Source: Actinomycetota bacterium
GTDB taxonomy: Bacteria > Actinomycetota > Actinomycetes > Nanopelagicales > Nanopelagicaceae
Assembly: GCA_005800815.1 (NCBI GenBank)
Contig: SYEK01000014.1
Location: 1 to 45,080, forward strand
Reading direction: 5' to 3'
Length of the DNA stretch: 45,080 nt
The translations under genes and the position numbers were made by a program. Shown piece after piece: positions 1 through 45,080 of the stretch. The stretch's first letter is position 1, and the number at the start of each line of letters is the position of its first letter. Below the pieces are notes generated by a model. The model saw only the letters and a list, made by a program, of their open reading frames with translations. It was not told where the DNA came from and did no database searches.

Positions 1-32
1 AGTCCCTTGCCGCGCCTCTCGGCCACCCGACC
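1..32 (-). tRNA. partial tRNA, probably tRNA-Cys (5' half only)
   Basis: Read on the minus strand from base 32, the sequence has a 7-nt acceptor strand (GGTCGGG), TG, a D-arm (GCC GAGAGGCGC GGC) and the start of an anticodon arm ending in C32-U33. The window edge cuts the gene exactly before the anticodon, so identity cannot be read. The D-arm resembles actinobacterial tRNA-Cys, and a Gly-Cys-Val tRNA cluster is common in this phylum, so Cys is inferred from family pattern and context. Confidence 0.7.
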
Positions 33-60
33 ATGTGCTCATCGCCGTGGCGACTTAACG

Positions 61-133
61 AGCGGACGACCGGGTTCGAACCGGCGACCTGAACCTTGGC
101 AAGGTTCCGCGCTACCAACTGCGCTACGTCCGC
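61..133 (-). tRNA. tRNA-Gly (anticodon GCC)
   Basis: On the minus strand bases 133 to 61 fold as a 73-nt tRNA. The 7-bp acceptor stem GCGGACG/CGTCCGC has discriminator U73, the usual base for tRNA-Gly. The D-arm is followed by an anticodon stem-loop with GCC at bases 100-98, and the T-arm carries GGTTCGAACC. The 3' CCA is not encoded (CGT follows), so it must be added after transcription. It is read in the same direction as the partial tRNA at the window edge. Confidence 0.95.
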
Positions 134-143
134 GAGGAGAGTG

Positions 144-173
144 AATCTATCGCAGGAAGGGCTCAAGCGCCAA
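144..173 (-). promoter_or_regulatory. candidate promoter of the tRNA-Gly/tRNA-Cys array
   Basis: Read on the minus strand, TTGGCG (bases 173-168) and TAGATT (149-144) are separated by 18 bp and end about 10 nt before the tRNA-Gly 5' end. This is a plausible -35/-10 pair, judged by eye only. Confidence 0.45.
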
Positions 174-196
174 AGTCGGTGGTGAAAAGATAGCGT

Positions 197-1192
197 TTGC
201 CTGTGGAGAGAGCAGATGGATTGTTTTGGATGAAGGGTCGCTTGGCCCGCGACATTATTACGATATCGCACGATCCCGCCGATTTATCCGATGGAGGTTT
301 TTGGGCCGTCTCTACGAGTTTTGAGGGTGGATTTACTGCCGCTCGCTTTGCAACGCTCCTTGATTCCGAATTCCCGGCTCATGAGTGGAAGCGCCTTGAG
401 GGTGCATGGAGCTCATCAAAATCTGATGTGCAGTACCAGGAGTATGTTGAATCGATCCGCAGATCAATTGCCCAGGGCTGGGTCTACCAAGTAAATGCAT
501 GCAGAGAGCTCTCTATTGCCTGTGAGGAAAATGAAAACTTGCGTGGCTTGTTCTGCCAGATTCTTCTCAATAATCCAGCGCCCTGGGCTAGTTATCTCGA
601 GATTCCAAATCTGAATATTGCCTCTGCCTCCCCTGAGCTCTTCCTCAAGCGCTCCGGAAAACGTGTGCGAACATCGCCGATTAAAGGAACACAACTACCC
701 GGACGCTCTGACTTTGGAGAAAAAGATATCGCTGAAAATGTCATGATTGTCGATCTCATGCGCAACGATTTGGGTGCTATCTGTCAGAGTGGTTCTATCA
801 CAGTGCCACGACTTCTCAACTCTGAACCCCATCCTGGTCTAGTCCATCTAGTCTCAGACGTTGAGGGAGATCTTCGCGAAGACACTACGTGGAGTGAGAT
901 TTTCTCTGCTCTTCAACCTCCTGGGTCGATTAGTGGGGCACCGAAATCCTCCGCGGTCTCAGTAATTAATCAGAATGAAGGAGCACGCGGACCCTACTGC
1001 GGCGCACTCGGTTGGGTTCAGGGTGATCAATGTGAACTCTCCGTTGCCATTCGAATCTTTTTCAAAGATGATCTGCTTCGATTTGGTACTGGCGCAGGAA
1101 TAACATGGGGAAGTGATCCAGCATCTGAGTGGGATGAGACGCAGTTGAAAGCTAGACGGTTGATCTCAATTGCAGGAGGCACACTGGTATGA
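197..1192 (+). CDS. pabB: aminodeoxychorismate synthase component I (PabB), short form
   Basis: PabB combines chorismate with ammonia from a glutaminase partner to give 4-amino-4-deoxychorismate, the first step of p-aminobenzoate and folate synthesis. The chorismate-binding domain covers roughly residues 78-325. It contains PIKGT at 161-165; Lys163 matches the lysine that separates PabB from anthranilate synthase TrpE, which has PIAGT. At 331 residues the protein is shorter than classical PabB (about 450), with only about 75 residues before the catalytic domain. An in-frame stop at 191-193 rules out a longer product. The start is uncertain: TTG at 197 or GTG at 203, with no Shine-Dalgarno before either. 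No pabA is visible here; the glutaminase may be TrpG encoded elsewhere. It overlaps pabC by 4 nt. Confidence 0.88.
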   Translation: MPVERADGLFWMKGRLARDIITISHDPADLSDGGFWAVSTSFEGGFTAARFATLLDSEFPAHEWKRLEGAWSSSKSDVQYQEYVESIRRSIAQGWVYQVNACRELSIACEENENLRGLFCQILLNNPAPWASYLEIPNLNIASASPELFLKRSGKRVRTSPIKGTQLPGRSDFGEKDIAENVMIVDLMRNDLGAICQSGSITVPRLLNSEPHPGLVHLVSDVEGDLREDTTWSEIFSALQPPGSISGAPKSSAVSVINQNEGARGPYCGALGWVQGDQCELSVAIRIFFKDDLLRFGTGAGITWGSDPASEWDETQLKARRLISIAGGTLV

Positions 1193-1947
1193 AGGTCTCC
1201 TATAGCGGGGTACTGGTCGAGATTGAGCAAGCGCCATGCACACCTTCAGGATGGCTTAAGGGATCAGGAATCTTTGAGACTCTGCGCACGATTGATGGAC
1301 AGGCTCTGGCCTTGTCACGACATTTGCGGCGTGCAGAAAAAAGTGCGCTCTCTGCCGGCCTCACACTGCCAAAAAAAGACTCAATTGTCTCGGCCATCAA
1401 TGATTTGTTGCTTGCTCAACCCTGTGCGCATGGGCTACTGCGTATATCTTTCGACCGCAATGGTCAGTGGGCAGCTGTGCATCTGCCTTATGAACCGGTA
1501 GTCCAAGGTGCAAGGCTGCGCACTCATCCCGATGCTTTGATTTCAAAGGGTGAAACGATAAAAAAATATCCATATGGGTACAGGTTGGCCATAATCGATG
1601 AGGCGAAATTATTGGGCTTTGACGAGGCTATCGTCCACAACACAGAGGCAAATATCTGTGAGGCGGCCGTGTCAAATCTCATCCTAAAAATTGATGGACA
1701 TTGGCTCACACCACCAACGAGTGATGGGCTACTTGCCGGGATTATGCGCGAGCTAGTGATCGAACATTGCCAAGTGGGTGTTGATTCAGTTCCCCTTTCT
1801 CGCATCAATGACATCAGTGCCGCAGTGCTGCTCAGTAGTTTGCGCATTGCTCAAGCCGTCACCTCGATTGATGGACGGGAGCTGGAGCCATCACAAGGTT
1901 TTGTTGATGAAATTCACGCGATGGCCTTGCTTCATTCGGTAGACTAG
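1189..1947 (+). CDS. pabC: aminodeoxychorismate lyase (PabC), class IV aminotransferase fold
   Basis: PabC is the PLP enzyme that splits aminodeoxychorismate into p-aminobenzoate and pyruvate, so it completes the pathway begun by PabB. The 252-residue length fits fold-type IV enzymes. The conserved central part has a lysine-rich segment near residue 124 (candidate PLP lysine region) and an [11 protein letters not shown] stretch near 152-163, matching the family's E...S-N PLP-phosphate region. The ATGA overlap with pabB points to translational coupling. D-amino-acid aminotransferase or branched-chain aminotransferase are alternatives by fold, but the pairing with pabB favours PabC. Confidence 0.85.
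1940..1945 (+). promoter_or_regulatory. candidate -10 box for a leaderless thrS mRNA
   Basis: TAGACT lies 6 nt before the thrS ATG and overlaps the pabC stop codon. There is no Shine-Dalgarno before thrS. I see no good -35 at the right distance, and thrS may also be read through from pabC. Confidence 0.35.
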
Positions 1948-1951
1948 GCCG

Positions 1952-3940
1952 ATGGCCTCCATAGAAATCACTGTTGATGGAAGTGCCCGGTCGGTAGAAG
2001 CCGATACTCGCCCCACTCACATCTATGCCGATCAAAAAGAGATCGTCGTAGCGCGAGTAAATGGCGAGCTGCGAGACCTCTGGAGTGAACTATCACAAGG
2101 TGATGTAGTCGAGGGTGTTTCTATAGCATCACCCGATGGCCTTGCAGTGCTGCGCCATTCAACTGCGCACGTTATGGCCCAAGCGGTCCAAGAGATCTTT
2201 GCGCACACACGCCTGGGTATCGGACCGCCAATTGTGGATGGTTTTTACTATGACTTTGATCCTCAGCACAGCTTTGATCCAGATGATCTGGTTAAAATCG
2301 AAAGTGCAATGCGCAGGATAATAAAAGAGGGGCAACGCTTCAGACGTCGTGTTACCAGCGAGTCCGCGGCCCTCAAAGAGTTGGCGCACGAGCCCTATAA
2401 ATGTGAACTCATCGGCATCAAGGCCGGGTTGGGGGATGAGGCCAGTGTTGAGGTTGGCGGCCCACAACTTACGATCTATGACAATTTAGGTCGAGATGGC
2501 AATCCTGTGTGGAGTGATCTGTGTCGAGGCCCACATCTTGCATCTACCAAGCAGATCCCAGCCTTCAAACTCATGCGCACGGCCGCTGCTTACTGGCGTG
2601 GCTCTGAAAAAAATCCGATGTTACAACGTATCTATGGCACAGCGTGGCCTTCGCAAGATGATCTCAATGCATATCTAGAACTTCTTGCAGAGGCTGAAAA
2701 GCGTGATCATAGACGTCTGGGAACTGATTTGGACCTCTTCTCATTTCCGGAGGAAATTGGCTCCGGGCTCGCGGTATTTCATCCCAAGGGCGGGATCATT
2801 CGCCGTGAGATGGAGGATTATTCGCGTAAGCGTCATGAGGAGGAGGGATACGAGTTTGTTTACTCCCCACATCTGACGAAAGCGGCACTCTTTGAGACTT
2901 CCGGGCATTTGCAGTGGTATGGCGATGGTATGTATCCACCATTGATTTTAGATGAAGAGCTACATGCAGATGGGACAATCAAACGGGCGGGCCAGCAGTA
3001 CTACATGAAGCCCATGAACTGTCCATTCCATAATTTGATCTATCGCTCACGCGGTCGCTCATACCGTGAACTTCCGCTGAGATTATTCGAGTTCGGCACT
3101 GTCTATCGTTACGAGAAATCTGGAGTATTGCATGGGATCACCCGTGCCCGCGGATTTACCCAGGATGATGCTCATATCTACTGCACAAAAGAGCAGATGG
3201 TGGGAGAGCTTGATTCACTGCTCACCTTCGTACTCAATCTATTACGCGATTATGGCTTGGATGAATTTTATCTTGAGCTCTCGACCCGTAACCCAGAGAA
3301 ATCCGTAGGAGAAGATAGTGATTGGTCAGAGGCGACAGAGGCCCTACGCAAGGCTGCGATTGGGCAGAATCTTGAGCTCGTTATGGATGAGGGTGGGGCT
3401 GCATTTTATGGACCAAAGATCTCTGTGCAGGTAAAGGATGCAATCGGGCGGACGTGGCAGATGTCAACGATTCAAGTTGATTTCCAGCTTCCATCTCGCT
3501 TTGATCTTGAGTATGCAGCATCGGATGGAACACGTGTACAACCAGTCATGATTCACCGAGCCCTCTTCGGCTCAATCGAACGCTTCTTCGGTGTCTTAAC
3601 CGAGCACTATGCAGGTGCCTTTCCTCCCTGGCTTGCTCCAGTACAAGTGGTCGGAATCCCAGTGGCTGATGCATTCAGTGACTACTTAGCCGATGTGATC
3701 GCCCAGATGCGCAAGGCTGGAATCCGAGCCGAGCTCGATAGCTCCCATGATCGGATGCAGAAAAAGGTGCGTAATGCCCAGATGCAAAAGATCCCATTTA
3801 TGCTCATTGCCGGGGAAGAGGATCAAAACGCTGGCGCGCTCTCGTTTCGATACCGCAACGGGGAGCAGAAGAATGGCATCCCAGTTGCCGATGCCATAGC
3901 CCAGATTAAGAAGATCATCGCCGAACGCACACAGGTCTGA
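1952..3940 (+). CDS. thrS: threonyl-tRNA synthetase
   Basis: ThrRS is a class II synthetase that charges tRNA-Thr. The 662-residue protein has the full bacterial layout: an N-terminal TGS domain (about 1-60), an editing domain with H-x3-H (His69, His73) and a downstream C-R-G-P-H segment, a catalytic core with the zinc ligand cysteine in MKPMNCPFH (near 357) and the motif 2 region around [11 protein letters not shown], and a C-terminal anticodon-binding domain. It starts 4 nt after pabC and is followed by the HIT gene after 3 nt. The thrS-HIT-pgsA order matches other Actinobacteria. Confidence 0.98.
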
Positions 3941-3943
3941 TTC

Positions 3944-4465
3944 ATGAGTATCGACGGCGTTGGTATACCTGATGGCTGGTCGCGACTGTGGGCTCCACAT
4001 CGCTTGGAGTACCTGCGTGGTGAAAATCGTCCGCTGGATGAAAATGAGATCGAGTGTCCGTTTTGTCGTATTCCATCACTTACTGATGAGGCGGGTCTGA
4101 TTGTCCATCGAGGTATTCATGCATTTGTTGTCATGAACCTGTATCCATACAATCCTGGCCACCTGCTCGTGTGTTCATATCGGCATATCGCTGATTTAAC
4201 TGATTTGAGTGTCCAAGAGCGTGATGAGATATCGGCAATTACTGCCCATGCCATGCGAACAATTCGTAAGGTCTCATCTCCGCAGGGATTCAACCTAGGT
4301 ATGAATCAAGGTGCTATCTCCGGCGCAGGAGTCGCCGATCATATTCACCAACATTTAATTCCACGATGGAGTGGTGATTCAAACTTCATGCCCCTCATTG
4401 GTAAGACGAAGGTTCTTCCACAGTTATTGACTCTCACACGAGATGAAATTGCCGCTGCTTGGTGA
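3944..4465 (+). CDS. HIT-family nucleotide hydrolase/phosphorylase (Ap4A-phosphorylase type)
   Basis: The histidine-triad signature H-I-H-Q-H-L-I is at residues 133-139 (His133, 135, 137), the usual catalytic site for attack on a nucleotide alpha-phosphate. A CPFC pair (Cys38, Cys41) near the N-terminus is typical of this branch. At 173 residues it matches the actinobacterial protein encoded next to thrS and pgsA; the M. tuberculosis member Rv2613c is known as a diadenosine tetraphosphate phosphorylase. A link to threonyl-tRNA synthetase is plausible, since synthetases generate Ap4A, but this is inference. It starts 3 nt after thrS, and its stop directly abuts the stop of the opposing gene. 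Confidence 0.9.
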   Translation: MSIDGVGIPDGWSRLWAPHRLEYLRGENRPLDENEIECPFCRIPSLTDEAGLIVHRGIHAFVVMNLYPYNPGHLLVCSYRHIADLTDLSVQERDEISAITAHAMRTIRKVSSPQGFNLGMNQGAISGAGVADHIHQHLIPRWSGDSNFMPLIGKTKVLPQLLTLTRDEIAAAW

Positions 4466-5050
4466 TTAGCTTTTAAGCTGGCTCAAGAAATTACGGACGA
4501 TATCAACTCCAATTCCCTTTTCAATCCAAAGGGGAATGGCCGGAAATAAAATCCCAGCCGCGAATGCGTCATCGCCCATTGCACCTGTGAGTTCAAGATA
4601 CTCATCTCTGAACTCTTTCACCAGGCTCTCATGTTCAGTATCACATGCACGCTGCGTTGGTGGATTGGTCGTATAGTCGGTGATTTGCAGAGTCGCCATA
4701 GAGATAAGAGCACATGGGAAACCCGTATCGTCGTGAAGAACCAAATATGGAGTTGCCATTGGATCAAATACCCGATGAGCCAGCAAAATGGCATCATCAA
4801 AATCAGACTCCTGATTCTCGAGATGAGTTACCACCACTAATCGTGGAGTTTGAAATTCATCTATCGCCCTCCAGAGATCGATACTGGCTTGATCGATTCC
4901 CGTCGAGGGATTGACCACGAATATCGCACATGTTGACTTTGGGTCGACCGTGTCCAGGACGTGAGCATCAAAGAGCGAGGCAACCGCCGAAGGATGAGCA
5001 CTCACATGCCCATAGATGGCGATTGATCGCACAGATGCAGAGGAATTCAT
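4466..5050 (-). CDS. EF-G-like domain protein with degenerate GTPase motifs
   Basis: The 194-residue protein follows the pattern of EF-G domain I but is reduced. The N-terminus RSIAIYGHVSAHPSAVASLF sits where EF-G has its A-H-x-D-x-G-K-T-T P-loop, and the GKT is missing. FVVNPSTGIDQ..LWRAIDE resembles the EF-G segment before G4, but G4 (NKxD) reads THLE. The C-terminal half (EFRDEYLEL..DDAFAAGILFP...KGIGVDIVRNFL) matches EF-G's G' insert and the end of domain I. Domains II-V are absent. Nucleotide binding is unlikely; the function is unknown, with a ribosome or EF-G related role only a guess. It lies between HIT and pgsA on the opposite strand. Its start is ATG at 5050 without a Shine-Dalgarno. 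Confidence 0.7.
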   Translation of the reverse strand: MNSSASVRSIAIYGHVSAHPSAVASLFDAHVLDTVDPKSTCAIFVVNPSTGIDQASIDLWRAIDEFQTPRLVVVTHLENQESDFDDAILLAHRVFDPMATPYLVLHDDTGFPCALISMATLQITDYTTNPPTQRACDTEHESLVKEFRDEYLELTGAMGDDAFAAGILFPAIPLWIEKGIGVDIVRNFLSQLKS

Positions 5051-5056
5051 CTGCTC

Positions 5057-5062
5057 AGCCTA
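5057..5062 (-). promoter_or_regulatory. candidate -10 box for the EF-G-like gene (leaderless)
   Basis: On the minus strand TAGGCT is followed by 6 nt and then the ATG at 5050-5048. No Shine-Dalgarno is present. The matching -35 is not clear. Confidence 0.4.
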
Positions 5063-5071
5063 CGATGGGAG

Positions 5072-5671
5072 GTGATGATTAGTGGCATTTTCAAACCTGC
5101 GGTTACGAGTTTCATAACACCCGTAGCCAGATTGGCACTGCGCATTGGCATTACCCCCAACGCGGTCACCCTGGTCGGTGCGGTCGGAGTTCTCTGCTGT
5201 GCGCTTTTCTTTTACCCTCGTGGGGATTTTTTCCTTGGAAGCGCATTGGTTTTTATCTTTGCACTGAGTGATTTATTCGATGGAACGATGGCCAGATTAT
5301 CAGAGACTGGCTCGAGTCGCTGGGGAGGCTTTCTTGACTCAGCGATAGACCGAATCACAGACTCCGCAATTTTAATTGGTGTGGCTATCTATCTCATCGA
5401 TAGGGGCGACACTTTGAGCGTAGTGATAATGATCTCTCTTGTGACCGGAATGCTGATTCCATATATCCGCGCAAAGGCTGAGGGCATGAATATCTGTTGC
5501 GAAGGGGGGATTGCAGAGCGCACAGAGCGTCTTGCAATCTCGATCTCTGCCATCGCAGCACATGGATTGGGTGTCCCTTATGTTTTAGCTGTAGGTATGT
5601 GGTTACTAGCAGTCCTAGGTTCTATAACGGTCATACAAAGGATGGTCACAGTCAAAAAGGCGCTTGCCTAG
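5072..5671 (+). CDS. pgsA: phosphatidylinositol phosphate synthase-type CDP-alcohol phosphatidyltransferase
   Basis: This membrane enzyme transfers a phosphatidyl group from CDP-diacylglycerol to an alcohol. The CDP-alcohol signature is intact: D67-x2-D70-G71-x2-A74-R75, then G85-x3-D89-x3-D93, whose aspartates bind metal. Several hydrophobic segments follow, as expected for a six-helix protein of 199 residues. The neighbouring PIM genes indicate inositol phosphate as acceptor, as for actinobacterial PgsA1, rather than glycerol phosphate. The start is GTG 5072 or ATG 5075. GGGAGG at 5067-5072 is too close to act as a normal Shine-Dalgarno, and TACGAT (5061-5066) could be a -10 for a leaderless start at 5075. 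Confidence 0.92.
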   Translation: MMISGIFKPAVTSFITPVARLALRIGITPNAVTLVGAVGVLCCALFFYPRGDFFLGSALVFIFALSDLFDGTMARLSETGSSRWGGFLDSAIDRITDSAILIGVAIYLIDRGDTLSVVIMISLVTGMLIPYIRAKAEGMNICCEGGIAERTERLAISISAIAAHGLGVPYVLAVGMWLLAVLGSITVIQRMVTVKKALA

Positions 5672-6559
5672 ATGCTTACAACGATCACCGCTTGGGGATA
5701 TTTCGCGGCCTGGCGTCTTCTGCGTTGGCTTCCAGAGAGATTCGTCTATCAATGTGCCTATAGGCTCGCTGATTTTGTGACCCGTCGCAATGGTGCAAAA
5801 GTGCGGCGTCTGCGCTCAAATCTTGCACGCACACAGCCTGGAATTTCAGCTTCGAATCTAGATTTACTGGTCTATAAAGCAATGCGCTCATCAATGAGAT
5901 ACTGGTGCGACACTTTCAGACTTCCTGACTGGTCACAGAGCAGAATCCAAAATACTGTGACAGTGAGGAATGAGCACTTATTTCTTGATGCACTCACAGC
6001 AGGAAGGGGTGGAATAGTCACTGTCCCTCACGTCGGAAATTATGACCACGCCGCTGCATATTTTTGCAGCATAGGAGCAAGGATTGTCACGGTTGCCGAG
6101 CATCTTCAACCTGAGGCACTATTCAAGAAGTTTTTTGAGTACCGAGCCTCCTTCGGTATGGAGTCATTACCCTTGGATGCGCGAGTAATCCCGACGTTGA
6201 TAGATCGAGTTCTCTCCGGTGCCATTGTTGCCCTTGCCGCTGACCGCGATCTCTCTCGATCAGGTATCAATGTGGAGTTCTTTGGTGGACCGGCACGAAT
6301 GCCGGCGGGTCCAGCTGTTTTAGCGCTTCGAACAGGTGCCCCCTTGCTGTGTGCAATGGTTTCATATACCGATGAAGGTATACACATCGACTTCGATGAA
6401 GTACCGATCCCATCGAGTGGTTCAGAGACGGAAAAAATCGCAGCAATCATCCAATCTAGCGCTGATCTCTTCGCACAAGGCATCAGTAAATATCCACATG
6501 ACTGGCACATGATGCAGCGAATATGGATAGATGGGGACTTTAGAGAGCGTAGCCAATGA
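5672..6559 (+). CDS. patA: phosphatidylinositol mannoside acyltransferase (HtrB/LpxL-like fold)
   Basis: The 295-residue protein carries the lysophospholipid acyltransferase signature H-V-G-N-Y-D at 120-125 (His120, Asp125 as catalytic pair) after a basic N-terminal segment that probably lies at the membrane. In mycobacteria the gene in this position (PatA) adds a fatty acid to the mannose of PIM1/PIM2. It begins immediately after the pgsA stop and overlaps pimA by 4 nt, so the three lipid genes are almost certainly co-translated. The precise acceptor lipid in this organism is inferred from context. Confidence 0.88.
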   Translation: MLTTITAWGYFAAWRLLRWLPERFVYQCAYRLADFVTRRNGAKVRRLRSNLARTQPGISASNLDLLVYKAMRSSMRYWCDTFRLPDWSQSRIQNTVTVRNEHLFLDALTAGRGGIVTVPHVGNYDHAAAYFCSIGARIVTVAEHLQPEALFKKFFEYRASFGMESLPLDARVIPTLIDRVLSGAIVALAADRDLSRSGINVEFFGGPARMPAGPAVLALRTGAPLLCAMVSYTDEGIHIDFDEVPIPSSGSETEKIAAIIQSSADLFAQGISKYPHDWHMMQRIWIDGDFRERSQ

Positions 6560-7737
6560 TCAGTCGGAGGCTAAAAATCGGACTTGTCTGCCCATACAGC
6601 TGGGACACACCGGGTGGTGTGCAAAGCCACGTGAGGGATTTAGCCGAATATTTGATCAATGCTGGGCATGATGTTTCAGTGCTGGCCCCGGCAATTGAAG
6701 AGAGCGCTCTGCCAAGATACGTTGTCAATGCGGGAAAGCCGATTGCGATTCCATACAACGGGGCAGTTGCTCGAATTTTATTCGGTCCCATCGCATTTGC
6801 CCGGGTACGTTCCTGGATATCCACAGGAAACTTCGACATCTTGCATCTACACGAGCCTGCAATCCCCTCTATCTCACTTCTTGCAATCTGGGCCGCCGAA
6901 GGTCCGATGGTGGGAACATTCCACGCAGCAGCAAAACATCAGAAAGTGATCTATGCGATTGGGCCGATCTTAGAACCGGCGATAGAGAAACTTTCGGCAC
7001 GCATTGCAGTATCAGAGGCGGCTCGATTGACCTTGACTAATCATCTCCAGACTGATGCTGTGGTGATTCCCAATGGGATTTACACCAAGCGATATTCACT
7101 GGGGATGCCTGTGCAAAAATGGTCAGGCAACACTCTTGGTTTTATCGGCCGTTTTGAGGAGCCTCGCAAAGGTCTTTCGATCCTGTCAGATGCCTTGCCG
7201 ATAATCTCCAGATTTGCACCAGATGTGCGAGTCCTTGTCGCCGGGCCGGGAGATCCAGGCAATTTTATGGAGTTAGTGGATCCTGAACTAAGAGATCGTT
7301 TTGAATTTTTAGGGCAGATCAGTGAGAGTGAAAAGGCCGACCTGATGTCATCGATTTCACTCTACATCGCCCCCAACACGGGTGGAGAGTCTTTTGGGAT
7401 CATCCTGGCCGAGGCTCTAGCCGGTGGTGCATGTGTTGTTGCCAGTGATATCCCGGCCTTTGACTCTCTCTTGGAAGGCGGTGAGTTTGGGGCTCTCTTT
7501 AAATCACAGGATTCAACGGATCTGGCTAAAGTTGTGATCGCCCTGCTTCGAGATAGAGACGAGCGAGAAGATTTAGCGCGCAAGGGTAAAGAGCATGCCC
7601 AGATCTTTGATTGGGATATGGTTGCTGAGCAGATTCTCTCGATTTATGAGATGGCCATGATTGGTGGAACCAAGATAACCCTGGCCTCTGAGAATCGTGC
7701 GTGGAGCAGATTCACTCAGAGAGAGGGGGAGAGGTGA
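6556..7737 (+). CDS. pimA: phosphatidylinositol alpha-mannosyltransferase PimA (GT4)
   Basis: PimA transfers mannose from GDP-mannose to phosphatidylinositol on the cytoplasmic face, starting PIM synthesis. The 393-residue GT-B protein opens with the glycine loop CPYSWDTPGGVQSHV (12-26). It keeps the TFH histidine (His123), GRFEEPRKGL with Arg199 and Lys205, and the E-x7-E motif (Glu278, Glu286) in GGESFGIILAEAL; these correspond to donor-binding and catalytic residues in mycobacterial PimA. The ATGA overlap with the acyltransferase supports coupling. Another GT4 specificity cannot be excluded, but synteny and motifs agree. Confidence 0.93.
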   Translation: MISRRLKIGLVCPYSWDTPGGVQSHVRDLAEYLINAGHDVSVLAPAIEESALPRYVVNAGKPIAIPYNGAVARILFGPIAFARVRSWISTGNFDILHLHEPAIPSISLLAIWAAEGPMVGTFHAAAKHQKVIYAIGPILEPAIEKLSARIAVSEAARLTLTNHLQTDAVVIPNGIYTKRYSLGMPVQKWSGNTLGFIGRFEEPRKGLSILSDALPIISRFAPDVRVLVAGPGDPGNFMELVDPELRDRFEFLGQISESEKADLMSSISLYIAPNTGGESFGIILAEALAGGACVVASDIPAFDSLLEGGEFGALFKSQDSTDLAKVVIALLRDRDEREDLARKGKEHAQIFDWDMVAEQILSIYEMAMIGGTKITLASENRAWSRFTQREGER

Positions 7738-8240
7738 TGAGGAACATTCTGATAGGCGCGCTCTTACTCTTGGTCTCACTTTGGTACCTATCATTTCTTG
7801 CCGCGCGGTTGGATCGACTCCACCATCGAGTTGAGACGAGTTGGGCGAATCTAGATAGTCTGCTTCAAAGGCGGGCTGCGATAGCACTTGAGATCGCGCG
7901 CAGCGATTTCGCCGACCCTGCCTCGGCTCTCATATTGACTTCGGCTGCATACCAGGCACGTGAGGCAGGAGTTCAGGAGCGTTCTTCAGCCGAAAGCGCC
8001 TTATCGGGAGCACTCTCTCTCCTGCTTGTGGATGATCAAAGCGATGTCAGCACCGCTGCTCACTTACTTCTTGAGGAACTCAAGCTACTTACAGCCAAGA
8101 TTCGTATCGCAATCGCAATCCATACCGATGCAGTCTCCTCGACACAGATGGTGCGAAGGAAGGTGGGCATACGAATCTTTCGTCTTGCAGGAACTGCGCC
8201 ACTGCCGCTGACATATGAGTTCGAGTTCGATGCGTTATAG
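7737..8240 (+). CDS. LemA-like membrane-anchored protein of unknown function
   Basis: The start is ATG 7737, overlapping the pimA stop by one base (TGATG) behind a purine-rich GGGGGAGAGG. An upstream in-frame candidate at 7701 is less likely. The 167-residue product has one N-terminal membrane helix (about 2-22), then RLDRLHHRVETSWANLDSLL, which resembles the first helix of LemA-type proteins, and long alanine/leucine-rich helices. It ends with RRKVGIRIFRLAG followed by a short tail. In other actinobacteria a related segment sits beside or in front of a Nudix hydrolase at this locus; no Nudix box is present here. Function unknown. Confidence 0.7.
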   Translation: MRNILIGALLLLVSLWYLSFLAARLDRLHHRVETSWANLDSLLQRRAAIALEIARSDFADPASALILTSAAYQAREAGVQERSSAESALSGALSLLLVDDQSDVSTAAHLLLEELKLLTAKIRIAIAIHTDAVSSTQMVRRKVGIRIFRLAGTAPLPLTYEFEFDAL

Positions 8241-9246
8241 AAGACTTGCCCTCGCAGCCCTAGCGATAGCCCTATTGACTGGGTGTGCGAATTTGACTCA
8301 AGGCTTCACACCTGTCTCCAGTGTCCCTGAGGAGGTAAACGTATTAAGCGGTCGCACAGGCAGCAATGGTCCAGTCTTGGTGGTCAAAATAGATGATACG
8401 AAGTATGCCCATCCACAAATTGGCCTAGAGGCTGCCGATGTGGTCTATATCGAGCAGGTCGAGGGTGGGGTAACTCGTTTAGCTGCGATCTTCTCATCAC
8501 AGATCCCCAGTCGCATCGGTCCTGTTAGAAGCGCCCGAATCTCAGATCTCGACATTCTGCGCCAGTTTGGGCGAGTTGCCTTTGCTTACAGCGGAGCGCA
8601 GAGCAAACTTTTGCCACTCATTAATTCTGCAAACCTGGTAAATCTTGGCGCACAGTCACAGCCTCCGAGTATTTACACAAAAGATGAGTCCCGAAATCAA
8701 CCTTATGCGATGGTTCTTCGCGCAGATCTGTTGATGCAGAAAATCCTCGAAAAGGGCTACCAAGTCGATAAGGCGAAATCGGTTGGTTGGGGCTTTGGCA
8801 AGAGTTCAGCCCAGAGTGTGCCAATATCTCGGGTTTTGATCAGATGGCCATCCGCCTCTTATGGAGCAACCTGGTCAATGAGTGAGAAACGATGGCACCT
8901 ATTGCATAACAATCTTGCTAATCTCTCAGATACTGGAGAGCAACTCGGTCCTACAACCCTTGTTATTCAAATCGTTGCAATTAGTGATTCTTCCTTCAAA
9001 GATAAATTTGGTGCAATCACACCTTTTTCTCAAACGATTGGTGAAGGTACGGGCTATATCTTGCGGGATGGCGCGAGTATTACAGCGACATGGAGCCGGG
9101 AGTCGGCAGATGTTGGCACAACATGGAGGGGCCTAGATGGCATCGAAATCCCCTTTGCACCTGGGCAAGTGTGGGTCGCCTTGACTGATATCGAACCTGA
9201 TTTCACGCTGATAACCCCAAGCGCAAAATCCTCGCCAACGAAGTAG
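8230..9246 (+). CDS. DUF3048 (YerB-like) lipoprotein
   Basis: The product has a lipoprotein signal peptide: MRYRR, a short hydrophobic stretch and the lipobox LTGC (Cys19 with this start). ATG 8215 is an alternative that adds five residues (MSSSS) and overlaps the previous gene more; I prefer 8230 for its normal basic n-region. The mature part opens with GPVLVVKIDDTKYAHPQIGL, followed by E-Q-V-E-G-G-V-T-R and P-S-R-I-G-P-V-R-S-A-R, the hallmark of the DUF3048 family. It probably acts outside the membrane; the biochemical role is not established. It overlaps the LemA-like gene by 11 nt. Confidence 0.85.
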   Translation: MRYRRLALAALAIALLTGCANLTQGFTPVSSVPEEVNVLSGRTGSNGPVLVVKIDDTKYAHPQIGLEAADVVYIEQVEGGVTRLAAIFSSQIPSRIGPVRSARISDLDILRQFGRVAFAYSGAQSKLLPLINSANLVNLGAQSQPPSIYTKDESRNQPYAMVLRADLLMQKILEKGYQVDKAKSVGWGFGKSSAQSVPISRVLIRWPSASYGATWSMSEKRWHLLHNNLANLSDTGEQLGPTTLVIQIVAISDSSFKDKFGAITPFSQTIGEGTGYILRDGASITATWSRESADVGTTWRGLDGIEIPFAPGQVWVALTDIEPDFTLITPSAKSSPTK

Positions 9247-9288
9247 GATGGGGGCCTCAACCAGATTTGAATAATAGGAGAAATAGTG

Positions 9289-10176
9289 ATGTCGCAAGAA
9301 AAAGGCACTGGGCGCGTTAAGCGTGGAATGGCAGAGATGCTCAAAGGTGGAGTCATCATGGATGTCGTCAACGTTGAGCAGGCAAAGATTGCCGAAGATG
9401 CTGGCGCCGTTGCAGTGATGGCACTTGAGCGTGTCCCTGCCGATATACGTGCCCAAGGTGGAGTTGCCCGCATGTCCGATCCTGACATGATTCAAATGAT
9501 CCAAGCTGCTGTATCCATTCCAGTAATGGCAAAGGCACGAATTGGCCATTTCGTGGAGGCGCAAGTTTTGCAATCCTTGGACGTCGACTTTATCGATGAG
9601 TCCGAAGTCCTTACTCCCGCTGATTATAAAAACCATATCGATAAGTGGAACTTTACGATTCCTTTTGTCTGCGGTGCGACAAATCTTGGGGAGGCACTTC
9701 GCCGCATCAATGAGGGTGCGGCGATGATCCGTTCTAAGGGTGAGGCCGGTACAGGTGATGTCTCCAATGCGATGCAGCATATGCGCCAGATCAATGGTGA
9801 GATTCGACGTTTATCCTCCCTTCGAGAGGACGAGTTGTACGTGGAGGCAAAAGAGCTGCAGGCTCCGTATGAGTTAGTCAAGGAGGTCGCCGAAAAAGGC
9901 AAGCTTCCCGTCGTCCTCTTTACTGCGGGTGGGATTGCAACCCCAGCCGATGCTGCCTTGATGATGAGCATGGGAGCAGATGGAGTCTTTATTGGTTCAG
10001 GGATCTTCAAGTCGGGAAATCCTGCTCAACGTGCAGCTGCATGTGTTCGGGCAACGACTTTTTGGGATGATCCCAAGATAATCGCCGATGCATCACGAGG
10101 ACTTGGTGAGGCCATGGTGGGTATCAATGTCGCAGATTTACCGGCACCGCACCGTCTTGCAGAGCGTGGCTGGTAA
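9289..10176 (+). CDS. pdxS: pyridoxal 5'-phosphate synthase lyase subunit PdxS
   Basis: PdxS builds PLP from ribose 5-phosphate, glyceraldehyde 3-phosphate and ammonia supplied by PdxT, in a dodecamer of TIM barrels. Key elements are MDVVN (Asp25), MAKARIGH (Lys82, the first Schiff-base lysine) and [11 protein letters not shown] carrying the second lysine. The 295-residue length is typical. ATG 9289 is chosen because ATAGGAG at 9274-9280 lies 8 nt upstream; GTG 9286 is possible. A 42-nt gap separates it from the lipoprotein gene, and pdxT follows after 11 nt. Confidence 0.97.
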
Positions 10177-10187
10177 CAACGGCCCTT

Positions 10188-10784
10188 ATGAAGGTTGGAG
10201 TACTAGCACTACAGGGAGATGTCCGTGAGCACATCTCAGCATTAGTCGCCTGTGGGGTCTATCCGACACCGGTTCGCCGCAGACAAGAGTTAGATGCGGT
10301 GCAGGCACTGGTGATTCCAGGTGGTGAGTCCACAACCATCGCACATCTGGCACAGCTCTTTGATCTCATGGAGCCTGTGCGTAACCGAATTGCGCGGGGA
10401 ATGCCGGTCTTTGGTTCATGCGCTGGAATGATTTTATTGGCAGAGAATATTCTTGGTGCCAAGGCGGGACAAAAGGGCTTCGGTGGACTGGATATAAGCG
10501 TGCGGAGAAATGCTTTTGGACGTCAAGTCGACTCCTTTGAATCTGAAATTCCATTTGCCGATGGATCAAGGGAGTTAGTGCGTGCAGTGTTCATCCGTGC
10601 TCCGTGGGTGGAAAAAATTGGTCAGGGGATAGAAGTCTTAGCCGAAATAGATTCTCACCCTGTGGCCGTTCGATCTAGAAGTATTTTGGCAACTTCTTTT
10701 CATCCCGAATTGACGGGCGATCATCGTATTCATAGTTATTTCATTGAAGAGGTAGCACGGACTGCACTGCAAGAGGTACAGTAG
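10188..10784 (+). CDS. pdxT: pyridoxal 5'-phosphate synthase glutaminase subunit PdxT
   Basis: PdxT is a class I glutamine amidotransferase that feeds ammonia to PdxS. The catalytic triad is visible: Cys78 in GSCAG and His172 with Glu174 in FHPE. The PGGESTT loop (44-50) forms part of the glutaminase site. The 198-residue length is standard. Position directly behind pdxS supports the DXP-independent vitamin B6 route. Confidence 0.96.
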
Positions 10785-10811
10785 AACGTACAAATTCGAA
10801 GGGGTTCGTCA

Positions 10812-11564
10812 ATGTCAGGCCATTCCAAATGGGCAACTACCAAACACAAAAAAGCGATAATTGATAGTCGCCGTGCAAAGGTCTTTGCCAAGCAGATACG
10901 CGCAATCGAAGTCGCGGCCCGAAATGGTGGCGCAGATCTTGAGGGAAACCCAACGCTATTTGATGCCATCGTTAAGGCTAAGAAGTCCTCGATGCCGGCC
11001 GATAATATTGATAGGGCCATCAAACGTGGTGCAGGCCTTGAACTAGGCGCCAGCGACTATCAAACGATAATGTACGAAGGATATGGCCCCAATGGAGTCG
11101 CCATTATGATTGAGTGTCTTACTGATAATCGCAATAGATCCTCATCTGAAGTTCGTGTTGCTGTGACTCGCAATGGTGGCACCATGGCCGATCCTGGATC
11201 TGTCTCCTACCTGTTCAATCGCAAAGGAGTTGTGATTCTCAAGAAGGTAGAGGGCCTGACCGAGGATTTGATTCTTGAGGCAGTGCTGGATGCAGGTGCT
11301 GAAGAGGTAAATGATTTAGGTGAGGCATTTGAGGTCGTCAGCGAATCAAGTGACCTAGTGCCGGTCCGATCAGCACTTCAAAGCGCTGGTATCGACTACG
11401 AATCTGCAGACTCTTCATTTCTTCCAACGATGCAGATTGAACTCGATGCGCAGGGTGCAAAGAAGGTCTTCGAACTCATCGATGCAATCGAAGAGCTCGA
11501 TGATGTACAGAATGTCTTTAGCAACTTCGATATAACAGATGAGGTCATGGCGAGCCTGGGCTAA
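10812..11564 (+). CDS. yebC: YebC/TACO1-family protein
   Basis: The N-terminus [20 protein letters not shown] is the strongly conserved family start and the 250-residue length fits. Family members have been described as DNA-binding regulators and, more recently, as factors that help ribosomes translate proline-rich stretches; which applies here cannot be told. GAAGGGG at about 10798-10804 serves as Shine-Dalgarno. The pdxT-yebC-ruvC order is conserved in Actinobacteria. Confidence 0.95.
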
Positions 11565-11621
11565 GGCGTCGGATACAAACTCTAGGCTGGGAGCCTTATT
11601 CCAGGGATAAAGGATGGTGTT

Positions 11622-12158
11622 ATGCGAGTTCTGGGGATAGATCCAGGTCTGACTCGCTGTGGAATCGGTGTGGTCGATGGCACTGTAGGCAGTCCACTTT
11701 CTATGGTGGGCGTTGGCGTAATTGTGACAGCTACTGATCTCACACTTGAATTGCGACTACTTGAACTCGATAGAGCGATTAATGAGTGGGTATCGCTCTG
11801 GAATCCTGATGTAATTGCGATTGAGCGCGTATTCGCCCAGCACAATGTGCGCACTGTGATGGGTACTGGACAGGCCGCAGGTGTCGCTCTTCTCATCGCA
11901 GCGAAATCTGGAATCCCTGTCATGATGCATACGCCGAGTGAAGTTAAGGCGGCAGTGACAGGATCAGGTCGGGCAAGCAAGGCTCAAGTCGCTTCGATGG
12001 TTGCAAAACTTCTCAACTTGAAAGAGATCCCAAGGCCAGTTGATGCAACCGATGCCCTGGCACTTGCAATCTGTCATATCTGGCGTGGTGGTGTGAGCAC
12101 AAAGATTTCCCAGGCGGTAGCCACTGAAAAATCCCGATTGCGAAAGTTGCGTGGATAA
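11622..12158 (+). CDS. ruvC: Holliday junction resolvase RuvC
   Basis: RuvC is a dimeric nuclease that cuts Holliday junctions. The acidic metal-binding residues are present: Asp7 in RVLGIDPG, Glu68 in AIERVF, and Asp141/Asp144 in PVDATDALA. At 178 residues it is normal length. AAAGGATGG stands before ATG 11622. The TAA stop is immediately followed by the GTG of ruvA. Confidence 0.97.
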   Translation: MRVLGIDPGLTRCGIGVVDGTVGSPLSMVGVGVIVTATDLTLELRLLELDRAINEWVSLWNPDVIAIERVFAQHNVRTVMGTGQAAGVALLIAAKSGIPVMMHTPSEVKAAVTGSGRASKAQVASMVAKLLNLKEIPRPVDATDALALAICHIWRGGVSTKISQAVATEKSRLRKLRG

Positions 12159-12773
12159 GTGATCTCTTCGCTCAACGGCACTGTTCGTTCCATTAAAACC
12201 GATCGCTTGATAGTTGAGGTTGGGGGAGTCGGGATAAGTGTCTTAGTGAATGTAGCAACCAGCGATAGCGTAAGTATGGGCGCACAGGTTCAGCTGTTCA
12301 CAACACTCGTTGTGCGTGAAGATTCACTCACCCTTTTTGGCTTTCTCAGTGATGAGGCGCGCGCGCTCTTTGAATTGGTACAGACGGTCTCAGGAATCGG
12401 ACCGAAGGTAGCCCTTTCGATCCTTGGGGCTCTTAGTCCCCAGGATCTGGGCAGAGCTATCGCAGCCGAGGATCTCACATCACTTGAGCGTGTACCTGGG
12501 ATTGGACGCAAAGGTGCCCAGCGCATGATTCTCGAGCTCAAAGGTAAGTTGAGCGAACTATCCTCAACATCTTTATATGCAGGACCTCTGCCTCCATGGC
12601 GTGAGAACTTGATGGGTGCTCTGACTTCACTTGGCTTTTCCCCTAAAGACTCCGACAGTGCAATCAACGCGGTGCAGGCAAGACTCTCCTCTTCTGGGGC
12701 GGATCCATCCACTCTCTCATTGAGTCAATTGCTCAAAGATGCGCTAGCAAGTGGAAAGAGCTCTCGTGGCTGA
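12159..12773 (+). CDS. ruvA: Holliday junction branch migration protein RuvA
   Basis: RuvA binds four-way junctions as a tetramer and loads the RuvB motor. The N-terminal OB-fold is followed by two helix-hairpin-helix segments ([13 protein letters not shown] and [13 protein letters not shown]) and a C-terminal RuvB-contacting domain. The 204-residue length is typical. The GTG start abuts the ruvC stop, so translation is coupled. Confidence 0.96.
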
Positions 12774-13806
12774 GGAGAGATTAGTGGGATCAAATCTCAC
12801 GGGTGAGGATTCAGCCCTTGAGCATGCGCTACGCCCAACGACACTCAAGGAGTTCATAGGACAACATCGTGTGCGTGAGCAGATAGATGTCTTGCTCACA
12901 GCCGCACGTCATCGCACAACTCCGGCCGATCATATTTTACTCTCGGGACCCCCAGGTTTGGGAAAGACGACTCTTGCCTTTATTTTGGCGAGCGAGATGT
13001 CGGCCCCGATTCGAATATCAAGTGGTCCTGCGATAACTCATGCTGGTGATTTGGCAGCAATCCTCTCCTCACTTGTCGAGGGTGAGATCTTGTTTCTCGA
13101 TGAGATTCATAGACTCCCAAGACCTGCAGAGGAGCTTTTGTACTTAGCGATGGAGGATTTTCGTGTCGATGTTGTTGTCGGAAAAGGTCCGGGCGCAACT
13201 GCTATCCCTCTCCAACTTCCGCACTTCACCTTAGTAGGTGCTACCACACGAAGTGGATTGCTCACGAGCCCTTTACGAGATCGCTTTGGTTTTACGGCTC
13301 ATCTAGATTTCTATAGTGATATCGAGCTCGCCCAAGTAATCACCAGAAGCGCGGCTTTGCTAGGGATAGATATTGCCAGCGATGCGATAACTGAGATATC
13401 TAGTCGCTCACGTGGCACTCCTCGCGTAGCAAATCGTCTACTGCGCCGAGTGCGCGATTATGGGCAGGTGAAGGGCAGTGCTCAAATCTCTCTCATCGAT
13501 GCTCGTGCAGCACTTGAAATCTATGAGGTAGATGCAATGGGTCTTGACCGCCTTGATCGCAGTGTTCTTACGGCGCTCATCGAACGATTCAACGGTGGAC
13601 CAGTAGGGCTTTCAACCCTGGCAATCGCAGTAGGTGAGGAGAGCGAGACCGTTGAATCCGTTGCCGAGCCTTTTCTGGTTCGTAACGGCTTTATGGCCAG
13701 AACAGCGCGTGGTCGCGTTGCGACGGCGCTAGGTTTTACTCATATTGGGCGCACACCACCACCGGCTCTCGCCTCGCTTTTCGACACACCTTCAATTGAT
13801 GTCTAG
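12766..13806 (+). CDS. ruvB: Holliday junction branch migration ATPase RuvB
   Basis: RuvB is the AAA+ motor that drives branch migration. Visible motifs are Walker [10 protein letters not shown], Walker [10 protein letters not shown], sensor 1 GATTRSG and the arginine-finger region LRDRFG, followed by a winged-helix C-terminus. I chose GTG 12766 (346 residues; overlap of 8 nt with ruvA), because GGAAAGAG just upstream can act as Shine-Dalgarno and the product then begins with the usual short RuvB N-terminus. GTG 12751 would add five residues. Confidence 0.97.
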
Positions 13807-13809
13807 ACT
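13781..13809 (+). promoter_or_regulatory. candidate secD promoter overlapping the ruvB stop
   Basis: TCGACA (13781-13786) and TAGACT (13804-13809) are 17 bp apart. The -10 contains the ruvB TAG stop and ends 8 nt before the secD ATG at 13818. No Shine-Dalgarno precedes secD, so a leaderless or near-leaderless mRNA is predicted. Confidence 0.55.
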
Positions 13810-13817
13810 CTGCCTCT

Positions 13818-15407
13818 ATGTCTATGTCAACTAAGCCCACAAAGACGACTGCTCGCCCACTTCGATCATTGGCGATTCTCGGCCTTATCGTGGTCGCCCT
13901 TGCTGGAGCAGCCTTTGTCCAAGGGGCAACGGCGGTGCGTCTGGGATTAGATTTACGTGGAGGCACATCTGTCACTCTCCAACCTCGCATCGCCCCTGGA
14001 GATGATGGCAAAGTGACTAACGAGGCTATCGATCAGGCAGTCTCCATTATTCGCCAGCGTGTGAACTCACTTGGAGTTGCCGAATCTGAGGTCACAGCCC
14101 AGGGCAGTGGTACCAATCGCCAGATCGTTATCGCTGTTCCGGGCAATACTGGTCGACGAGTAGTTGAGTTGGTTGGGCAAACCGCAGAGCTTCGCTTTCG
14201 CCAAGTTTTAAAAAGTGGGCCAGGTGCAGCCTCTGTGGGCTCTACCGCGGCAGTTGATGCAGGATCTGCGGCAGCAGTTGATGCAGGATCTGCGGCAGCA
14301 GTTGATGCAGGATCTGCGGCAGTACCAGTAGATGGCATTAGTGCGGCAATGAATGCAAAGTATGAGGCTCTTGACTGTACAAAGTTAGAGAGCCTTCAAG
14401 GCACCGGAACCGATGCTCCGACTGAGACGATTGCAGTGTGTGGTCGGAATGGAGCCACAAAATATATCCTGGCTCCAGCTGAAGTACTTGGCCGGCAAAT
14501 ATCAAAGGCCTCTGCTGGCTTGGATACACAGGCTGGAGGTGGCTGGTCTGTGAGTCTTACATTCAACGGTGAAGGTACGACGGCATTTGGGGCACTGACT
14601 ACCCGTGTCACCTCTTTACCTGAGCCTCTCAACCAAGTTGCAATCGTCCTGGATGGACTTGTGGTCTCATCTCCGCGAATCAACGAGCCGATCCCATCTG
14701 GAACTGCCCAGATAACGGGAAGTTTTACTCAACTTGAGGCCCAGGATCTGGCAAATGTTTTGAAATATGGTGCGCTCCCACTCTCATTTGATCGGGGAGA
14801 AGTTGCGCAGGTCTCTCCAACCCTTGGTGCCGATCAGCTAGATGCTGGCCTATTGGCGGGAATTATTGGATTGACGCTCGTAGTTCTCTATTCGTTTTTT
14901 TACTATAGGGGACTTGGAATTGTCGTAACGGGCTCACTTGCTACCGCTGCTCTGGTTATCTATCTTCTTGTTCTGCTCTTGGGAGAGAACATCGGTTTCA
15001 CCTTAACTCTGGCTGGGATCGCAGGAATCATCGTTGCAGTCGGAATTACCGCTGATTCATTCGTCGTCTACTTTGAACGCATTCGAGATGAGATCCGCGA
15101 GGGTCGTTCCCTGCGTTCGGCGGTTGAAAGTGGCTGGATTAAGGCCCGTCACACCATCTTGGTCGCCGACGCCGTTTCGATCATTGCAGCTGCTCTACTC
15201 TACATATTCGCTGTTGGGGGTGTTCAAGGATTCGCATTTGCACTTGGACTTACAACCCTGGTCGATCTGTTGATTGTTTTCATCTTTACCAAACCACTCA
15301 TGACAATCCTGGCCCGGATGAACTTCTTCGCTGCAGGTCATCGCTTCTCAGGCTTGTCGCAAAAGAGCTCAGGTGTTTTCCGACAAACTTCAACTCTGGA
15401 GGCGTGA
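13818..15407 (+). CDS. secD: protein translocase subunit SecD
   Basis: SecD, with SecF, uses the proton gradient to help pull proteins through SecYEG. The first membrane helix (about 17-35) leads into the D1 signature LGLDLRGGTSVTL. A large extracellular domain follows, then five C-terminal helices with the RND-family segment GIIVAVGITADSFVVYFERI. Length is 529 residues. Residues 145-168 are three identical copies of AVDAGSAA, an insertion unlike the rest of the domain. yajC, usually between ruvB and secD, is absent. Confidence 0.96.
   Translation: MSMSTKPTKTTARPLRSLAILGLIVVALAGAAFVQGATAVRLGLDLRGGTSVTLQPRIAPGDDGKVTNEAIDQAVSIIRQRVNSLGVAESEVTAQGSGTNRQIVIAVPGNTGRRVVELVGQTAELRFRQVLKSGPGAASVGSTAAVDAGSAAAVDAGSAAAVDAGSAAVPVDGISAAMNAKYEALDCTKLESLQGTGTDAPTETIAVCGRNGATKYILAPAEVLGRQISKASAGLDTQAGGGWSVSLTFNGEGTTAFGALTTRVTSLPEPLNQVAIVLDGLVVSSPRINEPIPSGTAQITGSFTQLEAQDLANVLKYGALPLSFDRGEVAQVSPTLGADQLDAGLLAGIIGLTLVVLYSFFYYRGLGIVVTGSLATAALVIYLLVLLLGENIGFTLTLAGIAGIIVAVGITADSFVVYFERIRDEIREGRSLRSAVESGWIKARHTILVADAVSIIAAALLYIFAVGGVQGFAFALGLTTLVDLLIVFIFTKPLMTILARMNFFAAGHRFSGLSQKSSGVFRQTSTLEA
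14250..14321 (+). repeat. three perfect 24-bp tandem repeats within secD
   Basis: Copies at 14250-14273, 14274-14297 and 14298-14321 are identical and in frame. Each encodes A-V-D-A-G-S-A-A (residues 145-168 of SecD). Partial, diverged similarity flanks the array (GSTA before, a further AV after). Copy number changes would keep the frame. Confidence 0.97.
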
Positions 15408-15408
15408 A

Positions 15409-16470
15409 ATGGCATCAGTCAAAGGTCTCGGTGGACGTCTCTACTCTGGTGAAACTTCCTTTAATATCGTTGGTAATGCCAAACGTTGGTACATCATCTC
15501 TTTGATTTTTACTGCCTTATCGATTGGAACTTTAGCTATTTCAGGTCTTCACCTTGGCATTGAGTTCAAGGGTGGATCGGCATACACATTTACATCGACA
15601 ACGGCAACAGTCGAGCAGGCACGCTCTGCCGTTGCAGGATCTGGAATCTCCGGTGAGGTAATCGTTCAAAAAGTTGGCAATGACAAGATCAGGGTCCAAA
15701 CGGGCTCTTTAGGTCCAGCCCAATCTGATGCCGTCGAGGCGGCTCTTACCTCAACCTTTGGTGTGCAAGTTGCAGATATCGATACTCAAATCATCGGACC
15801 CTCTTGGGGCAAGGAGATCACAAAGAAGGCGCTCTACGGTCTCTCAGCCTTCATGATCGTAATCCTGATTTTCCTAGCTATGACCTTTGAACCAAAAATG
15901 GCGATTGCGGCAATCGTTGCCGTTGTTCACGATGTTTTGATAACAGTTGGGATTTACGCCCTCGTTGGTTTTGATGTTACCCCTGCTAGCGTCATTGGTT
16001 TCTTGACTATTCTTGGGTATTCACTCTATGACACAGTTGTTGTCTTTGATAAGGTGCGTGAAAATACTCGTAGTATCACCTCTTCGAGCAAGCAAACATT
16101 CACTCAAGCGACGAATCTAGCTGTAAATCAGACCCTAGTCCGTTCAATAAACACGACCGTAATTGCCTTGCTACCTGTTGCTGCCATTCTTTTTATCGGC
16201 GGTGCATTACTTGGCGCGGGTACTCTCAAAGATATCGCCTTGGCACTCTTCATTGGCATGTTCGTAGGCGCCTACTCCTCGATTTTTATCGCCCCACCAG
16301 TCCTAGCGCACTTACGTGAGCGTGAGCCTGCGATGATTGCCCTGGCCAAGCGGGTAAACGGTCGTGTTGCCACCTCTGTCACATCCTCTGCTACCTCAAT
16401 GTCAATGCCAGTTCATCCCGGGCAGAGGCGTGGACCTCGTAATCAACCCAAGCGCAAAGGCAGAAAGTAA
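15409..16470 (+). CDS. secF: protein translocase subunit SecF
   Basis: The SecD partner. The start is ATG 15409, with TGGAGG at 15397-15402 as Shine-Dalgarno and one base after the secD stop; a longer reading from GTG 15373 lies inside secD and is rejected. The 353-residue product has a first helix, the signature LGIEFKGGSAYTF, a small extracellular domain, five further helices including SVIGFLTILGYSLYDTVVVF, and a basic cytoplasmic tail (QRRGPRNQPKRKGRK) that may contact the ribosome. Confidence 0.96.
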   Translation: MASVKGLGGRLYSGETSFNIVGNAKRWYIISLIFTALSIGTLAISGLHLGIEFKGGSAYTFTSTTATVEQARSAVAGSGISGEVIVQKVGNDKIRVQTGSLGPAQSDAVEAALTSTFGVQVADIDTQIIGPSWGKEITKKALYGLSAFMIVILIFLAMTFEPKMAIAAIVAVVHDVLITVGIYALVGFDVTPASVIGFLTILGYSLYDTVVVFDKVRENTRSITSSSKQTFTQATNLAVNQTLVRSINTTVIALLPVAAILFIGGALLGAGTLKDIALALFIGMFVGAYSSIFIAPPVLAHLREREPAMIALAKRVNGRVATSVTSSATSMSMPVHPGQRRGPRNQPKRKGRK

Positions 16471-16479
16471 GGCCTTAGT

Positions 16480-18642
16480 GTGGATACTCTGATTGCACCA
16501 GTTGTAAGTGCGCTCAAAGATAATCATCCTTCCGTATCGGCCGATGATGTAGAGCGTGCATTTCTAACCGCAGAAAAGGCACATCAAGGCCAGACAAGAA
16601 AATCAGGTGAGCGTTATATAACTCATCCGGTTGCTGTCGCTGGTATTTTGGCCGATCTCGGTCTCAACTCTGAGACAGTTATCGCGGCTCTGCTGCATGA
16701 CACCATTGAGGATACCCCTTACTCACTCAAGGAGTTACGGCACGACTTTGGCGATGAGATAGCCAAACTCGTTGATGGTGTCACCAAACTCGACAAACTC
16801 ACATATGGCCCGACCGCTGAGGCTGAAACTGTCCGTAAGATGGTCGTTGCGATGTCGCGTGATATCCGCGTTCTCGTCATCAAACTCGCTGATCGACTAC
16901 ATAATGCCCGGACGTGGAAATATGTCTCACAGGAGAGCGCCGAACATAAGGCGCGTGAAACATTAGATATCTATGCGCCCCTTGCGCACCGCCTTGGAAT
17001 GAATGCTATGAAATGGGAGTTAGAGGATCTCTCATTTGAAGTTCTAGAACCCAAGAAGTTTGATGAGATATCAAGGTTGGTGGCAGAGCGATCACCGGCC
17101 CGAGATGCTCTATCGGCACAGGTAATTGAGACCGTAACGCAAGATCTGGCTCAGGATGGCATTCATGCCACCGTTACAGGACGTAAAAAACATTTCTTTT
17201 CTGTCTATCAAAAGATGGTTGTGCGTGGGCGTGAGTTCAACGATATTTATGACCTGGTTGGAATTCGTGTCTTGGTCGATGATGTCCGTGATTGCTATGC
17301 CGTCTTAGGTTCAATTCACGCTAGATGGAGCCCAGTGCCAGGGCGTTTCAAGGATTACATCGCAATGCCCAAGTTCAATCTCTATCAATCCCTACACACG
17401 ACTGTGATAGGACCAGCGGGTAAGGCCTTTGAGATTCAAATTCGCACTCTTGATATGCATGCTCGTGCTGAGTTCGGTATCGCTGCACATTGGAAGTACA
17501 AAGCCGGTAGCGAGAGTAATCACTCATCTCCTGAGATGTTGTGGCTACGACAACTGCATGAGTGGCAAAAAGAAACTGAAGATCCCTCTGAGTTCCTTGA
17601 AGCCCTTCGCTTTGATTTAGGCACTCCGGAAGTCTTTGTCTTTACTCCCAAAGGCAGTGTTATTGCCCTACCTGGTGGGTCCACACCGGTGGATTTCGCA
17701 TTTTCAGTGCACACTGATGTTGGAATCCGTTGCGCAGGTGCAAAGGTCAATGGGCGGTTGGTTCCCTTAGAGTCTCGATTAAATAATGGTGATGTAGTTG
17801 AAATCGTGACGAATAAGGGCGATCACGCAGGGCCAAGCAGGGATTGGCTCAACTTCGTCAAAAGTCCCAGGGCGCGCTCCAAGATCAAGTCTTGGTTCAG
17901 CAAGGAGCGCAGGGAAGAGGCAATCGATGCCGGTCGCGAGTCGATTGCACGGCAGATGCGCAAGGCAGGCCTGCCTCTTCAGAAAATTTTTGCAGGTCAA
18001 TCACTTCTTGAATTGGCCCATGAGCTTCACTACTCAGATATAGATACCTTGTACTGCGCAGTCGGAGATGGGAACGTATCTGCGGCCTCGATCATAGATA
18101 AGTTGGTGCTCTCCTTTGGGGCAGATGATTCCCACCCTGAGCCCACAATGGACATTTTTCCCTCTCATGCACCTAGCACGCGGCGATCAAGTAATGCTAT
18201 CGATGTTGAGGGGGCCGATGACGTCCTCGTAAAGTTAGCAAGATGCTGCACACCTGTTCCAGGCGATGAGATTATGGGCTTTATTACAAAAGGAAGTGGA
18301 GTCTCTATTCACCGCTTCGATTGTGTGAATGCTGGAGATCTCTTGGCCAATCAATCAGACCGGGTTGTGGGTGTGAAGTGGCGTCTGGGCGCAGGCTCTG
18401 TTTTCTTGGTTAATATTCAAGTTGAGGCTCTGGACCGGGCATCACTCCTGGCAGATGTCACTCGCACTCTTTCTGAGCAACATGTAAATATCCTAAGTGC
18501 CTCAGTGAGCACTTCGAAGGATCGCACTGCTTTCTCGCGATTCACCTTTGAAATGGCCGATGCAACACATTTGGACGCGGTGTTAGTGGCGGTGCGTGGT
18601 ATCGAGGGAGTTTACGATGTGTATCGGACAACCAATAATTAG
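16480..18642 (+). CDS. rel: bifunctional (p)ppGpp synthetase/hydrolase (Rel)
   Basis: Rel makes and breaks the stringent-response alarmone. In its 720 residues the hydrolase HD domain is intact (His49; HDTIED with His73/Asp74 and Glu77/Asp78; DRLHNARTW). The synthetase domain follows with DIYDLVGIRVLV and the GRFKDYIAMPKFNLYQSLHT segment, then a TGS domain (EVFVFTPKGSVIALPGGSTP), a zinc-finger/helical part with ARCCTPVPGD, and a C-terminal ACT domain. Both activities should be present. The start is GTG 16480. It sits 9 nt after secF; the apt gene found between them in many actinobacteria is missing. The stop abuts the stop of the opposing DUF349 gene. Confidence 0.97.
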   Translation: MDTLIAPVVSALKDNHPSVSADDVERAFLTAEKAHQGQTRKSGERYITHPVAVAGILADLGLNSETVIAALLHDTIEDTPYSLKELRHDFGDEIAKLVDGVTKLDKLTYGPTAEAETVRKMVVAMSRDIRVLVIKLADRLHNARTWKYVSQESAEHKARETLDIYAPLAHRLGMNAMKWELEDLSFEVLEPKKFDEISRLVAERSPARDALSAQVIETVTQDLAQDGIHATVTGRKKHFFSVYQKMVVRGREFNDIYDLVGIRVLVDDVRDCYAVLGSIHARWSPVPGRFKDYIAMPKFNLYQSLHTTVIGPAGKAFEIQIRTLDMHARAEFGIAAHWKYKAGSESNHSSPEMLWLRQLHEWQKETEDPSEFLEALRFDLGTPEVFVFTPKGSVIALPGGSTPVDFAFSVHTDVGIRCAGAKVNGRLVPLESRLNNGDVVEIVTNKGDHAGPSRDWLNFVKSPRARSKIKSWFSKERREEAIDAGRESIARQMRKAGLPLQKIFAGQSLLELAHELHYSDIDTLYCAVGDGNVSAASIIDKLVLSFGADDSHPEPTMDIFPSHAPSTRRSSNAIDVEGADDVLVKLARCCTPVPGDEIMGFITKGSGVSIHRFDCVNAGDLLANQSDRVVGVKWRLGAGSVFLVNIQVEALDRASLLADVTRTLSEQHVNILSASVSTSKDRTAFSRFTFEMADATHLDAVLVAVRGIEGVYDVYRTTNN

Positions 18643-19941
18643 TTAACTAAACTCGGCCAGGCTCTTTTGGGCATCGGCTAGCCATATTTTTCGCGCCTCT
18701 GCAGACTCGGTAGATTCTTGTGCCTTTTTGGTATTTCCCAGTGCCCGTGATTTTTCCGCAATTTTTTCGTAGTTCTCAATCGATTCACTGAGCTGCTTAA
18801 CAACCTCTTGTGCACGTGCCTTTGCAGCCGGGTCACTCTTTCTGTAGTGCAGGGCTTCTGCCTCTTTGACAAGTGATTCGACGGCATGCACACGTGCATC
18901 CAGAGAGGCACGTTTGTCGCGATGGGTCATTCCGATCTTGCTCCATGAGTTCAGATGCTCTCGTAGCATCTTTTTCGTCTCTTCAAGGTTTGAAATGGGC
19001 ACAAGGGCCTCTATAAGAACGAGTAGCTCTTCACGTTTGATGAGGTTAGTTGCCATTGTTGAATCACGCTTTTCTAGATCGGCGTTTTTGGCTGCAAAGA
19101 ATTGATCTTGGGCAGCCTTGAAGCGTGCCCACAGTTTTGCATCATCACTTGGCTTGCCGCGACCAGATGCCTTCCAGGCATCCATAAGTATCTTGAAGCG
19201 TTTTGCTGTAGGAACCCATTGTGTCGAGGTAGCCAAAAGCTCTGCCTCGATGACAATTGCTTTTTTGGCCTCTGATACGACGCTGTGTACCGCTTCAAGA
19301 GCTGCAAAATGAGTCCGTCTACGTTTATCAAATTTATTTCGAGATGATGAGAAGCGCTTCCACAGATTGGCATCACTTGCCTTATCTAGGCGAGGAGCAG
19401 ATTTCCACTCATTAAGGAGAACCTTCAAACGATCCCCGGTTACCTTCCAGCTCTCAGATAAAGCCAATGACTCAGCCTCGGCAACTATCTTCTCCTTCTC
19501 GACTAAGATCTGCTCAAGACGTATTTTTTTCGCCTGGCTCTCAGCGGCCTTCTTGGCCTCATAGGCCTCTCTATGGCCTTCGATCAGTGGCTCAATCTGC
19601 TCAACCGATGCCGCTAAGGCCTCTAAATCACCAACGGCATTGAGCTCTCTTACCTGATCACGCAGTTTCTTCACTGCGACATAAGCATCAGAGGGGACTA
19701 GAGCACCACCTGTGATGCGCGCTGCTAGCAAGGCCACCTCGGCGGCGAGCATCTCAAATTTACGTACAAAGTAGTTAAGGGCCTCCTCCGAGCTCTTACC
19801 TGGATAGGAGCCAACGGGCTTTTCTCCCGCGGATGTGCGCACATAGACAGTGCCATCATCGCCTACTCGGCCAAATTCTGAGGGATCTCCGATCAGCGCA
19901 CTTGCCGCTGATGCTTGAGGTAGTGGATGTAAATCGCTCAT
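18643..19941 (-). CDS. DUF349-domain protein
   Basis: The 432-residue protein is mostly charged helix. It has two clear DUF349-type repeats built on W-x2-T-x2-R-(L/F)-K-x-L-x3-W-K (residues about 165-215 and 242-290) and a diverged third near 310-355. The N-terminus contains FGRVGDDGTVYVRTSAGEKPVGSYPG, the usual head of the actinobacterial members encoded opposite rel. Coiled coil is likely. No enzyme motif is seen and function is unknown. AAAGGA stands 8 nt before the ATG. Confidence 0.85.
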   Translation of the reverse strand: MSDLHPLPQASAASALIGDPSEFGRVGDDGTVYVRTSAGEKPVGSYPGKSSEEALNYFVRKFEMLAAEVALLAARITGGALVPSDAYVAVKKLRDQVRELNAVGDLEALAASVEQIEPLIEGHREAYEAKKAAESQAKKIRLEQILVEKEKIVAEAESLALSESWKVTGDRLKVLLNEWKSAPRLDKASDANLWKRFSSSRNKFDKRRRTHFAALEAVHSVVSEAKKAIVIEAELLATSTQWVPTAKRFKILMDAWKASGRGKPSDDAKLWARFKAAQDQFFAAKNADLEKRDSTMATNLIKREELLVLIEALVPISNLEETKKMLREHLNSWSKIGMTHRDKRASLDARVHAVESLVKEAEALHYRKSDPAAKARAQEVVKQLSESIENYEKIAEKSRALGNTKKAQESTESAEARKIWLADAQKSLAEFS

Positions 19942-20026
19942 CGTAATAATCCTTTGCGCGCGGTGTTCGTGAGAACGTCGCTATGTATGTCGTGGACCGG
20001 TAAGGGAGGGGATAACCGGACGTGAA

Positions 20027-20056
20027 TTGAGCCTTGGGGAGGGTCAAAGGTACCCT
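20027..20056 (+). promoter_or_regulatory. candidate promoter for the glyoxalase-II-like/hisS operon
   Basis: TTGAGC (20027-20032) and TACCCT (20051-20056) are 18 bp apart in the 174-bp divergent gap between the DUF349 gene and the hydrolase gene. The leader would be about 50 nt. The gap shows no other gene. Confidence 0.5.
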
Positions 20057-20115
20057 GTCCCAGCCTTGAAGCGTCAATCGCTGGAAGGTGCACGGTCCAT
20101 GAGAGGGGTGAGAGG

Positions 20116-20778
20116 ATGCTGGTAGCCTCCTTTGCCGCCCCCATGTTTGCCACGAACTGTTGGGTTCTGGCCAGTGCCCCCGGCTCTGAGTGCATCGTTA
20201 TCGACCCGGGGATGCCAGATGTGCAGGGTCAGCTCGCCGAGCTTCTTGATCAGTTCAGGCTCAAGCCAGTGGCAGTGATAGCAACTCATGGCCATCTTGA
20301 CCACACATTTTCAATTACGCCTATCGCCGATGGTTATGGAATCCCTGCATATATCCATCACCAGGATCGAGCCGCACTTGTGCATCCGCAGAGATTTGTA
20401 TCTGCAGAATTTGCTGCGACATTGGCAGGCATGGAGTTTGTTGAGCCGGCAGATGTAAGAGAATTACGCAATGGCCAAGAACTCGATCTTGTTGGACTTA
20501 GCTTCAAAGCTATCCACGCCCCAGGCCACACGGCTGGATCTTTGATGTTCGAAGTTTCGCAGGAGGTTCTCATAAGCGGTGATGTTCTCTTTGCCGGTTC
20601 AATTGGGCGCACAGATCAACCAACTGGCTCTGCCAAAGATATGCAAGAGACTCTTCGCAAAAAAGTATTACCGCTAGGTGATCATCTCAAGGTCTTGCCA
20701 GGACATGGTCCGCAGACCACGATTGCCCGAGAGCGAAAAAACAATCCATTTCTTACATCCATCAAAGCTGGCTACTAG
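20116..20778 (+). CDS. metallo-beta-lactamase fold hydrolase (glyoxalase II-like)
   Basis: The 220-residue protein has the zinc signature THGHLDH (about 55-61), [21 protein letters not shown] and a final LPGHGPQT. These supply the seven usual metal ligands of the glyoxalase II-like branch. The substrate is unknown: hydroxyacylglutathione is unlikely in an actinobacterium, so another thioester or a persulfide is possible. It shares its last base with the GTG of hisS, an arrangement also seen around hisS in mycobacteria. Confidence 0.9.
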
Positions 20779-22028
20779 TGGCACGAGCAAAGATTTCAGC
20801 CCCCAAAGGCGTGAGTGAGTATGTGCCACCTCGCTCGCGGCTCTTTGAGTTCGTGCGTGAATCCTTGATCGCTCCGGCTCGATTGGCTGGCTATGAGTTG
20901 ATGGAGCTTCCTGTCTTTGAAGATACAGAGCTCTTCAAACGTGGAGTTGGAGAGTCAACTGATGTCGTCTCGAAGGAGATGTATACCTTCACAGATCGTG
21001 GAGATCGCTCAATTACTCTTCGCCCTGAGGGGACAGCCGGTGCCATGCGTGCGGTAATCGAGCATGCTTTGGATCGAGGGCCCTTGCCGGTCAAGCTGTG
21101 GTACTCAGGGGCGTTTTTTCGAGCAGAACGCCCACAGGCTGGACGCTATCGACAGTTCTATCAAGTCGGTATCGAGGCGATTGGTCTCGATGACCCAGCC
21201 ATTGACGCCGAAGTCATCGCAGTAGCTGATGCAGGCTTTAAAGCGATAGGCCTGAAAAAGTATCGCCTGGAGATCACATCATTAGGAGATGCTCAATCGC
21301 GTGCAGCGCATAAGGTCGATTTGACCAAGTTCATCTCTACTCTTGATCTAGATGAGGCAACCTCACTACGTGCTTCGATGAACCCGCTTCGTCTCTTTGA
21401 TGATAAGCGTGCTCAGATGAGAGTAGTGATGTCAAGGGCCCCTCTTTTGATGGATTATTTGAGTGATGCCTCGCGTAGACACTTTGAATCTGTAAAAACC
21501 TATCTCGATGCTCTTGGGGTGGCTTATGTTCTCAATCCCCGAATGGTCCGTGGTCTTGATTATTACACCGGCACAACTTTCGAATTTGTCCACGAGCTTC
21601 TTGGTTCTCAATCCGGGATTGGTGGGGGCGGACGCTATGACGGCTTGATGCATGAGCTCGGTGGTCAAGAGTTATCGGGAATAGGCTTCGGACTCGGTGT
21701 GGATCGCGCACTATTGGCGGCCGAAGCTGAGGGAGTTATCGCTTTGGATGGCTTTGCCTCTGACTTATACATTATTCCTTTGGGTGATGCGGCAATGCTA
21801 CGCGCCATGGAGATTGCCATGGATTTGCGGAAGGCAGGCAAGAGTGTAGAGATCGCCTTTGGGGATCGAGCATTAAAAGGTGCAATGAAGGCTGCAGATA
21901 AGAGTGGTGTACGTTTCGTTGTAGTCATAGGTGATGATGAAATGCTCACCTCCTACGTTAAGCTCAAAAATATGAGCTCTGGTGTTACCTCATCGGTTAA
22001 GATTGCCTCTTTAGCCGATGCATTATAG
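20778..22028 (+). CDS. hisS: histidyl-tRNA synthetase
   Basis: A class II synthetase of 416 residues. Motif 2 runs [18 protein letters not shown] (about 113-130), the histidine-specific peptides are [13 protein letters not shown] and GGGGRYDGL, and motif 3 includes [12 protein letters not shown]-terminal anticodon-binding domain follows. The GTG start overlaps the preceding stop (TAGTG). Confidence 0.97.
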
Positions 22029-22048
22029 AAAGTGATATCACACTCACT

Positions 22049-23800
22049 ATGTTAAGAAACCATCAGGCAGGCTCTCTTCGCAAAGCCGATGTTGGCAAGA
22101 CCGTCACCCTTGCCGGCTGGGTTTCGCGGCGTAGAGATCACGGTGGCGTCGCCTTCATAGATCTGCGTGATGCATCGGGTTCGGTTCAAGTTGTCATCCG
22201 TGATGAAGCGATGGCTGGAGTCCTTCGTGCTGAATGGTGCCTGGTGATTACGGGCGAGGTACTTGCACGCCCAGCTGGTAATGAGAACCTAGCCATCCCC
22301 ACGGGTGAGGTCGAGATTATGGGCGATACGGTCGTGGTTTTGAGCCAGTCTGCCGCCCTGCCATTCCCGATAGATAGCGGAGATGATTCGCAAATCAACG
22401 AAGAAGTCCGTTTGAAATACCGTTATCTGGATCTGCGCCGAGAGAAACCGGCGGCAAATCTGCGTCTTCGCTCAAAAGTGACATCTACTATCCGGCGAAC
22501 GATGGAGTCGGAGTCTTTTCTGGAGATTGAAACACCATACCTCACCAGGTCTACTCCGGAGGGTGCCCGAGATTTTCTCGTCCCAGTGCGTCTGCAGCCT
22601 GGAAATTGGTATGCACTGCCTCAATCTCCTCAGCTCTTTAAGCAGTTATTGATGGTGGCTGGAATGGAAAGGTACTATCAAATCGCCCGCTGTTTCCGAG
22701 ATGAGGATTTTAGAGCAGATAGGCAACCAGAGTTCACGCAATTAGATATCGAGATGTCCTTCATCGATCAAGAGGATATTTTGGCAGTTGCTGAGAAAAT
22801 CATCTCAAAAATCTGGCAGGAAATTCTCGGATATGCAATCACTCTTCCTCTAGAACGCATGACATATGCCGATGCCATGTCACGCTATGGCTCTGACAAG
22901 CCGGATCGACGATTTGCTCATGAATTATCGGAGCAGACCTCATACTTTGCCGACACATCGTTCAGAGTTTTTCAGGCAGCCTATGTTGGCGCTGTCGTGA
23001 TGCCAGGAGGAGCCTCCTCGCCACGGCGCGAATTAGATGCCTGGCAGGACTGGGCTAAAGCACGTGGCGCCAAAGGTCTGGCTTACATCCTAGTCAATGA
23101 AGATGGCACTCTAGGTGGCCCCGTTGCAAAGAATCTGAGTGAGAAGGAGTGTGCAGGAATCGCAGCAGCTACTGGAGCTGGCAGTGGTGATGCCATCTTC
23201 TTCGCAGCAGGAGAGCGGAGTGCATCCCAAAACCTATTAGGTGCCGTCCGCCTAGAAATTGGTAGACGGTGCGGCTTAATTGGCGATGATCTCTGGGAGT
23301 TCCTATGGGTGGTAGATGCACCGATGTTTGAGCCAACTGAAAATGGTGGTTGGAGCGCTGTCCACCATCCATTCACAGGACCAAAGCCGGAGTTCGCATC
23401 GAGTTTTGCCACTGATCCCGAGCACGCCTTGGCCTATGCATACGACATTGTTCTCAATGGAACGGAATTGGGTGGTGGTTCCATCCGAATCCATGATCAG
23501 AAGATGCAAAGGGATGTCTTTCGTGTCATTGGTTTGAGTGATGAGCAGGCGGCTTCGAAGTTTGGATTTCTGCTGGAGGCCTTTAATTATGGTCCGCCCC
23601 CACATGGTGGAATAGCACTTGGTCTTGATCGTATCTGTGCACTTTTAACTGGTTCAGAGTCAATTCGTGAGGTCATAGCCTTTCCGAAAACTGCAAGTGG
23701 CGCAGATCCACTCACGGGTGCGCCCACACCGATTACCACCTCTCAACGAAGAGAGAGCGGGATTGATGGTGCTCCCAAGAACGCCCCTCAGGTAGGCTAA
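22049..23800 (+). CDS. aspS: aspartyl-tRNA synthetase (bacterial type)
   Basis: The 583-residue class IIb enzyme starts with an OB-fold anticodon-binding domain ([19 protein letters not shown]). The core has motif 2 [16 protein letters not shown], a bacterial GAD insertion (about 285-415) and motif 3 [10 protein letters not shown]. Whether it also charges tRNA-Asn cannot be decided here. The 20-nt gap before it contains the palindrome GTGATATCAC (22032-22041). It is followed after 4 nt by a DUF948 gene. Confidence 0.97.
23793..23798 (+). promoter_or_regulatory. candidate -10 box for a leaderless DUF948 mRNA
   Basis: TAGGCT, overlapping the first base of the aspS stop, ends 6 nt before ATG 23805. 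No Shine-Dalgarno is present, and a convincing -35 is not seen. Confidence 0.35.
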
Positions 23801-23804
23801 GAAC

Positions 23805-24164
23805 ATGGGTCCAGGGGGCATTGCAACAATCATCGCCTCGTGTGCGCTCTTGATTATCGCCGTTGCCATAAGTTATGTCGTTATTCGCGTTGGTAGATTC
23901 GTAGATGAGGCGAAAATCTCTCTTAAGTGCCTTACCGATGAGACTGCGCCTTTGATCGAAGAGGTACACACGACGGTCAGCCTGGTCAACGGCCCGCTCA
24001 AAAGCATCAACCGCATCACCAAGAACGCCGAGGATCTCTCAGATAAAGTCAGCGAAGCCACACAATCTTTTATGGGTAAAAATGGTGCTGCAGTCAAGGT
24101 GGCCGGTGCTCTGTTATCGGCTGCGGCAGCAAAGAAGGCCCGTTCCAAGAAGAAGGCTGAGTGA
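23805..24164 (+). CDS. DUF948 membrane-anchored protein
   Basis: 119 residues: one N-terminal membrane helix (about 7-28), then an amphipathic, possibly coiled-coil region with repeating hydrophobic spacing (EEVHTTVSLVNGPLKSINRI), and a lysine-rich C-terminus (AKKARSKKKAE). This matches the short DUF948 proteins usually encoded just before alaS in Actinobacteria. Function unknown; probably a cytoplasmic-facing, membrane-tethered helix. Confidence 0.85.
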   Translation: MGPGGIATIIASCALLIIAVAISYVVIRVGRFVDEAKISLKCLTDETAPLIEEVHTTVSLVNGPLKSINRITKNAEDLSDKVSEATQSFMGKNGAAVKVAGALLSAAAAKKARSKKKAE

Positions 24165-24173
24165 TTTTCACTC

Positions 24174-26846
24174 GTGGAATCTGCCGAGATACGTTCGCGC
24201 TGGTTGCGTTTCTTTGAATCCGATAATCGCCAAGGCATAACCCATACCGTCGTAGAATCCGCCTCACTGATCGCCGATGATCCAAATCTCCTTCTGGTTA
24301 ACGCCGGAATGGTTCCATTCAAGCCCTATTTTTTAGGAGAGACCTCCCCACCTTTCAAACGCGCTACCTCGGTACAAAAATGTGTCCGAACGCTCGATAT
24401 CGATGAAGTCGGTAAAACGACTCGTCATGCATCTTTTTTTCAGATGTGTGGCAATTTTTCATTTGGCGATTACTTCAAGGACAAGGCGATTGCCCTTGCC
24501 TGGGAGTTGCTTACTCGCCCCATAAGCGATGGTGGCTACGGTTTTCCCGAAGAGAGACTATGGGTAACAGTATTTCTAGATGATGATGAGGCAGCCGATA
24601 TCTGGCACAAGCAGATTGGAGTGCCCAAAGAGCGCATCCAACGTATGGGTATGGCCGATAACTTCTGGTCAATGGGTGTGCCCGGCCCCTGTGGTCCCTG
24701 CTCAGAGATTTACTTCGATCGTGGTCCCGAATATGGAAGAGAGGGTGGTCCGATCGCCGATGAGAACAGGTACTTGGAGGTTTGGAACTTAGTTTTCATG
24801 CAAAATGAACGTGGTGTGGGAGCTGGAAAAGATGGATTTGAGATCCTTGGAGAGCTACCAGCAAAAAGCATTGATACAGGACTTGGCTTGGAGCGCATGG
24901 CAGCACTCTTACAGGGTGTAGAGAATATCTACGAGATAGATACGACGATGCAGATCCTTGCAAAAGCTAGTGAACTTACTGGAATCATGTATGGAAAATC
25001 AGACAAGTCAGATATCTCCCTTCGTGTGATTGCCGATCATGCACGCACATCGGCCATGCTCATCGGCGATGGAGTGACTCCTGCAAATGAAGGTCGAGGC
25101 TATGTCTTGCGTCGCATGATGCGTCGTACGATCCGTAATATGCGCCTTCTGGGCTCGATGGATCCGGTTATGTCTGAACTGACTCGGGCTGCAATCGGGG
25201 CGATGGGTGCTCAGTATCCAGAGTTAAGTGCTGATAAGAGGCGCATTCTCTCGGTGAGCGTCTCGGAGGAGGAGAGTTTTCTACAGACTCTCAAGAGTGG
25301 CACGACGATTTTTGATACCGCCAGCACAATAGTCAAGAAGAGTAAAAGTAGGTTGCTGCCAGGGGCAGATGTATTCAAACTACATGATACTTATGGCTTC
25401 CCATTTGATCTGACGTTAGAGATGGCCCGGGAAGAGGGTTTAGAGGTCGATGAGCAGGGCTTTAGACGCCTCATGAAGGAGCAGAAGGATAGGGCAAAGG
25501 CAGATTCTCGAGCAAAAAAGAGTGGACATACAGATGTAAGTCAATACCGGGCTATTGCAGATGCCAAAGGAAAGAGCGAGTTTGTTGGGTACTTATCTCT
25601 CACCAGTGAATCTGTCATAACGGGAGTTCTTCTCGATGGAATCTCAACGAAGAGCGCTCAAACTGGTGATGATGTCGAAATTATTTTGGATCGAACACCA
25701 TTCTATGCCGAGGGCGGCGGTCAATTAGCCGATGCAGGGATCATCAGACTAGCAAGTGGTTCAATCATTGAGATAGAGGATGTCCAAACGCCGATACCCG
25801 GTGTATTCGCTCATCGTGGCCGTGTTGTGAGCGGGGATGTGAGGATAGGTGAGCATGCAGCGGCTGAGATTGATAATGAGCGGAGAGTGGCAATCTCACG
25901 AGCACATACCGCAACCCATATGGTTCATAAGGCCTTTCGTGAGATTCTAGGCGAAACGGCTACTCAGGCCGGATCTGAAAACTCACCAGGCCGTTTCCGA
26001 TTTGATTTTCCATCAACGGGTGCTGTTCCCGAGAGCGTCATCAATGAGGTTGAGGCTCGAGTCAATACTCTGCTTGTGGATAATCTTGAGGTCACCACCC
26101 AGACAATGTCACAGGATGGCGCAAAAAAAATTGGAGCGATGGCTATCTTTGGTGAGAAGTATGGGGATGAAGTTCGTGTGGTCAGTGTCGGTGATTGGGC
26201 ACGTGAACTTTGCGGAGGAACTCACGTCTTACGCTCTGGTGAGTTGGGAGTCATCAAACTTCTCAACGAATCCTCTATCGGGGCTGGCGTACGCCGTGTT
26301 GAGGCACTAGTTGGTGTGGATGCCTATAAATTCCTTGCTCGCGAGCACATTCTTCTGAACTCCTTGACCTCAATAATCAAGGGTGCGCGGGTAGAAGAGT
26401 TGCCAATGCGTATCTCCGATTTGATTACGAAGATTCGTGAGATTGAAAAGGAGCTCGGTGTGGTGAGATCTAGAGCAGCCTTTGCAAAAGTTGATGAGAT
26501 TGCCCAGTCAGCTGTTGAGATCAATGGCGTAACACTCATCTCGGCCGTTCTTAGTGATGGGATATCAGGCGATGATCTGAGAAAGATCGCCCTTGAACTA
26601 CGGGCACGGGCTAAGAGTTGCGCCGTTGCCCTCATCAGCATCAATGATGGCAAGCCAGTATTAGTCGTGGGCGCAAGTGATGCAGCGCGTGCAGCGGGAG
26701 TGAAGGCCGGGGCACTTGTCAAAATTGGTTCTACCGTCCTCGGTGGTGGGGGTGGAGGAAAGGATGATTTCGCACAAGGTGGGGGTATCGATATCTCTCA
26801 ACTTCATCAAGCTTTATCGGCAATTGCGACTGCGCTCAAAGGATAG
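24174..26846 (+). CDS. alaS: alanyl-tRNA synthetase
   Basis: The 890-residue multi-domain enzyme has the class II core with [13 protein letters not shown] and [18 protein letters not shown], a tRNA-recognition domain, an editing domain with zinc ligands HTATH (about 578-582) and CGGTH (about 680-684), and a C-terminal oligomerisation domain rich in glycine ([15 protein letters not shown]). The start is GTG 24174, since no in-frame ATG fits the conserved N-terminus. Confidence 0.98.
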
Positions 26847-26854
26847 TTGAGGCC

Positions 26855-27280
26855 ATGCAACGCGGCCGCCGAATGGCTTTTGATTTCGGTGATGTAAGAA
26901 TCGGGGTGGCTATCTCTGATTTAGATGCGATTCTAGCTTCCCCACTTACTACCCTTTCAACTTCCGATAAACAAATCGCTGATAAGATTTTGCGGCTTAT
27001 CAGCGAATATGAACCAATCATTATCTATGTTGGAAAACCATTAAATATGGACTCAAGTCATGGAGCTGGCGCTGCGAAAGCACAGGCATTTTGTTCCCTT
27101 CTTGAGAGCCTAAGTGATATTCCTGTTGCCATGATTGATGAGAGATTATCAAGTGTGACTGCGGCAAGAAATATGCGGGAGAGTGGAGTCAGGGCAAAGC
27201 AGGGAAAAGATAGAATTGATCAGGCTGCTGCAGTTGCTATTCTTGAGTTTGCATTAGAGATTGAAAGTAATCGTAAGTGA
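26855..27280 (+). CDS. ruvX: RuvX/YqgF pre-16S rRNA nuclease
   Basis: RuvX is a RuvC-fold nuclease that processes the 16S rRNA 5' end in E. coli. The N-terminus RRMAFDFGDVRIGVAISD carries the first acidic residue, D-E-R-L-S-S-V-T-A carries the second, and K-D-R-I-D-Q-A-A-A holds the last. Length is 141 residues. The GTGA overlap couples it to mltG, an order conserved in Actinobacteria. Confidence 0.94.
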   Translation: MQRGRRMAFDFGDVRIGVAISDLDAILASPLTTLSTSDKQIADKILRLISEYEPIIIYVGKPLNMDSSHGAGAAKAQAFCSLLESLSDIPVAMIDERLSSVTAARNMRESGVRAKQGKDRIDQAAAVAILEFALEIESNRK

Positions 27281-28290
27281 AGTATCGCTTCCTTCTTGCC
27301 CTCATAGCAGTAGGAGTTTTTTTTCTTGCTTTCCTTAGTTTACGAGGAGAGATCTCTACTGCCCCTGATTATCCAGATCGGGTATTTTCCAACTCTGATG
27401 TGCAGGTCATCATTGAGATACCATCTGGTGCATCTGGAGTCGAAATCGGTAGACTTCTTTTCAAGAGTGGAATAATCAAATCTTCTGATGCATTTTTTCG
27501 CCTAGCTGTTGGCGATGAGCGCTCACAGAAGATAGCACCAGGCTCACATCGACTTACCCGAAGTATCTCTGCCGAACAGGCCTTGAATCAACTCCTAGAT
27601 GCACAGCGCATGCCATCACTTCTTAAGATTGTTGAGGGAGAGTGGAAGAGTGAGATCATCGAGTCACTCAGAGTTTACGGATTCAGCATTGGTGAGATCT
27701 CACAGGCGTTGAAATCACTTGTTTTGCCGAAGGATTTCACCAATCCTGAAGGGTTATTATTTCCGGCCCAATATAGCTTTGTGACGGGCACAAGCGCAGG
27801 GGTCATACTCCAATCAATGATTGATCGATTCGTCTCCGAACCATCTGGTCGGGCGATTTTGGAGACAAATGGTCCTTACTCCTCTAAAGAACTTTTAACG
27901 ATTGCATCAATGGTCCAGGCCGAGGGTGATGAGAGCAACTTCGGTAAGGTTGCACGAGTCATTTTCAATCGCCTCATAATATCGATGCCACTTCAGATGG
28001 ATTCAACTGTTCATTATATAAAAGGGGAGCGGGGCAATATATTTCTGAGCACTCAATCCACCCTCATTAAATCACCATACAATACGTATAAGAGATATGG
28101 GCTGCCACCTGGTCCTATCTCAAATCCGGGGGCAGAGGCTATGGCTGCAACATTGGACCCACCGCAGGGGGATTGGCTCTACTTTGTTACTGTTGCACCA
28201 GGTGATACCCGCTTTAGCGCATCTCACGAAGAGTTTCTGGTGTGGAAGGCGCTCTACGCCAAGAACCGAAAGGCAGGTGCTTTTAATTGA
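27277..28290 (+). CDS. mltG: endolytic murein transglycosylase MltG
   Basis: MltG cuts nascent glycan strands near the membrane and may set glycan length. The 337-residue protein has an N-terminal membrane helix (about 4-22), a LysM-like N-terminal region (IEIPSGASGVEIGRLL) and the YceG catalytic domain. The conserved glutamate is Glu216 in IASMVQAEGDESN; the nearby F-N-R-L and LPPGPISNPG segments are also family marks. It starts with GTG inside the ruvX stop and ends inside the aroE start. Confidence 0.93.
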   Translation: MKYRFLLALIAVGVFFLAFLSLRGEISTAPDYPDRVFSNSDVQVIIEIPSGASGVEIGRLLFKSGIIKSSDAFFRLAVGDERSQKIAPGSHRLTRSISAEQALNQLLDAQRMPSLLKIVEGEWKSEIIESLRVYGFSIGEISQALKSLVLPKDFTNPEGLLFPAQYSFVTGTSAGVILQSMIDRFVSEPSGRAILETNGPYSSKELLTIASMVQAEGDESNFGKVARVIFNRLIISMPLQMDSTVHYIKGERGNIFLSTQSTLIKSPYNTYKRYGLPPGPISNPGAEAMAATLDPPQGDWLYFVTVAPGDTRFSASHEEFLVWKALYAKNRKAGAFN

Positions 28291-29105
28291 TTAAGGCAGC
28301 TGTATTAGGATCCCCAATTGATCATTCACTGAGCCCTTTGTTACATACGATTGCATATTCTGAGTTGGGTCTTGAGAGCGACTATACGCGCATAGATGTA
28401 AAAAAAGGGGAGTTGGCCGCTTTCTTAAAGCAGTGTGATGAAAGTTGGACTGGATTCTCACTGACTATGCCTTTGAAGGAAGAAGTACTCGGCTGTTCAG
28501 AGGAGATCAGTGGGCTCTCAGAGCGAATTCGAAGTGCCAACACCCTCTTTCGAACCAGTAATGGATTTAGCGCGACATCGACCGACACATCTGGCTTCAC
28601 GCATGCTCTGAGCGCACATGGAGCAGATGCTAGAGGCGAAGTTCTTATAATCGGTGCTGGTGCAACAGCACGTGCAGTTGCGGCGGCTTGCGATGGAATT
28701 GCTACTCGTATAACGATTATGAACCGCTCACCCTCTCGCATTGAAGCGATAGCTAACTGTGTCGAACTCTCCGAGTTACTCTTCATTCCATGGGATGAGT
28801 CCGAAGTCTTTGACACCGCAAATCTCATTATCTCTACGACACCACAAGGAGCCAGTGACAGGTTAATCGAGTTTTTTCCATCACGTGCCTCATCTCTTTT
28901 TTTTGATGTCCTATATAAGCCCTGGCCCACAAAGGCCTGTGCGGAGTGGGGCGCACGTGGTGGCCAAATTATTGATGGATTGGATCTGCTTATCCACCAG
29001 GGAATTGATCAGGTAGAGATATTTTCTGGATTGAGTTTTGATCGATTGAGCATGGCAGCATTGATGCGACTACATGGCATCAGAGCTTTGGACTCATCCA
29101 CATAG
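28287..29105 (+). CDS. aroE: shikimate dehydrogenase
   Basis: AroE reduces 3-dehydroshikimate to shikimate with NADPH. The TTG start (TTGA overlap with mltG) is supported by the immediate family N-terminus AAVLGSPIDHSLSPLLH. The catalytic lysine lies in TMPLKEE, and the cofactor loop is GAGATARAV. At 272 residues it is full length. It opens a shikimate cluster with aroC, aroK, aroB and aroQ. Confidence 0.95.
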   Translation: MIKAAVLGSPIDHSLSPLLHTIAYSELGLESDYTRIDVKKGELAAFLKQCDESWTGFSLTMPLKEEVLGCSEEISGLSERIRSANTLFRTSNGFSATSTDTSGFTHALSAHGADARGEVLIIGAGATARAVAAACDGIATRITIMNRSPSRIEAIANCVELSELLFIPWDESEVFDTANLIISTTPQGASDRLIEFFPSRASSLFFDVLYKPWPTKACAEWGARGGQIIDGLDLLIHQGIDQVEIFSGLSFDRLSMAALMRLHGIRALDSST

Positions 29106-29131
29106 GAGTAGTCGCAAGTTCACTGCCCCTT

Positions 29132-29137
29132 TAATAT
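29132..29137 (+). promoter_or_regulatory. candidate -10 box for a leaderless prepilin peptidase mRNA
   Basis: TAATAT, close to the bacterial -10 consensus, ends 6 nt before ATG 29144 in the 38-nt gap after aroE. No Shine-Dalgarno is present. Confidence 0.45.
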
Positions 29138-29143
29138 CGACAC

Positions 29144-29593
29144 ATGCTAGCCCTCGCACTGTTTGCTGTCCCAATACTCGTATCAGATTGGCGATACCGC
29201 CGGATACCCAATATTTATATCCTTATTATTCTCTATTGGGTACTTATGATGCGTGTGGTCTTTGGCACCAGATCTATAACAACCATTATTCTTGCTCTAT
29301 CGGTTGCTCTTGCTGCAGTAGTAATAATGAGAATGGGTATGGGAGATGCCAAACTCTTTTCGATAATCGCTCTGGCCTTGAATCTACCGAGCACTTGGTC
29401 GCTATCCCTTCTCATACTCTGTATTTCTTTGTGCGCTATCGCACAGATAATTATTACCTGCGCCTGTACCCGAAGAGTCCCCAGCAGTATTCCCTTGGCT
29501 TTTGCGATAATTTTTGGAACTGCCCTCTATTTGGCTGCGGGAAGGCGCCTATCTCTGCAACAATACGCATATGCGTTGGTTAACAGCTGGTGA
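29144..29593 (+). CDS. small A24 prepilin peptidase-like membrane protein
   Basis: The 149-residue, very hydrophobic protein has the two aspartates of the A24 family: Asp14 in [10 protein letters not shown] and the aspartate in GMGDAKL (near 67). It lacks the N-terminal methylase domain and zinc cysteines of full PilD. Its place between aroE and aroC matches the A24-like gene in mycobacteria. It would cleave type IV-pilin/Tad-type leader peptides; no pilin gene is in this window. It overlaps aroC by 23 nt. A longer reading frame at 29074-29583 in another phase lacks any motif. Confidence 0.85.
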
Positions 29594-30752
29594 ATCTCAC
29601 GGTCAAGCCCTGAGTGCAATCATTGAAGGCATCCCAGCATCTATCGCCATCACAACTGCAGATATTGATTTTCACTTGGCACGACGGCGCCTGGGTGTCG
29701 GCAGAGGTGCGCGTCAGAGTTTTGAGGCCGATAAGGTCACAGTTCTCGGTGGCGTGCGCCTGGGGCTCACCCAAGGGGGGCCAATAGCGATCCAAATTGC
29801 AAACTCGGAGTGGCCCAAATGGGAAAAGGTCATGTCTGCAGATCCGGTAGCTACCGAAGAGATTGAGAACTTGGCTCGAAACGCCGCACTTACCCGTCCA
29901 CGACCGGGACATGCGGACTTAGTCGGAATGCAAAAGTATAATTTTGACGATGCCAGGCCAATTTTGGAGCGTGCCAGTGCGCGAGAGACGGCCTCACGGG
30001 TTGCCCTAGGTGCAGTCGCCCGAGCTTTTCTAGAGCAAAGCGTTGGAATCACCATCTTGAGTCATGTCCTATCAATAGGTGCTGTGAGAGTGCCCTCAGG
30101 TACAAAGCTGCCACAAGCCGGGGATATGGCCGCTATTGATGAAGATCCCGTTCGCTGCGCAGATGCATCGACGAGTGCATTAATGATCACCGAGATCGAG
30201 AGCGCTCATTCGCAGGGCGATACTTTAGGTGGGGTTGTAGAGGTTCTTGCATTCAACATGCCCCCTGGACTTGGCTCGCACGCACATTGGGATCGGCGTT
30301 TAGATTCAAAATTAGCCGCGGCCGTTATGGGCATTCAAGCAATTAAGGGTGTGGAGTTAGGCGATGGTTTTGAAACGGCCACACGCCGCGGCTCGATTGC
30401 TCATGATGAGATCGAAAAATCAAGTGATGGAAGAATTGTGCGTCGTAGCGATCGAGCTGGCGGTACTGAGGGTGGAATGTCCAATGGAGAGATATTGCGG
30501 GTACGGGCCGCGATGAAACCTATCTCTACAGTCCCGAAGGCCCTAGATACCATTGACGTTGCTACGGGCCTTGCAGCAAAAGCGATCAACCAGCGATCTG
30601 ATGTGTGTGCAGTGCCTGCGGCAGGGGTAGTGGCAGAGGCCATGGTCGCTCTGGTGCTAGCAGAGGCAGTTCTTGAGAAATTTGGTGGCGATAGCGTATC
30701 TGAGACGCGAAGAAATTTTCACAGTTATATGCAGAATCTAAACTTCAAGTAG
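29571..30752 (+). CDS. aroC: chorismate synthase
   Basis: AroC makes chorismate from EPSP with reduced FMN. The start is ATG 29571, giving the standard N-terminus [17 protein letters not shown]; the longer frame from 29514 lies within the upstream gene. FMN and substrate motifs are present ([29 protein letters not shown] replaced by the actinobacterial [13 protein letters not shown]). Length is 393 residues. Its product is the substrate of PabB encoded at the window's left end. Confidence 0.97.
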
Positions 30753-30761
30753 GGGATAGAT

Positions 30762-31271
30762 ATGCCACAGGTGGTCATCATTGGCCCTCCCGGTAGCGGT
30801 AAATCAACTATCGGAAAGGCACTAGCAAAATCACTAGGTGTCGGATTCTTAGATTTGGACAATCAAGTCGAGAAAAAGCATGGCAAGAAGATATCTGAAA
30901 TCTTCATCGATGAGGGCGAAGAGCGCTTTCGAGAGCTGGAGTTCGAGGCCCTTGAATCCGCCCTCCTTAATTGCGGAGTGATTCTCTCCCTCGGTGGAGG
31001 TGCACCGATAGCCAAGAGGGCACAAGAGCTTCTTAAAAGTTCGGGAGCACCAATAGTCTTTCTGGACGTCTCACTTGCTACAGCGGCGCCGAGGGTGGGT
31101 TTTAATCGAGATAGACCACTTCTCTTGGGTAATCCAAGGGCGCAATGGCAGGCACTTTATGACGTGCGTCGTCCCATTTATGAAGAGCTAGCGACCATAA
31201 CGATCAAGGTCGACGGTATGAAAGTCGATGAGATTGTCAAAAAAATGCGAGAGAATGTGATGTATGAATAG
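30762..31271 (+). CDS. aroK: shikimate kinase
   Basis: AroK phosphorylates shikimate at O3 with ATP. Walker A is GPPGSGKST (residues about 8-16). D-L-D near 35 and the arginine in R-F-R-E-L-E bind shikimate, SLGGGAP is the conserved glycine loop, and the lid arginine lies in RPLL. 169 residues; Shine-Dalgarno AGGGGA before the ATG. It overlaps aroB by 8 nt. Confidence 0.96.
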   Translation: MPQVVIIGPPGSGKSTIGKALAKSLGVGFLDLDNQVEKKHGKKISEIFIDEGEERFRELEFEALESALLNCGVILSLGGGAPIAKRAQELLKSSGAPIVFLDVSLATAAPRVGFNRDRPLLLGNPRAQWQALYDVRRPIYEELATITIKVDGMKVDEIVKKMRENVMYE

Positions 31272-32319
31272 CGTTAGTGTGAAAGCTGAGCATACTTATC
31301 AAGTTCTCATTGATTGTAATTGGCGAACACAGCTGATTGATTTGGCCATCGGTCGAACACGAATCGCGGTGATTCACAATGAGAGCATGTCGGATGTAGT
31401 CCGTATTGAGGAAGCGATTGAGGCGCAGATCTTTTATTTCATGGTGCCAGATGGTGAGGCGGCCAAGAGCCTTGAATCAATCAAGAAATTATGGGATTGG
31501 CTGGGTGCAGCTGGTTTCACCCGTTCAGATCTCATTGTGGGCGTCGGGGGAGGTGCAATCACCGATGTCGCAGGCTTTGCCGCCGCCTCTTGGCTGCGAG
31601 GAATCGATTGGATCGCCGTGCCAACAACTCTGGCCGGGATGGTTGATGCCGCGGTTGGGGGCAAAACTGGGATTAATAGTGAGTATGGTAAAAATCTCAT
31701 AGGTGCGTTTTACTCCCCGACTTGCGTAATAATCGATCTTAGCTGGCTGTCCACACTTCCTGATCGAGATTTCAGTGCCGGGATGGCCGAGGTCATCAAA
31801 TATGGATTCATCGCGCCGAGCCAAATCCTCATGTGGTTAGAGGCTAAATCACTGGCGCAACTGCGCGCAGATGAAGCTCTAACAGCTGCGCTGATAGAGG
31901 CCGCTGTTCGCATAAAAGCAGATGTTGTGAGTGAGGATTTCAAAGAGAGTTTTGTTCGTGAGATTCTCAATTATGGACATACCTTGGGTCATGCAATAGA
32001 GATTCATAGTCGATACTCACTTCGCCATGGAGAGGCGATCTCAATTGGCTTAGTCTTTGCAGCTGAGTTAGCCCAGATTAAGGGGCATCTATCGGCTCAG
32101 ATCGTAGATCTGCACCGAGAAATGCTCTTATCAATGCAACTGCCCATCACATATCCGCGTACAGCCTGGTCTGAATTATTGCCTTTGCTCTACCTGGATA
32201 AAAAATCTCGAGGAAGATCCTTACGCTTTGTTGGTCTCTCACAAATTGGCGTGACGTTGCGGATGGAGGATGTAGGCGAGAGTGAGCTTATGAAGGCTTA
32301 TGAGAGAATATGCTCATGA
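31264..32319 (+). CDS. aroB: 3-dehydroquinate synthase
   Basis: AroB converts DAHP to 3-dehydroquinate using NAD and zinc. The 351-residue protein has the NAD loop GVGGGAITDVAGF, the following VPTTLAGMVDAAVGGKTGIN block, and metal ligands in AEVIKYG and NYGHTLGHAIE. The start lies within the aroK 3' end, and the stop overlaps the aroQ ATG (ATGA). Confidence 0.96.
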   Translation: MNSVSVKAEHTYQVLIDCNWRTQLIDLAIGRTRIAVIHNESMSDVVRIEEAIEAQIFYFMVPDGEAAKSLESIKKLWDWLGAAGFTRSDLIVGVGGGAITDVAGFAAASWLRGIDWIAVPTTLAGMVDAAVGGKTGINSEYGKNLIGAFYSPTCVIIDLSWLSTLPDRDFSAGMAEVIKYGFIAPSQILMWLEAKSLAQLRADEALTAALIEAAVRIKADVVSEDFKESFVREILNYGHTLGHAIEIHSRYSLRHGEAISIGLVFAAELAQIKGHLSAQIVDLHREMLLSMQLPITYPRTAWSELLPLLYLDKKSRGRSLRFVGLSQIGVTLRMEDVGESELMKAYERICS

Positions 32320-32747
32320 AAATCCTCGTCCTTAATGGGCCGAACCTAGCTCGATTGGATATCCGTGACTCCTCTATCTATGGAGATCTCGACTACACCG
32401 AATTGCGACAGCTCATCGAGTCCTCATGTAAGAGCCATGGCTTTGAGGCCGATATTCGTCAAAGTGATGATGAGGCGACGATTATTGGCTGGCTCCATGA
32501 GGCAGCTGATGAGAAGCTCCCAGTTATCTTTAACCCAGCTGCCTTTACGCACTACTCCTATGCGATCAGGGATGCTGCCGCGCTTTTGACTACACCTTTG
32601 ATCGAAGTTCATCTTTCAAACACGATGTCACGCGAAGAGTTTCGTCATACTTCGGTCATCTCTGGAGTTGCAAAAGGCACAATCGCAGGCTTTGGTCCGC
32701 ACTCATATGTGTTGGCGATAATCGCGCTCAAAGGCATCCTTGGCTAG
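32316..32747 (+). CDS. aroQ: type II 3-dehydroquinate dehydratase
   Basis: AroQ removes water from 3-dehydroquinate. The start is ATG 32316 (ATGA overlap with aroB); ATG 32310 would add two residues. Family motifs are LNGPNLARL, the flexible loop with the arginine and catalytic tyrosine in RDSSIYG, NPAAFTHYS and the histidine in EVHLSN. 143 residues fits the dodecameric type II enzymes. It ends the shikimate run; no DAHP synthase or aroA is present here. Confidence 0.95.
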   Translation: MKILVLNGPNLARLDIRDSSIYGDLDYTELRQLIESSCKSHGFEADIRQSDDEATIIGWLHEAADEKLPVIFNPAAFTHYSYAIRDAAALLTTPLIEVHLSNTMSREEFRHTSVISGVAKGTIAGFGPHSYVLAIIALKGILG

Positions 32748-32752
32748 GTGTA

Positions 32753-32780
32753 CTGAGCACCAGTCATAGGCGGGTACCCT
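32753..32780 (+). promoter_or_regulatory. candidate efp-nusB promoter
   Basis: CTGAGC (32753-32758) and TACCCT (32775-32780) are 16 bp apart in the 92-bp gap between aroQ and efp. The same TACCCT -10 occurs before the glyoxalase-II-like gene. Weak evidence by eye. Confidence 0.35.
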
Positions 32781-32789
32781 TAGGCTCTT

Positions 32790-32807
32790 GCTATCACAAT
32801 CGATAGC
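32790..32807. other. small perfect hairpin GCTATC-ACAATC-GATAGC upstream of efp
   Basis: A 6-bp perfect inverted repeat with a 6-nt loop, followed by CGATTTATTTG. It could be a weak terminator of the aro operon or a structure in the efp leader. The stem is short and the T-tract interrupted, so the role is undecided. Confidence 0.35.
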
Positions 32808-32839
32808 CGATTTATTTGTGCAACGAGTGGAGTGTGACT

Positions 32840-33400
32840 GTGGCAACAACAGCTGATTTAAAGAATGGGATCACCCTGGATATCGAGGGCCAGCTGTGGA
32901 ATGTAATCGAGTTCCAGCACGTCAAGCCGGGCAAAGGCCCCGCCTTCGTGCGTACAAAATTGAAGTCAGTCCTTACAGGCAAGGTGATTGATCGGACATT
33001 TAATTCAGGCGTGAAGATCGATATCGAGATATTAGAGAAACGAGATATGCAGTTCCTCTATAAAGAGGGTCAAGATTTCGTTTTTATGGACGCAAAGACC
33101 TTTGATCAGATGACCATCTCTATGGCAACTGTGGGCGAGATGGCCAACTACATGTTAGAAAATACCGATGCAGTGGTGGCCGTTCATGAGGGCAATCCGC
33201 TCTATATAGAGCTAGCAGCCTCTGTCCCCCTTAAGATCACATATACCGAGCCTGGCATCCAAGGTGATCGCTCATCGGGTGGGACCAAGCCTGCAACCGT
33301 TGAGACTGGGATTGAGATTCAGGTTCCTCTATTTATCAAGCAAGATGAGGTCATCATGGTTGATACTCGTGATGGCTCATACCAAGGCCGCGCAAACTAG
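32840..33400 (+). CDS. efp: translation elongation factor P
   Basis: EF-P rescues ribosomes stalled at polyproline. The start is GTG 32840, giving [15 protein letters not shown], with GGAG at 32829-32832; an upstream reading from 32816 is less likely. The tip loop reads K-P-G-K32-G-P-A, with Lys32 flanked by Pro30 and Pro34. This is the loop type known from actinobacteria whose EF-P works without lysine modification. 186 residues, three beta-barrel domains. nusB follows with a one-base overlap. Confidence 0.96.
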
Positions 33401-33816
33401 TGTCGGCACGTAGTAAGGCACGAAAAGCCGCCTTAGATCTTCTTTATGAGGCAGATATCCGCTCTACTAACGCCTTAGACACGCTCAATCTTCGTGAGTC
33501 CAACCTTGATGAGCTGCGACCTATCCGCGAGTACACCCGCGAGCTCCTTGTCGGCATAGGTACACACTCTCGTAAAATCGATGAGCTGATCACAACCTAT
33601 GCGCAGGGGTGGGATATGGATCGACTCCCTGCAGTTGATCGTAATATTTTGCGACTGGGTATTTATGAAATTCTATGGGCCGATTCAATACCCGATGCCG
33701 TTGCTATCGATGAAGCTCTTGGCCTTGCCAAGGAGCTATCCTCAGACGAGTCCTCTCATTTCATCCATGGTGTTTTAGGGCGGATCAGCTCGATTAAAGA
33801 GAGCCTGTCGATTTAG
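33400..33816 (+). CDS. nusB: transcription antitermination factor NusB
   Basis: NusB, with NusE, supports rRNA antitermination. The 138-residue helical protein has the typical start SKARKAALDLLYEAD, VDRNILRLGIYEILW and the ending F-I-H-G-V-L-G-R-I. GTG 33400 overlaps the efp stop (TAGTG). Its 3' end overlaps the 3' end of the opposing bldD by 23 nt. Confidence 0.95.
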   Translation: MSARSKARKAALDLLYEADIRSTNALDTLNLRESNLDELRPIREYTRELLVGIGTHSRKIDELITTYAQGWDMDRLPAVDRNILRLGIYEILWADSIPDAVAIDEALGLAKELSSDESSHFIHGVLGRISSIKESLSI

Positions 33817-34297
33817 CCTCTATCAATAACCGGTTTTCACGCAGAATATGCGTGATCTCCTCAGTGCTCTTTCCTAGGGACATGGCTACATGGTTGAGGT
33901 CACTAGTGCGCATGGAGAGGATCTCACCATTCCAATCATTGCGAAGTGCAATCACCGAGCTGATGAAACTGATAATCATCTCTAAAGCCGGTTGCCCCTG
34001 AGTGATCTGGAGATCATCGGTGATAAGACCTTTAAGTGCCCGAAGATCGATAACGATTCGATGAGATACCCCTGCGGTCTGCACCGGGGCCTCTAAGAGG
34101 TAGGAGAGTGGAACGCCATAAAACTGGGCAATAGTGATCGCCTTTTTGACCGATAAGGCCCTATCGCCTCGTTCATAAGAGCCCAGCACCACCGCACGGA
34201 TTGTGTGATCACTGGCCAACTCGACATCGCTGAGTGAGAGGCCCTGAGAGATTCTGATCGAGCGGATTCGTGCGCAAACACCCTGATGAGTTGTCAT
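33794..34297 (-). CDS. bldD: BldD-type transcriptional regulator with c-di-GMP signature
   Basis: BldD is the c-di-GMP-responsive master repressor of Streptomyces development. The 167-residue protein has an N-terminal XRE helix-turn-helix (about 6-66), with the BldD-like stretch AVVLGSYERGDRALSV. Its C-terminal domain contains R119-N-D121, eight residues, then R130-T-S-D133, an exact RxD-X8-RxxD c-di-GMP-binding signature within RNDWNGEILSMRTSDL. Synteny (efp-nusB-bldD-pyrR) matches Streptomyces. The start is ATG 34297; a GTG 48 nt further upstream is in frame but adds an unrelated tail. No Shine-Dalgarno precedes the ATG, and a -10-like TACTCT lies 7 nt before it. Confidence 0.9.
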   Translation of the reverse strand: MTTHQGVCARIRSIRISQGLSLSDVELASDHTIRAVVLGSYERGDRALSVKKAITIAQFYGVPLSYLLEAPVQTAGVSHRIVIDLRALKGLITDDLQITQGQPALEMIISFISSVIALRNDWNGEILSMRTSDLNHVAMSLGKSTEEITHILRENRLLIEAKSTGSL

Positions 34298-34304
34298 GGC
34301 GTGC

Positions 34305-34310
34305 AGAGTA
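34305..34310 (-). promoter_or_regulatory. candidate -10 box for a leaderless bldD mRNA
   Basis: On the minus strand TACTCT is followed by GCACGCC and the ATG. With no Shine-Dalgarno, transcription probably begins at or next to the start codon. No clear -35. The 125-bp gap to pyrR has no gene. Confidence 0.45.
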
Positions 34311-34361
34311 TGGGTTTTCACTTTGGGAGGCCGGAAGTTTTCCACAGATCGGCCATCGTGG

Positions 34362-34370
34362 TGCTAGACT
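34362..34370 (+). promoter_or_regulatory. candidate extended -10 promoter of the pyr operon
   Basis: TGC-TAGACT is an extended -10 element. Transcription from about 34377 would give a leader of about 46 nt containing the whole PyrR hairpin at 34381-34415. No strong -35 is seen, which fits an extended -10 promoter. Confidence 0.5.
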
Positions 34371-34380
34371 CTGCCCCGCA

Positions 34381-34415
34381 TCCTTTAACGACCCATCCTG
34401 AGAGATGGGGAAGGA
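34381..34415 (+). promoter_or_regulatory. PyrR-binding hairpin that masks the pyrR Shine-Dalgarno
   Basis: The upper stem CCCATC (34392-34397)/GATGGG (34404-34409) closes a hexaloop CTGAGA (34398-34403), matching the CNGNGA loop of PyrR-binding RNAs. The internal loop TAACGA (34386-34391) faces G34410. The lower stem TCCTT (34381-34385) pairs fully with AAGGA (34411-34415), which is the core of the AAGGAG Shine-Dalgarno 6 nt before ATG 34423. PyrR bound with UMP should stabilise the fold and block ribosome entry, as described for mycobacterial pyr translational repression. Confidence 0.85.
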
Positions 34416-34422
34416 GATTGTC

Positions 34423-34950
34423 ATGAGCATAGCCCTGTCCGCACCGGATATCTCACGTGCCTTGAAGCGTATCTCTCATGAAATTCTTGAGGCAAATACT
34501 TCCAGTGATCAGATCGTACTTCTGGGAATCCCGACGCGAGGGGCTCATTTAGCGCTGCGAATCGCAGCAAATATGAGTTCACTTGCAGGCCATACAATCC
34601 CAGTCGGAATGCTAGATATCACAATGCACCGAGATGATCTTCGGATGCGCCCTCCCAGGCCAATAATGCCTACCTCAATACCTGACTCTGGAATCCAAGG
34701 GCGTGATCTTGTCTTGATCGATGATGTTCTCTTCTCTGGGCGCACTATCAGAGCCGGCCTTGATGCCCTGGGTGAGATCGGCCGGCCTCACACGGTCCAG
34801 TTAGCGGTTTTGATCGATCGTGGCCATCGAGAGCTCCCGATACGGGCCGATTTTGTCGGAAAAAACCTTCCCACATCGATTGCACAATCGGTGAAAGTTC
34901 ATCTGAACGAGGTTGATGGTATCGATGAAGTTTTGATAGAGGAGAGTTGA
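34423..34950 (+). CDS. pyrR: PyrR, pyr operon RNA-binding regulator / uracil phosphoribosyltransferase
   Basis: PyrR binds pyr mRNA in response to uridine nucleotides and has the phosphoribosyltransferase fold. The PRPP loop is [17 protein letters not shown] (about 91-107), and [10 protein letters not shown] (about 34-43) is the conserved PyrR segment. ATG 34423 is set by AAGGAG at 34411-34416; the upstream in-frame ATG at 34405 lies inside the regulatory hairpin. 175 residues. It heads an eight-gene pyrimidine run whose members overlap by one to four bases or are one base apart. Confidence 0.95.
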
Positions 34951-35897
34951 TGCGGCATCTACTCTCGATTTCGGATCTAACAAAAGTACAAGCGCTCTCA
35001 ATTCTAGATACAGCCACCGAATTGGCCCGTGTCAGTGATGGAGCCGTAAAGAAGCTTCCTACCTTGCGTGGGCGGACAATCGTCAATCTTTTCGTAGAGG
35101 ATTCAACACGAACCCGAATCTCATTTGAGGCTGCGGCCAAACGCTTGTCCGCCGATGTTATAAATTTCTCTGCTAAAGGCTCGAGTCTGAGTAAGGGTGA
35201 GTCCCTCAAAGATACCGCCCTTACCCTGCAAGCGATGGGGGCAGATGCGGTGGTTATCAGGCACGGTGCATCCGGGGCCCCCCAACGCTTGGCAGACTCA
35301 GATTGGATGCGTGGCAGTGTCATCAACGCTGGAGATGGAACACATGAGCATCCAAGTCAAGCCTTGCTTGATGCCTTTACGATAAGAAAACATTGCGTGA
35401 AAGGTGGAAATGATTTGGTTGGAGTCCGTGTGGCTATCGTCGGTGATATTTTGCACTCTCGTGTAGCGCGCTCGAATGTCTTGCTTCTCAATCTCTTGGG
35501 GGCGAGTGTGACTCTAGTGGCACCACCTACGCTATTACCGGTGGGAGTGGAGAGCTGGCCAGTAAAGATTTCCTACGACCTAGATAAGGTTATCGGAAGT
35601 GTAGATGTTGTTATGATGCTGCGTGTTCAACAAGAGCGAATGAATGATCTCTTTTTTCCAAATGCTCGTGAGTACTCGCGCTATTTCGGGCTCAACGCTG
35701 ATCGACTCAGGCTTATGTCCCATAATTCAATCGTGATGCATCCTGGACCAATGAATCGTGGCCTAGAGATTGCAGCAGAGGTGGCCGATAGTGCTCGCTC
35801 AGTAATAGTCGAGCAGGTTGCAAATGGTGTGAGTGTGCGAATGGCGATTCTCTATGTTCTACTTGCTGGTGGCCCTCTAGAAGCAGGAGTCAAGTGA
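34950..35897 (+). CDS. pyrB: aspartate carbamoyltransferase catalytic subunit
   Basis: PyrB joins carbamoyl phosphate and aspartate. The carbamoyl-phosphate loop is STRTRISFE (around 50-58), with [11 protein letters not shown] and HPGPMNRG further on. 315 residues from ATG 34950 (TGATG overlap with pyrR; GAGGAG upstream). No pyrI regulatory subunit is seen, so it is probably a pyrI-independent trimer, with control left to PyrR. Confidence 0.97.
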
Positions 35898-37204
35898 TGT
35901 CTCCTCATCGCTATCTGATTAAGGGCGCGACAATGCCAGATGGTCGTATCTGTGACTTACTCATCGTTGCAGGTTTGATTCAAACAATTTCTGCGAAAAT
36001 CGAGGATACTGATGCGATAGTGATCAAGGCAAATGGATCTGTAATCCTGCCTGGTCTAGTCGATCTACATACGCATTTGCGCCAACCAGGGCGTGAGGAT
36101 GCAGAGACCGTTCTCTCTGGTTCGCGAGCCGGTGCAAAGGGCGGATTCACTGCTCTTTCGGCTATGGCAAATACTTCTCCCGTTGCCGATAATGCAGGAG
36201 TTGTCGAACAGGTCTTTCGATTGGGTCAGCAGGCCGGTCTTGTCGATGTTTTTCCCATTGGCGCTGTCACCCAAGGCTTGGAGGGAGTTGTCCTTGCTGA
36301 GATTGGTGCGATGGCAGACTCACTAGCGCGCGTGCGGGTCTTTAGTGACGATGGTAATTGTGTTTTTGATCCCTTAGTGATGAGACGTGGGCTTGAATAT
36401 ATCAAGAAGTTTGATGGAGTCATTGCACAGCATGCACAGGAGCCCCGATTGACAGTTGGCTCCCAGATGAATGAAGGAGAAGTCTCTGCAATTTTGGGAC
36501 TAAAAGGCTGGCCGGCGATCGCAGAAGAAGCCATCATCGCTAGGGATGTACTACTGGTAGACCACGTGAAATCCCGTCTTCATATCTGCCATGTAACAAC
36601 TGCTGGTGGAGTTGAGATCATCCGATGGGCAAAGGCTCGAGGTATCAATGTGACGGCTGAGGTGACCCCACATCATTTGCTTCTCACCGATGATTTTGCA
36701 CGATCATATGACCCTGTTTTCAAGGTTAATCCACCACTGCGCACCGAGAAAGATGTTATGGCGCTTCGTGAAGGTTTATGTGATGGAACAATCGATATTG
36801 TCGCAACTGATCATGCTCCACACAGTAGCGAATCTAAAGAGTGTGAGTGGCATGAGGCCTCCTTCGGAATGTTGGCCTTGGAAACTGCTCTATCTATCGT
36901 TCAAAAAACGATGATTGACTCTCATCTGATGAATTGGACCCAGGTGGCCAATTGCCTATCGACTGCTCCTGCACGCATCGCAGGTTATGGCGATCACGGC
37001 CAACCTCTGCAAGTTGGTAGCATCGCGAACATCACGATAGTCGATCCACATGCTTCCTGGAGTGTTGATAGGGACCTGAGCGCATCTAAAAGCCGCAACA
37101 CCCCCTTTCACGGCTTTGAGCTTCCAGGGGTAGTCACCTATACGTTTTTTAAAGGCGTTCCGACTCTCTTTGCAGGTGCACTTGTTGAAAATGATGTCTC
37201 GTAA
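35897..37204 (+). CDS. pyrC: dihydroorotase
   Basis: PyrC cyclises carbamoyl aspartate. The class I type shows LPGLVDLHTHLRQPG with the first two zinc histidines, a later zinc-histidine segment HICHVT, and the catalytic aspartate in ATDHAPH. 435 residues from ATG 35897, chosen over GTG 35894 for its 7-nt spacing from AGGAG. The start overlaps the pyrB stop by one base. Confidence 0.96.
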   Translation: MSPHRYLIKGATMPDGRICDLLIVAGLIQTISAKIEDTDAIVIKANGSVILPGLVDLHTHLRQPGREDAETVLSGSRAGAKGGFTALSAMANTSPVADNAGVVEQVFRLGQQAGLVDVFPIGAVTQGLEGVVLAEIGAMADSLARVRVFSDDGNCVFDPLVMRRGLEYIKKFDGVIAQHAQEPRLTVGSQMNEGEVSAILGLKGWPAIAEEAIIARDVLLVDHVKSRLHICHVTTAGGVEIIRWAKARGINVTAEVTPHHLLLTDDFARSYDPVFKVNPPLRTEKDVMALREGLCDGTIDIVATDHAPHSSESKECEWHEASFGMLALETALSIVQKTMIDSHLMNWTQVANCLSTAPARIAGYGDHGQPLQVGSIANITIVDPHASWSVDRDLSASKSRNTPFHGFELPGVVTYTFFKGVPTLFAGALVENDVS

Positions 37205-38319
37205 TGAGTGGGGCTTACTTAGTCTTAGAAGACGGCCGAATCTTTGAAGGCAGATCCTGGGGTGCTACCGGTAAAGTTTTTGGTGAAGCGGTTTTTCAAA
37301 CGGGGATGACGGGTTATCAAGAGACCCTGACTGATCCCTCCTACCATAAGCAAATAGTCATCATGACCGCCCCACATGTTGGAAATACCGGATTCAACAC
37401 CGCTGATAACGAGTCGGGCAGGATTTGGGTCGCCGGCTTTGCCGTTCGTAATCCCTCCACTCGTGCATCAAATTGGAGATCTGAGAACTCATTAGAGGCT
37501 GAACTGATTTCTCAACAAATTGTAGGTATTCAACGTTTGGATACGCGAGCCCTAACGCGTCATCTTCGTGATCGAGGCGCCATGCGCACTGGAATCTTCT
37601 CAGGGTTAGATCTCTCACGTGAGGAAATGCTCGACGAAGTTCGTAAGGTTGAGACTATGAGTGGTGCTTTCTTAGTGAAAGATGTCTCCACCCCAATTAC
37701 ATACACCGTGGATGCAGTCGGTAATGCGCGATTCGTCGTTGCCGCACTCGACTTAGGGATCAAAGCTGCTACCCCTCGAGCATTATCCCAACGTGGTGTA
37801 CAGGTCCATGTCATGCCATTTAACTCAACAATCGAAGAAATTTGTGCGCTCAATCCAGATGGTCTTTTTATCTCCAATGGCCCAGGTGATCCATCTGTGA
37901 TGTCAGAGACGATAGAACTGGTGCGGCAGGTTCTCGAGCGCAAAATTCCTATCTTTGGTATCTGTTTTGGCCATCAGATATTGGCAAGAGCCTTAGGTTT
38001 GGAAACATATAAGCTTCCCTTCGGTCACCGGGGAATCAATCAACCTGTCATCGAGTGCAAGAGTGGGAAAGTTGAGGTCACATCCCACAACCACGGTTTC
38101 GCAGTCACCGCGCCAACCGAGTCATATTTTTCAACTGTTTATGGGAAAGGTGAAGTGACGCATCTGAGCTTAAATGATGGTGTAGTCGAGGGTCTACAAC
38201 TTATGGACACTCCAGCATTTTCAGTCCAATACCATCCAGAGGCTGCAGCTGGTCCACATGATGCCGCTTACTTATTCGATCGATTCATCGATTTGATGAG
38301 CAAAAGGGTCTTTACCTAA
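37204..38319 (+). CDS. carA: carbamoyl-phosphate synthase small (glutaminase) subunit
   Basis: CarA releases ammonia from glutamine for CarB. The class I glutaminase site has Cys254 in FGICFGHQ, and a histidine and glutamate in YHPEA. NGPGDP (225-230) is the conserved loop. 371 residues. The ATG overlaps the pyrC TAA by one base. The product serves both UMP and arginine synthesis. Confidence 0.97.
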
Positions 38320-41300
38320 TGCCGCTAGATCCAACGATCAAATCAGTTCTGGTCATAGGAAGTGGTCCAATCGTAATTGGCCAGGCCTGTGAGTTCGATT
38401 ATTCGGGAACTCAGGCCTGTCGAGTATTACGTGAAGAGGGCATCCGTGTTGTATTGGTCAACTCAAACCCCGCGACGATCATGACTGATCCACAGTTCGC
38501 TGATGCGACATATATCGAACCTATTACTGCAGAAGTAATCGAAAAGATCATCGCGCGAGAAAAACCCGATGCTGTTTTAGCAACGTTAGGTGGTCAGACC
38601 GCCCTGAATGCGGCTATAGAGCTATTTAATAATGGAACTCTTGTGAAATTCGGAGTTCGTCTGATTGGGGCAGATGTTGATGCAATTAACCGTGGTGAAA
38701 ATCGTGCGCTCTTTCGAAAAGTTGTTGAAAAAGTCGGTGGTGAATCGGCCAGATCCCTCATCTGTCACACTATGGGTGAGGTCATGGATGCAGTCCAGAG
38801 CTTAGGTTATCCAGTTGTAGTGCGTCCTTCATTCACGATGGGTGGTCTGGGATCAGGCATAGCCTTTGATGAGTTACAACTTACCCAAATTGCAGGAACT
38901 GGACTCCGGCACAGTCCAACATCTGAGGTCTTACTTGAAGAATCGATAATTGGTTGGAAAGAGTACGAGCTTGAGGTAATGCGTGACTATAAAGACAACG
39001 TCGTTATCGTATGTAGTATCGAGAATGTCGATCCCATGGGCGTGCATACAGGTGACTCGATAACAATTGCACCTGCCATGACATTGACTGATGTTGAGTA
39101 CCAGAGGCTGCGCAACTTATCTATCGATATTATCCGAGAGGTAGGGGTAGACACTGGAGGATGTAATATTCAATTCGCCGTAAATCCTGAGAATGGTCGA
39201 ATCATAGTAATCGAGATGAATCCACGTGTTTCACGCTCGAGTGCACTCGCATCAAAGGCAACTGGCTTCCCAATCGCCAAGATCGCAACAAAGCTAGCCC
39301 TGGGATACAGTCTTGATGAGATCAGAAACGATATTACAAAACTCACCCCGGCTTCCTTTGAGCCCACTCTTGATTATGTCGTCGTGAAACTACCTCGATT
39401 TGCCTTCGAAAAATTCGCCGATGCCGATCCTCGATTGACTACAACGATGAAAAGTGTGGGGGAGGCGATGGCCATAGGAAGATCCTTTCCAGAGGCTCTC
39501 ATGAAAGCGCTGCGATCCCTAGAACGCAAAGAGGCGATCTTTCACTTTGCCCCTGCCCGGGAGAACGAGCTCAATGAGGCTCTCAAATCCATGGTGACTC
39601 CTACGGAGTATCGCTTGCAGCAGGTGCAAAGGGCGCTGTGGCTGGGAGCAAGCATCGATGAGGTCTGTGCAGCCTGCAAGATCGACCCATGGTTCATACA
39701 GCAAATTGAGCTCATCAATAAGCAGGCAGAGCGTATTGCGATTCCAGGAGAGCTCAATCGTGAACTTTTAATAGAGGCAAAATCAATGGGATTCTCCGAT
39801 GCCCAGATAGGAGCTTTACGAGCAGTTCCTGAGGAGGAAATCCGCAGGATTCGGCATCATCTCTTGATCCGGCCTGTTTATAAGACCGTTGATACATGTG
39901 CAGCCGAGTTCGAAGCTTTCACCCCTTACCACTATTCCAGCTATGAGCAGGAGAGTGAAGTAGCCACTCGTATCACTCCAGCGGTCATCATCCTAGGCAG
40001 TGGACCCAATCGCATCGGTCAAGGCATTGAATTTGATTATTCCTGTGTTCATGCATCCTTTGCACTACGTGAGGCCGGTTATGAAACGATTATGATCAAC
40101 TGCAATCCTGAGACTGTCTCAACAGATTACGACACCAGTGATCGACTCTATTTCGAACCTCTCACATTAGAAGATGTTCTCGAAGTCATCCATGCAGAGA
40201 CCCAAGCTGGACCACTTTTAGGGGTCATTACTCAATTGGGGGGGCAAACTCCGTTGGGACTTGCGGCAGGCCTCAAGACCAATGGAGTCAAGATTTTGGG
40301 AACTAGTCCAGAGGCGATAAACCTAGCTGAGGAGAGAGGTGCATTCGGTCAGATCCTATCTGAGCAAGGGCTCAATGCTCCCGAATTTGGAATGGCATCT
40401 ACTCACCTTGAGGCGATCACTATCGCTGCACGCATTGGGTATCCAGTCCTTGTCCGTCCATCCTTTGTCCTTGGTGGCCGAGGAATGGAGATCGTATACG
40501 ATGACAGCGCCTTGGCGGGCTTTATCACTCGTGCCACCGACATCACTCCTAATCATCCAGTTTTAGTGGATAAATTCTTAGATAGTGCGATAGAGATTGA
40601 TGTGGATGCCCTCTTTGATGGCGAGCAACTCTTCCTGGGCGGTGTGATGGAGCATATCGAAGAGGCTGGAATTCACAGTGGGGACAGTGCCTGTGTGCTT
40701 CCCTCAATGACAATCACAGCCTCTCAATTAGCAGAGATTAAAGATGCTACGACAAAGATTGCAGCCAGTGTGGGTGTTCTTGGTCTTATCAATATTCAAT
40801 TTGCCTTGACCGAGCAGGCTCTCTATGTCCTAGAAGCCAATCCGCGTGCATCCCGCACGGTTCCATTTGTCAGCAAGGCTACGGGGGTCTCTTTGGCAAA
40901 AGCAGCCGCTCGTATCTCTCTGGGTGCAACAATCTCAGAGCTACGCGCAGAGGCTCTACTGCCAACATCTGGAGATGGAGTTACCAGAGGCATCTCCGTC
41001 AAAGAGGCAGTACTGCCTTGGAACCGTTTTCGTCGCAGCGATGGACGGGGCGTTGATTCGATTTTGGGCCCTGAGATGCGCTCTACCGGTGAAGTGATGG
41101 GAATCTCACCCTCCTTTGGTGAGAGCTATGCAAAGTCCCAGATTCAGGCATTTGGTCCACTTCCTAAGACTGGTTCAGTTTTTATATCCCTAGCCGATAA
41201 GGACAAGAAGTTTGGCATCGAACCAGCAGCAGCTCTAGCGGCACTGGGCTTTCGGATATTGGCAACCGATGGGACAGCGAGATATTTATCTGAACATGGA

Positions 41301-41579
41301 GTAGTTTCCATGCGGGTGCGTAAGAACTCAGATGGCACCGGTCCTTTGGGTGAGCCTACGATCGTAGAGATGATAAACGCGGGAGATATTGATTTAGTGA
41401 TTAATACACCAGTAGGTCGCGGTGTTCGAGCCGATGGTTGGGCCATTCGCACCGCCGCAGTTCAGCGCTCAATTCCTATAATCACCACGACAGCGGGTTT
41501 TAGTGCAGCTGTTGAAGGTATTCGCTTCATCGCCTCACATGAGCTCTCCATTGCACCTTTGCAGGAATGGTTGGCCTAG
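38319..41579 (+). CDS. carB: carbamoyl-phosphate synthase large subunit
   Basis: The 1086-residue protein contains two homologous ATP-grasp halves. The first begins [23 protein letters not shown], and the second begins near 555 with [20 protein letters not shown]. Each half carries a phosphate-binding PSFTMGG/PSFVLGG loop. The last about 135 residues form the MGS-like allosteric domain ([21 protein letters not shown]), the usual site for UMP or ornithine control. One-base overlap with carA. Confidence 0.98.
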
Positions 41580-41580
41580 G

Positions 41581-42417
41581 GTGGGAAAAATCAACACAAA
41601 TGCTGCGCAGATAAATGCCACACTCATCAGTAATAAACGCATCGGTCAGTACCAGCAATTGATCATCAATATTGGAGATCTAGCCAATGATTGTAAGCCA
41701 GGTAATTTTGTTGCAATAAGTGTCGGGGGTGAGTCCTCTAGAATGGTGTTACGGCGTGCATTTGCAATCTCCCGAACTTCGATGAGTGCCACTTTTGGCG
41801 GGACTATGGAGCTCATCGTCGCCCCCCATGGACAAGGCAGCAGATGGTTGTGCGAACAAGGCGAAGGTGCCCTATTAGATGTTGTCGTGCCACTGGGTAC
41901 GGCCTTTGGTATTCCCACCGAGCCAGTGGAGGCTCTCCTTGTTGGTGGCGGATATGGTTCAGCCCCACTCTTTGGGCTAGCCGAAGTTCTCAAGGCCAGG
42001 GGCTGCCGCGTAGATATGTTGCTCGGTGCAAGTACTGGCTCGAAAATCTATGCTCCCATGGAGGGCAAGCGTGCAGTGAACTCACTGCGTATTTATACAG
42101 AGGATGGATCAATGGGACAGATGGGTCGAGTAACCGATGCAATCCCGAATCTGATCGCCGATCTCGACGTCGCAGTGATCTACTCCTGCGGTCCCATGCC
42201 CATGCTTGCTGCGATAAATGCCATCACATCCAAGAGTGATGTTGTGCACCAAGCGGCGGTGGAAGAAGCTATGGCCTGCGGAATAGGAATCTGTATGACC
42301 TGTGTAGTTCCTGTCGCGGATTCGACTGGAGCAATCTCAATGCTGAGATCATGCATCGATGGACCTGTCATGGATGGTGCCCTTGTTCAATGGGACAAAG
42401 TCGGGCGTGTGCTATGA
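41581..42417 (+). CDS. pyrK: dihydroorotate dehydrogenase electron transfer subunit PyrK
   Basis: PyrK passes electrons from PyrD's FMN through a 2Fe-2S cluster and FAD to NAD. The 278-residue protein (GTG 41581, one base after carB) has a ferredoxin-reductase fold: LRRAFAIS (57-64) for FAD, GGGYGSAPL for nucleotide, and the cluster cysteines C233-x4-C238-x2-C241-x16-C258. With the following pyrD it makes a class 1B enzyme. Mycobacterium and Streptomyces use class 2, so the gene type is notable. Confidence 0.93.
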   Translation: MGKINTNAAQINATLISNKRIGQYQQLIINIGDLANDCKPGNFVAISVGGESSRMVLRRAFAISRTSMSATFGGTMELIVAPHGQGSRWLCEQGEGALLDVVVPLGTAFGIPTEPVEALLVGGGYGSAPLFGLAEVLKARGCRVDMLLGASTGSKIYAPMEGKRAVNSLRIYTEDGSMGQMGRVTDAIPNLIADLDVAVIYSCGPMPMLAAINAITSKSDVVHQAAVEEAMACGIGICMTCVVPVADSTGAISMLRSCIDGPVMDGALVQWDKVGRVL

Positions 42418-43355
42418 CAAGCCTGGACTTCTCAACCACCCTAGGCAATAGCTGGTTTCCTTCACCAGTCTTTACAGCTAGTGGCTGTGCAAGTTCGGGT
42501 CGAGAGTTGGCACAATTCTTTGCACTCCACGATATTGGTGGTGTTGTGACGAAATCAGTGATGAATAAGGCCCGCACTGGTCGCCAGACTCCCCGAATGG
42601 CTGAGACACCAAGTGGGATGCTCAACTCGATAGGGCTGCAAGGCCCTGGAATAGATGCCTTCATCGCTGTGGATATTCCATATTTGATCGAGCAAAGGGC
42701 TCGGATCATCGTCTCTATCGCGGGGGAGACGATTGAGGAGTACTCCACGTTGGCGCGCAAACTACGTGGAGTCGCTGGAATCAGTGCCGTTGAGGTAAAT
42801 ATCTCCTGCCCAAACGTTGAAAATCGAGGACTGGTATTTGCATGTGACTCTGATGCCTCCAAGCGTGTCATCGATGGCGTGCGTAGGACGATTGGAGGCG
42901 AGCTTCCAATAATTGCCAAATTATCTCCCGATGTGACAGATTTGATTTCGATTGCAAGGGGTGTGGTTGATGCAGGCGCAGATGCATTGGCTTTAATCAA
43001 CACAGTCCTGGGGATGGTCATTAATCTTGAGACGATGCGCCCTCATCTGGGGGGTAAGACAGGTGGACTATCTGGCCCGGCGATAAGACCGATTGCAGTG
43101 CGCGCGGTCTATCAAGTCCATGAGGCCCTGCCCGCGGTTCCTATCCTTGGTATGGGAGGTATCTCATCAGGGCGAGATGCTCTTGAATTCATAGCGGCCG
43201 GTGCAAGTGCAGTATCAATCGGAACAGCAAGCTTTGGAAATCCTACAGCTCTTCTAACGATACAAAGAGAGCTCAGAGAGCTTCTTGTAGCAAAGGGGTT
43301 TGTTTCCTTAAGGGATGCGGTCGGGTGTGCACATCGAGATCAGGATGCACACTGA
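42414..43355 (+). CDS. pyrD: dihydroorotate dehydrogenase catalytic subunit (class 1B)
   Basis: PyrD oxidises dihydroorotate to orotate. The 313-residue TIM barrel begins at ATG 42414 (ATGA overlap with pyrK). The catalytic base is Cys132 in VNISCPN; classes 1A/1B use cysteine and class 2 serine. Lys47 in TKSV and the phosphate-binding GMGGISSGRDALEF are present. It is soluble, without the membrane-binding N-terminus of class 2 enzymes. Confidence 0.95.
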   Translation: MTSLDFSTTLGNSWFPSPVFTASGCASSGRELAQFFALHDIGGVVTKSVMNKARTGRQTPRMAETPSGMLNSIGLQGPGIDAFIAVDIPYLIEQRARIIVSIAGETIEEYSTLARKLRGVAGISAVEVNISCPNVENRGLVFACDSDASKRVIDGVRRTIGGELPIIAKLSPDVTDLISIARGVVDAGADALALINTVLGMVINLETMRPHLGGKTGGLSGPAIRPIAVRAVYQVHEALPAVPILGMGGISSGRDALEFIAAGASAVSIGTASFGNPTALLTIQRELRELLVAKGFVSLRDAVGCAHRDQDAH

Positions 43356-43356
43356 G

Positions 43357-44058
43357 ATGGCATGGAATCCTCCTATCGTTCTGGCCGTTGATACATCTGA
43401 TCTGTCAATAGCTATCGATTGGGTAAAAGCGACGTCGGAGTCTGTCAGTGTGTATAAATTAGGCCTTGAATTCTTCCTGAGCCTAGGGCATGAAGGTGTG
43501 CGAGCTATATCAGGTGAGACCGAGCGCGACATCTTCTTAGATTTAAAGCTCCACGATATACCTCACACAGTTGCTAGTGCTGCGATGACAGTCTCGTCTT
43601 TGCGTCCAAAGTTTTTGACAGTACATGCCTCTGGTGGAAATGAGATGATTGCCGCAGCGGTGGAAGCCTTGCCCTCTACTCTCGTTGCTGGGGTGACGAT
43701 TTTGACATCTCTCGGTGATGATGATTTGAGAGCAATAGGTTACAAATCCTGTGCCCTTGAGAGTGCGGTAGCCTTGGCAAATCTGGCTGTTGCCGCTGGT
43801 GCCCGCGCCATCGTTTGCTCCCCACTGGAGATCCTTGCAATCCGTCAGAGCATTGGCGATGCAGTCACGATTATTACCCCAGGTGTTCGACCCCCGGAGA
43901 GCTCTCATGATGATCAATTACGAACGATGACACCAAGAGAGGCTATCGACAGGGGCGCAAATCTAGTCGTCATCGGTCGCCCCATCACTTCATATTGGAG
44001 CAAGGGTGTAGATGCGATGCGTAAGCAGGCTGAAGTGATCGCGACGCAACTTCTCTAA
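43357..44058 (+). CDS. pyrF: orotidine 5'-phosphate decarboxylase
   Basis: PyrF makes UMP from OMP. The catalytic lysine-aspartate array is in FLDLKLHDIPHTV, and the phosphate loop in VVIGRPI. 233 residues from ATG 43357, one base after the pyrD stop; ATG 43345, overlapping pyrD, is an alternative. Its size and motif suit the short bacterial type rather than the longer mycobacterial PyrF. pyrE, the remaining pathway gene, is not in the window. Confidence 0.94.
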   Translation: MAWNPPIVLAVDTSDLSIAIDWVKATSESVSVYKLGLEFFLSLGHEGVRAISGETERDIFLDLKLHDIPHTVASAAMTVSSLRPKFLTVHASGGNEMIAAAVEALPSTLVAGVTILTSLGDDDLRAIGYKSCALESAVALANLAVAAGARAIVCSPLEILAIRQSIGDAVTIITPGVRPPESSHDDQLRTMTPREAIDRGANLVVIGRPITSYWSKGVDAMRKQAEVIATQLL

Positions 44059-44074
44059 AGCTTCAACCGTGGAC

Positions 44075-44080
44075 TAGGTT
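44075..44080 (+). promoter_or_regulatory. candidate -10 box for a leaderless mIHF-gmk mRNA
   Basis: TAGGTT ends 6 nt before ATG 44087. TTCTCT at 44051-44056 is a possible -35 at 18 bp. There is no Shine-Dalgarno, so the fused gene may be transcribed apart from the pyr operon. Confidence 0.45.
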
Positions 44081-44086
44081 TATTGC

Positions 44087-44959
44087 ATGGCTCTACCACC
44101 ACTTCTCTCGCCGACTCAGCGGGCCGAGGCACTAGAAAAGGCAGGTCGGTCCCGAAAGCGTAGGACTGAGATAAAGGCACAGGTTAAATCTGGGGATATC
44201 TCTATCGATGGTGTTCTAGATCTAGCTTTGAAGGATGAAGCAATCAGAAAAATGAGAGTGCGTGAACTACTAGAGTCAGTCAGCGGAGTGGGAAAAGTGC
44301 GAGCCCTGGCTCTTATGGAGCGCTTAAAAATCTCACCCACGCGTAGAATCGCAGGCTTAGGCCGGCATCAAATCAAAGAGTTGAGAAGTGAGTTTATGAA
44401 TCCATCCCATGCAATCCCACTGGGAAGGCTTTTCGTGCTCTCTGGACCCGGTGGAGTGGGTAAGAGCACTATCGCCGCGAGGCTTCGTGCATTAGATGTT
44501 TTTTGGGTGAGTGTCTCGGCCACAACGAGATTCCCACGTTCGAATGAGCGTGATGGTATTGATTATTTTTTTATCAGTGAAGAGGAGTTCTTGCGCAGAG
44601 TCAAAGATGGGCAGTTCTTAGAATGGGCAGACTTTGCTGGCAATAAATATGGAACCCCCAGGGCAGCAGTTGAGGAGGCACTCGTAGCTGGGCGTAATGT
44701 TCTTTTGGAGATAGAGATTGATGGAGCACGACAAGTAAAGTCACACCTACCCCAAGCGCTACTGATATTCCTTGAACCACCGACATGGGAAGAGTTAGTT
44801 TCTCGTCTTGAGGCACGTGGAACCGATGATCCGCTTAGACGAGCAGAGCGCTTGCAACTGGCCCAAGAAGAGCTTGCCGCTGCTTCATACTTCGACCTTG
44901 TCATCATCAATGACCGGGTTGAGCGGGTCGTTGAACAACTGATAGGCTTGACCTCTTAA
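44087..44959 (+). CDS. gmk: fused mycobacterial-type integration host factor (mIHF) and guanylate kinase
   Basis: One 290-residue frame joins two proteins that are usually separate neighbours. Residues 1-103 match mIHF: MALPPLLSPTQRAEALEKAG at the start, and the DNA-binding helix-two-turn-helix region SGVGKVRALALMERLKISPT followed by RRIAGLG. Residues about 113-290 are a complete guanylate kinase: P-loop GPGGVGKST (120-128), the GMP-binding SVSATTR (142-148) and DGIDYFF, EWADFAGNKYGTP, and LLEIEIDGARQV. Linker residues 104-112 (MNPSHAIPL) begin with Met104 (ATG 44396), which could allow internal initiation of free Gmk, though the upstream Shine-Dalgarno is poor. Predicted roles: nucleoid DNA binding and GMP to GDP phosphorylation. 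rpoZ follows, as in other Actinobacteria. Confidence 0.9.
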   Translation: MALPPLLSPTQRAEALEKAGRSRKRRTEIKAQVKSGDISIDGVLDLALKDEAIRKMRVRELLESVSGVGKVRALALMERLKISPTRRIAGLGRHQIKELRSEFMNPSHAIPLGRLFVLSGPGGVGKSTIAARLRALDVFWVSVSATTRFPRSNERDGIDYFFISEEEFLRRVKDGQFLEWADFAGNKYGTPRAAVEEALVAGRNVLLEIEIDGARQVKSHLPQALLIFLEPPTWEELVSRLEARGTDDPLRRAERLQLAQEELAAASYFDLVIINDRVERVVEQLIGLTS

Positions 44960-44996
44960 TCACAGGGCTACAAAATGATATGAGTGGGGTAAATAT

Positions 44997-45080
44997 ATGG
45001 ATGGCATCACCAATCCTCCAATCGATGAACTACTTGATAAGTCTGGTTCCAAGTACAGCCTTGTCCTCTACGCCGCCAAG
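44997..45080 (+). CDS. rpoZ: RNA polymerase omega subunit, 5' part
   Basis: The first 28 codons, cut by the window edge, read [20 protein letters not shown] then SLVLYAAK, the conserved start of actinobacterial RpoZ. The ATG is 7 nt after GGGG, and an in-frame TGA at 44976-44978 excludes a longer form. Omega helps assemble RNA polymerase. Position after gmk is conserved. Confidence 0.93.

Follow-up and report, generated by a model that had tools for sequence, protein, structure and literature searches.

The window analysed here (the whole 45,080-nucleotide stretch of contig SYEK01000014.1, from a member of the Nanopelagicaceae) carries near its end a single uninterrupted open reading frame that runs from an ATG at 44087 to a TAA at 44957-44959 and encodes 290 amino acids, with an actinobacterial IHF (mIHF/sIHF) domain at its N-terminus and guanylate kinase (Gmk) at its C-terminus. 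The frame has pyrF on one side and the start of rpoZ on the other, which is the slot that mihF and gmk occupy elsewhere in actinobacteria. The features of the locus are as follows.

43315..44058, + strand: pyrF open reading frame, upstream neighbour by conserved gene order; the true start possibly lies further in
44075..44080, + strand: TAGGTT, a -10-like TANNNT hexamer 6 nt upstream of the start codon; candidate leaderless-mRNA promoter
44087..44959, + strand: mIHF-Gmk fusion gene, 290 aa plus stop (open reading frame call with NF041260, TIGR03263 and Pfam matches)
44087..44395, + strand: actinobacterial IHF domain, residues 1-103 (NF041260 match 3-103; model superposition on sIHF)
44396..44422, + strand: nine-residue linker, residues 104-112 (from the sequence; Met104 is the ATG at 44396-44398)
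44423..44956, + strand: guanylate kinase domain, residues 113-290 (TIGR03263 match 113-286; M. tuberculosis Gmk 1s4q)
44441..44467, + strand: P-loop SGPGGVGKS, residues 119-127, invariant across 40 fusions (alignment A3)
44997..45080, + strand: probable rpoZ (omega) start, cut by the window end (by gene order and sequence)

Profile searches placed both domains above their cut-offs, with NF041260 (actino_IHF, mihF) matching residues 3-103 at 113.4 bits (cut-off 60) and TIGR03263 matching residues 113-286 at 209.4 bits (cut-off 160.45). Pfam likewise returned H2TH_5 at 33-103 and Guanylate_kin at 114-285, each above cut-off, and the P-loop, S119-S127, was unchanged in all 40 fusions of alignment A3. 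These results bear out the original prediction of an in-frame, stop-free fusion of two full domains joined by a nine-residue linker. A free mIHF is about 105 aa long and the frame here extends to 290 aa, so we speak of an IHF domain rather than of a free mIHF. The source genome (a 1.285 Mb draft assembly in 37 contigs, 99.37% complete) held one Gmk and one mIHF by profile search, both being the fusion gene, and no second copy of either was found in it. The same genome contained two matches to the HU family and no match to Lsr2.

Separate, adjacent genes are the usual state, as the original prediction had assumed. In M. tuberculosis mihF is followed by gmk and then rpoZ, and the known mIHF/sIHF proteins are free and about 105 aa long (both from the accessible part of PMC6155035). 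An annotated Tsukamurella record likewise lists mihF and gmk as two genes, with rpoZ downstream of gmk, and many sampled genomes have an in-frame stop, among them G343, whose IHF matches S. coelicolor SCO1480 at every residue of the stretch compared.

We assessed the junction in related genomes by a protein search of public genomes, in which 40 of 43 loci were stop-free across it (L041, among these 40, is truncated by a contig end and spans residues 56-290); the remaining three had a Gmk with no detectable IHF half. Complete chromosomes are represented among the stop-free loci (CP015603.1, from IMCC25003, and OX376642.1), as is a record whose name (SCGC) marks it as a single-cell genome, and record titles of the 40 include Ca. 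Planktophila, Ca. Nanopelagicaceae and uncultured freshwater actinobacteria. The fusion is thus confirmed as real: there is practically no chance that an assembly or sequencing error conceals a stop in the window, even though the window comes from a draft assembly of 37 contigs and another apparent fusion (genome G447) proved to have N letters at its junction, because the junction is open in 40 of 43 other loci, complete chromosomes among them. Three loci (L014, L016 and L033) carried a Planktophila-type fusion under the titles Streptomycetaceae bacterium, Streptomyces griseus and Bifidobacterium breve, and are probably mislabelled metagenome-assembled genomes (MAGs).

Within the order, the IHF domain was found in 149 of 151 sampled genomes. 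By a count from the listed open frames of these 149, the IHF frame was short (105-154 aa) in 22 and longer in 127, among which G095 (197 aa) and G067 (249 aa) stay below 280 aa. Nine genera belonged to the long, fused class and six to the short, separate class, with no mixed genus; frame length by itself is no proof of fusion, and at least one locus per genus was read directly (15 of 15 genera), all in agreement. Close relatives of the window are fused, and separate genes occur only in other genera, which runs against the refutation that the original prediction had named for itself, separate genes in close relatives. The linker varies between genera in both sequence and length. In two separate genera, g7 and g11, mihF and gmk overlapped or abutted in all eight loci read (L118, L119, L120, L138 and L139 in g7; L122, L133 and L134 in g11), through ATGA, TGATG, or TAG immediately followed by ATG. 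Five further loci (L056, L058, L061, L067 and L071) turned out to be separate genes with accidental upstream open frames and were left out of the counts.

Across the phylum, a scan of 396 genomes returned at least eight stop-free two-domain matches among the matches listed, from the source genome, five genomes of family f9, G415 (f13) and G447 (f51). At least 68 more of the 396 genomes, by a hand count among the matches listed, had the two domains in the same frame, separated by nothing but stop codon(s). G447 has N letters across its junction and was discarded. In G415 the junction is open and free of N, and this genome is treated as a provisional fusion, since it is a single MAG of 82% completeness. 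The long IHF frames of G519, G342 and G363 were also rejected, as the full profile revealed a stop in G342 and, in G519 and G363, a separate match to Gmk. In family f9, 19 of 20 sampled genomes gave a single stop-free match and G667 was split between contig ends; among the 17 genomes of family f103, two were fused (both of genus g323), nine had separate IHF and Gmk matches and six had a Gmk match without a credible IHF match. Rather than an oddity, the fusion is widespread and recurrent, in nine genera of the order, in f9 and in f103. Because each fused lineage has relatives with separate genes, the fusion would have arisen three times in actinobacteria, plus once provisionally. The Gmk of the second fused family (L105-L112) has the P-loop AGPTAVGK in place of SGPSGVGK or SGPGGVGK.

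The fusion of G727 (f9) matched a Microbacterium gene over its full length at 74.5% identity (Microbacterium sp. NIBRBAC000506063, WP_223172673.1 on NZ_CP072877.1, 298 aa), so f9 is very probably Microbacteriaceae. This annotated relative has the same architecture as the gene in the window and likewise lies between pyrF and rpoZ-metK, but it has another linker, probably a separate origin, two Fic-family frames ahead of rpoZ (L215, 3152-6190) and the annotation 'guanylate kinase' only. In the same strain pyrF is annotated as two pieces, and the housekeeping genes lie on a 465 kb record labelled plasmid.

The history of the fusion within the Nanopelagicaceae was assessed with a phylogeny built from six genes of the neighbourhood (36 rows and 2591 columns, LG+G4 with a short search). 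Separate genera g5, g8, g13 and g15 fell outside the fused group and separate genera g7 and g11 inside it, such that the fused/separate label required three changes, two of them forced by starred branches. A single clade of all fused rows was rejected (p-AU = 2.9e-6), in an AU test run after the FastTree tree had already been seen; g14 is a long branch whose placement differs between the LG+G4 and FastTree trees, and the residue composition of seven rows is unusual. By eye, the linkers of g3, g4, g6, g9 and g14 appeared similar, and for this reason we favour one old fusion followed by re-splitting in g7 and g11 over repeated fusion. The overlap or abutment of mihF and gmk in these two nested genera looks like re-splitting with translational coupling.

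We read the locus as encoding one bifunctional protein that carries a working Gmk on the nucleoid, with a probability of about 0.72. The IHF domain would bind DNA without sequence preference, like sIHF and mIHF, and the C-terminal domain would act as a normal guanylate kinase. Made as a single product, the protein would keep the cell's sole Gmk on the nucleoid by means of its short flexible linker and would lock that enzyme and the sole mIHF at a 1:1 ratio. As for its origin, mihF and gmk would already have lain side by side, in many cases in frame and parted by stop codon(s), and the joining step would have been loss of the stop or, where the genes overlapped, a small change of frame. This reading builds on the fusion itself, its conservation, its recurrence and the constraint on both halves in relatives, all of which are observed, together with the predicted folds of the two domains. 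The tie of a nucleoid protein to an enzyme breaks the usual picture, in which the former is normally in large excess over the latter, and the 1:1 ratio poses a puzzle that a single product leaves unsolved (with reference to the accessible part of PMC6155035).

Compatible with this bifunctional protein, and concerning the reason for the fusion rather than its product, is the possibility that the fusion is a tolerated by-product, in which stop loss was cheap, the halves work independently and joining serves no use; we rate this at somewhat below even odds. Adjacency in one frame makes fusion easy and may be reason enough, given that the genes were neighbours in the loci read and in one frame, parted by stop codon(s) only, in the 68 or more phylum genomes counted above. 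Linkers that are unalike between families and the apparent re-splitting of two nested genera point the same way. Set against this are the recurrence of the fusion in three to four lineages and its retention through nine genera of one family and 19 of 20 sampled genomes of f9, as well as the behaviour of the surrounding genes. Over neighbourhoods of up to 15 genera, IHF and Gmk were fused in 18 of 33, whereas seven other gene pairs (two of which, CarB-PyrD and Gmk-CoaBC, have one gene in between) were fused in none of 27-33 neighbourhoods each, and joining is therefore no general habit here. General gene merging through streamlining, considered as a cause, was accordingly not seen in this neighbourhood.

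The bifunctional reading assumes a single product, and we assessed whether one gene might instead give two, with free Gmk released by an internal start at Met104 or by cleavage of the linker. Among 68 distinct fused junctions of the family, 24 had an ATG at the Met104 column, all in loci at least 67% identical to the window; any ATG between -18 and -5 was found in 33 of 68, and in 46 of 68 when GTG and TTG were included. The codon is kept among the nearest relatives of the window (27 distinct sequences have it and L010 is a known exception, in a set chosen by this trait that gives no free count), where the linker looks like a former Gmk N-terminus, and two products would solve the stoichiometry puzzle. 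No conserved ribosome-binding sequence was seen by eye ahead of Met104 in these nearest relatives, and together with the 24 of 68 junctions this makes a conserved two-product scheme unlikely. The original suggestion that Met104 yields free Gmk was accordingly weakened, applying at most to the window's nearest relatives.

Selection on the two halves was estimated from 18 pairs of relatives' fusions that are at least 80% identical in the kinase half, drawn from 34 sequences (the window is in no pair). For the IHF half dN/dS was 0.010-0.111 in the 13 pairs that gave a value (it was undefined in the other 5), and for the Gmk half it was 0.013-0.061 over all 18; because several dS values exceed 1, the ratios of those pairs are rough. 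These values indicate purifying selection on the IHF and Gmk halves alike among relatives. Across 15 fusions, drawn from three families, the IHF-half residues R23, R26, K30, G69 (the hairpin glycine), R87, G92 and Q95 and the P-loop residues G120, P121, G125 and K126 were invariant. Changes to the mIHF arginines that correspond to R86-R87 impair its DNA binding. The IHF half was basic throughout 34 sequences, with a net charge of +5 to +10. It also diverged faster than the Gmk half, most strongly in some fused genera and in other families, with IHF halves in f9 and f103 that are 28-37% identical to that of the window and profile scores down to about 82 bits in genus g3.

An AlphaFold2 model of the fusion, built from 40 sequences (A3), had a mean pLDDT of 87.6 and was weakest over block 101-110, the linker (pLDDT 63); its pTM of 0.61 means that it fixes no relation between the domains. 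In a structure comparison in which most matching rows were Gmk and two covered the IHF half, the predicted model superposed on DNA-bound sIHF 6bek (Z 16.6, 0.9 A over 89 residues) and on DNA-bound sIHF 4itq (Z 15.8, 1.1 A over 90 residues), with 47-48% identity between the IHF half and these structures, and on M. tuberculosis Gmk 1s4q (Z 25.6, 1.8 A over 179 residues). The fusion thus resembles mIHF/sIHF (M. tuberculosis Rv1388, S. coelicolor SCO1480) in its whole, above-cut-off domain, in the superposition of its model on DNA-bound sIHF and in having gmk as neighbour, but it continues stop-free into Gmk, whereas the known proteins, of about 105 aa, occur unfused. It resembles M. tuberculosis Gmk (Rv1389) in its whole catalytic domain with P-loop, at 42% identity to Rv1389 structures, and differs in the IHF domain on its N-terminal side. 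That the IHF half diverges faster in some fused lineages would be expected if that half had lost its nucleoid role and become a mere N-terminal extension of Gmk. We consider such a loss slightly less probable still than a second product, given the low dN/dS, the invariant basic and hairpin residues, the basic charge and how closely the model fits DNA-bound sIHF; the search of the genome also returned no other mIHF.

A bifunctional protein might, beyond co-locating two activities, act as a nucleotide-reading nucleoid protein, in which GMP, ATP or (p)ppGpp at the Gmk half, or the oligomer state, alters DNA binding or bridging by the IHF half. If so, chromosome packing would be set by the supply of guanine nucleotides, in the abundant actinobacteria of fresh water and independently also in Microbacteriaceae. 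A regulatory GTP/ppGpp tie is attractive because Rel is encoded in 60 of 61 genomes from the order; (p)ppGpp inhibits the Gmk of most actinobacteria, though not that of M. tuberculosis (according to the accessible part of PMC5686395). Nothing in the model of the fusion (pTM 0.61) pointed to cross-talk between the halves, and we hold a nucleotide-reading function to be improbable, at around one chance in ten. The RelA/SpoT domain in the window lies at 17179-17508, within a 723-aa Rel frame about 27 kb upstream of the fusion, and this distance is about equal in complete relatives such as G003, G004, G006 and G019.

The fusion is a real, conserved and recurrent joining of two known proteins, and its architecture is a new combination of known parts. 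No description of an mIHF-Gmk fusion was found in a literature search that covered titles and the beginnings of abstracts, with most subscription papers outside its scope. Since the one annotated example met here bears only the name guanylate kinase, name-based searches for nucleoid proteins would overlook it. If the bifunctional reading holds, one protein combines two housekeeping functions, the coating of the chromosome and the phosphorylation of GMP, across much of two actinobacterial families, with more than one origin. That this pair has been joined repeatedly may be a sign that the link is useful, in this case one between GTP supply and the nucleoid, and the fused, unfused and apparently re-split genera form a natural set that makes the question of function testable.

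We also assessed how the fusion may be expressed. A TANNNT hexamer stood 4-7 nt ahead of the fusion start in 55 of 67 distinct upstream sequences, compared with 0-10 in other 4-nt windows (the 67 are related rather than independent, and L104, L127 and L132 were left out). At the starts of neighbouring genes, in 12-kb loci whose match reached the start, the motif was found for coaBC in 2 of 11, pyrD in 0 of 3, pyrF in 0 of 13 and priA in 0 of 14 loci, and it preceded mihF in 3 of 10 cases in the separate genera. This consensus match suggests that the fusion has its own promoter giving a leaderless mRNA. TANNNT was also present 4-7 nt before the start of metK in 23 of 30 loci, which suggests another leaderless transcript.
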